The notes beneath the pieces were generated by a model. The model had not been told where the DNA came from and ran no database searches. It saw only the letters and a program-made list of their open reading frames with translations. This document shows, piece after piece, positions 1 through 45,993 of a DNA stretch of 45,993 nucleotides (position 1 is its first letter; each line of letters begins with the position of its first letter). Made by a program: the position numbers and the translations under genes. This DNA comes from an uncultured Rhodospirillales bacterium (GTDB taxonomy: Bacteria; Pseudomonadota; Alphaproteobacteria; Acetobacterales; Acetobacteraceae), in assembly GCA_903843125.1 (NCBI GenBank), contig CAIMOR010000055.1:1-45993 (forward strand), written 5' to 3'.

Positions 1-1
1 C

Positions 2-133
2 GGCTATGGCGGCGGGGCTTCGCGGCCTGCCGCCGGCGGGGCGCGCTCGGGCGGCGGCGGTGCCCCGCGCGGCGGTGGCCAGTGGGACGCGCCGAAGGGC
101 GGCGGCGACCTGGACGATGACATTCCGTTCTAG
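2..133 (+). CDS. ssb: Single-stranded DNA-binding protein SSB, C-terminal fragment
   Basis: The frame is open from the window edge to a TAG at 131-133 and gives 43 residues: a glycine-, alanine- and arginine-rich linker ending in DLDDDIPF. The acidic tip DDDIPF is the hallmark of bacterial SSB, which coats single-stranded DNA and uses this tip to recruit replication and repair proteins. The OB-fold DNA-binding domain lies upstream of the window. The low-complexity Gly-rich linker is normal for the family. The gene converges on the Bug receptor gene that ends at 185. Confidence 0.88.
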   Translation, partial: GYGGGASRPAAGGARSGGGGAPRGGGQWDAPKGGGDLDDDIPF

Positions 134-137
134 GAAG

Positions 138-176
138 TAGCGCTGACCGCCTGGCATCGCCGGCAGGCGCAGCGCG
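138..176. terminator. Hairpin between convergent ssb and Bug receptor genes
   Basis: GCGCT (140-144) can pair with AGCGC (171-175), and CGCCTG (148-153) with CAGGCG (164-169), leaving a 10-nt loop and small bulges. It sits 7 bp after the ssb stop and 9 bp from the end of the facing gene, so it could serve both as a terminator. There is no clear T-run, so this rests on stem position and strength alone. Confidence 0.35.
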
Positions 177-184
177 GTCGGTGC

Positions 185-1141
185 CTAATCCAGGCCGCGC
201 ATGCCGGCCCTGTCGATGACCGCGGCCCAGCGGGCCCGGTCCTCGGCGAAATACAGCGCGAAGGCGGCCGGGCTGTCGCTGGCCTCCACCTCGCTGCCGC
301 TCTCCTCCAGCTTCCGCCGCACCTCGGGGTCGGCCAGGGTCTCGTTCAACGCGGCGTGCAGCCGGTCCACCCGCTCGGCCGGGGTGCCGCCGGTGGCCAG
401 CAGGCCGAACCAGGTGGCGGCCTGGACCTGCGGGAAGCCGGCCTCGGCCGTGGTCGGCAGGTCCGGCATGGCCGGGCTGCGGCGCGGTCCGGCAATGGCC
501 AGGGCGCGCAGCCGGCCGGCCTCGATGTAAGGCTGCATCGGTGCCAGGGCGTTGGTGAAGACCGGGATGCGCCCGGCCATCACGTCGGTCAGCGCCGGCG
601 CGGTGCCACGGTAGGGAATGTGCTCCATCTCCACCCCCAGCGCCTGCTGCAGCATCACCCCTGCGGCATGGCCGGTGCTGCCGACGCCGGGGCTGGCGTA
701 GCTCAGCGGCGGTCGCGCGGCGCGGGCATGCGCCTGCAACTCCCGCAGCGAGTGCACCGGCAGGGAGGGGTGGACCACGATGACGTTCGGCCCCACTGCC
801 ATCAGGCCGATCGGCGCGAAGGCGGTGGCGACGTCGAACGGCACATGGGCGTGCACCAGGCTGGAGATCGTCAGGCTGCCGCTGCCGCCGAGCAGGATGG
901 TGTAGCCATCCGGCGCCGCCTTGGCGACGATGTCGGCGCCCAGCATGCCGCCGGCGCCGCCGCGGTTCTCGATGATGATGTTCTGGCCGAGGCGCCTGCC
1001 CATGCCCTCCGTCACCAGCCGGCCGATGATGTCGTTGGTGCCGCCGGGGGTGAAGGGAATCACCAGCCGCATCGGCTTGTCGGGGAATTCGGCCCGGGCC
1101 GGCAGCGCCAGCAGCAGCAGGGCCAACAGCAGGCGCTTCAT
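185..1141 (-). CDS. Bug/TctC-family periplasmic solute-binding protein (1)
   Basis: This 318-residue protein belongs to the tripartite tricarboxylate receptor (TctC/Bug) family, which binds small carboxylates in the periplasm. The ATG at 1141 begins MKRLLLALLLLALPARA, a classic Sec signal peptide, followed by the family start (EFPDKPMRLVIPFTPGG), the NRGGAGG loop, APDGYT and HIPYRG. The frame stays open far upstream of this ATG, but that part has no family similarity. The start overlaps the stop of the preceding Bug gene by 4 bp (ATGA), so translation is probably coupled. No TctA or TctB gene is nearby. The ligand is unknown. Confidence 0.9.
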   Translation of the reverse strand: MKRLLLALLLLALPARAEFPDKPMRLVIPFTPGGTNDIIGRLVTEGMGRRLGQNIIIENRGGAGGMLGADIVAKAAPDGYTILLGGSGSLTISSLVHAHVPFDVATAFAPIGLMAVGPNVIVVHPSLPVHSLRELQAHARAARPPLSYASPGVGSTGHAAGVMLQQALGVEMEHIPYRGTAPALTDVMAGRIPVFTNALAPMQPYIEAGRLRALAIAGPRRSPAMPDLPTTAEAGFPQVQAATWFGLLATGGTPAERVDRLHAALNETLADPEVRRKLEESGSEVEASDSPAAFALYFAEDRARWAAVIDRAGMRGLD

Positions 1142-2097
1142 TCCGGGGTGATCCCCGCGCGCGGGATGATCGGCGCCCAGCGGTCGTGGTCCTGCTGCAG
1201 CGCCTGCGCCAGGCCGGCGTGGTCGAGGTATTCCGGGTCGAAGCCGCGGTCCTCCAGCAGGTGGGTGAAGGCGGCGTCGGCCACCGCCTCGCGCCAGGCG
1301 CGGTCCACCGTGGCGGCAACCTGCTCGGAGGCGTGGGCGGGCAGCGCCAGCGCGTACCACAGCTCCGCCGCGTAGCCCGGCAGCGCCTCCGCGATGCTGG
1401 GCAGCTGCGGCCAGGCGCGGGCGCGCTTGGCCGCGGTATTGGCCAGCGGCCGAACCTTGCCGTCGCGGATCAGCCCGTCCACGGCGGTGACGCTGGCGAA
1501 CATGCACTGCACCTCGTTGCCCAGCAGCCCGGCCACCGAAGGCCCGGTGCCGCGATAGGGCACGTGCACGATGCGGGTGCCGGCGAGGTCGTTGAACAGT
1601 TCCGCCGCCAGGTGCTGCGAGGTGCCGGCGCCGGGCGTGCCGTGGTTGAGCTTGCCGGGGTTGGCGCGGGCAAAGGCGATGAACTCGGCCAGGGTGGCGA
1701 CCGGGACGTGGTCGTTGACCACCAGCAGCATCGGCGTGCTGGCGGTGCGCGCCACCCAGGTAAAGTCGGTGCGCCAGTTGAAGCCGGGGTTGCGGAACAG
1801 CAGGTCCGCAATCGCCATGCCGTTGCCGTTCAGCAGCAGCGTGTAGCCGTCTGGTGCGGCCTGGGCCACGGCGGCGGTGCCGATGTTGCCGCCGGCGCCG
1901 CCGCGATTCTCCACCACCACGGTCTGGCCGAGCCGGTCTCCCAGGGCCTTGGCCACCAGGCGGCCGAGATTGTCGGTGCCGCCGCCGGGCGGGAAGGGGA
2001 TCACCAGGCGCACCGGCTTGTCCGGGTAGCCAGCGGCGCGCGCCCGCGGCGCCGCAAGCAGGGCAGGCAGCGCGAGCAGGCTGCGGCGGGGGATCAT
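1138..2097 (-). CDS. Bug/TctC-family periplasmic solute-binding protein (2)
   Basis: This 319-residue receptor starts at the ATG at 2097, after an AGGA ribosome site 6 bp upstream. The N-terminus MIPRRSLLALPALLAAPRARA has a twin-arginine-like pair before a hydrophobic stretch, so export could be by Tat or Sec. The mature part begins AGYPDKPVRLVIPFPPGGG and contains NRGGAGG, APDGYTLL and HVPYRG, all typical of the family. It lies 10 bp after the CoA-transferase gene and overlaps the next Bug gene by 4 bp. Two tandem receptors in one operon may recognise related acids; this is inference. Confidence 0.9.
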   Translation of the reverse strand: MIPRRSLLALPALLAAPRARAAGYPDKPVRLVIPFPPGGGTDNLGRLVAKALGDRLGQTVVVENRGGAGGNIGTAAVAQAAPDGYTLLLNGNGMAIADLLFRNPGFNWRTDFTWVARTASTPMLLVVNDHVPVATLAEFIAFARANPGKLNHGTPGAGTSQHLAAELFNDLAGTRIVHVPYRGTGPSVAGLLGNEVQCMFASVTAVDGLIRDGKVRPLANTAAKRARAWPQLPSIAEALPGYAAELWYALALPAHASEQVAATVDRAWREAVADAAFTHLLEDRGFDPEYLDHAGLAQALQQDHDRWAPIIPRAGITPE

Positions 2098-2107
2098 CGG
2101 CGGTTCC

Positions 2108-4165
2108 TCATGCGTGGCGCTTGCTGCGCGGTTCGGTGGCCAGCACGCCGGCGGCTTCCAGCGCGGCGATCTCGGTGGCGGCGAAGCCATGCGCGGCCAG
2201 CACTGCCCGGTTGTCGGCGCCCAGCGCGTGGCAGCTGTCGGTCACGGCCAGCGGCCGGCAGGTGAAGCGGAAGGGAATGCCCTTGGCCGGCTTGCCATCC
2301 GGCGCCCGCAGCACGGCGGTGCCGGCCCGGAACTCCGGTGCCTCGGCCAGCGCGTAGCCATCCCGCACCGGGGCGCTGCCGCCGGCCCATTCGGCGCGCC
2401 AACCTTCGCCCGCGGGCACCACCCGGTCGGCGGGGGCCAACGGGTCGGCATTGCCGCGGCGCGGGGACGGTGCGCCTGCCGCGGCCGCCAGCAACTCCTC
2501 GCCAAGCAGGAAGCTGGTCAACTCGCGCTGCGAAAGGTCCAGGTGGGCGCCCTGGCCGGTGCGGTCGCGTTCCAGCAGCGCCGCGACCATGGCGCCGGAG
2601 GCGAACAGGCAGACCACCTGGTCCGGGTAGTTCACGTCCCGCCCGCTGATGACCGGGGCCGCGCCGCTGCCGGTGAGGGCAGCCAGCCCGCCGGTGGCTT
2701 CCAGCGTGCTGCCGAAGCTGGTCATGTCGCGTTCCGGCCCGGTCTCGCCCTGGCTGGAGATGCTGGCGACGACCAGGCGCGGAAAGCGCTGGCGGAGGTA
2801 GTCGGGCGAGAGTTCGAAGTTGGCCAGCACGCCGCGGCGGTAATTCTCCACCAGCACGTCGGCGTCTTCCAGCAGGCGCAGCAGCACGTCGCGGCCCCGG
2901 GCGTCCTTCAGGTCCAGGCACAGGCTCTGCTTGCCGCGGTTGGTGAAGGCGAACCAGGCGGACTGGTTCCACCAGGGCTCGCCGGGGGCCGAGTTCTCGT
3001 TGTTGCGGAACGGGTCGGGCGCGCTCGGGCCCTCCACCTTGATGACCTCGGCGCCAAGGTCCAGCAGCACCGCCGCGGAAGCCGCGCCGGCGGTGAGCCA
3101 GCCGAGGTCCACCACCTTGATGCCCGACAGCGGCTTTTCACGCGGGGTGGCGGCCGGCGGCGCCGGCTTTGCCCCGGACTGGGGCAGCACGCGGGCGCCG
3201 TTCCAGCTGAGCGGCAGCACCGGCATGCCGTCGGCGGCGATGAAGCCGCGAGCGGTGTGCTGCCGGTCGGCCAGCAGTTCGGCCGGAAACAGCACGGGGC
3301 CGATGGGAATGCGGCGGGACTGCGCGGCCGCGGTGATCTCGGCGCGGGTGCGGGCCATGAACCAGGGGCCGAGGATGTCCAGCAACGCCGCGCGGTTGCT
3401 GCGGCGGCCGGGGCGGTCCTGGAAGGCCGGGCTGTCCAGCCGCGGGTCGCCGACCATGGCCTGCACCGCGGGCCAGTCCTTTTCCTGGTAGACCAGGGCG
3501 ATATGGCCGTCCTTGCAGGGCGTGGTGTACCAGTCCGCCCGGTTGCCGCCGCGCATCGGCGAGGTGCCGAGCACCACGACGCTGGCGGCGACCTTCCAGT
3601 TCAGCCAGCAGCACACGTCGAACAGCGAGATCTCCACCACTTCCTCGCCGCTTGCGCGCAGCGCCGCCAGCAGCGCGGTATGGGCCGCCAGCCCACCGGC
3701 ATAGGCCGCCTGATGGCCGGCCAACCGGGCCGGCGGTCCTTCGCTGTCGCCGACGATGCCGAGCAGGCCGGAGAGCGCCAGCAGGCCGAGCTCGCCCATC
3801 ACCGGGTCCTCGCCGGGCCGGAAATGCGAGATGCGGACCTTCACCTGTGCAGCCACGCCGGCCAGTGCGGCGGTATCGCCGATGGCGGCGTCGAAGTGCC
3901 CTGCCGCCGCGCCGATCCGCTTGCCGGTGTTCAGGAAGCGGTCGAGCGCCGAGCCGCCGCCTGGCAGCAGCGGCGCGTGGTGGGCGAAGGGGTCGCCACC
4001 GGCCGGCACCGGCCGCACCACCTCGGCGCCATAGGCGGCGCAGAGCCGCGCGGCCATGCTGGCTGCCAGCCCATGCGGCACCTGGGCGCAGCAGGCGCCG
4101 AGATCGAGCACCCGCCGGCCCGCCAGCGGCGCCGGGCCCATGCTGCCGGCGGGCGGCGCGACCAT
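2108..4165 (-). CDS. Two-domain class III CoA-transferase (CaiB/BaiF family)
   Basis: At 685 residues this is almost twice the usual ~400 of a CaiB/BaiF CoA-transferase and holds two copies of the fold. Domain 1 is about residues 12-335 (starts LAGRRVLDLGACCAQVPHG) and domain 2 about 345-680 (starts LSGIKVVDLGWLTAGAASA, then DLGAEVIKVEGP). Class III enzymes move CoA between acids through an Asp-bound anhydride. In domain 2 an Asp stands at the expected place (NYPDQVV). In domain 1 the corresponding stretch reads QAAYAGGL without Asp, so only the second half may be catalytic. It follows the enoyl-CoA hydratase gene by 5 bp and probably activates or de-activates the acid that operon degrades. 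Confidence 0.86.
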   Translation of the reverse strand: MVAPPAGSMGPAPLAGRRVLDLGACCAQVPHGLAASMAARLCAAYGAEVVRPVPAGGDPFAHHAPLLPGGGSALDRFLNTGKRIGAAAGHFDAAIGDTAALAGVAAQVKVRISHFRPGEDPVMGELGLLALSGLLGIVGDSEGPPARLAGHQAAYAGGLAAHTALLAALRASGEEVVEISLFDVCCWLNWKVAASVVVLGTSPMRGGNRADWYTTPCKDGHIALVYQEKDWPAVQAMVGDPRLDSPAFQDRPGRRSNRAALLDILGPWFMARTRAEITAAAQSRRIPIGPVLFPAELLADRQHTARGFIAADGMPVLPLSWNGARVLPQSGAKPAPPAATPREKPLSGIKVVDLGWLTAGAASAAVLLDLGAEVIKVEGPSAPDPFRNNENSAPGEPWWNQSAWFAFTNRGKQSLCLDLKDARGRDVLLRLLEDADVLVENYRRGVLANFELSPDYLRQRFPRLVVASISSQGETGPERDMTSFGSTLEATGGLAALTGSGAAPVISGRDVNYPDQVVCLFASGAMVAALLERDRTGQGAHLDLSQRELTSFLLGEELLAAAAGAPSPRRGNADPLAPADRVVPAGEGWRAEWAGGSAPVRDGYALAEAPEFRAGTAVLRAPDGKPAKGIPFRFTCRPLAVTDSCHALGADNRAVLAAHGFAATEIAALEAAGVLATEPRSKRHA

Positions 4166-4170
4166 GCGGC

Positions 4171-4947
4171 TCAGCTCCCCTGGCCCGGGTTCTTCAGCCC
4201 GGCGGCGAAGCGGGCATTGCCCTCAGCCGCGGCGGTGGTCTGGCTCTTGATGGTGGTATTGACCATCTGGCCGTAGTCCATCGCGTCCTGCCAGTTGGTG
4301 ATGACCTGCGGGATCTTGTCCAGCGCACGCTTGCTCTCGCGCAGCGCCACGGCGTCGAACTGCGCCACCTTCTGCGCCAGTGCCGCGGCGGTGGGCAGCA
4401 GGTCGTCGGGTTCGACACACTGGTTCACCATGCCCCAGCGTTCGGCGGTGGCGCCGTCGATGCGGTTGGTGGTCAGCACCAGCCAGGCCGCCTGCTTGCG
4501 TGTGACGCCCGAGAGCTGGATCGCCGGGCCGGCCATGCCGGGATAGGTCGCAAAGCCCATCTCCGGGCAGCCGATGCTGGCCTTCGTGCTGGCGATGGCC
4601 AAGTCGCATACGTTGATCAGCGTGGCGCCGCCGCCCAGTGCCAGGCCGTTGACGGCGGCGATGAAGATCGAAGGGTGGGCGCGGATCGCCATGGTCACCG
4701 CGATCCACTCCTCGCCGGCGCCCTCGATGCCGGCGCGGCGGTCGGCCTCGCGCTCCTTCAGGTCCATGCCGGCGCAGAACGCCACGCCGGTGCCGGTCAG
4801 CACGATGGCCTTGGCCTTGCCCTTCAGGCTCTCGAAGGCGGCCAGCAGGCCCTGGCGCGTGGCGCGGTTCATCGCGTTGCGCTGGGCCTCGCGGTTCACC
4901 TGCAACTGCGCCCAGCCGTCATGCTGGGTGATGATGAGGTCGCTCAT
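4171..4947 (-). CDS. Enoyl-CoA hydratase/isomerase family protein (1)
   Basis: This is a 258-residue crotonase-fold protein. FCAGMDLKE (about 57-65) and GLALGGGATL (101-110) form the CoA-thioester oxyanion hole. Of the two catalytic glutamates of true enoyl-CoA hydratases, the one in GCPEMG is kept (E129), but the one that should follow GGG is threonine (T109, GGGATL). This points to an isomerase, hydrolase or other crotonase reaction rather than plain hydration. The ATG at 4947 lies just after the DUF35 gene (stop at 4951), so the genes are almost certainly cotranscribed with the thiolase-like protein and CoA-transferase. Confidence 0.88.
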   Translation of the reverse strand: MSDLIITQHDGWAQLQVNREAQRNAMNRATRQGLLAAFESLKGKAKAIVLTGTGVAFCAGMDLKEREADRRAGIEGAGEEWIAVTMAIRAHPSIFIAAVNGLALGGGATLINVCDLAIASTKASIGCPEMGFATYPGMAGPAIQLSGVTRKQAAWLVLTTNRIDGATAERWGMVNQCVEPDDLLPTAAALAQKVAQFDAVALRESKRALDKIPQVITNWQDAMDYGQMVNTTIKSQTTAAAEGNARFAAGLKNPGQGS

Positions 4948-4950
4948 GGC

Positions 4951-5361
4951 TCAGGCCTCCGGGCCGAATTGCGGCAGCACCAGGCCATCCGGGCCGCCGG
5001 GGAAGCGCACGCTCAGCTTCATGCCGATCACCGCTTCGTCGGCGCGCATGTCCCACAGGTTGGTCAGCATGAACGGGCCTTCCGCCAGCTTCACCATGCC
5101 GACGGGGTAGGGCAGCTCGTCCTTCATGCCGTCGAAGTAGCTCTGGTGGAACACCACGAAGGACCACAGCTCGCCGTGGCCGCTGGCCTCGATCCAGTCC
5201 CAGTGCGGCTTGCCGGTGAAGGGCGAGACGGGCGCCGGCGGGAAGAAGCACTGGCCGGTCTCGGTGCATTTCTGCACGATCAAGCGGCCCTGCTTCGCGG
5301 CCTCGAAGAAGGGGCGGTTCCAGTTGTCGATGACGGGCAGCGGCCGGGTTTCGAGGCTCAT
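4951..5361 (-). CDS. DUF35 / OB-fold thiolase-partner protein with degenerate zinc ribbon
   Basis: This 136-residue protein matches the DUF35 (rubredoxin-like plus OB-fold) family, whose members pair with thiolase-like or HMG-CoA-synthase-like proteins and help place the acyl-CoA. The N-terminal rubredoxin-like part is FEAAKQGRLIVQKCTETGQCFFPP, cut here in two for reading: FEAAKQGRL (19-27) then IVQKCTETGQCFFPP (28-42). The OB-fold (about 58-130) follows with GHGELWSFVVFHQSY. Family members normally have two CxxC knuckles; here only C32 and C38 remain and the second pair is gone, so zinc binding is unlikely. The start overlaps the thiolase-like gene's stop by 4 bp (ATGA), which fits a two-subunit complex. 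Confidence 0.84.
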   Translation of the reverse strand: MSLETRPLPVIDNWNRPFFEAAKQGRLIVQKCTETGQCFFPPAPVSPFTGKPHWDWIEASGHGELWSFVVFHQSYFDGMKDELPYPVGMVKLAEGPFMLTNLWDMRADEAVIGMKLSVRFPGGPDGLVLPQFGPEA

Positions 5362-6497
5362 GCGGCCCTCCGCAGGATCGCGCTCTGGGCGATGTTGGTG
5401 GCGCAGATGTACTGCATGGCCTGGGCGTTCGGGATCTGCCGATCGCCGCAGTCGTCGCGCAACTGGCGGACGCATTCGGCGATGATGCCCCAGCCCTGCA
5501 TGTAGCTGTCGGACAGGTGCCCGCCGCTGGTATTGGTCGGCCAGCGACCGGTGCCCAGTTGCAGCGTGCCGTCGCGGACGAAGTCGCCGCTCTCGCCCTG
5601 CTGGCAGAAGCCCAGGCCTTCCAGGCTGAACATCACGGTCGGCGTGAAGTTGTCGTAGATGCCGAGGCCCTGGATGTCCTCCCGCCCGATGCCGGCACGG
5701 TCGTAGACGCTGCGCGTGGCGGAAAGGCTGGGGTACCAGAAGTCGTCCGGCGGGCTGGTGCGGTAGGTGAAGTTGTCCTGCCGGGCATAGCCGGAGAGCA
5801 GCACCGGCGGGCGCTTCAGGTCCTTCGCACGCTCGGCCGTGGTCATGATCCAGGCCACCGCGCCGTCGTTGATCAGGCAGTAGTCCAGCAATTGCAGCGG
5901 CTCGCAGATCGGCCGGGCGCGGTCGTGGTCCAGCAGGCTGATCGGCCGGCCATGCATCACCGCATCCGGGTTCAGGCAGGCATGGTGGCGGAAGGCGGTG
6001 GCGACGGGGCCAAGGTCGGCATGGGTGGTGCCGAATTCGTGCATGTGGCGGCGCCACATCATGGCGTGGATCGCGCCCGGGCTGGTCATGCCCCAGGGGC
6101 TCCACTGGCTGTCGCCGCCGCCGTAGCGCATGCGCACGCTGCGGCCGTTGTTGCCGTACACCAGCGCCACGTACTTGGCCGCGCCGGAGTAGAGCGCGTT
6201 GGCCGCCAGCGCCATGGAGACGCCGGAGAAGCGCCCTGCGGTCTCCGTCAGCAGGCAGAATTGCGGGTTGATCCCCATGATCTCGGCGAAGCGTTCGTAG
6301 CTGGGGATGCGGCTGACGATCAGGCCGTCGATGTCGCCGGGCTTCAGCCCGCAATCCTCCAGCGCGATGTTCAGCGCCTCGCAGCCCAGGCCATAGCTGT
6401 CGCTCTCGGGAAAGCTGCCGTAGCGGGTGGTGCCGATGCCGGCGAAGGCGACCTTGTCGCGCATCGGCCATGGCGTGGAAATCGAAGGGGCGTTCAA
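5358..6497 (-). CDS. Thiolase-like protein (SCP2-thiolase type) lacking the usual active cysteine
   Basis: This 379-residue protein has a thiolase fold (KVAFAGIGTTRYG at the N-terminus; NTSGGHLSD with the probable active His327). In the N-terminal active-site loop, where thiolases carry the acyl-accepting Cys, the sequence is TETAGRFSGVSMALAANAL with no Cys; the nearest is C81, about ten residues earlier. Thiolytic activity is therefore doubtful, or it depends on the DUF35 partner. The start chosen is TTG at 6497 because GAGGA lies 9 nt upstream; an ATG at 6464 lacks a ribosome site. That GAGGA lies inside a hairpin (6498-6535). Confidence 0.82.
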   Translation of the reverse strand: MNAPSISTPWPMRDKVAFAGIGTTRYGSFPESDSYGLGCEALNIALEDCGLKPGDIDGLIVSRIPSYERFAEIMGINPQFCLLTETAGRFSGVSMALAANALYSGAAKYVALVYGNNGRSVRMRYGGGDSQWSPWGMTSPGAIHAMMWRRHMHEFGTTHADLGPVATAFRHHACLNPDAVMHGRPISLLDHDRARPICEPLQLLDYCLINDGAVAWIMTTAERAKDLKRPPVLLSGYARQDNFTYRTSPPDDFWYPSLSATRSVYDRAGIGREDIQGLGIYDNFTPTVMFSLEGLGFCQQGESGDFVRDGTLQLGTGRWPTNTSGGHLSDSYMQGWGIIAECVRQLRDDCGDRQIPNAQAMQYICATNIAQSAILRRAA

Positions 6498-6535
6498 CGC
6501 GGCGTGTCCTCGGACTGTTTTGCCGAGGATGCGCC
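6498..6535 (-). promoter_or_regulatory. Hairpin that masks the ribosome-binding site of the thiolase-like gene
   Basis: On the minus strand TCCTCGG (6529-6523) can pair perfectly with CCGAGGA (6513-6507) across a 9-nt A-rich loop. GGCG/CGCC outside it adds four more pairs after a 2x2 internal loop. The GAGGA ribosome site of the TTG-started thiolase-like gene is in the 3' arm. The hairpin begins about 10 bp after the FHA-phosphatase stop codon. No T-run follows on this strand, so masking of translation is more likely than termination. Confidence 0.45.
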
Positions 6536-6545
6536 AGTTTTACCT

Positions 6546-7640
6546 TCAGGTGAAGTCCAGCACCAGGATGGAAACGTCATCCTCGAACGGTCCTGGCCCG
6601 TTCATCGCGCGCGCGGCGGCAAGCAGCACCTCGGCATCGGCACCTGTCTGCAGCGCCGGCAGGAAGTCGGCCAGCATCCGTTGCGTGCCGTCCGGCCGGG
6701 CGATCTCGAAGGCGCCATCGCTGAACAGGAACAGCCGCGCACCGGGCGGCACGATGATGTGCGCGGCGACGAAGGGTAGCCCTTCCATTGCCCCCAGCAT
6801 CAGGTTGCGCGTGGCCAGCGGCAGCAGTTCGGCGTCGGCGCGCAGATAGGCCGGGTGATGCCCGCCGGAGGCGTAGTCGAGCCGGCGCGTCGCGGGGTCG
6901 TACAGGCCGTACCACATGGAAAAGCAAAGCCCGCCCTGCTGCTCCATCGGGAACATGGCATTCAGCCCGGCCAGCACGCCGCCGGCATCCTCCCACGTGG
7001 CGCCGCCGGGCAGTGCCGCCTGGCGCAGCACGTTCAGCACCGAAACGGCCAGCAACGCGGAGCCGGCACCATGGCCGGTGACGTCCAGCAGGTAGATCGC
7101 CAAGCGACCATCCGGCAGGCGGTGGTAGCCGAAGGCATCGCCGCCCAGGCTGGCCGAGGGGACGAATCGCCAGTCGGCCCGCACCGGGCCTTGCCGCAGC
7201 GGCGGCGGCAGCAGCGCCTGCACGTAGTCGCAGGCACGGCGAAGCTCCTCCTCCAGCGCCACGGCGCGGGCCAGCAGGGCTGGGGTGCCGCTGCGGTAGA
7301 CCAGCGTGAAGCCGCCCAGCCCGACATGCGCGCCATCCGAAAGCGCCACCGGCGCCGAAAGCCGGCGACCCTCGACATAGGTGCCGTTGGTGGAGCCCAG
7401 GTCGGTCAGCACGGCGCGGCTGCCCTGCACCTGCAGCACGCAATGCTGCCGGCTGATGTCCGGCAGAGGCAGCACCAGTTCATTCCCCGCGGTGCGGCCG
7501 ATGCGCAGCGGTGCCGCGCCCAGCTTCACCTGGCGCGGGGGCTGGCCGGGTTCGTGCAGCAGCAGCAGATGCTCCACCGTGGTGGCCGCCGCCTCGGCCG
7601 CGGCGGGGCGCGCCACCATGGTGGCGTCGTCATCCGCCAT
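6546..7640 (-). CDS. FHA domain-PP2C (SpoIIE/RsbU-type) serine/threonine phosphatase
   Basis: This 364-residue protein has a forkhead-associated domain at about 44-115 (LRIGRT, SRQH 63-66, STNG 83-86), which binds phosphothreonine peptides. A PP2C-type phosphatase of the SpoIIE/RsbU branch follows at about 152-363 (GGDAF 166-170, LLDVTGHG 185-191, FLFSDGAFE and EDDVSILVL). All metal-binding aspartates are present (D168, D186, D308, D354/355). There is no signal peptide or membrane segment, so it is cytoplasmic. Proteins of this type often control anti-sigma-factor antagonists or protein-kinase targets; no kinase or STAS protein is adjacent. The ATG shares one base with the formaldehyde dehydrogenase stop (TGATG), implying coupling. 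Confidence 0.9.
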   Translation of the reverse strand: MADDDATMVARPAAAEAAATTVEHLLLLHEPGQPPRQVKLGAAPLRIGRTAGNELVLPLPDISRQHCVLQVQGSRAVLTDLGSTNGTYVEGRRLSAPVALSDGAHVGLGGFTLVYRSGTPALLARAVALEEELRRACDYVQALLPPPLRQGPVRADWRFVPSASLGGDAFGYHRLPDGRLAIYLLDVTGHGAGSALLAVSVLNVLRQAALPGGATWEDAGGVLAGLNAMFPMEQQGGLCFSMWYGLYDPATRRLDYASGGHHPAYLRADAELLPLATRNLMLGAMEGLPFVAAHIIVPPGARLFLFSDGAFEIARPDGTQRMLADFLPALQTGADAEVLLAAARAMNGPGPFEDDVSILVLDFT

Positions 7641-8758
7641 CAGTAGACCACGACGGAGCGGATGCTTTCGCCGCGTTCCATCAACTCGAAGCCGTGGTTG
7701 ATCTGGTCCAGCGGCATCACGTGGGTGATCAGGCTGTCGATGTCGATCTTGCCCTGCATGTACCAGTCGACGATCTTCGGCACGTCGGTACGCCCACGTG
7801 CGCCGCCGAAGGCGGTGCCGCGCCAGTTGCGGCCCGTCACCAGCTGGAAGGGGCGGGTGCTGATCTCCTCGCCGGCGCCGGCGACACCGATGATGATGCT
7901 CTCGCCCCAGCCCCTGTGGGTGCATTCCAGCGCCTGGCGCATCACCTTGGTGTTGCCGATGCATTCGAAGCTGAAATCGGCGCCGCCATCGGTCAGGTCC
8001 TGGATCGCCTGCACCACCTTGTCCGGCCCGACCACGTTGGGGTTGACGAAGTGCGTCATGCCGAACTTCCGGGCCATGGCTTCGCGCGCCGGGTTCAGGT
8101 CCACGCCGATGATCTTGTCCGCCCCGACCATGCGGGCGCCCTGCAGCACGTTCAGGCCGATGCCGCCCAGCCCGAACACCGCGACATTGGCGCCCGGCCA
8201 GACCTTGGCGGTGTTGATGACCGCGCCGACGCCGGTGGTGACGCCGCAGCCGATGTAGCAGACCTTGTCGAACGGCGCGTCCTCGCGGATTTTCGCCAGG
8301 GCGATCTCCGGCAGCACGGTGAAGTTGGCGAAGGTGCTGCAGCCCATGTAGTGCATGATCTGGCCGGCATCGCAGCTGAAGCGCGAGGTGCCGTCCGGCA
8401 TCACGCCCCGCCCCTGCGTGGCACGGATGCTGGTGCACAGGTTGCTGCGCCGGCTCAGGCAGGTTTTGCACTGGCGGCATTCGGGCGTGTACAGCGGAAT
8501 GACGTGGTCGCCCGGCTTCAGGCTGGTCACCCCGGCGCCGACCTCGCGCACGATGCCCGCGCCTTCGTGCCCCAGGATGGCGGGGAACAGGCCTTCCGGG
8601 TCGCGCCCGCTCAGCGTGTACTGGTCGGTGTGGCAGATGCCGGTGGCCATGATCTCCACCAGCACCTCGCCGGCCTTCGGGCCGCCGATCTCCACGCTCT
8701 CGATGCTCAGCGGCTTGCCCGCCGCCCATGCCACCGCTGCCCGTGTCTTCATGCCCAT
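7640..8758 (-). CDS. frmA: S-(hydroxymethyl)glutathione dehydrogenase / class III alcohol dehydrogenase
   Basis: This 372-residue zinc alcohol dehydrogenase of class III oxidises S-hydroxymethylglutathione (from formaldehyde and glutathione) with NAD+. The catalytic zinc ligands C42, H64 (GHE) and C171 are visible, as are the structural zinc cysteines C94, C97, C100 and C108 and the Rossmann motif GLGGIG (196-201) followed by D220. Identity across the family is high enough to trust the function. An in-frame ATG at 8752 has better spacing from GGGAG than the ATG at 8758, so two residues may be lost. It heads the minus-strand run and is divergent from a Bug receptor gene 62 bp away. No formylglutathione hydrolase is seen here. 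Confidence 0.93.
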   Translation of the reverse strand: MGMKTRAAVAWAAGKPLSIESVEIGGPKAGEVLVEIMATGICHTDQYTLSGRDPEGLFPAILGHEGAGIVREVGAGVTSLKPGDHVIPLYTPECRQCKTCLSRRSNLCTSIRATQGRGVMPDGTSRFSCDAGQIMHYMGCSTFANFTVLPEIALAKIREDAPFDKVCYIGCGVTTGVGAVINTAKVWPGANVAVFGLGGIGLNVLQGARMVGADKIIGVDLNPAREAMARKFGMTHFVNPNVVGPDKVVQAIQDLTDGGADFSFECIGNTKVMRQALECTHRGWGESIIIGVAGAGEEISTRPFQLVTGRNWRGTAFGGARGRTDVPKIVDWYMQGKIDIDSLITHVMPLDQINHGFELMERGESIRSVVVY

Positions 8759-8820
8759 TCTCCCGCCGTGCCGGTTGCGGCTATTGTGCCAGCCGTGGCC
8801 GGTACAGGCCAGCCGGAGGA

Positions 8821-9789
8821 ATGATGGCTCTGCTCACACGCCGATCGCTTGGCCTGGCCGCGCTGGCGGCACCGCACCTGGCCCGGGCGCAGAACGCGCC
8901 GCCGCTGCGCATCCTGGTCAACGGCACCGCCGGCAGCTCGGTGGACCTGCTGTGCCGCACGCTGGCCGACGGCCTGCGCGAACGCCTGGGCCGCGCCGTG
9001 GTGGTGGACAACCGCTCCGGTGCCGGCGGCTTCGCCTCGGCGCTGGGGGTGCATGGTGCGCCGGCCGATGGCTCGGTGCTGATCCAGACCAATATCGGCG
9101 TTGCCGCGCTTTCGCCGGTGGTGTTCCGCCGGCCGCCGATGGACCCGGACGCCGAGCTGGCGCCGCTTTGCCACCTGACCGATACGCCCTTCGGCCTGGC
9201 GGTGAAGCCCGACGCGCCCGGCGGCGGCACGCTGCGCGGCTGGCTGGCCGCCATCGGCGGGCGCGGCGCCGAGATTGCGGTGAACAGTGCCACCGGCCTG
9301 CCGCGCTTCGCCGTGCACCTGATGGCCGCCGCCACCGGCCAGCCGCTGACCCCGGTGATCTACCGCAGCTCAGGCGCCATCATTCCGGACCTGGAGGGCG
9401 GCCATGTGGTGGCCGGCATGACGATCGGCGCCGAGTTCATCGAGCAGCACCGCAGCGGCCGCCTGCGCCTGCTGGCGCAGAGCCTGGGCGAGGGGCGCTG
9501 GAGCCAGGCGCCGGAGGTGCTGCGCTTCAACGAGCAGGGCATCGACTTCGTCGGCAGTGCCTGGAACGGCATGTTCACCCCGCCCGGCGTGCCCGAACCG
9601 GTCCGCGCGCAACTGGCCGAGGCGATCACCGCCACGCTGCACCTGCCCGCGGTGGCGGCCAAGCTGCATGGCTATGGCATGGAGCCCAGCGGCGGCACGC
9701 CGGCGCAACTGCACGATCGCATCCTGGCCGACCGTGCCCGCTGGGCGCCGGTCATTGCCGCCAGCGGCTTCAAGGCGGACGAGCCTTAG
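8821..9789 (+). CDS. Bug/TctC-family periplasmic solute-binding protein (3)
   Basis: This 322-residue receptor has a twin-arginine-like leader (LTRRSLGLAALAAPHLARA). The mature part starts at PPLRILVNGTAGSSVDLL and contains NRSGAGG and VIYRSS in place of the usual PYRG. It is a more divergent Bug member than the others in the window: the P-loop-like PGG segment reads NGTAGSS. GGAGGA at 8815-8820 abuts the first ATG (8821), so the second ATG at 8824 may be the true start. The stop codon TAG overlaps the stop of the convergent amidohydrolase gene. Confidence 0.82.
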   Translation: MMALLTRRSLGLAALAAPHLARAQNAPPLRILVNGTAGSSVDLLCRTLADGLRERLGRAVVVDNRSGAGGFASALGVHGAPADGSVLIQTNIGVAALSPVVFRRPPMDPDAELAPLCHLTDTPFGLAVKPDAPGGGTLRGWLAAIGGRGAEIAVNSATGLPRFAVHLMAAATGQPLTPVIYRSSGAIIPDLEGGHVVAGMTIGAEFIEQHRSGRLRLLAQSLGEGRWSQAPEVLRFNEQGIDFVGSAWNGMFTPPGVPEPVRAQLAEAITATLHLPAVAAKLHGYGMEPSGGTPAQLHDRILADRARWAPVIAASGFKADEP

Positions 9790-11222
9790 CCCATGCCCAG
9801 GCTGAGCGGCGCCAGCACGTCGCCATCGCGCCGCAGGTAGTCGCGTTTCGCCGAGTCGCGCAGCATCCGCGCCTGGCTCTCGGCCAGGATCCCGCCGGCC
9901 TCGGCGATGTCCAGCCCCACCGGCTTGCCATCGGCCAGGGCCACTTCACCGCCGACATAGACCCGGCGGATGGCGCGGTCCGCGGCGTGCCAGACCAGGT
10001 TGCGCAGCGGGTCGCGCGGCGGCTGCATCAGCGGGTGCGCCAGGTCCACCAGCACCAGGTCCGCCGCCATGCCCGGTGCCAGGCGGCCCAGGTCCGGTCG
10101 GCCGAGCGCATCGGCGCCACCCACCGTGCCGGCGTGGAACAGGCTGGCCGTGCTGGCCGCGTCCAGGTGCTTGGCCACCCCGCGGGCGAGCAGGATGGCA
10201 AGGCGCATCTCCTCGATGAGGTTGTGCGGCGCCACGTCCGTGCCCAGGCCCATCCTCACCCCGCGCGCGAGATACTTGCCGAAGTGCTGCATATGCTCGC
10301 CGTAGCGCGCGAAGGGGCTGGGGCAATGGGCCACGGCGGTGCCGCTCTCGGCGATCAGCGCCAGGTCGCGCGTGGTGTGCCAGCCGACGCTGGGGTGTTC
10401 GTCCAGGAAGATCGCATGGCCGAGGATGCTGGTCGGCCCGAGCAGGCCGAGCTTGCCGGCCCATTGGATCGGCGTGATGCCGTGGCGGCGGATGATCTCG
10501 CGCACCTCCACCACCGCCTGGGCGATATGCGTGGTGAAGGGCCGGTTGGTCTGCCTGGCGTAGGCGATGGCGTCACGGAACAGGCCTTCCTCCACCGTGT
10601 CGATCTGCGCCGGGAAGACGATGCCCGAGAGTCGGCCGGAGGGGTCGCGCTCCGCCTCGTCCATGATGGCCTGGCTGCGCGCGAAGCCGGCGTGGCCGCC
10701 CGGCGCGTCCCACAGCCATTCCACCGTCTGCGGCGCGGACATGCCCCAGCGCGCGCTGGCGAAGCCGGGGCCGACCCAGACGCGGAGCCCGCTGTCCCGC
10801 ATGGTCTGCAGCCAGCCGGGGAAGGGGGCCGAGAGGTCGACCACGCTGGTCACGCCGGCGCTGAGCAATTCGGCATAGGCCAGCTTCTGCGCCGCCTGCC
10901 GCCCGGCCTCGTCGAGGCTCAGCGCCTGCATCCGCTCGAACAGCCCGGTCATCTGCTGTTCGGGCACGCCGTGGTCCTCACGGATGCCGCGGATGCCGGG
11001 TTCCGTCGTCGGGTGGCTGTGGATGTTGATCAGGCCGGGCAGCACCAGCATGGCGCTGCCGTCCACCACCGTCGCGCCGGCCGGCGGCGGCGCCTCTGCA
11101 TGCGGGGCGATGCTGGCGATGCGGCCGCCGGCCAGCAGCACGTCCACGTTGCGCCGGTATTCATGCGCGGTGCCGTTCCACACCACGGCCCAGGCGGCAT
11201 TGCGGATCAGGGTGGTGGTCAT
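9786..11222 (-). CDS. Metal-dependent amidohydrolase (chlorohydrolase/cytosine-deaminase-like)
   Basis: This 478-residue member of the amidohydrolase superfamily is of the ATZ/TRZ/SsnA type. Metal ligands are visible in order: H68 and H70 (NIHSHP), H232 (TTHIAQ), H269 (LGHAIF) and D329 (LGTDVAPH). The composite beta-sandwich at both ends (GRIASIAP; GMAADLVLVDL) is typical. Such enzymes hydrolyse or deaminate cyclic amides, amino-triazines or nucleobases; the substrate cannot be told here. The start is the ATG at 11222 (MTTTLIRN). Open frame continues upstream but is only the shadow of the next gene. It lies 31 bp after the dehydrogenase gene, so the two probably form one operon. Confidence 0.87.
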   Translation of the reverse strand: MTTTLIRNAAWAVVWNGTAHEYRRNVDVLLAGGRIASIAPHAEAPPPAGATVVDGSAMLVLPGLINIHSHPTTEPGIRGIREDHGVPEQQMTGLFERMQALSLDEAGRQAAQKLAYAELLSAGVTSVVDLSAPFPGWLQTMRDSGLRVWVGPGFASARWGMSAPQTVEWLWDAPGGHAGFARSQAIMDEAERDPSGRLSGIVFPAQIDTVEEGLFRDAIAYARQTNRPFTTHIAQAVVEVREIIRRHGITPIQWAGKLGLLGPTSILGHAIFLDEHPSVGWHTTRDLALIAESGTAVAHCPSPFARYGEHMQHFGKYLARGVRMGLGTDVAPHNLIEEMRLAILLARGVAKHLDAASTASLFHAGTVGGADALGRPDLGRLAPGMAADLVLVDLAHPLMQPPRDPLRNLVWHAADRAIRRVYVGGEVALADGKPVGLDIAEAGGILAESQARMLRDSAKRDYLRRDGDVLAPLSLGMG

Positions 11223-11253
11223 CGGCGGCGGCTCCCGGCTTGCGGGGCGAAGG

Positions 11254-12099
11254 CTAGACCTTCTTGCCCTGCGCGAGGAAGCGCTGCAACGCCGCCACTT
11301 CCTGCTTTTCGCCGGCCTGGTCCGCGGCCAGCCGCGTGTACAGCGCCGCCATGCCGGCATAGGTCACCGCCTCGCCGCGCGCCTCGTCCTCCGACAGGAA
11401 GGCGGCGATTTCCTCCATCTCGCCGACCCAGCGATAGGCCTTGTCGTACATGCTGGGGATGAAGCGGCCGAGCCAGGGCAGCAGCGCCGGCTGGCTTTCC
11501 GCCAGTTCGGCATGCAGCGCTTCCGCCGCGCCGGCGCGGGTGGCGGCCAGGAACATCGCGCTGCCCAGCGCGGTCAGACCCTTGGTGATGCCGGCGTAGC
11601 ACATCTTCAGCGCCGAGGCGGCGCCCACCGGTCCGGCCAGCACCGGCACCTGCAGCCCGTGCTGCTGCAGCACCGCCAGGCGCGCCGCGTGCGGGCCGCT
11701 GGCGTACAGCTTGGGCGTATAGCCATCCGCCCGCGGCGGGCCACCGATGATACCGGCGTCGACGAAGCCGCAGCCGCTGCGCTCCAGCGCCGCGGCCACG
11801 CGCAGCGCCTGTTCCGGGCTGATGGCGTTGCAGTCGGCGTACAGCGCGGTGGCCGGCAGCAGCGGGGCGTAGCGTTCCGCCAGCGTCAGCGCTTCGGATG
11901 GCGGCAGCACCGAGAGGATGATGTCGGCGCGCGCCACGTCCCGCGGCGAGGCTGCCTGCATGCCGGCGGCGGTGGCGCGCTCGGCGCTGGCCTGGCTGCG
12001 GCCGGACAGGTCGGTCAGCACGGTCACGCCATGGTCGCTCAGCCGGCGGGCGATACCGGCACCCATGGCGCCCTGGGCTATGATCGCGACGGTCAGCAT
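11254..12099 (-). CDS. NAD(P)-dependent oxidoreductase, 6PGDH/hydroxyisobutyrate-dehydrogenase-like (DUF1932)
   Basis: This 281-residue protein has an N-terminal Rossmann domain (MLTVAIIAQGAMGAGIARRL) and a C-terminal helical domain of the DUF1932 type. It contains FVDAGIIGGPP and a probable catalytic lysine in GAASALKMCYAGITKG. The family reduces or oxidises beta-hydroxy acids with NAD(P). The ATG at 12099 has AGGAGA 8 nt upstream. The amidohydrolase follows 31 bp downstream, suggesting that the product of one enzyme feeds the other. The substrate is unknown. Confidence 0.84.
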   Translation of the reverse strand: MLTVAIIAQGAMGAGIARRLSDHGVTVLTDLSGRSQASAERATAAGMQAASPRDVARADIILSVLPPSEALTLAERYAPLLPATALYADCNAISPEQALRVAAALERSGCGFVDAGIIGGPPRADGYTPKLYASGPHAARLAVLQQHGLQVPVLAGPVGAASALKMCYAGITKGLTALGSAMFLAATRAGAAEALHAELAESQPALLPWLGRFIPSMYDKAYRWVGEMEEIAAFLSEDEARGEAVTYAGMAALYTRLAADQAGEKQEVAALQRFLAQGKKV

Positions 12100-12181
12100 G
12101 GCGGTCTCTCCTGCCTGAGGCGCGGACCCTATCGCCGGGCGGCGACGCGTCCCAGCCCGCGCAGGGGAAACCGTGGTGACA

Positions 12182-12203
12182 TTTCGGTCGTCGTGACCGG
12201 AAA
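12182..12203 (-). terminator. Possible terminator downstream of hyuB
   Basis: On the minus strand TTTCCGGTC (12203-12195) can pair with GACCGAAA (12189-12182) around the loop ACGAC, with one bulged C. It lies about 35 bp after the hyuB stop in a 137-bp gap before the dehydrogenase gene. There is no T-run, so it may instead be an operator for the genes below. Confidence 0.25.
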
Positions 12204-12236
12204 CTGCGGCGCTGCGGGCGGGGCCGGCAGCCGGGT

Positions 12237-13859
12237 TCAGCGGTAGCGTGCCGGATCGGTTACGTAGCCGGCGGCCTGATCGGCGGCCAGCGCGGCGGGG
12301 TCCCGCTCGGTCGGCGCGCCATGGCCGCCGCCGCCGGGCGTGCGCAGCGTGACGGTATCGCCGCGCTTCAGCACGTACTGCTTCTTCGGGTCCGTCACCG
12401 CGCCGTTGATCATCACCGCACCTGGTGCCCCGGCCTGGCCACCCTCGATGCCGAAGGCCGGGAAGATCGTGCGTTCCGCCAGGAAGCTGACCGCGATCGG
12501 CGTCTCGCTCAGGCATTCCATGGCGATCTCCTGCCCGAGGCCACCGCGCAGCTTGCCAGGCCCGCCGCTGTCCGGCCGCAGCTTCTTGTGGCGGAAGCGC
12601 AGCGGCGCGATGTGCTCGCTGATCTCGATGCTGGTGGAGGAAACGTTGGACGGCCAGCTCAGCGTCGTCACGCCATCCGCCAGGTGGTTGGCGCCCATGC
12701 CGCCATTGTAGAAGAACATGTTGGCGTAGGGCTTGCCGTTGGGACGCACGCCGGATTGGTTCATGCCCCACATCGGGCTGCCGCACGCCGCCATGACGCG
12801 TTCCGGCACCACCTGACCCAGGCAGCCGAACACCAGCATGGGCAGGTAATGCCCGATCAGCATGCGCGAGCCGCCGGACGCCGGGAAGACGGGGTTGACG
12901 ATGCAGCCAGCCGGTGCGGTCACGCGGATCGGCCGCCAGGCGCCCTCGTTGTTCGGCAGGTTGGGGTTGGTGCAGACCTTCACCCCATACATCACCATGG
13001 CGTAGGTGTAGCACATGGCGCAGTTGATCGCGCGGTCCACCTGCGCATCGGTGCCGGCGAAGTCCATGCTGATCTCGTCGCCGCTGATGGTCAGCGCCAT
13101 GCGGATGGTGATCGGCACATCCAGCAGCCCGTCGGTCTGCAACGCGCTGCGGTAGGTGCCATCCGGCAGGGCGCGGATGGCGTCGCGCATGGCGCTCTCG
13201 CAGCGGCCCTGGATCTCGCGCGCCAGGTCGTTCAGGTCCGGCAGGTCGTAGCCCTGCATCAGGTTCAGCAGCCGGTCTTCCATCAGGTCCAGCGCGACCA
13301 CCTGGGCGTAGAGGTCACCCATGGTCTGGTCCGGCGTGCGGACGTTCTGGCGAATGATGTTCACCAGCGTCTCGTCCACCACGCCGGCGCGATAGAACTT
13401 CATCGGTGGAATCTGCAGGCCTTCCTCGAACACCTCGCGTGGCTCCGGGCTGCGGATCTTGCCGCCGATATCCGGCGCATGCGCGGTGGAGGCGCTGAAC
13501 GCCACCAGCCGACCATCACGGAAGATCGGCTTGGCCAGGGTGATGTCGGGCAGGTGCCCGGTGCCGAGGAACAGGTCGTTGGTGATCAGCACGTCGCCAG
13601 GTTGCAGTTTGTCGGCCGGGAAGAACCGCAGGAAATGCTTCACCGTCTCCGGCAGCGTGCCGATGAAGGACGGAATGCTTTCCGTGGCTTGCACCAGGGA
13701 CTGCCCAGTCTCATCGGTGACGATGCAGGAGAAGTCGTAGCTTTCCCGCACCAGCGTCGAGAAACTGGTCCGGACGAGCGCCGCCGCGGCCTCATCCACC
13801 AGGGAGATCAGCCGCCGCCACAGCAACTCCAGCTCAACCGCGTCGAAGGTCCGGGCCAT
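12237..13859 (-). CDS. hyuB: Hydantoinase B/oxoprolinase family protein (HyuB type)
   Basis: This is a 540-residue member of the hydantoinase B/oxoprolinase family (DFSCIVTDETGQSLVQ, NDLFLGTGHLPDITL, GGSRMLIGHYLP, TPGGGGHGAP). With HyuA it forms ATP-dependent enzymes that open cyclic amides or, in relatives, carboxylate ketones. The ATG at 13859 shares one base with the hyuA stop (TGATG); a TTG one codon earlier is also possible. The length is normal. With hyuA, an enoyl-CoA hydratase and a Bug receptor it forms a tight operon, so the natural substrate is probably an imported carboxylate or cyclic amide. Hydantoin is not proven. Confidence 0.88.
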   Translation of the reverse strand: MARTFDAVELELLWRRLISLVDEAAAALVRTSFSTLVRESYDFSCIVTDETGQSLVQATESIPSFIGTLPETVKHFLRFFPADKLQPGDVLITNDLFLGTGHLPDITLAKPIFRDGRLVAFSASTAHAPDIGGKIRSPEPREVFEEGLQIPPMKFYRAGVVDETLVNIIRQNVRTPDQTMGDLYAQVVALDLMEDRLLNLMQGYDLPDLNDLAREIQGRCESAMRDAIRALPDGTYRSALQTDGLLDVPITIRMALTISGDEISMDFAGTDAQVDRAINCAMCYTYAMVMYGVKVCTNPNLPNNEGAWRPIRVTAPAGCIVNPVFPASGGSRMLIGHYLPMLVFGCLGQVVPERVMAACGSPMWGMNQSGVRPNGKPYANMFFYNGGMGANHLADGVTTLSWPSNVSSTSIEISEHIAPLRFRHKKLRPDSGGPGKLRGGLGQEIAMECLSETPIAVSFLAERTIFPAFGIEGGQAGAPGAVMINGAVTDPKKQYVLKRGDTVTLRTPGGGGHGAPTERDPAALAADQAAGYVTDPARYR

Positions 13860-15976
13860 CAAACCGTCTCCCTGGGCGACCGATTAAGACCTTCGCGGCC
13901 TGCGGCGCCGCGGTCATCGGGCGCCGCCTCCGCCAGGATGGAACCGTCGTCCAATACGCGCGCCGTCGCGTTCGGCCCAACGATGAAGGTGCTCTCGTCT
14001 TCCTCGAATACCGCCGGCCCGCTGACACTGGCGCCGATCGCCAGCGCGTAGCGGTCATACACCGCCGTGCGCAGCGCGCCGCCATCCGGGAAGAACACGC
14101 TGCGAAAGCCCTTCAACGCCTCGGTGCCCGCATGGCGCGGCAGTTCCAGCCGGTTGCCGGCACCCGGCATCGGCGCCGTCACGCTCAGCCGCAGCGTGAC
14201 GAACTGCGCCGCGGCCCCCGGCGGGGTGCGGGCGAACAGGGCGCGGTAGGCTTCCTCGAACGCTGCCTGCACGCCCGGCTGCGCGAAGCCCGCCGGCAAC
14301 GCCACCGTGATCTCGCTGCCCTGGCCGATGTAGCGCATGTCCGCCAGCCGGCGCACCACGCGCGCGCCTGCGTCGGCGCCGGTGTTGCGCAGCACCTCCA
14401 GCGCCTCGGCCTCAAGCGCCGCGAAGATCGCCTCCGCCGCCGCATAGTCCGCGCTGGCCAGCGGCTGACTGAAGCTGGCGGTGCGGTCCACTCGCGCTGG
14501 CGCCATCAGCATGCCGATGGTGCTGCCGGCGCCCGCACCCGGCGGGCAGACCACGCGCGAAATTCCCAGCTTGCGCGCCACATGCCAGGCATGCACCGGC
14601 GCCGCGCCGCCGGTGGCCAGCAGCGCGTACTCCGAAGGAATGCGCCCGCGCTCGGCAATGGCGACGCGCGCGGCGCCGGCCATGTTCTCGTTGACCACGT
14701 CGTGCACGCCGAAGGCCGCGCGTTCCGCCGAGACGCCCAGCGCCCCGGCCAGCTTGCCGAGCGCCGCCTGCGCCGCGGGCAGGTCGATCTGCATGGCGCC
14801 GCCGAGGAAGAACCCGGCATTCAGGTAGCCCAGCGCCAGGTCGGCATCGGTCACGGTCGGCTCCGTGCCGCCACGCCCGTAGCAGGCCGGCCCCGGCTGC
14901 GCGCCGCTGCTCTCCGGGCCCACGTTGAGCGTGCCCAGGTCGCTGCGCCGCGCAATGCTGCCTCCGCCGGCGCCGATCTCGATCAGTTCCACCGTGGCGA
15001 TCTGGATCGGCAGGCCGCTGCCGCGCAGGAAGCGCTTTTCGCGCGCTGCCTCGAAACCCCAGGCCACCAGCGGCTCGTTGCCATCCACCAGCGCCAGCTT
15101 GGCGGTGGTGCCGCCCATGTCGAAGGCCAGCACCCGCTCCAGCCCCGCATTGCGGCCGAACCACGCGCCGGCCAGCGCGCCGGCCGCGGGTCCGCTTTCC
15201 AGCAGTTGCACCGGTGCGCGCTTGGCCTCGGCCACGTGCGTCAGCCCGCCATTGGACAGCATCAGGAACAGCCCGCCGGGAATGCCCGCGGCACGCAACT
15301 CGTTCTCCAGCCGTTCCAGGTAATGCTCCGCCAGCGGGCGGACATAGGCGTTGGCCACGGTGGTGCTGGCGCGCGGATATTCGCGGATCTCCGGCGCGAT
15401 GTCGGAGGACAGCGAGACGGAAAGCGCCGGGAAACGCCGCGCCACCGCCTCCGCTATCGCACGTTCATGCGCGGGGTTGGCGTAGCTGTGCAGCAGGCAG
15501 ACAGCCAGGCTCTCGACACCCTGCGCCACCAGCGCATCCACCTCCCACAGCGCGGCATCGACATCCAACGGCTGCACCACCGCGCCGTCGGCGGCCACGC
15601 GTTCCAAGGCACCGCGCCGCCAGGGCCGCGGCACCAGCGGCTGCGGCATGCTGATGAAGATATCGTACAGCTCGTACTTGCGCTCGCGGCCTATCTCCAG
15701 CCCGTCCTCGAAGCCCGCTGTTGCCAGCAGGCCGGTCTTGGCGCCCTTGCGCTCGATCAGCGCGTTGGTGAACAGCGTGGTCGCATGCGCAACGCGGCCG
15801 ATCTCATCCGGCTGCACGCCGGCCTTGCGCAGCACCGCCAACGTGCCGGCCATGGCGCCGCGCGCGGGGTCGTCCGGCGTGGTGCTTTCCTTCCAGATCA
15901 CCGCCCGGCCGTCGCGCGGGTCCAGCACCACCACGTCGGTGAAGGTGCCGCCGATATCGATCCCCAGTGAAAGCAT
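13859..15976 (-). CDS. hyuA: Hydantoinase A/oxoprolinase family protein (HyuA type)
   Basis: This 705-residue protein has the HyuA N-terminal domain (GIDIGGTFTDVVVLD at 5-19), the ASKHA-fold hydantoinase A domain (LESGPAAGALAGAWFG, AFDMGGTTAKLALVDG) and the C-terminal domain (RYIGQGSEITVALP). It is the ATP-binding partner of HyuB. Homologues include hydantoinases, 5-oxoprolinase and subunits of acetone or acetophenone carboxylase; the sequence alone does not tell which. The ATG at 15976 lies 3 bp after the enoyl-CoA hydratase stop, in the same operon. The length fits hydantoinase-type HyuA. Confidence 0.9.
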   Translation of the reverse strand: MLSLGIDIGGTFTDVVVLDPRDGRAVIWKESTTPDDPARGAMAGTLAVLRKAGVQPDEIGRVAHATTLFTNALIERKGAKTGLLATAGFEDGLEIGRERKYELYDIFISMPQPLVPRPWRRGALERVAADGAVVQPLDVDAALWEVDALVAQGVESLAVCLLHSYANPAHERAIAEAVARRFPALSVSLSSDIAPEIREYPRASTTVANAYVRPLAEHYLERLENELRAAGIPGGLFLMLSNGGLTHVAEAKRAPVQLLESGPAAGALAGAWFGRNAGLERVLAFDMGGTTAKLALVDGNEPLVAWGFEAAREKRFLRGSGLPIQIATVELIEIGAGGGSIARRSDLGTLNVGPESSGAQPGPACYGRGGTEPTVTDADLALGYLNAGFFLGGAMQIDLPAAQAALGKLAGALGVSAERAAFGVHDVVNENMAGAARVAIAERGRIPSEYALLATGGAAPVHAWHVARKLGISRVVCPPGAGAGSTIGMLMAPARVDRTASFSQPLASADYAAAEAIFAALEAEALEVLRNTGADAGARVVRRLADMRYIGQGSEITVALPAGFAQPGVQAAFEEAYRALFARTPPGAAAQFVTLRLSVTAPMPGAGNRLELPRHAGTEALKGFRSVFFPDGGALRTAVYDRYALAIGASVSGPAVFEEDESTFIVGPNATARVLDDGSILAEAAPDDRGAAGREGLNRSPRETV

Positions 15977-15979
15977 CCG

Positions 15980-16765
15980 TCAGGTCCCGGTGAAGTTCGG
16001 TGGGCGCTTCTCGCGTCGGGCGGCGCGGCCCTCGGCGTAGTCGGCGCTGGCGTAGCAGGCATCGTCGGCGGCGCGGCAGGCCGCCAGGTCGGGCGGGCCG
16101 TCGCGCCGCGCCATTTCGCGAAAGCTGAGCTTGGCGGCGGCCAGCGAGAGCGGTGCGTTGGCGGCCAGCTCCGCCGCCAGGCGGGCCACCTCAACCTCCA
16201 TCGCCGCGCGATCCGGCAGCACGCGCTGCACCAGGCCCAGCGCCAGCAGGTCTTCCCCGGTGTAGCTGCGTCCGGTCAGCACCATCTCTCGTGCTCGCGC
16301 CAGGCCGACGACATCGGCGATCTTGACGATGTCCTCCATGCGGTAGGGCAGCCCCAGCTTCACCGCCGGGACGCCCATGCGCGCGGCGGGCGTGGCCAGG
16401 CGGAAGTCGCACTGCAACGCCAGCTCCATGCCGGCACCCAGCGCATGGCCGTGCAGGGCGGCAATGGCCGGCTTGGGCAGCGCCACCATGGCGCGGGCGA
16501 CGGCGCGCTGAAGTTCATTGTACGCTTCGGCCTGCGCCGGGTCGGCGCGGATGCTGTCGAACTCGCTGATGTCGTTGCCGGTGCTGAAGGCACGCTCGCC
16601 GGCGCCGGCCAGCACCAGCACGCGCACCGCGGGGTCTTCCGCCACGCGCGCCAGCAGGCCAGGCAGTGCGCGCCACATCGCGGCGTCGATCGCGTTCAGC
16701 TTCGCCGGGTTGTCGAACACCAGCCGCGCCACGCCATCGGCGACGCTCAGCCGTACCTGACCCAT
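15980..16765 (-). CDS. Enoyl-CoA hydratase/isomerase family protein (2)
   Basis: This is a 261-residue crotonase-fold protein. FSTGNDISEF (60-69) and GHALGAGMEL (106-115) make the oxyanion hole. It keeps the first catalytic glutamate (E114 in GAGMEL) but has alanine at the second position (GVPAVKLG, A134), the mirror image of the crotonase at 4171-4947. Activity as a standard hydratase is therefore uncertain. The start ATG directly abuts the preceding Bug gene's stop, and hyuA follows after 3 bp, so all four genes are one transcriptional unit. Confidence 0.87.
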   Translation of the reverse strand: MGQVRLSVADGVARLVFDNPAKLNAIDAAMWRALPGLLARVAEDPAVRVLVLAGAGERAFSTGNDISEFDSIRADPAQAEAYNELQRAVARAMVALPKPAIAALHGHALGAGMELALQCDFRLATPAARMGVPAVKLGLPYRMEDIVKIADVVGLARAREMVLTGRSYTGEDLLALGLVQRVLPDRAAMEVEVARLAAELAANAPLSLAAAKLSFREMARRDGPPDLAACRAADDACYASADYAEGRAARREKRPPNFTGT

Positions 16766-17731
16766 TCAGTCCACCTTCAGGTTCGCCGCGGCGATCACCC
16801 GGTTCCACACCACGGTCTCGCGGGCAAAGTAGTCGCGCACCGCGGCCACGTCCAAGTCCCCGCGCGGCGTGGCGCCCAGCTCCACAAGCTTGCGCTGCGT
16901 TTCGGGCAGCGCCATCGCCGCGCGGACGTCGTGATTCAGCGCCGCCAGCAGGGCGGGGGGCGTGCTGCCCGGTGCCGCCAGGGTGAACCAGGCGTTGGTG
17001 ACGTAGCCGTCCAGCCCAGCCTCGGCCGCTGTCGGCGTTTCCGGCAGGGGCGGCACCCGGCGTTCGCTGCTCACCGCCAGGGCGCGCACCCGGCCGTCGC
17101 GCAGCACGGGGGGGATTGTCGGCAGGTTCTCGAACATCGCGTTGATGTTGCCGGCCATCACGTCGTTCAGGCTTTGGCTGGAACCGCGGTACGGCACATG
17201 CTGCAGCTGCACGCCGGCCACCAGCTGGAACAGCTCTCCGGCCATGTGCGTGCTGGTGCCGTTGCCGGCGGAACCGAAGGTGATCTGGCCCGGATGCGCA
17301 CGTGCGGCGGCGATGAACTCGGCCAGCGTGTGCCAAGGTTGGGCCGGATTGACCGTGACCACGAAGGGCACCTCCACCAGCAGCACCACCGGCGCCAGCT
17401 CGCGCGCGGGCTCGTAGCCCAGGCGGCTGTACATGCCGTAGGCGGCGTGGATCGCGATGGTGCCGAACAGCAGCGTATGGCCGTCGCCGGGGCTGTGCGC
17501 CACCAGCTCCCCGCCGATATGCCCGCCGGCGCCGGTGCGGGTTTCCACCACCACCTGCTGGCCCCACATCGGCGTCAGCGCCTGCGCCATGATGCGCGCC
17601 ATCACGTCCGCACTGCCGCCGGGCGAGACCGGCACGATGATCCGCACCGGTCGTGTCGGCGCGAAATCGGCGGCGCGCGCGGCCAGTGCGGCACAGCACA
17701 GGCAAAGCGTCAGCATCACGCGGAGCAGCAT
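16766..17731 (-). CDS. Bug/TctC-family periplasmic solute-binding protein (4)
   Basis: This 321-residue receptor begins at the ATG at 17731 with AGGAGA 7 nt upstream. The frame continues upstream, but earlier starts would overlap or precede this ribosome site. The leader MLLRVMLTLCLCCAALAARA is a Sec signal peptide with three Cys but no lipobox at the cleavage site. The family motifs are PVRIIVPVSPGGSAD, ETRTGAGG, TFGSAGNGTSTHMAGE and HVPYRGS. It is the first gene of the hyuAB operon, so it probably brings in or senses the substrate of that pathway. A divergent Bug gene starts 160 bp away. Confidence 0.9.
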   Translation of the reverse strand: MLLRVMLTLCLCCAALAARAADFAPTRPVRIIVPVSPGGSADVMARIMAQALTPMWGQQVVVETRTGAGGHIGGELVAHSPGDGHTLLFGTIAIHAAYGMYSRLGYEPARELAPVVLLVEVPFVVTVNPAQPWHTLAEFIAAARAHPGQITFGSAGNGTSTHMAGELFQLVAGVQLQHVPYRGSSQSLNDVMAGNINAMFENLPTIPPVLRDGRVRALAVSSERRVPPLPETPTAAEAGLDGYVTNAWFTLAAPGSTPPALLAALNHDVRAAMALPETQRKLVELGATPRGDLDVAAVRDYFARETVVWNRVIAAANLKVD

Positions 17732-17890
17732 GCATCTCTCCTTCAACGTCATGCCGTGTCGGTGTTCCCCGCGGCATTCGCGCACGCCCGGCGCGCCGCG
17801 GCAAGTGCTTGACGCCCTTGCATGCTGGGCGGGATGCTGCTGCCCAAGCGCCGGCCAACGGCGGACGAGAACGGGGAAGGGACCACGCCC

Positions 17891-18841
17891 ATGCTGCGCC
17901 TGCTGCTTGCCTTGACGCTGCTCTCACCCGGCCTGGCCCGCGCCGAGTTCCCGGACCGCCCGCTGCGGGTGCTGGTCGGTTTCCCCGCCGGAGGCGCCGG
18001 CGACCTCACCGCGCGCGTCATCGCCGAGATGGCCAGCGCCGCGCTGGGCCAGAACGCCGTGGTGGAGAACCGCACCGGTGCCAACGGCATGATCGCCGCC
18101 GATGCCGTGGCGCATGGCACGCCGGACGGCTACAGCATCCTGGAATGCCCGATGGGCACCATGACCATCAGCCCGAACCTTCCCGGCCAGCACCTGCCGG
18201 TGGACGTGGTGGCCGAGATGATCCCGGTGGCCAACCTGGCGCTGTCGACCTACGGCCTGGTGGTGCCGGCCGACGGGCCGCTTCGGTCCGTGGCGCAGCT
18301 GCTGGCGGCGGCCCGCGCCACGCCGGGCAAGCTGACCTTCGCCAGCGCCGGCATCGGCAGCGCGCAGCACCTGGCCGGGGAGATGCTGAAGCGCATGGCG
18401 GGCATCGACATCGTCCACGTGCCGTATCGCGGGGCGTCGCCGGCCATCGTGGACCTGCTCGGCCACCGGGTGGATTTCTTCATCACCAACCTGGCCGACG
18501 TCTCCGGCCAGCTGCGCGACGGCGCGCTGCGCCTACTGGCCGTGGCCGACGATATCGGCCACCCCGGCTACCCCGCGCCAGCCATCTCGGCCGACGTGCC
18601 GGGCTTTTCCATCAGTGGATGGTTCGCCGCCTGCGGCCCGCGGGCCATGCCGCGCGACGCCATCGAGGCCTGGGCGCGGGCGATCCGCACCGGGCTGCAG
18701 CAACCACAGTTCCGCCAGCGCCTGCTGGAGAACGGGCTGACGCCGTTCTACGAAAGCGCCGACGCCCTGGCGACGCGGATGGAGGCCAACCGCCGGCAGT
18801 TCCGCGAGCTGATCCAGGCGGCTGGAATCCGCGCGGAGTAG
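17891..18841 (+). CDS. Bug/TctC-family periplasmic solute-binding protein (5)
   Basis: This 316-residue receptor has the signal peptide MLRLLLALTLLSPGLARA. The ATG at 17891 is placed by the signal peptide and an AAGGGA ribosome site about 9 nt upstream; an upstream in-frame ATG at 17822 would add a hydrophilic tail before the signal. Motifs are PLRVLVGFPAGGAGD, NRTGANG, ASAGIGSAQHLAGE and HVPYRGAS. It is divergent from Bug receptor 4, and the 159-bp gap between them (17732-17890) must hold both promoters. I found no convincing -35/-10 there. Confidence 0.9.
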   Translation: MLRLLLALTLLSPGLARAEFPDRPLRVLVGFPAGGAGDLTARVIAEMASAALGQNAVVENRTGANGMIAADAVAHGTPDGYSILECPMGTMTISPNLPGQHLPVDVVAEMIPVANLALSTYGLVVPADGPLRSVAQLLAAARATPGKLTFASAGIGSAQHLAGEMLKRMAGIDIVHVPYRGASPAIVDLLGHRVDFFITNLADVSGQLRDGALRLLAVADDIGHPGYPAPAISADVPGFSISGWFAACGPRAMPRDAIEAWARAIRTGLQQPQFRQRLLENGLTPFYESADALATRMEANRRQFRELIQAAGIRAE

Positions 18842-18890
18842 GGGGTTCCGTTAACCCGGCCACGGCACATTGCATGCCGGAGGGCTGCTG

Positions 18891-19466
18891 ATGCCGCAGG
18901 ATCTGGAAACGTTGCTGCGCGAGGTCGTGCGGTCCGAGGTGGGGGAGCGGCTGGACAGCCTGCACCGCTTCGTCGACCGCCGCTTCGCCGAGCTCAGCGC
19001 CGAGTTGCACGCGACGGTGGAACTGGCGGAGTTCAGCGAGGGCAACCTGACCGCGCAGATCGCCGCGATCCATGGCCAGATCAGCGGCCTGGTCGCGGCG
19101 CCGACGCTGGCCACGCGCAATAGCGGCAGCGAGCTGGAGGCCGTGGTGGTGGCGACCGAAAGTGCCGCCAACAGCATCATGGAAGCCGCCGAAGCCATTG
19201 CGGACTGGGCCAGCGGCGGCCAGCGCGACCCGGCCGCGCTGCTCGCCAAGGTCAACGACATCTTCGAGGCCTGCAGCTTCCAGGACCTCACCGGCCAGCG
19301 CCTGCGCCGGGCGATCGAGCATCTGCAGAATGTCGAGGCGATGCTGGACCGGATGGTCTCGCCCCAGGCCGCGGCGGAGGAGGCGGCCAAGCCGGTCATC
19401 ACCTCAACCGGCGGCAGCGGGCCGGATATCGACCAGTCGGAGATCGACCGGCTGTTGGCGTTCTGA
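18891..19466 (+). CDS. cheZ: Chemotaxis phosphatase CheZ
   Basis: This 191-residue protein is all helical in character. It carries the CheZ catalytic segment SFQDLTGQ (129-136), where D132 and Q136 correspond to the residues that drive CheY-P hydrolysis. The C-terminal tip SEIDRLLAF (183-191) is the CheY-binding helix. The start is the ATG at 18891 with GGAGG 8 nt upstream; a TTG at 18870 would place the ribosome site inside the coding region. CheZ dephosphorylates CheY-P in the cytoplasm. No other chemotaxis or flagellar gene lies in the window. A bypass role on another receiver protein is possible. Confidence 0.87.
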   Translation: MPQDLETLLREVVRSEVGERLDSLHRFVDRRFAELSAELHATVELAEFSEGNLTAQIAAIHGQISGLVAAPTLATRNSGSELEAVVVATESAANSIMEAAEAIADWASGGQRDPAALLAKVNDIFEACSFQDLTGQRLRRAIEHLQNVEAMLDRMVSPQAAAEEAAKPVITSTGGSGPDIDQSEIDRLLAF

Positions 19467-19600
19467 GCGGCTGAGACAGACCTTGGCGGCCTTCCCCCGC
19501 GTCATCGGCGCTGGCGAGACGGTTCCGAAGTCCTGCGGACGTGTTACTCGCCTGCCGATCCGCTGCGTTCGTGCGATATCGGACGACGCAACGGGCGGGA

Positions 19601-21160
19601 CTAGGGCCGTATCCCGTGGCTGCGCTGGCCCGGGCTGCGCAGCGGTTCCGCCAGCCGGCTGAACTCGCACAGCAGGCGGCGGGTGTCGCGGGGGTCGATG
19701 ATCTCCTCGGCCCAGAAGGCCTCCGCGGTGCGCAGCGGGCTGCGCAGCTTCTGCAGCCGCGTCTCGATCTCCGCCAGCTTCGCGGCGCGGTCCTCGGCCG
19801 CGTCCAGGTCGGCGCGATAGGCCGCCTCGATCCCTCCTTCCAAGGGCAGGCTGCCCCAACGGGCGCTCGGCCACGCGTAGCGCATCGAGTAGCGACTGGC
19901 CGGCTGGTGCACCACGCCGGCCACGCCGAAGGCGTTGCGGAGAATGACGGTACACCACGGCACGGTGCACTGGTTCACCGCGGCCATGGCGCGCACGCCC
20001 CAGCGAATGGTGGCGCGCTGCTCGGCCTCCAGCCCGATCATGAAGCCGGGGCAGTCCATCAGGTAGACGACGGGCAGGTGGAAGGTCTCGGCCAGGTCGA
20101 CGAAGCGGATCACCTTGGCGCAGGCATCCGCGGTCCAGGACCCCGCGTAGAACATCGGGTCGCCGGCCATCACCGCCACCGGCAGGCCCTGCAACCTGGC
20201 CAGCCCGGTCACCAGCGGCCGGCCGAACAGCTTGCCCATCTCGAAGAAGCTGCCGGCATCGACCAGGCTCTCGATGATCGGCCGCACCTTGTAGGTCTGG
20301 CGGATGTTGCGCGGAATGGCGGCGATGAGCGGCTCCACCCGCCGCTCCGGGTCGTCCGTGCTCGGCTGCCGCGCCGGCACCTCGAAGACGCTGGAAGGCA
20401 GGTAGCTGAGGAAGCGGCGCGCGGCGGCGAAGGCATCCGCCTCGCTGTCCACCGCGTGATCCACGCCGCCCGCCTTGCACTGGATCTCCCAGCCGCCGAG
20501 TTCCTGCTTGGTGATCGGCTTGCCCAGCGCCGAGACCACCGGCGGGCCGGCGACGAACATCGCCGAAGTCTCCTTCACCATCACCGAAAAATGCGTCGCC
20601 GCCAGCCGCGCGGCGCCGAGGCCCGCGACGCTGCCCAGCCCCAGCCCGACACAGGGCACGCGGGCCATGTTGTCGCCGGTGTGGTGGTACATCCAGGTGC
20701 CGCCGACGCCGCCCGGCAGGTTGGCCCGGCCCGTCGTCTCGATGGTCTTGACCGAGCCGCCGCCGCCCGAGCCTTCGATGATGCGGATGATCGGCAGCCT
20801 GAGGTCGGCCGCCATGCGCTCGGCCATGATCGGCTTGTCGCGGATGGTGGCATCGGCGCTGCCGCCGCGCACCGTGAAGTCGTCGCCGCAGACCACCACC
20901 GGGCGGCCTTCCACCAGGCCGCGGCCCATGACGCAGTTGCTGGGGGTGAAGTCCAGCAGCTCGTTGTCGGCGTCGTACTGTGCGCGGCCGGCGATGGCGC
21001 CGACCTCGTGGAAGCTGCCGGCGTCCAGCATCTGGTCCACCCGCTCCCGCACCGTCAGCCGGCCGCCGGCGTGCTGGCGTGCCACCTTGTCCGGCCCGCC
21101 CATGCGTTTGGCCAGGGCCTCGCGCCGCCGGAGCTCGGCCAGTTCCGGCTCCCAGCTCAT
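19601..21160 (-). CDS. Acyl-CoA carboxylase, carboxyltransferase (beta) subunit, PccB-like
   Basis: This 519-residue protein is the size of propionyl-/methylcrotonyl-CoA carboxylase beta subunits. It has the two crotonase-like halves: an N-half with IIRIIEGSGGGGSVKT and GPPVVSALGK, and a C-half with DAGSFFEMGKLFGRPLVTG, FVDLAETFHLPVVYLMDCPGF in two parts and RNAFGVAG. It transfers carboxylate from carboxybiotin to an acyl-CoA. No biotin carboxylase/BCCP subunit is encoded nearby, so it must use one from elsewhere or act as a decarboxylase-type transferase. It lies one base from the alpha/beta hydrolase gene, in one operon with it and Bug receptor 6. Confidence 0.87.
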   Translation of the reverse strand: MSWEPELAELRRREALAKRMGGPDKVARQHAGGRLTVRERVDQMLDAGSFHEVGAIAGRAQYDADNELLDFTPSNCVMGRGLVEGRPVVVCGDDFTVRGGSADATIRDKPIMAERMAADLRLPIIRIIEGSGGGGSVKTIETTGRANLPGGVGGTWMYHHTGDNMARVPCVGLGLGSVAGLGAARLAATHFSVMVKETSAMFVAGPPVVSALGKPITKQELGGWEIQCKAGGVDHAVDSEADAFAAARRFLSYLPSSVFEVPARQPSTDDPERRVEPLIAAIPRNIRQTYKVRPIIESLVDAGSFFEMGKLFGRPLVTGLARLQGLPVAVMAGDPMFYAGSWTADACAKVIRFVDLAETFHLPVVYLMDCPGFMIGLEAEQRATIRWGVRAMAAVNQCTVPWCTVILRNAFGVAGVVHQPASRYSMRYAWPSARWGSLPLEGGIEAAYRADLDAAEDRAAKLAEIETRLQKLRSPLRTAEAFWAEEIIDPRDTRRLLCEFSRLAEPLRSPGQRSHGIRP

Positions 21161-21161
21161 G

Positions 21162-21971
21162 CTAGCGCCCCCGCCGGCCGATGAACTCCACCGTCGCCGC
21201 GGCGCATGGCTCCGGGTGGCTGGCCGCGACGTGGTAGCTGTCGCCGGGCAGGATCATCAGCTCACTGCCCTTGATCTGCCGCTGCCAGGCCAGGGTCGCG
21301 TCCATGCCGTCGATGCCGCTGGCGTCGGTGTTCACCACCAGCGTGGGCGCCTTGATGCTGGCCAGGTCGCCGCGCACGTCCAGGCCCGGCACGCCGCGCA
21401 TGAAACCCATCTGCGTGCTCATGGCCGTGGCGCCCATCAGTCGGCTCCAGCCTTCCAGCATCTCCGGCGGGCAGGCGGTGCCGAGCCGCCCCGGCATGGT
21501 CCAGCGCGCCCAGCTCTCGACGCCTTCCTCGCGGATCTTCTTCACCCAGGAGGCATGCCGCTCCCCCAGCGAGGTCGCGCCGGAGACCAGCGTGCCCAGC
21601 AGCACCAGGGACTTCACCCGGCCAGGGTACAGCGCCGCCATCCGCATCGCGATCGGCCCCGCCACCTTGGCCGCCACCACATGCACGGCGCCGAGGCCCA
21701 GGTGGTCGAGCAGCCCGACATAGTCGGCGACCAGTTCATCGAAGCTCCAGGCATAGTCCTCCGGCATCGGTGTCGAGGCGCCGAAGCCGCGCATGTCCGG
21801 CCGGATCACGCGGAAGCGGCGGCCCATGACGGGCATCCAGGCATTCCACGCCTGGCCGCTCTCGGCATTGCCGTGCAGCAGAAGGGCGGTCTCCGGCGCC
21901 GCCCAGGCGTCGGCGAAGCAGTCGTCGCGGTAGTGCAGGTCGCAGCCGTTGCCGGCGGGATAGCTGGGCAT
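21162..21971 (-). CDS. Alpha/beta-hydrolase fold protein with Lys at the nucleophile position
   Basis: This 269-residue alpha/beta hydrolase has the oxyanion HGN (33-35), the RPDMRGFGAS strand-loop and a C-terminal histidine (H247 in GDSYHVAA), with D216 as a candidate acid. At the nucleophile elbow, where the family reads G-x-S-x-G, this protein has AAKVAG with K102 in place of Ser/Cys/Asp. The codon AAG is clear in the sequence. It therefore probably lacks classical esterase activity and may catalyse another reaction or be a binding protein. It starts at the ATG at 21971, 15 bp after the Bug gene stop, and precedes the carboxyltransferase gene by one base. Confidence 0.84.
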   Translation of the reverse strand: MPSYPAGNGCDLHYRDDCFADAWAAPETALLLHGNAESGQAWNAWMPVMGRRFRVIRPDMRGFGASTPMPEDYAWSFDELVADYVGLLDHLGLGAVHVVAAKVAGPIAMRMAALYPGRVKSLVLLGTLVSGATSLGERHASWVKKIREEGVESWARWTMPGRLGTACPPEMLEGWSRLMGATAMSTQMGFMRGVPGLDVRGDLASIKAPTLVVNTDASGIDGMDATLAWQRQIKGSELMILPGDSYHVAASHPEPCAAATVEFIGRRGR

Positions 21972-21986
21972 CTGGATGGTCCTTCC

Positions 21987-22946
21987 TCAGTCCGGCGTGA
22001 TGCCGGCCGCGCGCACCACCCGGCCCCATTTCTCGATGTCGGCATGGATGATGCTGGCGAATTGCTCGGGGCTGGTCGGCACCGCATCGGTGCCGTGGCG
22101 GGCGAACTCGGCCTGCACCATCGGGTCGGTCAGAATATTGCGCACCGCATCGGCGTAGCGCTGCACCAGGGCAGGGGGCGTGCCGGCCGGCGCCAACAGG
22201 CCGTTCCAGCCCAGCGCCTCGAACCCCGGCAGGCCGCTTTCGGCAATGGTCGGCACGTCCGGCAGCGCCGCCAGCCGCGTCCGGGTGGAAACGCCGATGG
22301 CCCGCACCTTGTCGCCCTGCAGCAACGGCAGCGTCGTGATCGGCGGGTCGAGGAACAGCGCCACCTCGCCCTTCATCACGCTGGCATGGCCCTCGGGCGA
22401 ACTGCGGAACGGCACGTGCAGCATCTCGATGCCCGCCATGGAGCAGAACAGCGCCGCCGCCAGGTGCGCCAGCGAACCGGCACCGACCGAGGCATAGGCC
22501 AGCCTCTCCCGCTTCGCCCGCGCGATCAGGTCCGCGGCGCTGTGGTCCGGGCTGGCCTTCGGCACCAGCGCCACGGTGGCTACGGTGGAGACGATGGAGA
22601 TCGGCGCCAGGTCGCGCTCGGTATCGTAGGGCAGGTGGGCGCGCAGCGACGGATTGGCGGGGTGGCTGGGGAAGACCATCAGCAGCGTCGTGCCGTCCGG
22701 CCGGCTGCGGACCACCGCTTCGGTGCCGATGATGCCGGAGGCGCCGGGCCGGTTCTCGATGACGACCGGCTGGCCGATGCGTGGCGCCAGGTGCTGCGCC
22801 ATGATCCGCGCCAGGATGTCGGTGATGCCGCCGGCGCCGGTCGGCACCACGATCCGCACCGGGCGGTCCGGCCAGGCTGCGTCCTCCGCTTGCGCCCGGG
22901 TGCCCAACAGCAACCCCGGCAGCAGCAGCGTATTGCGCCGCAACAT
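21987..22946 (-). CDS. Bug/TctC-family periplasmic solute-binding protein (6)
   Basis: This 319-residue receptor has the leader MLRRNTLLLPGLLLGTRAQA and motifs PVRIVVPTGAGGITD, NRPGASG, ASVGAGSLAHLAAA and HVPFRSS, a variant of the usual PYRG. GAAGGA lies about 8 nt before the ATG at 22946. It is the first gene of a three-gene operon with the alpha/beta hydrolase and the carboxyltransferase. Its upstream 199-bp gap contains repeated TGTCG pentamers. Confidence 0.9.
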   Translation of the reverse strand: MLRRNTLLLPGLLLGTRAQAEDAAWPDRPVRIVVPTGAGGITDILARIMAQHLAPRIGQPVVIENRPGASGIIGTEAVVRSRPDGTTLLMVFPSHPANPSLRAHLPYDTERDLAPISIVSTVATVALVPKASPDHSAADLIARAKRERLAYASVGAGSLAHLAAALFCSMAGIEMLHVPFRSSPEGHASVMKGEVALFLDPPITTLPLLQGDKVRAIGVSTRTRLAALPDVPTIAESGLPGFEALGWNGLLAPAGTPPALVQRYADAVRNILTDPMVQAEFARHGTDAVPTSPEQFASIIHADIEKWGRVVRAAGITPD

Positions 22947-23056
22947 GATGGCGTCCTTCCCGCGGTTCTTCGCCGCCAGCGCGCCGGCCCATGCTGGCCG
23001 GCCGCACCGGGGCCTTGGCGGGCAGTGTTGCGCCGCATCGCCGGCGGCTCAAGCCG

Positions 23057-23141
23057 TGTCGGCGACTAAAATGCGCCGGCGGCGACATTGTCGGCCGGCG
23101 TCGTGACTTGGCATTACTGTCGTTGGTGTCGGGCTTTGTCG
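23057..23141. repeat. Cluster of five TGTCG pentamers upstream of Bug operon 6
   Basis: TGTCG occurs at 23057, 23089, 23118, 23127 and 23137, all on the plus strand; the last three are 9 and 10 bp apart, about one helical turn. They lie in the 199-bp gap between the cellulase stop (23146) and the Bug 6 start (22946), so they are upstream of a minus-strand operon. They may be half-sites for a regulator. Chance clustering is not excluded. Confidence 0.3.
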
Positions 23142-23145
23142 TGCC

Positions 23146-24351
23146 TCAGCGGGCCCCGAGCAGCGACGCGGCGGCGCGGACCAGGTCCTGGCCGAAACCG
23201 ACAACCTGCGGCTTGGCCGTGATGGCCGCCTTTTCCGGTGAGGCGGCCGCAATGGCCAGCGGCGCCAGGCCCGGCGGCGGCGCCTCGGCCGCGGCCAGGC
23301 GGGCCAGCAGCGTCAATGCCGCGGCATAATAGTCGCGTGCCTCCGCCACGGGGGGCAGCACCTGCATGTTGGCCCGGCCGCGCCGGCTTGCCGTCGCCAC
23401 CCGGGCAATCGCCAGCATCCCGCTCGACGCCACCTCGTCGCCCAGCTGCCCGGTGCGCAGGTCGGTCCAGGCTGGCGGGGCGGCGGCGGCGGTTTCCGCC
23501 CAGAAGCGGGTCGCCGCCGTCAGCGCCGGTTCCTCGCCCAGGCCAGCCCAGGCCAGGTGCAGCGGCACCCGGACCGCGTCGTAGGAAAACCGCGCCGGCC
23601 GGCCCTCGGCGAGCTGCGGCCCGGCGGTCTCGGCCCGCGGCAGCTCCACCCAATCGGCCGGCAGGCCCCAGCGGCCGTAGCGCGCCTCCCGCAGCAGCTT
23701 CACGCCGTCATCGATCACGCGCTGCCAGACCGGATCGGTGCTGGCGGCGGCCAGCGCCTGCAGCGCGGGGAAGGCGTAGTAGGAGGGGTTCAGCAGCACC
23801 TTGCCACCCTCGGCAAAGCCCTGCCCACCCGGCAGCAGCAGCGTGCGGCCCTGCACCGGCAGCACCAGCCGGCGGCTGATCGCCTGGCCCAGCTCCAGCG
23901 CCATGGTGCGGAACTCGGCCTGGCGCCAACGCCGCGCCGCGCGCAGCAGGGCCCAGGCAATATAAAGGTCGCCGTCGGTCGCGTTGTTGTGGTCGTCGAC
24001 GCCGGCGCCGCCGGGCCGGAAGCGCCAGGCGTGCAGCCCTTCCGGCCGCAGCAGCGTGGCACGGGTCCAGCCGAGCAAGCGGTCGAAGGTGGTCCGGTCG
24101 GCGAAGGCCTCGGCCAGCAGCAGTCCGTAGCCCTGGCCCTCGCTGTGGGAAATGTTGCGGTTGCCGGTATCCACCACGCGGCCTTCGGCGGTGACGAAGC
24201 GCTGGCGGAATTCCAGCCATTGCGCCTGGTCCGAGGCGGCGGCGGCCGCCTGGGCCGAACCCGGCAGGGCGGCGACCAGGCCGAGGCCACCGAGGCCGGC
24301 GACCAGGGCGCGGCGGCGCGGGCCCACGGCAGGAAGCGGCGGTGTGCGCAT
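23146..24351 (-). CDS. bcsZ: Secreted glycoside hydrolase family 8 endoglucanase (BcsZ-like)
   Basis: This 401-residue protein begins with a Tat-like leader (GPRRRALVAGLGGLGL at 10-25, ending SAQA). The GH8 catalytic domain follows at about 43-340. The acid Glu is E71 in SHSEGQGYGLLLA, and the second catalytic region is NNATDGDLYIAWALL with D126. Family members cut beta-1,4-glucan and in cellulose producers trim nascent chains in the periplasm. No bcsA, bcsB or bcsC is in the window, so its part in cellulose synthesis is inferred only from the enzyme type. The gene lies 93 bp after a receiver-domain gene, with a strong hairpin between them. Confidence 0.86.
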   Translation of the reverse strand: MRTPPLPAVGPRRRALVAGLGGLGLVAALPGSAQAAAAASDQAQWLEFRQRFVTAEGRVVDTGNRNISHSEGQGYGLLLAEAFADRTTFDRLLGWTRATLLRPEGLHAWRFRPGGAGVDDHNNATDGDLYIAWALLRAARRWRQAEFRTMALELGQAISRRLVLPVQGRTLLLPGGQGFAEGGKVLLNPSYYAFPALQALAAASTDPVWQRVIDDGVKLLREARYGRWGLPADWVELPRAETAGPQLAEGRPARFSYDAVRVPLHLAWAGLGEEPALTAATRFWAETAAAAPPAWTDLRTGQLGDEVASSGMLAIARVATASRRGRANMQVLPPVAEARDYYAAALTLLARLAAAEAPPPGLAPLAIAAASPEKAAITAKPQVVGFGQDLVRAAASLLGAR

Positions 24352-24390
24352 CGGAAAGACCTGTGGGCAAGGGGTTGGCGAAAGCCGGCC

Positions 24391-24422
24391 CGGCGCCGCC
24401 TGTCCCCTGACAGGCGGCGCCG
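24391..24422 (-). terminator. Perfect 13-bp inverted repeat, likely terminator after the receiver gene
   Basis: CGGCGCCGCCTGT (24391-24403) and ACAGGCGGCGCCG (24410-24422) are exact inverse complements with a 6-nt loop. The stem starts 22 bp past the stop of the minus-strand receiver gene and ends 39 bp before the cellulase start, so it would end or weaken read-through into the cellulase. No T-run follows on the minus strand, as is often the case in high-GC genomes. Confidence 0.55.
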
Positions 24423-24444
24423 CACGGGGGCGGTCAGGCGCGGC

Positions 24445-24987
24445 TCAGTCGGCGTCGTAATGCCGCAGGTTCAACGAGCTGGGCAGCGACCGCCGCGCGG
24501 CCGCCCGCGACAGCGCCTGGCTGACCGCGGCGGCAATGTCGCGGAACTTCAACGGTTCCTGCAGCAGCCCGATGCGGTTCATCAGCGGGTTGCTGATGGG
24601 GTCGGCACGGTGGGCGTAGCCGGTGATCAGCACCAGTTCGACCGCCGGCAGCGGCGGCTTGCCGGCCAGGACGTTGGCCGCCAGCTGCAGCGCCTCGCCT
24701 TCCAGCGGGCAGATGTCGGACAGCATCACGCCGATTTCCGGATGCGTCATCATCAGCGCCCGCGCCTCGGTGGCGGAGCCGGCGAGATGCACCATCAGGC
24801 CGCGACGGCGCAGCATGGTCGCCACCTCGTCCAGCACATCGGCTTCCTCGTTCAGCACCAACACCGCCAGGTCATGGCTGTAGATGTCGGCGGCTTGCTG
24901 CATCTGTGGCGGCGTCAGCTGGGTCTTCTTCTCAGAAACTTCCTGCAAGGACCCGGACTTGCTGGACTTTTTTGCTGCAAAACGCAT
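24445..24987 (-). CDS. Stand-alone receiver-domain protein, degenerate
   Basis: This 180-residue protein has a basic, hydrophilic N-terminal tail (1-38) and one receiver domain (about 41-160). The phospho-acceptor D91 (VMLSDIC) and switch T122 (LITGYA) are present. The acidic pair is NEE (E47, E48) and the invariant lysine is lost (LLQEP, E144). Phosphorylation may therefore be weak or absent, with a constitutive or protein-protein role. There is no output domain. It starts at the ATG at 24987 behind a GGGGGA ribosome site and is divergent from the OmpR-type regulator at 25238. Confidence 0.83.
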   Translation of the reverse strand: MRFAAKKSSKSGSLQEVSEKKTQLTPPQMQQAADIYSHDLAVLVLNEEADVLDEVATMLRRRGLMVHLAGSATEARALMMTHPEIGVMLSDICPLEGEALQLAANVLAGKPPLPAVELVLITGYAHRADPISNPLMNRIGLLQEPLKFRDIAAAVSQALSRAAARRSLPSSLNLRHYDAD

Positions 24988-24995
24988 GTGAGATC
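24987..24995 (+). repeat. TGTGAGATC element, third copy of the shared core
   Basis: TGTGAGATC here equals the nine-base core of the element at 25203-25219, and the match extends one base upstream to give ATGTGAGATC (24986-24995). Here no TTAA boxes flank it. It overlaps the start codon of the minus-strand receiver gene (24985-24987). Confidence 0.4.
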
Positions 24996-25003
24996 CCCCG
25001 AAG

Positions 25004-25020
25004 TTAACGTGATGTCTTAA
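25004..25020 (+). promoter_or_regulatory. TTAA-N9-TTAA element, copy 1
   Basis: The sequence is TTAACGTGATGTCTTAA. It matches the copy at 25203-25219 at 14 of 17 positions and lies 16 bp upstream of the minus-strand receiver gene's start codon. The AT-rich boxes stand out in a very GC-rich region. It is a candidate operator; the binding protein is unknown. Confidence 0.5.
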
Positions 25021-25160
25021 GTTTCGGCGCGGTTGCTCACACGAAAGCGCAAGAATGCCGGTCGCCTCGGCACTGTTGATGAAGCATTTACCCTTGCGGA
25101 TGTTGTCGAGTTCTGCTGACTATGGCCGTCGACGCAGTGGGGGACGCTGCTTCAAGCTGT

Positions 25161-25170
25161 TTCTTAAGAA
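25161..25170. promoter_or_regulatory. TTCTTAAGAA palindrome
   Basis: This is a perfect 10-bp palindrome between the two TTAA-N9-TTAA copies in the 250-bp divergent gap. It could be a further binding site for the same or another regulator. Confidence 0.35.
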
Positions 25171-25202
25171 GGTTGGGGGACCCGACAAAGAAACAGTTCT
25201 TC

Positions 25203-25219
25203 TTAATGTGAGATCTTAA
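25203..25219 (+). promoter_or_regulatory. TTAA-N9-TTAA element, copy 2
   Basis: The sequence is TTAATGTGAGATCTTAA, 18 bp upstream of the ATG of the OmpR-type regulator at 25238. It is nearly identical to copy 1, in the same orientation. Its position close to the start codon suggests repression or autoregulation rather than activation. Confidence 0.5.
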
Positions 25220-25237
25220 CCTCTGGGGGATAGAGGG

Positions 25238-26038
25238 ATGATTTCTTTGCAAACAGTGCCAGGCGCCGCGCCTTCCCAGGCCGCCGCCCTTGGCATGATG
25301 CCGCGTTTCGACAGTGCCATGCCCACGGTGGTGGTGGCGGACGACGAGGCAGCGCTGACCGGTGAGGTCGCGGACTACATCCAGCGCTACGGCATGCGGG
25401 CGATCGAGGTGAACAGCTTCGGCGACCTTGTTGCCGTGCTGCAGCAGCAGAAGGTGGACGCCATTCTGCTCGACCAGCGCTTCGGCACGGTCGATACGCT
25501 GGTGATGCTGCCGCAACTGCGCAGCATGACGGATGTGCCGATCCTGATGCATACCGGCAACCGCGAGGAAATGGACCGCGTGCTGGGCCTGGAGCAGGGC
25601 GCCGACGACTTCCTGCTGAAGCCGGTGTCCGGCCGCGAGCTGGTGGCCCGGCTGCGCGCCCACCTGCGCCGGCCTTCGGTGCGGCCGGTCCATTCGCCCG
25701 CGGTGGCCGCGGTGGCCGCCGTCGCACCGGCTCCGGTACGCAGCGGCTGGCGCGTGGTGCAGGCGGAACGCCGGGTCTATCGCCCGGACGGCACGCCGCT
25801 GCGGCTGACCACGGCGGAGTTCGACACGCTCTCCGCCCTGGCGCAGACGCCCGGCGAGACCCGCACCCGCGACGAGCTGACCCGCCTGGTGTTCCGCCGT
25901 GAATGGCGCCCGGGCGACCGCGCGGTGGACAACGCCGTGCTGCACCTGCGGCAGAAGCTGCAGGATGACCTCGGCGAGGCCTGCATCGTCACGGTACGGC
26001 AGATGGGCTACGTTTTCTCCGGCTTCCCGCCGGCCTGA
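25238..26038 (+). CDS. OmpR/PhoB-family response regulator
   Basis: This 266-residue protein has a receiver domain (about 30-145) with the acidic pair D35/D36, phospho-acceptor D79 (ILLDQ), T106 and K128 (LLKP). A linker rich in Ala/Val/Pro follows, then a winged-helix DNA-binding domain (about 168-262) with LTTAEFDTLSALA and VDNAVLHLRQKL. All switch residues are present. The first 28 residues are an extra tail. The ATG at 25238 follows a purine-rich GGGGGATAGAGGG region. Its likely partner is the histidine kinase encoded convergently at 26141-28318; this pairing is inference. Confidence 0.9.
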   Translation: MISLQTVPGAAPSQAAALGMMPRFDSAMPTVVVADDEAALTGEVADYIQRYGMRAIEVNSFGDLVAVLQQQKVDAILLDQRFGTVDTLVMLPQLRSMTDVPILMHTGNREEMDRVLGLEQGADDFLLKPVSGRELVARLRAHLRRPSVRPVHSPAVAAVAAVAPAPVRSGWRVVQAERRVYRPDGTPLRLTTAEFDTLSALAQTPGETRTRDELTRLVFRREWRPGDRAVDNAVLHLRQKLQDDLGEACIVTVRQMGYVFSGFPPA

Positions 26039-26140
26039 CCGCGCCACCGCTTCGGGCGGCCGGCGTGGCCTGAGGGCTGCGCCAAGCGACCCGGTGCCTA
26101 GACCCCGCTGCCTATCGTGTTCGGATCGCCCCCCCGGGCG

Positions 26141-28318
26141 TCACCCGGCGGCGCTTGCCCGGACGGGCGCGCCGCCGGGAACCGCGGCCGCGGCAGGCTG
26201 CTGCGGCACCGGCGGCGGCGCCAGCACCTGCGCCCGCCGGAACACCAGCCGCGCCTCGGCGCCGCCCGGCACGTTGCGCAGCGTGATGGTCCCGCCGAAC
26301 CGCGTCATGATGAAGCGGCAGAGCGTCAGGCCCAGCCCGCTGCCCTTGCTGCGTTCCTTCGTCGTGAAATGCATCTCGAAGACCCGCTCCAGCAGGGCAG
26401 GCGGTACGCCGCCGCCGCTGTCGGTCACCGTCAGTTCCACCTGGTCGGTATCGGCGCGGAAGATCGCGCCCAGGCGCAGCACGCGCTGGCCCTCGGGCTG
26501 CGCCGCCATGGCGTCCCGCGCATTCAGGCACAGGTTCACCAGCACCTGCTCCACCATCAGGCCCAGGCCGCGGACCGGCGGCAGGTTGTCGGCCAGGCGA
26601 AGCTGCACCTCGATGCCGGCTTCCTGCAGCGGCTGCGAGACCTCGGCCATCACCGCCCGCACCGCGCCGGCCACCTGCACCGCTTCCAGCTTCAGGTTCT
26701 CCAGCCGGGTGAAGTCCCCAAGCTGGCGCGCAATGGCCGAGGCGCGCTCGGACTGGGAGACCACACGCAGCAGTCGCTGGCGCACCTCCTCGGTGCCTGC
26801 CGTGCCGCTGGCCAGCGCATCAAGCCCGTTCTGCGCAGCGAAGGAGATGGTCTGCAGCGGCCCCTTCAGGTCGTGCGCCAGGCCGGCGGCGACAATGCCC
26901 TGGGTTGCGGCGCGGGAGGCCTGCTCGGCCTGGCGGGCCAGGTCGTGCTCCCGCGTCATGTCCTGCAGCACGCCGACCACCTCGACACCCTCAGCGTCGC
27001 GGGCCACCACGCGGCAGGTCTCGCGCAGCCAGATCCAACGGCCGTCGGCACGCTTCAGGCGGTATTCAACCTCGGCTTCCGGCTCCTGCAGCAGGCGTTC
27101 CGGCAGCGGCTGGCCGGGCGGATAGCTGGTCCAGTCGATGCAGCGCTGCCAGCGGTCCTGGTCCTGGAATACCGCCGGCGGATAGCCGGTCAGCCGCTCC
27201 AGCCCCGGGCTGAGCGCGGTCACCCGGACGCTGCCATCCTCCCCGACCAGCGCGGCGTAGCTGGCGGTTGGCATGGCCGCGATCAGGCTGGGCGGCATGG
27301 TGGCGGTGCGGCCGCGCAGCGGCAGGCCGCGCGGCACCGCGACGGTGGGGGGCGCCTCGGCCGGCTGAGCGTCGTCGGCCGCGCCCTGGCGCCGCAGCCG
27401 CAGGCCGAGCCAGGCCGTCAGTGCGAACCACAGCGCCGTCAGCACGCCGGCCATGCCGAAGGCGACCAGCGCCAGCCGACGCGCGGCGGCGGCGCCGGCG
27501 GTGTCGTCCAATGTCGCGGCCACCACTAGGTCGTGGCCCGGCACCTGTGCGGTGGCGGTGGCCAGCGCGTGGTCGTCGCGCGGGTCGCGCAGCATGTCGC
27601 TGCGGTCGCCGCCGGTCTCGGGCAGCAGGCGCGGGTCCAGCTGCGTCGGCATGGCGATGGCCCCGGCGCCGCGGCCGCGGGCCAGCAGGCCGCCATCGGC
27701 GTGGTACAGCGCCAGCATGGGCTCGCCGATGGCGTTCGCGGCCGGCAGCGCCTGGGCGATGCGGCTGGGCTCCAGCGCCACCAGTGCGACGCCGGCGAAG
27801 CCACCCTCCCGCCCCAGCAGGGGCCGCGAGACGATCAGGTTGCCCTGTCCGGCGGTTGCGTTGGGCATGCGGCCCACCGCCGTGGCCACGCGGCCATAGC
27901 GATGCGCCATGAAGAACTCCTGGTTGCCGACCCAGGTGGGCAGCGCGCCGGGCTGGGAAGACCAGACCAGGTTGCCGGCGGCATCGGTCGCGGCCAGCAG
28001 GCGGATACCGTCCTGGCCGCGCCGGGCGCCGGCCAGCAGAGCTTGTTCCAGCGTCTCGGCCTCCCGCCGGTCGGCCCGGGCGATGGCAAGCTGGCGGGCC
28101 TGGATCTGCGCCAGCATCCGGTCAGCCGGGTCCAGCGCCCGTGGTATCGCCTCGCGCGCCTGGCGCGCCAGCCGCAGCACCTGCCCGGTGGCCAGCGCTG
28201 CCTGGTCCTCACGTTCCGCAGCCGCCACGCTGGCCGCAAGCCACCAGCCGGCGCCGACCACGGCGCCGCCGCCGGCGGCAACGGCCACCAGCACGATATA
28301 GGGCAGCGGTACACGCAT
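26141..28318 (-). CDS. Membrane sensor histidine kinase with PAS domain
   Basis: This is a 725-residue kinase from the ATG at 28318. The frame is open for 500 bp further, but that part overlaps the divergent thiolase and is not kinase-like. TM1 is at about 6-29, followed by a roughly 270-residue periplasmic sensor region with Cache-like content (EFFMAHRYG, GNLIVSRPLLG), then TM2 (about 300-325). A PAS/PAC domain follows (LERLTGYPPAVFQDQDRW; WIWLRETCRVV), then the H-box GLAHDLKGPL with H482, an N-box (NLCLNARDAM), DSGGGVP and GSGLGLTL. It autophosphorylates on His in response to an unknown signal. A GTG at 28357 is an alternative start. Confidence 0.88.
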   Translation of the reverse strand: MRVPLPYIVLVAVAAGGGAVVGAGWWLAASVAAAEREDQAALATGQVLRLARQAREAIPRALDPADRMLAQIQARQLAIARADRREAETLEQALLAGARRGQDGIRLLAATDAAGNLVWSSQPGALPTWVGNQEFFMAHRYGRVATAVGRMPNATAGQGNLIVSRPLLGREGGFAGVALVALEPSRIAQALPAANAIGEPMLALYHADGGLLARGRGAGAIAMPTQLDPRLLPETGGDRSDMLRDPRDDHALATATAQVPGHDLVVAATLDDTAGAAAARRLALVAFGMAGVLTALWFALTAWLGLRLRRQGAADDAQPAEAPPTVAVPRGLPLRGRTATMPPSLIAAMPTASYAALVGEDGSVRVTALSPGLERLTGYPPAVFQDQDRWQRCIDWTSYPPGQPLPERLLQEPEAEVEYRLKRADGRWIWLRETCRVVARDAEGVEVVGVLQDMTREHDLARQAEQASRAATQGIVAAGLAHDLKGPLQTISFAAQNGLDALASGTAGTEEVRQRLLRVVSQSERASAIARQLGDFTRLENLKLEAVQVAGAVRAVMAEVSQPLQEAGIEVQLRLADNLPPVRGLGLMVEQVLVNLCLNARDAMAAQPEGQRVLRLGAIFRADTDQVELTVTDSGGGVPPALLERVFEMHFTTKERSKGSGLGLTLCRFIMTRFGGTITLRNVPGGAEARLVFRRAQVLAPPPVPQQPAAAAVPGGAPVRASAAG

Positions 28319-28472
28319 GCGGTCGAAAAGCCCCCCAATCCCCTGGAGTCGTCTCACAGACTGAAGCAATGCTGACTGATTCGCTACGGCGGCGCTTCGG
28401 ACCAGGGCGGGGGGATGATTCCGAGGCGGTCCCACACTACGGTAAGGCATCGGGACGGAACAGGAGCCGAGC

Positions 28473-29663
28473 ATGGCTGAAAACAACACGCGCGATGCCT
28501 GCATCGTCGGCTGGGCGCATAACCCCTTCGGCCGGCGGGACGACGCGCCGGACCTGGAAAGCCTGATCGCCGGCGTCGCCCGCGCCGCGATCGAGGATGC
28601 CGGCATCAGCCCGGCCGAGGTGGATGCCGGCTTCGTGGGCGTGTTCGGCGAGGGCTTCACCAACCAGGGTTTTCCGTCCTCCCTGGTGCTGCAGGCCCTG
28701 CCGGAGCTGCGCTTCAAGCCACTGACCCGGTACGAGAATGCCTGCGCCACCGGCACCGCCGCCATCCATGGCGCGCTGGACTTCCTGGCGGCCAGGCGCG
28801 GCCGCTTCGCCCTTGTGGTCGGCGCCGAGAAGATGACCGCGACGCCGGGCAAGCAGGTGGGCGAACTGCTGCTGAACGCCAGCTACCGCAAGACCGAGCA
28901 GGGCATCGACGGTGGCTTCGCCGGCGTCTTCGGCAAGATTGCCGAGGCCTATTTCCAGCGCTGGGGCGACAGCTCCGACGCGCTGGCCGCCATTGCAGCC
29001 AAGAACCACGCCAATGGCTGCGACAACCCCTATGCGCAGATGCGCAGGGATCTCGGCTTCGAGTTCTGCCGCACCGAGAGCGAGAAGAATCCCTTCGTGG
29101 CAGGCCCGCTGAAGCGCACCGATTGCAGCCTGGTCAGCGACGGCGCCGCCGCGCTCGTCATCACCGATGCCGAGACGGCCAAGGCGATGCAGAAGGCGGT
29201 GCGCTTCCGCGCGGCGGTGCAGGTCAACGACTACCTGCCCATCGCCAGCCGCGACATCCTGAAGTTCGAGGGCCCGGCGCTGGCCTGGCAGCAGGCGCTG
29301 GCCGCCGCCGGCCTCGGCAGCGTCATGGACCTCAGCTTCGTCGAGACGCATGACTGCTTCACGGTGGCCGAGCTGATCGAATACGAGGCGATGGGCCTGG
29401 TGCCGGAAGGGCAGGGCGCCCGCGCCGTGCTGGAAGGTTGGACCGCGAAGGACGGCCGCCTGCCGGTCAACCGCTCCGGCGGGCTGAAGGCCAAGGGCCA
29501 CCCGATCGGCGCCACCGGCGTCAGCATGCACGCCATCGCGGCCATGCAGCTGACCGGCCAGGCCGGGGCGATGCAACTCGAAAAGGCAGACCGTGCCGGC
29601 ATCTTCAACATGGGCGGCGCCGCGGTGGCCAATTACGTCAGCATCCTGGAACGGATGCCGTAG
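28473..29663 (+). CDS. SCP2-type thiolase / acetyl-CoA acyltransferase
   Basis: This 396-residue thiolase has the active cysteine in ENACATGTAA (about 88-97) and the C-terminal catalytic histidine in GHPIGATG, with ETHDCF also present. In contrast to the thiolase-like protein at 5358-6497, it has the full catalytic set. It cleaves beta-ketoacyl-CoA or condenses acyl-CoAs; the chain length is unknown. The ATG at 28473 has AGGAG 8 nt upstream. It is divergent from the histidine kinase and has no partner gene downstream. Just after the stop lies a sigma-54-like promoter. Confidence 0.89.
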   Translation: MAENNTRDACIVGWAHNPFGRRDDAPDLESLIAGVARAAIEDAGISPAEVDAGFVGVFGEGFTNQGFPSSLVLQALPELRFKPLTRYENACATGTAAIHGALDFLAARRGRFALVVGAEKMTATPGKQVGELLLNASYRKTEQGIDGGFAGVFGKIAEAYFQRWGDSSDALAAIAAKNHANGCDNPYAQMRRDLGFEFCRTESEKNPFVAGPLKRTDCSLVSDGAAALVITDAETAKAMQKAVRFRAAVQVNDYLPIASRDILKFEGPALAWQQALAAAGLGSVMDLSFVETHDCFTVAELIEYEAMGLVPEGQGARAVLEGWTAKDGRLPVNRSGGLKAKGHPIGATGVSMHAIAAMQLTGQAGAMQLEKADRAGIFNMGGAAVANYVSILERMP

Positions 29664-29664
29664 T

Positions 29665-29680
29665 TGGCACGCGATATGCA
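29665..29680 (+). promoter_or_regulatory. Sigma-54-like (-24/-12) promoter
   Basis: TGGCAC, five bases, then ATGCA; GG (29666-29667) and GC (29678-29679) are 12 bp apart as required, with one mismatch to the TTGCA half. It begins two bases after the thiolase stop and points away from the thiolase, toward a 100-bp stretch with no protein gene on the plus strand. Start of transcription would be near 29691. Confidence 0.4.
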
Positions 29681-29690
29681 ATGAGGCTGT

Positions 29691-29766
29691 GGCCGCCGGG
29701 CGACTGCACTCCCGGCATCTCCTCCTGTTCCCAAGTGTCGGGGCTGCCCTGGGGCGGCCCCGATTT
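29691..29766 (+). ncRNA. Candidate small RNA with anti-Shine-Dalgarno CTCCTCC motif
   Basis: From the predicted start at about 29691 the transcript would fold as GCCGGG (29695-29700) with CCCGGC (29711-29716) around a 10-nt loop. An unpaired stretch follows with CTCCTCC (29719-29725), which can pair with Shine-Dalgarno sequences. A terminator-like stem (29739-29762) ends it. This is the plan of known trans-acting small RNAs (5' hairpin, exposed C/U-rich seed, terminator). hfq is encoded 11 kb away. It could also be no more than the thiolase 3' UTR and terminator. Confidence 0.4.
29739..29766. terminator. Terminator-like hairpin between thiolase and ispDF
   Basis: CGGGGCTGCC (29739-29748) pairs with GGCGGCCCCG (29753-29762) with one G-U pair and the loop CTGG, followed by ATTT. 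It can end transcripts on the plus strand and, being symmetrical, the convergent ispDF transcript. Confidence 0.6.
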
Positions 29767-29781
29767 GCGTAGGGGCCCGGC

Positions 29782-30939
29782 TCAGGCGAAGGGCAGCAGC
29801 ACCGTCGCCGCGGCCTGGCAGGCAATGCCCTCGCCGCGGCCGGTGAAGCCCAGCCGCTCCGTCGTCGTCGCCTTCACGCTCACCCGGCCGCGCGGCACGC
29901 CCAGCAGCGCGGCCAGGCGCTGTTCCATGGCGTCGCGATGCGGGCCGATCCGCGGGCGCTCGCACATCAGGGTCACGTCCACATTGGCCAGCACGCCGCC
30001 GCGCGCCGCCACGCGTTCCGCCGCGTGCACCAGGAACTGCGCGCTGTCGGCGTCCTTCCACGTCATCTGGCTGGGCGGGAACCAGGTGCCGATATCGCCC
30101 TCGGCCAGCGCGCCATAGATCGCATCGCACAACGCGTGGATGCCGACATCGGCATCCGAATGGCCTTCCAACCCAAACTCGCTGGGCACCTCGACACCGC
30201 AGAGGATCATCCTGCGGCCGATCTCGGTGCGATGCACGTCGAAGCCGGTGCCGACGCGGGGAACAAGGCGGGACATCAGCATGGCCTCCACGCGGTCCAG
30301 GTCTTCGGGGAAGGTGATCTTGATATTGGTCTCGCTGCCCGCCACCAGCGCCACGGCCAGCCCTTGGGCTTCGAGGATGGAGGCGTCGTCGGTGCCTTCC
30401 TCCGTCATCGCCCGATGCGCGGCCAGCAACGCGCCGTAGCGGAAGGCCTGCGGGGTCTGGGCGCGGAACAGGCCGGTGCGGGGCACCGTCTCCACGATGA
30501 CGCCCGCCGCGCCGCGCTTAAGCGTATCGGCCACCGGTTGGGCCGGGACGGCGCCGGGGTGGCGTTCCAGCGCCGCCAGCAGGCGCGGGATGGTGCCGGC
30601 GGGCACCACCGGGCGGGCGCTGTCGTGCACCAGCACCACCTCCGGCGCGTGCGGCCCCAGGGCTTCCAGCCCGTTCCGCACGCTGTCCTGCCTTGTCGCG
30701 CCACCGACCACGGGGGGCAGGTGCGGCAGGCCGGCCAGCATGGCGGCAATCTCGGCCTCCTCGCCGGCCGGGCAGACCGGTTGCAGCAGCGTCACCAGGC
30801 CCTCGGCCAGCAGCGCCTCGGCGGCGTGGCGCAGCACCGGGCGGCCAAGCAGCGGCAGGTACTGCTTCGGCCGGTCGGCGCCGAAGCGGGTGCCGCGGCC
30901 GGCGGCCAGCAGCAGGGCGGCAATGCGGGGTTTGGTCAT
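29782..30939 (-). CDS. ispDF: Bifunctional IspD/IspF (MEP pathway)
   Basis: This 385-residue fusion carries 2-C-methyl-D-erythritol 4-phosphate cytidylyltransferase (about 1-225) and 2-C-methyl-D-erythritol 2,4-cyclodiphosphate synthase (about 228-385), steps of isoprenoid synthesis. IspD shows [11 protein letters not shown] with K25 (PKQYLPL), VHDSARP and the TDDASILE region. IspF shows the zinc ligands D234 and H236 (GFDVHR), HSDADV (260-265), DIGTWFPP and the C-terminal [16 protein letters not shown]. Such fusions are typical of alphaproteobacteria. The start is the ATG at 30939 ([14 protein letters not shown]). It is divergent from dusB. Confidence 0.95.
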
Positions 30940-31076
30940 GGCGCGGCACCCATACCAGCGGCGCGGCAAACCGCAAGCGCCGGGCTTCGCCGCACGGGCG
31001 TGGGCGGCCCGCAGCGCAGCGCAGCATAGGTGGCGGGGGCCACCGAGGCAGGGTGACATATTATTAGGCGATTACC

Positions 31077-31105
31077 TTGCCTGCTTGGAAGGCATGGTTT
31101 ACTTT
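31077..31105 (+). promoter_or_regulatory. Sigma-70-like promoter of the dusB-ntr operon
   Basis: TTGCCT (31077-31082), a 17-bp spacer and TACTTT (31100-31105). The expected transcription start (about 31112) coincides with the ATG ATG of dusB, which would make the message leaderless. The sequence is AT-rich for its surroundings. Confidence 0.4.
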
Positions 31106-31111
31106 GCCCAA

Positions 31112-32212
31112 ATGATGAGCATCAGCCCTGCAATTCCGGCCGCGGCGTTGTCAACCCTGGCCCCGATCGAGGTCGGCAGCGTGCGCGTGGCCGTGCCAGT
31201 TTACCTGGCGCCGATGTCCGGCGTCACCGACCTGCCGTTCCGCCGGCTGGCCCGGCGCCTCGGCACCGGCATGGTGGTCTCCGAGATGATCGCCAGCCAG
31301 GCGATGGTGCGGGAGAACCGGCAGACCCTGAAGATGGCGGAGGTCGATGGCTTCGGCGCGCCCTCCGCGGTGCAGCTGGCTGGCTGCGACCCGCAGACCA
31401 TGGCCGAGGCGGCCAGGCTGGCGGCCGACCGTGGCGCCGCGATCATCGACATCAACTTCGGCTGCCCGGTGAAGAAGGTGGCGCTGGGCCAGTCCGCCGG
31501 CAGCGCGCTGATGCGTGACGAACTGCGCGCCGCCGCGATCCTGGAAGCCACCGTCAAGGCGGTGGACGTGCCGGTGACGCTGAAGATGCGCATGGGCTGG
31601 GACCACAACAGCCTGAACGCGCCGAAGCTGGCGCGCATCGCCGAGGACTGCGGCATCCGCCTGGTCACGGTGCATGGCCGCACCCGGCAGATGTTCTACA
31701 ACGGCACCGCCGACTGGGCCTTCATCCGCACGGTCAAGGAGGCGGTCTCCATTCCCGTGCTGGCCAACGGCGATATCCTGACCCCGCTGCACGCCGCCGA
31801 GGCATTGCGGCTTTCCGGTGCCGATGGCGTGATGATCGGCCGCGCCTGCTACGGCCGGCCCTGGCTGCCGCGCATGGTCGCCGAATACCTGGCCACCGGC
31901 GTGCTGCCGCCGGAACCCCCTTTGGCCGAGCAACTGGCGATTCTGCTGGAGCACTACCGCGACATCATGCAGCACCACGGCCGCAACACCGGCGTGCGCC
32001 TGGCCCGCAAGCATGTCGCCTGGTATTCCAAGGGCCTGCCCGGCAGCGCGGAGTTCCGCAGCCAGGTGAATACGGTGGACACGCCCGAGCAGGTGGAAGC
32101 GCTGATCCACGCCTTCTACACCCCGCTGCTGGACAAGGGGCTGGAGGCGATCCGCGCCGAATTCCAGGCCCGCGGGCATGATGCCGACGAAGCGAACAGG
32201 ATGGCCGCATGA
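31112..32212 (+). CDS. dusB: tRNA-dihydrouridine synthase DusB (NifR3)
   Basis: This 366-residue flavoprotein reduces uridines in tRNA with NADPH and is the standard first gene of alphaproteobacterial ntr operons (old name nifR3). The TIM-barrel FMN motifs are visible: [14 protein letters not shown] (31-44), the active-site C118 in [25 protein letters not shown] and NGDI. An in-frame ATG at 31094 lies inside the putative promoter spacer with GGAAGG too close, so 31112 was preferred. It overlaps ntrB by 4 bp. Confidence 0.93.
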
Positions 32213-33401
32213 CCACATCGACCATTCCCCGGCGGGAGCCGCCGTTGCGCGCCGTGCCGCCCGCCCGCCTGCCGCGCGGCCTGATGCCCGCGCCGGATGC
32301 CGCCGCCATCCTCAGCGCGCTGCCGATGCCGGCCGCCGTGCTGGATGCGGAGGATCGGTTCCGTTTCGTCAACACCGCGGCCGAGCTGTTCTTCAAGCTG
32401 TCCTCCACCACGCTGGTGGGGATGCGGCTGGCGGAAATCCTGCCGTCGGACAGCCGGCTGTTCGCCCTGCTGCATCAGGTGCGCGCGCATGACGCGCCGG
32501 TCTCGGACCACGACATGCACCTGGAAAGCCCGCGACTGCGCCGCACCGGCGTGGCCGCGCATGGCGCGCCGCTGCCGGAGTTGCCGGGCGGCGTGGTGCT
32601 GATGCTGAACGACGGCTCCACCGCCGCCAAGCTGGACCGGCAGATGAACTTCATGGGCGCGGCGCGCGGCGCTTCCGCCATGGCGGCGATGCTGGCGCAT
32701 GAGGTGAAGAACCCGCTTTCCGGCATTCGTGGCGCCGCCCAGCTGCTGGAACAGGGCGCCAACGAGAACGACCGCGAGCTGTGCCAGCTGATCCAGGACG
32801 AGGCCGACCGCATCCGCAACCTGGTGGACCGGATGGACATGTTCTCGGAGCGCCCGGTGGAGCGCCATGCGGTCAACATCCACCAGGTGCTGGAACACGT
32901 CCGCCGCGTGGCGCAGACCGGCTTCGCCGCGCATCTGCGCCTGCTGGAGGAATACGACCCCTCGCTGCCCGCGGTCTGGGCCAATCGGGACCAGCTGGTG
33001 CAGATCCTGCTGAACCTGGTCAAGAACGCCGCCGAGGCGGTGGACCCGGTGAGCGGCGAACTGCACCTCTCCACCGCCTTCCACCACGGCGTCCGCATCG
33101 CCATCCCCGGATCACGGGAACGGGTCCACCTGCCGCTGACCGTCAGCGTGCGGGACAATGGACCCGGCATCCCCGAGGAAATCCGTGCCACGCTGTTCGA
33201 GCCCTTCGTGACGACCAAGCCCGGCGGCCAAGGCCTGGGTCTTGCATTGGTCGCCAAGCTGGTCGCCGATGTCGGCGGCCTGATCGAATGCGACAGCCGT
33301 CCCGGTCGCACGGTGTTCCGCCTTTCGTTGCCCATGCCGCCAGCAGGCAGCGAACCACCGGGACCCTGGCGCCGGGCCGGTTCGCCCAATGGGGGCTATT
33401 G

Positions 33402-33402
<1 letters not shown>
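32209..33402 (+). CDS. ntrB: Nitrogen regulation sensor histidine kinase NtrB
   Basis: This 397-residue soluble kinase has a PAS domain (about 30-140: [20 protein letters not shown]) and an H-box with H164 in [12 protein letters not shown]. An N-box ([10 protein letters not shown]), DNGPGIP and GQGLGLALV follow. In this family GlnB (PII) controls whether it phosphorylates or dephosphorylates NtrC. ATGA overlap with dusB and TGATG overlap with ntrC show tight coupling. It has no membrane segment, as expected for NtrB and unlike NtrY downstream. Confidence 0.94.
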
Positions 33403-34882
<1,480 letters not shown>

Positions 34883-34883
<1 letters not shown>

Positions 34884-37273
34884 TGCCGACCCCGGCCGCC
34901 GGGGCCTTGGGCGCGCCGGAGGAAAAGGCGCCGCGCAACCTGCTGCGCCGGGTGGCGGACCTGCTGCTGGGCCGCGCCATGACCATCGGGCTGGCGACGA
35001 CCGCCCTGCTGCTGGCCATCGGCACCTTTTCCATCCTGTCCGGCGGCAGCCCGTTCGGGCCTTCCAGCCCCGGCCTGGTGGTCGGCATGGTGCTGGTCAA
35101 CATGTCCGTGCTGCTGGTGCTCGGCGCCTCGCTGGCCGGGCGCCTGGTGCGGGTGTGGTCGGAACGGCGCCGTGGCTCGGCCGGCGCCCGGCTGCATGTG
35201 CGGCTGGTTCTGCTGTTCGGCGTGGTGGCGGTGGTGCCGGCCATCCTGGTTGCCGGCTTCGCCGCGCTGTTCTTCAACCTGGGCATCCAGGCCTGGTTCT
35301 CGGACCGGGTCCGCACCGCGCTCGAAGCCTCCCTGGCCGCCAGCCGCGCCTACATGGTGGAGCACCGCGGCAATATCCGCGCCGATGCCCTGGCCATGGC
35401 GAACGACCTGAACCGCGCGCAGCTGCTGCTGCCGGACAACGGGCTGGCCTTCGCCCGCACCCTGGCGACCCACGCCGCCCTGCGCAGCCTGACCGAGGCC
35501 ATCGTGTTCGAGCCGACGCTCGGCCGCGTCGTTGCCCATGCCGGCATCTCCACCGGCTTCGTGCTGGAGCCGCCGCCCGCCTGGGCGCTGGACCTGGCCC
35601 GCAGCGGAGATGTGGCGGTGCTGCCCGGGGAGGCGGAGGGCCGCGTCCGCGCCATCGTCGCACTCGACCCGCCTTCGGGCATGATGCTGCTGATCGGCCG
35701 CCCGGTGGACCCGATGGTGATCGAGCACATGCAGCGCACCGAAAGCGCCGTGGCGGCCTATGAGGAACTGGACCGCAACCGCTCCGGCCTGCAGATCACC
35801 TTCGTGATGATCTTCGCCATCGCCGCGCTGCTGGTGCTGCTGGCGGCGGTGCTGATCGGCCTGGTCATTGCGAACCAGCTGGCGCGTCCCATCTCCCGGT
35901 TGATCCTGGCGGCGGAACGTGTCCGCGCCGGCGACCTGACGACGCGGGTGGAGGAGGGGGCGACGGATGACGAGATCGGCACCCTCAGCCGCGCCTTCAA
36001 CCGCATGACCAGCCAGCTCGGTGCGCAACGTTCCGAACTGATGCAGGCCTACCGGCAGATCGACGACCGCCGCCGCTTCACCGAAACGGTGCTCTCCGGC
36101 GTTTCCGCCGGCGTGGTCGGGCTGGACGCGGAGGGCCGGGTGAACCTGCCGAACCGCAGCGCCAGCGAGTTGCTGGGCATCGACCTGGATACCGCCATCG
36201 GCCAGCCGCTGGCCCAGGTGATGCCGGAGTTCCAGCCGCTGCTGGCGGCGCTGCGGGAAGGCGGCGACGCCACGCCGGAACGGGCGCGGACCATGGAGAT
36301 CCGTATCGGGCCGGCCAGCCGCCGGCGCACGCTGCTGGCGCGCATCGCGGTGGAATGGCTGAACGACCGTCAGGTGGACGGCTACGTCCTGACCTTCGAC
36401 GACATCACCGCGCTGCTGACCGCGCAACGCCAGGCCGCCTGGGCCGATGTCGCGCGGCGGATTGCGCATGAGATCAAGAACCCGCTGACGCCGATCCAGC
36501 TTTCCGCGGAACGGCTGAAGCGGCGCTACCTGAAGCAGATCACCAACGACCCCGACACCTTCGTCGCCTGCACCGACACCATCGTGCGCCAGGTCGGTGA
36601 CATCGGGCGCATGGTCGACGAGTTCAGCGCCTTCGCCCGAATGCCGCAGCCGGTCATCAAGCCGGAGGATGCCTGCCAGATGGTGCGGGACGCGCTGGTG
36701 CTGCAACGCGACGCCCATCCCGAGATCGTCTACGCCACCGAACTGCCCGACGTGGCACCGGTGGTGCCCTGCGACCGCCGACTGCTGGGCCAGGCACTGG
36801 TCAACCTGCTGCAGAACGCCGCCGATGCCATCACCATGCGGGCGCAGGCCGACTCCGGCGAGGAGCCTACCGGCCGGCCGCTGCCGTTGCTGCAGGGCCA
36901 AGTGAACGGACACATCACCGTGCGCGTTGCGGTGGCGGAAGAGGCGGTAACCGTCACCGTCGAGGATGACGGCATCGGCCTGCCACAAGGCGAGGAACGC
37001 GATCGATTGACCGAACCCTATGTCACGCACAAGGCCAAGGGCACCGGCCTCGGCCTTGCCATCGTCAAGAAGATCATGGAGGACCATGGCGGCACGCTGA
37101 GCCTGGAAGACCGGGGCGAAGCCGCCGCCGGCGGCAGGCTCGGCGCCCGGGCGGTGCTCAGGCTGCCCTGGCGCGCCGCACCAGATCGGGGCATGACGTT
37201 GGAACCACTGGCAGATGGGGCTATGTCCGGAACTATCGATGGCAGCGGGTTGAGGCGCGCGCATGGCGCATGA
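34883..37273 (+). CDS. ntrY: Nitrogen regulation membrane sensor kinase NtrY
   Basis: This 796-residue kinase has about four membrane segments (roughly 33-53, 66-86, 106-130 and 303-330) and a periplasmic region between the third and fourth. HAMP (about 328-380), PAS (about 395-500) and the H-box RRIAHEIKNPLTPIQ with H529 follow. Then come an N-box (NLLQNAADAI), EDDGIGLP and GTGLGLAIV. It senses an unknown nitrogen- or redox-related cue and phosphorylates NtrX. The ATG is fused to the ntrC stop (TGATG), and ntrX begins inside its last codons, so four regulators are made from one message. Confidence 0.94.
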
Positions 37274-38699
37274 AATCCTGATCGTTGACGACGAGCCGGA
37301 CATCCGCGCCCTGATCGAGGGCATCCTGGCGGATGAGGGCTACGACACCCGCCAGGCGCACAACAGCGACAGCGCCCTGGCCGCGTTCCGCGCGCGGCGG
37401 CCTTCGCTCGTCATCCTCGACATTTGGCTGCAGAACTCCCGGCTGGATGGCCTCGGCATCCTCGACGCGATGCACCGCGAGGAACCAACGGTGCCGGTGG
37501 TTATGATCTCCGGCCATGGCACCATCGAGACCGCGGTGCAGGCGATCCAGAACGGCGCGTATGACTTCATCGAGAAGCCGTTCAAGTCCGACCGGCTGCT
37601 GCTGATCGCCGCCCGCGCGCTGGAAGCGGCGCGGTTGCGGCGGGAGAACAGCGAGCTGCGGCTGCGCGCGGGCCCGGAGACCGAGCTGGTCGGCGTCTCC
37701 AACGCCATGAGCCAGTTGCGCGGCGCGATCGAGAAGGTGGCACCCACCGGCAGCCGGGTGCTGATCACCGGCCCGGCCGGCGCCGGCAAGGAGGTGGCCG
37801 CCCGGCTGCTGCACGCGCGCAGCCGCCGCGCCGACGGCCCCTTCGTGGCACTGAACTGCGCCACGCTGAACCCGGCACGGTTCGAGGAGGAGTTGTTCGG
37901 CGTCGAGGCCGGCAGCGACCCGGTCACGCAGCCGCGCCGCGCCGGTGTGCTGGAACGCGCGCACAACGGCACGCTGCTGCTCGACGAAGTCGCCGACATG
38001 CCGATGGAAACGCAAGGCAAGATCGTGCGCGCCCTGCAGGAACAGGGCTTCGAACGCATCGGCGGCGCGACCCGGGTGAAGGTGGATGTGCGCGTCATCG
38101 CCACCACCAACCGCGACCTGCAGGCCGAGATCGCCAATGGCCGGTTCCGCGAGGACCTGTACTACCGCCTGGCCGTGGTGCCGCTGAAGGTGCCGGCGCT
38201 GCGCGACCGGCGGGACGACGTGCCGACCCTGGCGCGCCACTTCATGCTGCGTTCCGCCGCCACCTCCGGCATGGCGTCGCGCGAGCTGGCGGAGGATGCG
38301 CTGGCGGCGATGCAGGCCTATGAATGGCCGGGCAACGTGCGCGAACTGCGCAACCTGATCGACTGGCTGCAGATCATGGCGCCGGGCGACGCGAAGGAGC
38401 CGATCCGCGCCGAGATGCTGCCGCCCCAGGTCGGCGCGGCCGCGCCGGCGATGCTGAAGCTGGACCGCAGCAGCGAGATCATGACCCTGCCGCTGCGCGA
38501 GGCGCGCGAGCTGTTCGAGAAGCAGTACCTGGAGGCGCAGCTGCTGCGCTTCGGCGGCAACATCAGCCGCACCGCGAACTTCGTCGCCATGGAACGCAGC
38601 GCGCTGCACCGCAAGCTGAAGTTCCTCGGCGTGCATGCCGAGGCCCGGGCGCCTGCCGCGGCCGGCGCACCGCTGCCAGCTGCCGCCAACGGTCCCTGA
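37263..38699 (+). CDS. ntrX: Nitrogen regulation response regulator NtrX
   Basis: This 478-residue partner of NtrY has a receiver domain (D53 in VILDIWL, K105 in EKPF), an AAA+ domain and a C-terminal Fis helix-turn-helix (ISRTANFVAMERSALHRKLK). The AAA+ domain has Walker A GPAGAGKE (170-177) and Walker B LLLDEVAD (238-245). The sigma-54 contact loop GAFTGA is missing: between LFG (211-213) and GVLERA the sequence is VEAGSDPVTQPRRA. It therefore probably works on sigma-70 promoters or as a repressor, not as a sigma-54 activator. It overlaps ntrY by 11 bp. Confidence 0.94.
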   Translation: MAHEILIVDDEPDIRALIEGILADEGYDTRQAHNSDSALAAFRARRPSLVILDIWLQNSRLDGLGILDAMHREEPTVPVVMISGHGTIETAVQAIQNGAYDFIEKPFKSDRLLLIAARALEAARLRRENSELRLRAGPETELVGVSNAMSQLRGAIEKVAPTGSRVLITGPAGAGKEVAARLLHARSRRADGPFVALNCATLNPARFEEELFGVEAGSDPVTQPRRAGVLERAHNGTLLLDEVADMPMETQGKIVRALQEQGFERIGGATRVKVDVRVIATTNRDLQAEIANGRFREDLYYRLAVVPLKVPALRDRRDDVPTLARHFMLRSAATSGMASRELAEDALAAMQAYEWPGNVRELRNLIDWLQIMAPGDAKEPIRAEMLPPQVGAAAPAMLKLDRSSEIMTLPLREARELFEKQYLEAQLLRFGGNISRTANFVAMERSALHRKLKFLGVHAEARAPAAAGAPLPAAANGP

Positions 38700-38732
38700 C
38701 GCGGGGCCCGATACCACCGCTTCGGGGGAAGC

Positions 38733-39593
38733 ATGTCACGCATCGCCTACGTCAACGGCCGCTACGCCGACCAGCGGCTGGCCGAGGTCAACATCGAGGA
38801 CCGTGGCTACCAGTTCGGGGACGGCGTCTATGAGGTGGTCCACCTCTACGGTGGCCACCTGATCGACGAGGGCCGCCACCTCGGCCGGCTGGAGCGAAGC
38901 TGCGACGCCATCCGCATCGCCCGGCCCATGCCCCGCGCGGCGCTGCGGCTGGTGCTGCTGGAGGTGGCCCGGCGCAACCGGCTGCGGGAAGGCCAGATCT
39001 ACATCCAGGTAACGCGCGGCGTGGCCCGGCGCGACCATGCCTTTCCCAGCAAGCCGGTGCCGCCGGGGGTGGTGGTCACCACCAAGCGCATCCCGCCCTA
39101 TCCGACCGATATCGAGGCCTGGACCGGCAGCGCCATCACCTACCCGGATGAGCGGTGGGCGCGCGTCGACATCAAGACCATCAACCTGCTGCCCAACTGC
39201 CTGGCCCGCCAGGCGGCGCGTGAAGCCGGCGCCATCGAAGCCGTGCTGTACGACCCTGCCACCGGCCTGGTGCGGGAAGGGGCGGCGACCAGCTTCTGGA
39301 TCGTTACCGCCGACGGCACGCTGGTAACCCGCCCGCTGGACCAGCACATCCTGCCCGGCTGCACCCGCGACGTGCTGCTGGCGGAGATGCGCGCCGCCGG
39401 CATTGCGTTCGAGGAGCGCGACTACAGCCTGGATGAACTGCGCGGCGCGCGGGAGGCCTTCCTGTCCTCCGTCACCAGCTTCGTGAAGCCCATGGTCAAG
39501 CTGGACGGCAGGCCGGTGGGGGATGGCCGGGTGGGCCCGGTGGCGCGCCGGCTGTTCGACCTGTTTGCCCGCCACGTGAAGGGAAACGCGTGA
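38733..39593 (+). CDS. dat: D-amino-acid transaminase (class IV aminotransferase)
   Basis: This 286-residue PLP enzyme is of fold type IV. The Schiff-base lysine is K148 (RVDIKTINLLPN), the PLP-helping glutamate E182 (REGAATSFW), and the D-alanine aminotransferase signature RGVARRDHAFP (95-105) holds the carboxylate-binding Arg and His. It swaps amino groups between D-amino acids and 2-oxo acids and supplies D-Glu or D-Ala for peptidoglycan. GGGGGAA is 4-10 bp upstream of the ATG at 38733. It is the normal neighbour of ntrX in related bacteria and is followed by a GTG-started gene with a 4-bp overlap. Confidence 0.9.
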   Translation: MSRIAYVNGRYADQRLAEVNIEDRGYQFGDGVYEVVHLYGGHLIDEGRHLGRLERSCDAIRIARPMPRAALRLVLLEVARRNRLREGQIYIQVTRGVARRDHAFPSKPVPPGVVVTTKRIPPYPTDIEAWTGSAITYPDERWARVDIKTINLLPNCLARQAAREAGAIEAVLYDPATGLVREGAATSFWIVTADGTLVTRPLDQHILPGCTRDVLLAEMRAAGIAFEERDYSLDELRGAREAFLSSVTSFVKPMVKLDGRPVGDGRVGPVARRLFDLFARHVKGNA

Positions 39594-40255
39594 CCGCGGC
39601 ACCACCCCGCCCGGTCGCCATCATCTGGGACTGGGACAATACGCTGGTGGATGGCTGGGCCGCGATCCTGGCCGGGCTGAATGCCGCCTTCAGCGAACAT
39701 GGGCTGCCCTGCTGGACGCTGGAGCAGGTGAAGGCCAATGTCCGCCGCAGCCTGCGGGAAAGCTTCCCCGAGATATTCGGTGCCCGCTGGGAAGCCGCGC
39801 GGGACACCTTCTACCGCGAGGTCCGCGCCCAGCACCTGCAGGTGCTGGCGCCCATGCCGGGGGCCGAGGCGGCGCTGCGGGCGGCCGCCGCGGCCGGGCT
39901 GCCGCAGGCCACCAACAGCAACAAGCAGGGGCCGCTGCTGCGCGCCGAAGCAGAACAGCTCGGCTGGGCGCCGCTGTTCACCCGGCTGGTCGGGGCAGGG
40001 GACGCCGCGGCCGACAAGCCCGACCCGGCGCCCATGCGCCTGGCGCTGGCGGCCTGCGGCGTCGCGCCTTCCGAAGCGGTCTGGTATGTCGGCGACACCG
40101 CGCTGGACATGGTCGCCGCGCGCAATGCCGGCTGCACCGCCGTGCTGCTGGGGGATGCGGCGCATGACGGTGGCGTGGCGGCGGCGCTGCCGGATTTCGC
40201 CTTCGCCGATGGCCATGCGCTGGCCCGCCACCTGCGGGGCTTGGCGGCAAGCTAG
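39590..40255 (+). CDS. HAD-superfamily hydrolase (phosphoglycolate-phosphatase-like)
   Basis: This 221-residue HAD phosphatase has motif I IIWDWDNTLVDG (D14 nucleophile, D16 acid/base), motif II ATNSNK, motif III ADKPDP and motif IV GDTALDMVAA. It has a small alpha-helical cap after motif I, as in phosphoglycolate phosphatase. The GTG start at 39590 overlaps the dat stop by 4 bp (GTGA). The substrate is unknown; position between dat and hfq is conserved in related genomes as far as I recall, but no function follows from that. Confidence 0.86.
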   Translation: MTAAPPRPVAIIWDWDNTLVDGWAAILAGLNAAFSEHGLPCWTLEQVKANVRRSLRESFPEIFGARWEAARDTFYREVRAQHLQVLAPMPGAEAALRAAAAAGLPQATNSNKQGPLLRAEAEQLGWAPLFTRLVGAGDAAADKPDPAPMRLALAACGVAPSEAVWYVGDTALDMVAARNAGCTAVLLGDAAHDGGVAAALPDFAFADGHALARHLRGLAAS

Positions 40256-40317
40256 CCTCCGGCTGGCCGCTTACTTGCTTGGGCTTGCCAATGACGCGGC
40301 CGAGGGCCAAGTCTGAG

Positions 40318-40327
40318 CGCAATTGCG
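40318..40327. promoter_or_regulatory. CGCAATTGCG palindrome upstream of hfq
   Basis: A perfect 10-bp palindrome stands 68 bp before the hfq start. It is followed by GCGGG/CCCGC, which could pair as a short stem. Both are in the 139-bp gap after the HAD gene, where the hfq promoter should be. It could be an operator or part of a weak terminator. Confidence 0.25.
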
Positions 40328-40394
40328 GGGGTTGCCCGCGACCAGCGGCGCACCCGGCAATCGGGGCGCCCATGACAACAAGAGGACAGCCGAA

Positions 40395-40724
40395 ATGGCC
40401 GCCGAAAAATCCCAGAACGTGCAGGACGTGTTCCTGAACCACGTGCGCAAAAGCAAGACTCCGGTGACGATCTTCCTCGTCAATGGCGTCAAGCTGCAGG
40501 GCATCATCACTTGGTTCGACAATTTCTCGGTGCTGCTGCGCCGGGACGGCCATACCCAGCTGGTGTACAAGCACGCCATCAGCACGGTGATGCCGGGCGC
40601 GCCGATCATGCTGTTCGACCCGCAGGCGGTGCCGGCGGCCGGCACGGCGACAGTGCAGAACGAAGGCGGGCGACTGACGCTGTCCCGCACCACGGAGACG
40701 ACCCCAGCTGCCGACGGCAACTGA
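40395..40724 (+). CDS. hfq: RNA chaperone Hfq
   Basis: This 109-residue protein has the Sm1 motif ([16 protein letters not shown], then [21 protein letters not shown]) and the Sm2 motif (YKHAIST). It forms a ring hexamer that pairs small RNAs with mRNAs. The C-terminal tail (about 72-109) is longer than in many alphaproteobacteria and rich in Ala, Thr and Pro. The ATG at 40395 has AGAGGA about 9 nt upstream; the open frame before it is not Hfq-like. It is followed directly by hflX, whose reading frame overlaps the end of hfq. Confidence 0.96.
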
Positions 40725-42066
40725 ACAGGGCGGCTACACGCCCGCCAACGACCGCGGCGACGGCACCGATTCCGGGCCGACCCGCGCCGCGGTCATCCTG
40801 CCCTACCAGCGCCCGCGCCTCGGTGCGCTGGGCGCTGTCGCCGAAGGTGCGCCCCGCGCCGCCGAAGCCAGGCTGGCCGAAGCGGTCGGCCTGGCCGCCA
40901 GCATCGGCGTCACCATCGTGCATTCGGCGGTGCACATGCTGCGCGAACGCCGCCCCAGCACGCTGCTGGGCGAAGGCCATGTCGAGATGATCCGCCAGGC
41001 GATCGAGCAGCACGGCATCACCGTTACGGTGGTGGATGCGGCGCTGACGCCGGTGCAGCAGCGCAATCTGGAACGCGCCTGGAACTGCAAGGTCATCGAC
41101 CGCACCGGCCTGATCCTGGAGATCTTCGGCGAGCGCGCCCGCACCAAGGAAGGCACGCTGCAGGTGGAACTGGCCCACCTCAGCTACCAGCGCACCCGCC
41201 TGGTGCGCAGCTGGACCCACCTTGAGCGCCAGCGCGGCGGCTTCGGCTTCCTCGGCGGCCCCGGCGAAAGCCAGATCGAGATCGACCGCCGGCTGATCGA
41301 CGACCGCATCATCAAGCTGAAGAAGGAGCTTGAGGTGGTCCGCCGCACCCGCGGGCTGCACCGCCGCCAGCGGGAAAAGGTGCCCTACCCGGTCATCGCC
41401 CTGGTCGGCTACACCAATGCCGGCAAGTCCACGCTGTTCAACGGCCTGACCGGCGCCGGCGTCTACGCCCAGGACCAGCTGTTCGCCACGCTGGACCCGA
41501 CGATGCGGGCGATCCGCCTGCCCAGCGGCCGCATCGCCATTCTGTCCGACACCGTCGGCTTCATCTCGGAACTGCCGACGCAGCTGGTGGAAGCCTTCCG
41601 CGCCACGCTGGAGGAGGTCGCCGCCGCCGACGTCATCCTGCATGTGCGCGACGTCGCCCACCCGGACAGCCCGAGCCAGCGCGCCGACGTGCTGCAGGTG
41701 CTGGCAGACCTCGCCTCTGGCCCGCATCCCTCGCTGGACGAGGCGTGGGAGGGCAGGGTGCTGGAGGTGCTGAACAAGATCGATCTGCTCGGCGGCGGCG
41801 ACGTGCCGGTCTCCGCCCCCGGCTCGGTCGGGGTTTCGGCGTTGACCGGGCAGGGGCTGGAGCAGCTGCGCCAGGCGCTGGACGGAAAGCTCGCCGCCGG
41901 GCTGGAAACCGTGGACTACGCCATTCCCGCCACCGATGGCGCGCGCCTGGCCTGGCTGTACCGCCACGGCGAGGTCATCGCCCGCGACGACGACGACGCC
42001 GACATCCGCGTCACCGTGCGGCTGACCCCGGCCGACCGCGCCCGTTTCGAAAAGGCCGAGGCATGA
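40708..42066 (+). CDS. hflX: GTPase HflX (ribosome-splitting), apparent CTG start
   Basis: HflX is a ribosome-binding GTPase that rescues stalled ribosomes. The G1 GYTNAGKS (234-241), G3 DTVGF (281-285) and G4 NKID (356-359) motifs are clear, as is the HflX domain ([31 protein letters not shown] in two parts). Family similarity starts at [12 protein letters not shown] (residues 25-36), yet from the in-frame stop at 40675 to a GTG at 40918 there is no ATG, GTG or TTG. The GTG would cut off the N-terminal domain. CTG at 40708, with GGAG 10 nt upstream and 17 bp of overlap with hfq, is the best start; 452 residues. Confidence 0.88.
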
Positions 42067-42902
42067 ACCTCTCCCAGGCGGCCGACGTCGCCGCCCTGCT
42101 GCGCCTGGCCACCCGGCAGGAGATCCTGCCGCGTTTCCGCCGCCTCGCCGCCGGCGCCATCCGCACCAAGTCCGGCCCGCTGGACCTGGTGACCGACGCC
42201 GACGAGGCCGCCGAGCGCGTCATCACCGCCGGGCTGGAGCGGCTGTTCCCCGGCTGCGCCGTGGTCGGCGAGGAAGCCACCGCCGCCGACCCCGCGGTGC
42301 TGCATCGGCTGGCCGATGCCGAACTGGCCTTCGTGGTGGACCCGGTGGACGGCACCGCGAACTTTGCCGCCGGCCTGCCGCTGTTCGGCTGCATGGCCGC
42401 TGCCATCCGCCATGGCGAGGTGGTTGCTGCCTGGATCCATGACCCGCTGGGCGACGACACCGCCATGGCGCTGCGCGGGCAGGGTGCCTGGATCGAGACC
42501 GAGGCCGGCCATCGTACCGACCTGAAGGTGGCCGCGCCGGTGCCGGTCGGCCGCATGGTCGCCGCGGTTTCCTGGGGCTTCCTGCCGGAGCCGTTGAAGT
42601 CCCGCGTGACCTCGCGCCTGCCGCGGCTGGCCGCCACCATGGGGCTGCGCTGCGCGGCGCATGAATACCGCATGGCGGCCGGCGGCCACGCCCATGCGCT
42701 GCTGTACAACAAGATGCTGCCCTGGGACCACGCGCCGGGCTGGCTGCTGCACCGGGAGGCCGGTGGCTACGCTGCCCGCTTCGACGGCGCGGCCTATTCG
42801 CCGCTGGTGCACACCGGCGGGCTGATCGTGGCCCCCGACCGGGACTGCTGGGGTGCCCTGCATGCGGCCCTGCTGGCCGAGGAAGCGCCGCGCCACGGTT
42901 GA
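42063..42902 (+). CDS. Inositol-monophosphatase family phosphatase
   Basis: This 279-residue Mg2+-dependent phosphatase has GEEA (69-72), DPVDGTANF (93-101) and the C-terminal PWDHAPG, the three metal-site motifs of the family. Members hydrolyse inositol 1-phosphate, histidinol phosphate or 3'-phosphoadenosine 5'-phosphate; this one cannot be assigned further, though HisN-type activity is possible. The ATG at 42063 overlaps the hflX stop by 4 bp (ATGA), so the two are translated together. Confidence 0.88.
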   Translation: MNLSQAADVAALLRLATRQEILPRFRRLAAGAIRTKSGPLDLVTDADEAAERVITAGLERLFPGCAVVGEEATAADPAVLHRLADAELAFVVDPVDGTANFAAGLPLFGCMAAAIRHGEVVAAWIHDPLGDDTAMALRGQGAWIETEAGHRTDLKVAAPVPVGRMVAAVSWGFLPEPLKSRVTSRLPRLAATMGLRCAAHEYRMAAGGHAHALLYNKMLPWDHAPGWLLHREAGGYAARFDGAAYSPLVHTGGLIVAPDRDCWGALHAALLAEEAPRHG

Positions 42903-42962
42903 CGCATCGGCCGGGAAGGCGCTTTACCCTGGCTCACCATCACGTGAACCGAGGCCTTTCCG

Positions 42963-43502
42963 TTGCAGTGGGTTGCCCTAGCCATTGCCGTGCCGGTCCT
43001 GTTGCTGGCCGGCGTTGCCCTGGCCGCCTGGCTGCTGCCGGTACACCAGCTCAGCCGCCGCAGCCGCGACCTGGCGCAGCGCCCGGACCAGGTGTGGCAG
43101 GTGCTGACGGACTTCGAGGCCTATCCGCAGTGGCGCCGCCAGGTGCGCAGCATCACCCGCGTGCCCAGCGCGCCGCACCAGGAGCTGTGGCGCGAGAGCT
43201 ACGGCGGCACCGGCCTGACGCTGCGGACGGAGGTGGAGGACCACGGCCGCGTGCTGCTGCGCCACGTCGTCGGCAACAAGCTGGAGTTCGGTGGCGTCTG
43301 GCGCTTCGAGCTGACCCCGTTGCACAACGGCGGCACCCGGCTGGCGGTGATCGAGGCGGCCGAATACTACCGCCCGCTGCACCGGCTGGTGGCCCGCTAC
43401 GTCACCGGGGAGGGCCGCAACATCGACCTGTTCCTGGCCGACCTGGCGCGCGAGTTGCAGCGCCGGGAGCCGCACGGCCTGCCCCATACCGCGCTGGCCT
43501 GA
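42963..43502 (+). CDS. SRPBCC (START-like) domain protein with N-terminal membrane anchor
   Basis: This 179-residue protein has an N-terminal hydrophobic helix (5-27), which may be a membrane anchor, and a SRPBCC/polyketide-cyclase-like domain (about 38-160). The domain pattern is RPDQVWQVLTDFEAYPQWR and LLRHVVGNKLEFGGVWRFEL in two parts. Such folds bind hydrophobic ligands. The start is a TTG at 42963 with GAGG 8 nt upstream; no ATG fits. It stands 60 bp after the phosphatase gene. Its role is unknown. Confidence 0.8.
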   Translation: MQWVALAIAVPVLLLAGVALAAWLLPVHQLSRRSRDLAQRPDQVWQVLTDFEAYPQWRRQVRSITRVPSAPHQELWRESYGGTGLTLRTEVEDHGRVLLRHVVGNKLEFGGVWRFELTPLHNGGTRLAVIEAAEYYRPLHRLVARYVTGEGRNIDLFLADLARELQRREPHGLPHTALA

Positions 43503-43575
43503 CGCCGGCGGGCCGCGGTTGCGGCGGCTGGTGGAACGGCCCACATGCGGGACCTCAACCGGCAAGGCGCCCCGC

Positions 43576-44514
43576 ATGAACCCGGACGTTCCGCTCACCC
43601 TGCTGCCGCGCGCGCACGACATCGGCGGCTTCCTGGTGCGCCGCGCGCTGCCCAGCACGCAGCGCCAGATGGTCGGGCCCTTCATCTTCTACGACCAGAT
43701 GGGCCCGGGCGAGATGCTGGTGGGGCAGGGGCTGGACGTGCGCCCCCACCCGCATATCGGCCTGGCCACGGTGACCTACCTGTTCGACGGCAGCATCTTC
43801 CACCGCGACAGCCTGGGCAGCGCGCTGGCCATCGAACCCGGCGCGGTGAACTGGATGACCGCCGGCAGCGGCATCGTGCATTCCGAGCGCAGCACGCATG
43901 AGGACCGCGCCCGCCAGCGCCGCATCTTCGGCATCCAGAGCTGGGTGGCGCTGCCGCGCAGCGCCGAGGAGACCGCGCCGGCCTTCATCCACCATCCCGC
44001 GGCGACGCTGCCGACGCTGGACGCCGAGGGCGTGCAGCTGCGCCTGATCGCCGGCGTTGGCTGGGGGCTGAAGAGCCCGGTCGAGACCGCCTGGGGCACG
44101 ATCTACGCGGACGTCACCCTGGCGCCCGATGCCCGCCTGCCGCTGCCGGACCACCACGAGGAACGCGCCGCCTGGCTGCTTTCCGGCGAGGTCGAGGTGG
44201 CCGGCGACCGCTTCGGCCCGGGCCAGATGCTGGTGTTCCGCGCCGGCGACGCGCTGGCGCTGCGCGCCGGCCCGGAAGGTGCCCGGCTGATGGTGCTGGG
44301 CGGCGCGGCAATGGACGGCCCGCGCCATATCTGGTGGAACTTCGTCAGCAGCTCGCGCGAGCGGATCGAGCAGGCCAAGGCGGATTGGACCGCGCGCCGC
44401 ATGGGCCTGGTGCCGGGCGACGAGGCGGAATGGATTCCGCTGCCGGAAAACACGCGAGTCCAGGCCGCAACCAGGCCCGGCGAGGCACCGACCGGGAACG
44501 CGCCGGAGCGCTGA
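43576..44514 (+). CDS. Pirin family protein
   Basis: This 312-residue bicupin of the pirin family has metal-site motifs in the first cupin (RPHPHIGLATVTYLFDG, MTAGSGIVHSER) with His-His-His-Glu as in known iron pirins. The second cupin is at about 190-265. Bacterial pirins include quercetinase-like dioxygenases and regulators of central metabolism; no specific role can be read. The ATG at 43576 was chosen because the pirin similarity starts there (MNPDVPLTLLPRAHDIGGF). An extension to 43519 lacks family features. Confidence 0.88.
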   Translation: MNPDVPLTLLPRAHDIGGFLVRRALPSTQRQMVGPFIFYDQMGPGEMLVGQGLDVRPHPHIGLATVTYLFDGSIFHRDSLGSALAIEPGAVNWMTAGSGIVHSERSTHEDRARQRRIFGIQSWVALPRSAEETAPAFIHHPAATLPTLDAEGVQLRLIAGVGWGLKSPVETAWGTIYADVTLAPDARLPLPDHHEERAAWLLSGEVEVAGDRFGPGQMLVFRAGDALALRAGPEGARLMVLGGAAMDGPRHIWWNFVSSSRERIEQAKADWTARRMGLVPGDEAEWIPLPENTRVQAATRPGEAPTGNAPER

Positions 44515-44525
44515 GGGCAGGGCGG

Positions 44526-45359
44526 CTAGGCGCCCCGCTCAGCCCGCTTCGCCGCCTGCCACAGCGCTTCCATCTCATCCAGGCTGGCATCCGCGGGCGC
44601 CCGGCCCTCGGCGGCCAGCCCGGCCTCCACGCTGCCGAAGCGGCGCTCGAACTTGGCGTTGGCGGCGCGCAGGCAGGTCTCCGGGTCCAGGTCCAGCTTG
44701 CGGGCCAGGTTGGCCAGCACGAAGAACAGGTCGCCCACCTCGTCCTGCAGCCGCGCCGGGTCCATGCCCGGCAACTCCGCCCGCAGCTCGGCGGCTTCCT
44801 CCTCAAGCTTGTCCAGCACCTGGCCCGCATCGGGCCAATCGAAGCCGACGCGGGCAGCGCGGCGGGTCAGCTTGGCGGCGCGGGTCAGCGCCGGCAGCCC
44901 CACGGGCACCCCGGCCAGGGTGCCGGTCTCGGCCCGGCTGGCGCGCTCAGTGGCCTTCTGCGCGTCCCAGGCGGCATTCTGCGCGCCGACGTCGCGGGCC
45001 GCAGCCGCGCCGAACACGTGCGGATGGCGCCGGATCATCTTGTCGCTGATCGCCTCGGCAACCTCGGCGAATCCGAACCAGCCGGCCTCCGCCGCCATCT
45101 GGGCGTGGTAGACCACCTGGAACAACAGGTCGCCCAGCTCGTCCAGCAGCACCGCGGGTTGCGGCCCCTGGGCGATGGCATCGGCCACCTCATAGGCTTC
45201 CTCGATGGTGTAGGGCGCGATGCTGGCGAAGTCCTGCACGCGGTCCCACGGGCAGCCATCCGGCGCCCGCAGCCGGGCCATGATGGCAAGCAGCCGGGCC
45301 AGCGCCGCGGCGGGGGTGTCGGCGCCACGGGTTGGCGCAGGCGAGGGGGCTTCGGTCAT
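44526..45359 (-). CDS. mazG: Nucleoside triphosphate pyrophosphohydrolase MazG
   Basis: This 277-residue protein has two MazG domains. The first (about 20-135) has CPWDRVQ, EEAYEVADA and DELGDLLFQVVYHA; the second (about 160-265) has LEEEAAELRAEL and DEVGDLFFVLANLARKL. The acidic EExxE/ExxD patterns hold Mg2+ in both. It hydrolyses (d)NTPs to monophosphate and pyrophosphate and clears faulty nucleotides or lowers ppGpp. The ATG at 45359 (MTEAPSPAPT) starts a normal-length protein. The gene converges on the pirin gene with 11 bp between stops. Confidence 0.93.
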   Translation of the reverse strand: MTEAPSPAPTRGADTPAAALARLLAIMARLRAPDGCPWDRVQDFASIAPYTIEEAYEVADAIAQGPQPAVLLDELGDLLFQVVYHAQMAAEAGWFGFAEVAEAISDKMIRRHPHVFGAAAARDVGAQNAAWDAQKATERASRAETGTLAGVPVGLPALTRAAKLTRRAARVGFDWPDAGQVLDKLEEEAAELRAELPGMDPARLQDEVGDLFFVLANLARKLDLDPETCLRAANAKFERRFGSVEAGLAAEGRAPADASLDEMEALWQAAKRAERGA

Positions 45360-45505
45360 CCCCGCCTCATATCGGCCCCCCGGCGCCGCGGGAAGGCCCG
45401 CCGCCGGTGAATGTCGCCGACACAACACGACGCAACACCACCCCCGGTTGCGCCAGCCACGGGTTATTCTCCCGGCATCGAACCGCAGCCTTTGGGAATG
45501 CCATC

Positions 45506-45993
45506 ATGCCGCGCGATACCAGCTGGGAAGACGTCTGGGCCGAATACGATGCCCGCCAGGCCGGCCACGCGGCGCCACCCCCGGCCGCCGCGCCGGCCCG
45601 CACCGAGGCGCCCCGGCCGCGTCGGCCGAACCGGCTTGCGCTCGGCGGCCTGCTGGCGCTGCTGGTGGTGCTGCTGGTGGTGCTGCTGGGCCTGCCGTTC
45701 GGTGACGCCGGTGCCCCCGCCGTGGCCAGCCAGGAACAGGCGTTCCAGCGCCATACGATGATAGCGGTGGGGCTTTCCGGCGAGACCGACATGGGCGAGA
45801 GCCCGGCCGTCAGCCCACCGCCGGCCATGCTGCTGGCCGAGGCGGTGCTGCTGCCGATGCCGCCGCCGGCCTGGGTGCAGCCCAGCGCAACGCCTGCCGC
45901 TGAGCCCGCAGCACCCGCAGCCGCACGCGCCGCCGCACACCCGACCCGCCGCGTGGCCCGCGCCCGCCGCGTCGTCCGGCAACTCGTCGCTGC
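45506..45993 (+). CDS. Single-pass membrane protein of unknown function, 5' part
   Basis: The frame runs open from the ATG at 45506 to the window edge (162 complete codons, no stop). It begins MPRDTSWEDVWAEYDARQAG, followed by a Pro/Ala/Arg stretch, one membrane helix (about 43-63, LALGGLLALLVVLLVVLLG) and then a Pro/Ala-rich region with Arg-rich patches (RRVARARRVVRQ). The GGGA at 45494-45497 is a reasonable ribosome site. It resembles the N-terminal anchor region of a periplasmic protein. I do not recognise the family, and the C-terminus is missing. Confidence 0.6.
   Translation, partial: MPRDTSWEDVWAEYDARQAGHAAPPPAAAPARTEAPRPRRPNRLALGGLLALLVVLLVVLLGLPFGDAGAPAVASQEQAFQRHTMIAVGLSGETDMGESPAVSPPPAMLLAEAVLLPMPPPAWVQPSATPAAEPAAPAAARAAAHPTRRVARARRVVRQLVA

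Follow-up and report, generated by a model that had tools for sequence, protein, structure and literature searches.

The gap between a thiolase gene and a convergent bifunctional ispDF gene in the window, a 45,993-nucleotide stretch of DNA from an uncultured Rhodospirillales bacterium of the Acetobacteraceae, probably encodes a trans-acting small RNA (sRNA) transcribed from a sigma-54 promoter. We regard this element as a diverged positional counterpart of a branch of alpha-r8 RNAs that is linked to thiolase and ispDF genes. A preliminary description of this DNA had already proposed a small RNA at this site; on comparative grounds, that reading appears right in its core and understated, as the module seems to have a conserved counterpart in other genera.

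The upstream neighbor of the gap is a gene for a thiolase domain-containing protein on the plus strand (28473–29663; NF005704, 642.4 bits against a cutoff of 412), and the convergent downstream neighbor is ispDF on the minus strand (29782–31059; NF006899, 436.9 bits against a cutoff of 417). The stops at 29663 and 29782 bear out the 118-bp intervening gap between convergent genes given in the preliminary description, and direct reading of the letters located the promoter halves, hairpin, CTCCTCC, and 10-bp stem where it had placed them. The candidate sigma-54 (−24/−12) promoter, TTGGCACG-N4-ATGCA, spans 29664–29680 on the plus strand and agrees with the consensus at 12 of 13 positions. It is made up of TGGCAC (29665–29670), N5 (29671–29675), and ATGCA (29676–29680), with GG (29666–29667) and GC (29678–29679) spaced by 12 bp. 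Judging from homologous RNA loci, transcription is predicted to start at 29691, 12 nt past the −12 GC, with 11 bases intervening between C29679 and this start. On the same strand follows a 5′ hairpin, GCCGGG-N10-CCCGGC (29695–29716; arms at 29695–29700 and 29711–29716), which is conserved in congeners and matched by a covarying stem at the same position in other genera. The presumed anti-Shine-Dalgarno seed, ATCTCCTCCTGTTCCC (29717–29732), includes CTCCTCC at 29719–29725. A putative terminator, possibly bidirectional, occupies 29738–29766, where CGGGGCTGCC (29739–29748) pairs with GGCGGCCCCG (29753–29762) to form a GC-rich stem of 10 bp closed by a loop of 4 bases; ATTT (29763–29766) comes next. 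This 3′ stem was not flagged by a terminator scan of the window and is followed by ATTT in place of the T-tract on which such a scan depends. The plus-strand fold of the stretch is ordinary (z = −0.08, with equal stability in 89 of 200 shuffles), and no Rfam family exceeded its gathering cutoff anywhere in the window.

The consensus used for scoring sigma-54 promoters was YTGGCACG-N4-TTGCW, and the locus displays GG at −24 and GC at −12 in the 12-bp register together with the flanking consensus. Allowing at most one mismatch, the window has two sites where 0.36 would be expected, and for the gap alone the expectation is 0.0009; when the pattern is loosened to fit the gap site (WTGCW), it occurs once against 0.026 expected. 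At up to three mismatches, the window contains 80 matches, below the shuffle mean of 97. The window genome encodes rpoN (E = 3e-68). The proximity of ntrB and ntrC pointed out in the preliminary description holds: ntrB starts at 32209, and ntrC, which starts 3.7 kb from the element, is an NtrC-type activator by its domains (Response_reg, Sigma54_activat, and HTH_8). The hfq gene that had been placed in the neighborhood corresponds to an Hfq-like open reading frame, named by eye without a profile, that ends at 40724. A candidate enhancer, TGC-N11-GCA, was present in 8 of 29 upstream stretches against 1.8 expected, a count that is weak because many of these stretches are thiolase coding sequence, the conservation of which confounds it.

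Within the genus, we compared six genomes, all of which share the thiolase–ispDF junction. The module lies behind the thiolase in five, with gaps of 113–125 bp; the exception (G001) has a 42-bp gap that retains the 3′ stem alone. TGGCACG-N4-nTGC was found in four of the six genomes and the GG/GC register in a fifth, with neither in the sixth. Conservation of the hairpin and CTCCTCC in relatives, which had been put forward as a test of the small RNA, was found in the congeners: CTCCTCC is identical in four of the five that bear the module and shifted by an indel in the fifth. In G002, the promoter is weaker and an indel is present. Across the 10 pairs formed by these five congeners, identity reaches 92% in the sigma-54 columns and 97% in the hairpin arms, compared with 77% at thiolase 4-fold sites. 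The anti-Shine-Dalgarno stretch (79%), terminator (71%), and hairpin loop (70%) follow, and the lowest values are those of the promoter spacer (38%), start region (49%), and linker (46%), all for blocks drawn with the alignment in view. For the blocks named in advance by the preliminary description, identities are 81% (promoter), 85% (hairpin), 71% (CTCCTCC), and 59% (rest); without G002, they become 91, 82, 100, and 67%. Comparison thereby establishes, at the level of sequence, the promoter, its position, the hairpin, and conservation of the seed. Of the small-RNA architecture originally proposed, the promoter, hairpin, anti-Shine-Dalgarno stretch, and stem hold up to comparison, whereas the terminator lacks a T-tract across the genus. 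A covariance model from the five congeners (R3), which matches there by construction, revealed no convincing second copy in the six genus genomes; its two best extra matches (G001:C227 and G000:C20) are unlike the module, have no preceding sigma-54 site, and look like chance.

A covariance search across Acetobacteraceae had been suggested. Covariance models R1 and R2 brought out a clearer form of the module in other genera, whereas R3, run over 150 family genomes, returned nothing convincing outside the genus; six outside-genus R3 loci that were read have no sigma-54 site before them and look like chance. Among 100 distinct thiolase loci, nine (L048, L049, L050, L051, L053, L054, L055, L058, and L060) carry a near-consensus sigma-54 site 11–64 nt past the stop, followed by hairpin, core, and a terminator ending in a stem and T-tract. 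At L060, the sigma-54-driven sRNA behind the thiolase is present as a tandem duplicate (4241–4356 and 4467–4583). The RNA of this branch is ~90 nt long and strongly conserved; its 5′ hairpin covaries, its core AGCUUAGCCUUCCUCAACC is unpaired, and its terminator ends in a U-tail. Of 299 family genomes, 49 had a match at E ≤ 0.01 to R1, which models the RNA part alone (promoter sequence is absent from the models); chance matches and canonical alpha-r8 RNAs are mixed in with the weaker ones. The broader R2 matched 28 of 298 family genomes, in 7 of 102 genera, at E ≤ 1e-6 with one match each; E-values for R1–R3 rest on a shortened calibration. In alignment A10, which was fitted to the structure being counted, 134 cells have changed on both sides yet remain paired, against 35.6 in shuffles; the signal is lost once the pairing is shifted. 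Comparison likewise establishes the existence of the family outside the genus of the window.

The promoter, too, recurs in other genera. TGGCA-N7-TGC lies upstream of 27 of 41 collected loci, and in all 27 the start of the model is 10–12 nt away; 13 of 8,200 shuffled upstream regions contain the pattern, with base composition only preserved. The 41-row set counts one locus twice (L046 = L152), excludes the duplicates L146, L147, and L052, and includes two canonical alpha-r8 loci (L173 and L174) and a weak one (L072). A distance of 10–12 nt from the −12 element to the RNA is the spacing demanded by a sigma-54 start site. Six of the 41 loci, five from genus g68 plus L072, carry a TTGA...CCCATCT-type pattern that we take to be RpoH-like (9 of 8,200 shuffles), and eight carry neither promoter type (L155, L156, L168, L170, L171, L079, L173, and L174, with genus g96 among them). 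At the g68 loci (L157, L161, L162, L165, and L169), where the RpoH-like pattern replaces sigma-54 and the thiolase is inverted, one sRNA appears to have switched promoters.

Gene neighborhoods were examined for the best 30 loci. Within 1.5-kb flanks, a thiolase is encoded at 18, ispDF at 9, and one or both at 22. The thiolase lies upstream on the RNA strand in 13 of the 18 and is inverted in 5, all from g68. ispDF lies downstream on the opposite strand in all nine cases, ~10 bp to ~1 kb off, and the window is alike. None of the best 30 loci has the exact layout of the window, with a same-strand thiolase upstream and a convergent ispDF downstream; the window joins two arrangements found separately elsewhere. 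At L154, L159, L160, L163, L164, L167, and L172, the gene preceding the sRNA is not a thiolase, and several of the non-thiolase upstream genes share, by eye, a C-terminal stretch like RFARLAARRLEALLDP. The literature surveyed on sigma-54 or Acetobacteraceae alpha-r8 sRNAs, a scope exclusive of the 2016 alpha-r8 phylogenetic study, which may hold part of it, yielded no description of this branch.

The branch is best placed as a diverged relative of alpha-r8 (RF00519, suhB/MmgR), given that R2 recovers RF00519 loci and that one branch member passes the RF00519 cutoff. Among 289 genomes from the remaining families of the class, 6 had an R2 match at E ≤ 0.001; four of these loci are RF00519 suhB/MmgR, L196 was scanned with no match, and L197 fell outside the scan. 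Among the nine branch loci scanned, L155, which lies beside a thiolase, scored 45.0 bits and passed the RF00519 cutoff, and the other eight failed. Canonical RF00519 is separate from the branch and matched in 247 of 298 family genomes at E ≤ 0.001. The window genome (G000) has three canonical alpha-r8/suhB loci over the cutoff (C489:1264–1337, C273:11519–11594, and C454:18418–18497), none of them at the gap.

The window element itself gave no match to RF00519 (gathering cutoff, 41 bits), including over 29600–29830 at E ≤ 5; a genome-wide RF00519 search at E ≤ 10 also returned nothing at the gap. R2 did not match the window element at E ≤ 10 and in the congeners met only the G004 stem. For the G005 counterpart, RF00519 was the best of 4,227 families, over its full length (18.5 bits, E = 0.061). 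R3, applied to 76 loci outside the five congeners, gave 16 matches at E ≤ 5, the best of which (L158, E = 0.064) is a thiolase-linked sRNA. Six of the 16 fall on known sRNA positions (L158, L165, L170, L200, and two in L199), L159 matches on the sRNA stem, and the other nine lie elsewhere. Both sets of matches, that of G005 and those of R3, are weak and owe part of their score to a GC-rich stem. In layout, the element agrees with alpha-r8, as a hairpin precedes its core and a stem-loop follows, and the core, AUCUCCUCCU, is close to, but not identical with, the 10-nt alpha-r8 core UUUCCUCCCU; the U-tract terminator characteristic of alpha-r8 is absent, its place being taken by the stem and ATTT. 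It also has the location common in the branch, behind a thiolase and convergent with ispDF. To judge from its position, its promoter, and the order of its parts, the window copy appears homologous to the branch; its sequence supports this weakly, and for that reason we have not filed it in RF00519. By analogy, it would work like an RF00519 member. It is the least typical example of the branch and could be degenerating; termination and Hfq binding at this copy are doubtful because ATTT, or worse, replaces the U-tract of its relatives.

Characterized sRNAs provide a frame for this assignment. Alpha-r8 RNAs are described as consisting of a weak hairpin, UUUCCUCCCU as an unpaired stretch, and a terminator; SisA acts as a repressor of mRNAs by pairing through the anti-Shine-Dalgarno core, and the Caulobacter siblings have promoters reported as unrelated to one another (PMC12559287). 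MmgR of Sinorhizobium is described as Hfq-dependent, NtrC-activated, and AniA-repressed, and as limiting PHB granules (PMC8401924), and its predicted promoter motifs are tabulated as RpoD and RpoN (PMC7143759). Because an RpoN motif is predicted for MmgR, a sigma-54 link within the alpha-r8 family has precedent. The likeness to alpha-r8 (MmgR of S. meliloti and SisA–D of C. crescentus) extends to the order of parts, a size near 77 nt, and the presence of several independently promoted copies, and in the published accounts the nitrogen/NtrC link and the predicted RpoN motif belong to MmgR. The seed differs, being AUCUCCUCCU in the window and CUUAGCCUUCCUCAACC in sister genera rather than UUUCCUCCCU, as do the near-consensus sigma-54 promoter and the thiolase/ispDF site; the window copy further falls below the Rfam cutoff and has no U-tract. 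NfeR1 (alpha-r14), in which an anti-Shine-Dalgarno CCUCCUCCC silences the ntrB ribosome binding site under nitrogen stress (PMC10746234), shares the CCUCC-type seeds and the nitrogen stress context. As described, however, it has three hairpins each bearing the motif, a promoter given no sigma-54 signature, and repression by NtrC (PMC10746234). The CCUCC motif is also shared with CcsR1 (RF02791), a CCUCCUCCC-motif stress RNA, the model of which scored 12.6 bits (E = 0.7) on the G005 counterpart and did not approach its cutoff of 65.3 bits.

With respect to targets, the candidate mRNA-pairing sequences would be CUCCUCC or CUUAGCCUUCCUC. Positions 29722–29731 are complementary, at all 10 nt, to the ribosome binding site of the thiolase, GGAACAGGAG (28457–28466). 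The corresponding congener sites read GGAACAGGAG in G004 and G003 and GGAAAAGGAG in G005 and G002, and the seeds do not follow; since seeds and thiolase sites do not covary, feedback on the thiolase is a lead only. In duplex energies computed for 114 mechanically called open reading frames, the thiolase ranked fifth (−26.5 kcal/mol), and ntrB reached −18.3 kcal/mol.

Other kinds of element were considered and set aside. At up to two mismatches, the window genome contains 99 occurrences of CCCGGCATCTCCTCC, against 29 of a reversed-pattern control; exact identity in G000 is confined to the gap locus, which argues against a dispersed repeat family. As for a small peptide, the predicted RNA (29691–29769) contains no ATG on the plus strand, and the minus-strand frame opened by GGAGGAGATG is not conserved, as it ends after four codons in G004.

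Three further explanations account for parts of the same evidence. The gap could hold the decaying remnant of an ancestral thiolase-linked sRNA that has lost its core and U-tract, its promoter and hairpin being relics on the way to the loss seen in G001. That the core goes unrecognized by R2, that a T-tract is absent, and that the G002 promoter has weakened would all fit, as would the loss in G001 with no other copy there (the best R3 match, G001:C227, is not of the kind) and the three canonical RF00519 loci that the genome has away from the gap, which could substitute. We nevertheless consider decay rather unlikely, as the promoter columns, hairpin arms, and CTCCTCC equal or exceed the 4-fold sites in most comparisons while their neighbors drift.

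It is quite improbable that the gap is an ordinary thiolase 3′ untranslated region with a shared bidirectional terminator, in which the promoter-like sequence arose by chance. All six genus genomes show what such a region would offer, a GC-rich stem between convergent genes, and a U-tract would be dispensable if Rho assists; however, a promoter of this quality is hardly expected in the gap at all (the 0.0009 above), it is kept in congeners while its spacer varies freely, and in other genera the same promoter sits 10–12 nt from a conserved RNA. The poor U-tract and the start of convergent ispDF 20 bp past the stem might accommodate a longer sigma-54 transcript that passes the weak stem and serves as an antisense RNA against the 3′ portion of ispDF. 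Given that a stem and U-tract follow the same promoter in other genera, the ancestral product would therefore have been a short RNA, and we hold the antisense transcript to be highly improbable.

For the favored reading, a trans-acting sRNA, sigma-54 RNA polymerase would transcribe an RNA of ~75–80 nt, from about 29691 to 29769 on the plus strand, using the promoter at 29664–29680. The 5′ hairpin would present an unpaired CUCCUCC-type seed to Shine-Dalgarno regions in trans, conceivably with the help of Hfq, and pairing would lower translation when the sigma-54 activator is active, for which NtrC is the obvious candidate. Against this explanation, 14 of the 41 branch loci have no sigma-54 site.

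More tentatively, the observations may be joined into a single picture of a dedicated Acetobacteraceae branch of alpha-r8 beside thiolase and ispDF, with a rewritten seed and a promoter that alternates between the sigma-54 type in five genera and an RpoH-like one in g68. Through such a branch, a sigma-54 signal, be it nitrogen or another, would be tied to the metabolism of acetyl-CoA and of isoprenoids or storage compounds, and the window RNA may also repress its own thiolase through the 10-nt ribosome binding site match. Alpha-r8 RNAs are widespread in Alphaproteobacteria, and few have been characterized. Rfam misses most of this branch, with one of nine scanned loci passing. The changed branch core suggests that the seed is evolvable within the alpha-r8 family, and the near-consensus sigma-54 promoter found in five genera offers a testable link by which sigma-54, perhaps through NtrC, would directly control an anti-Shine-Dalgarno sRNA.
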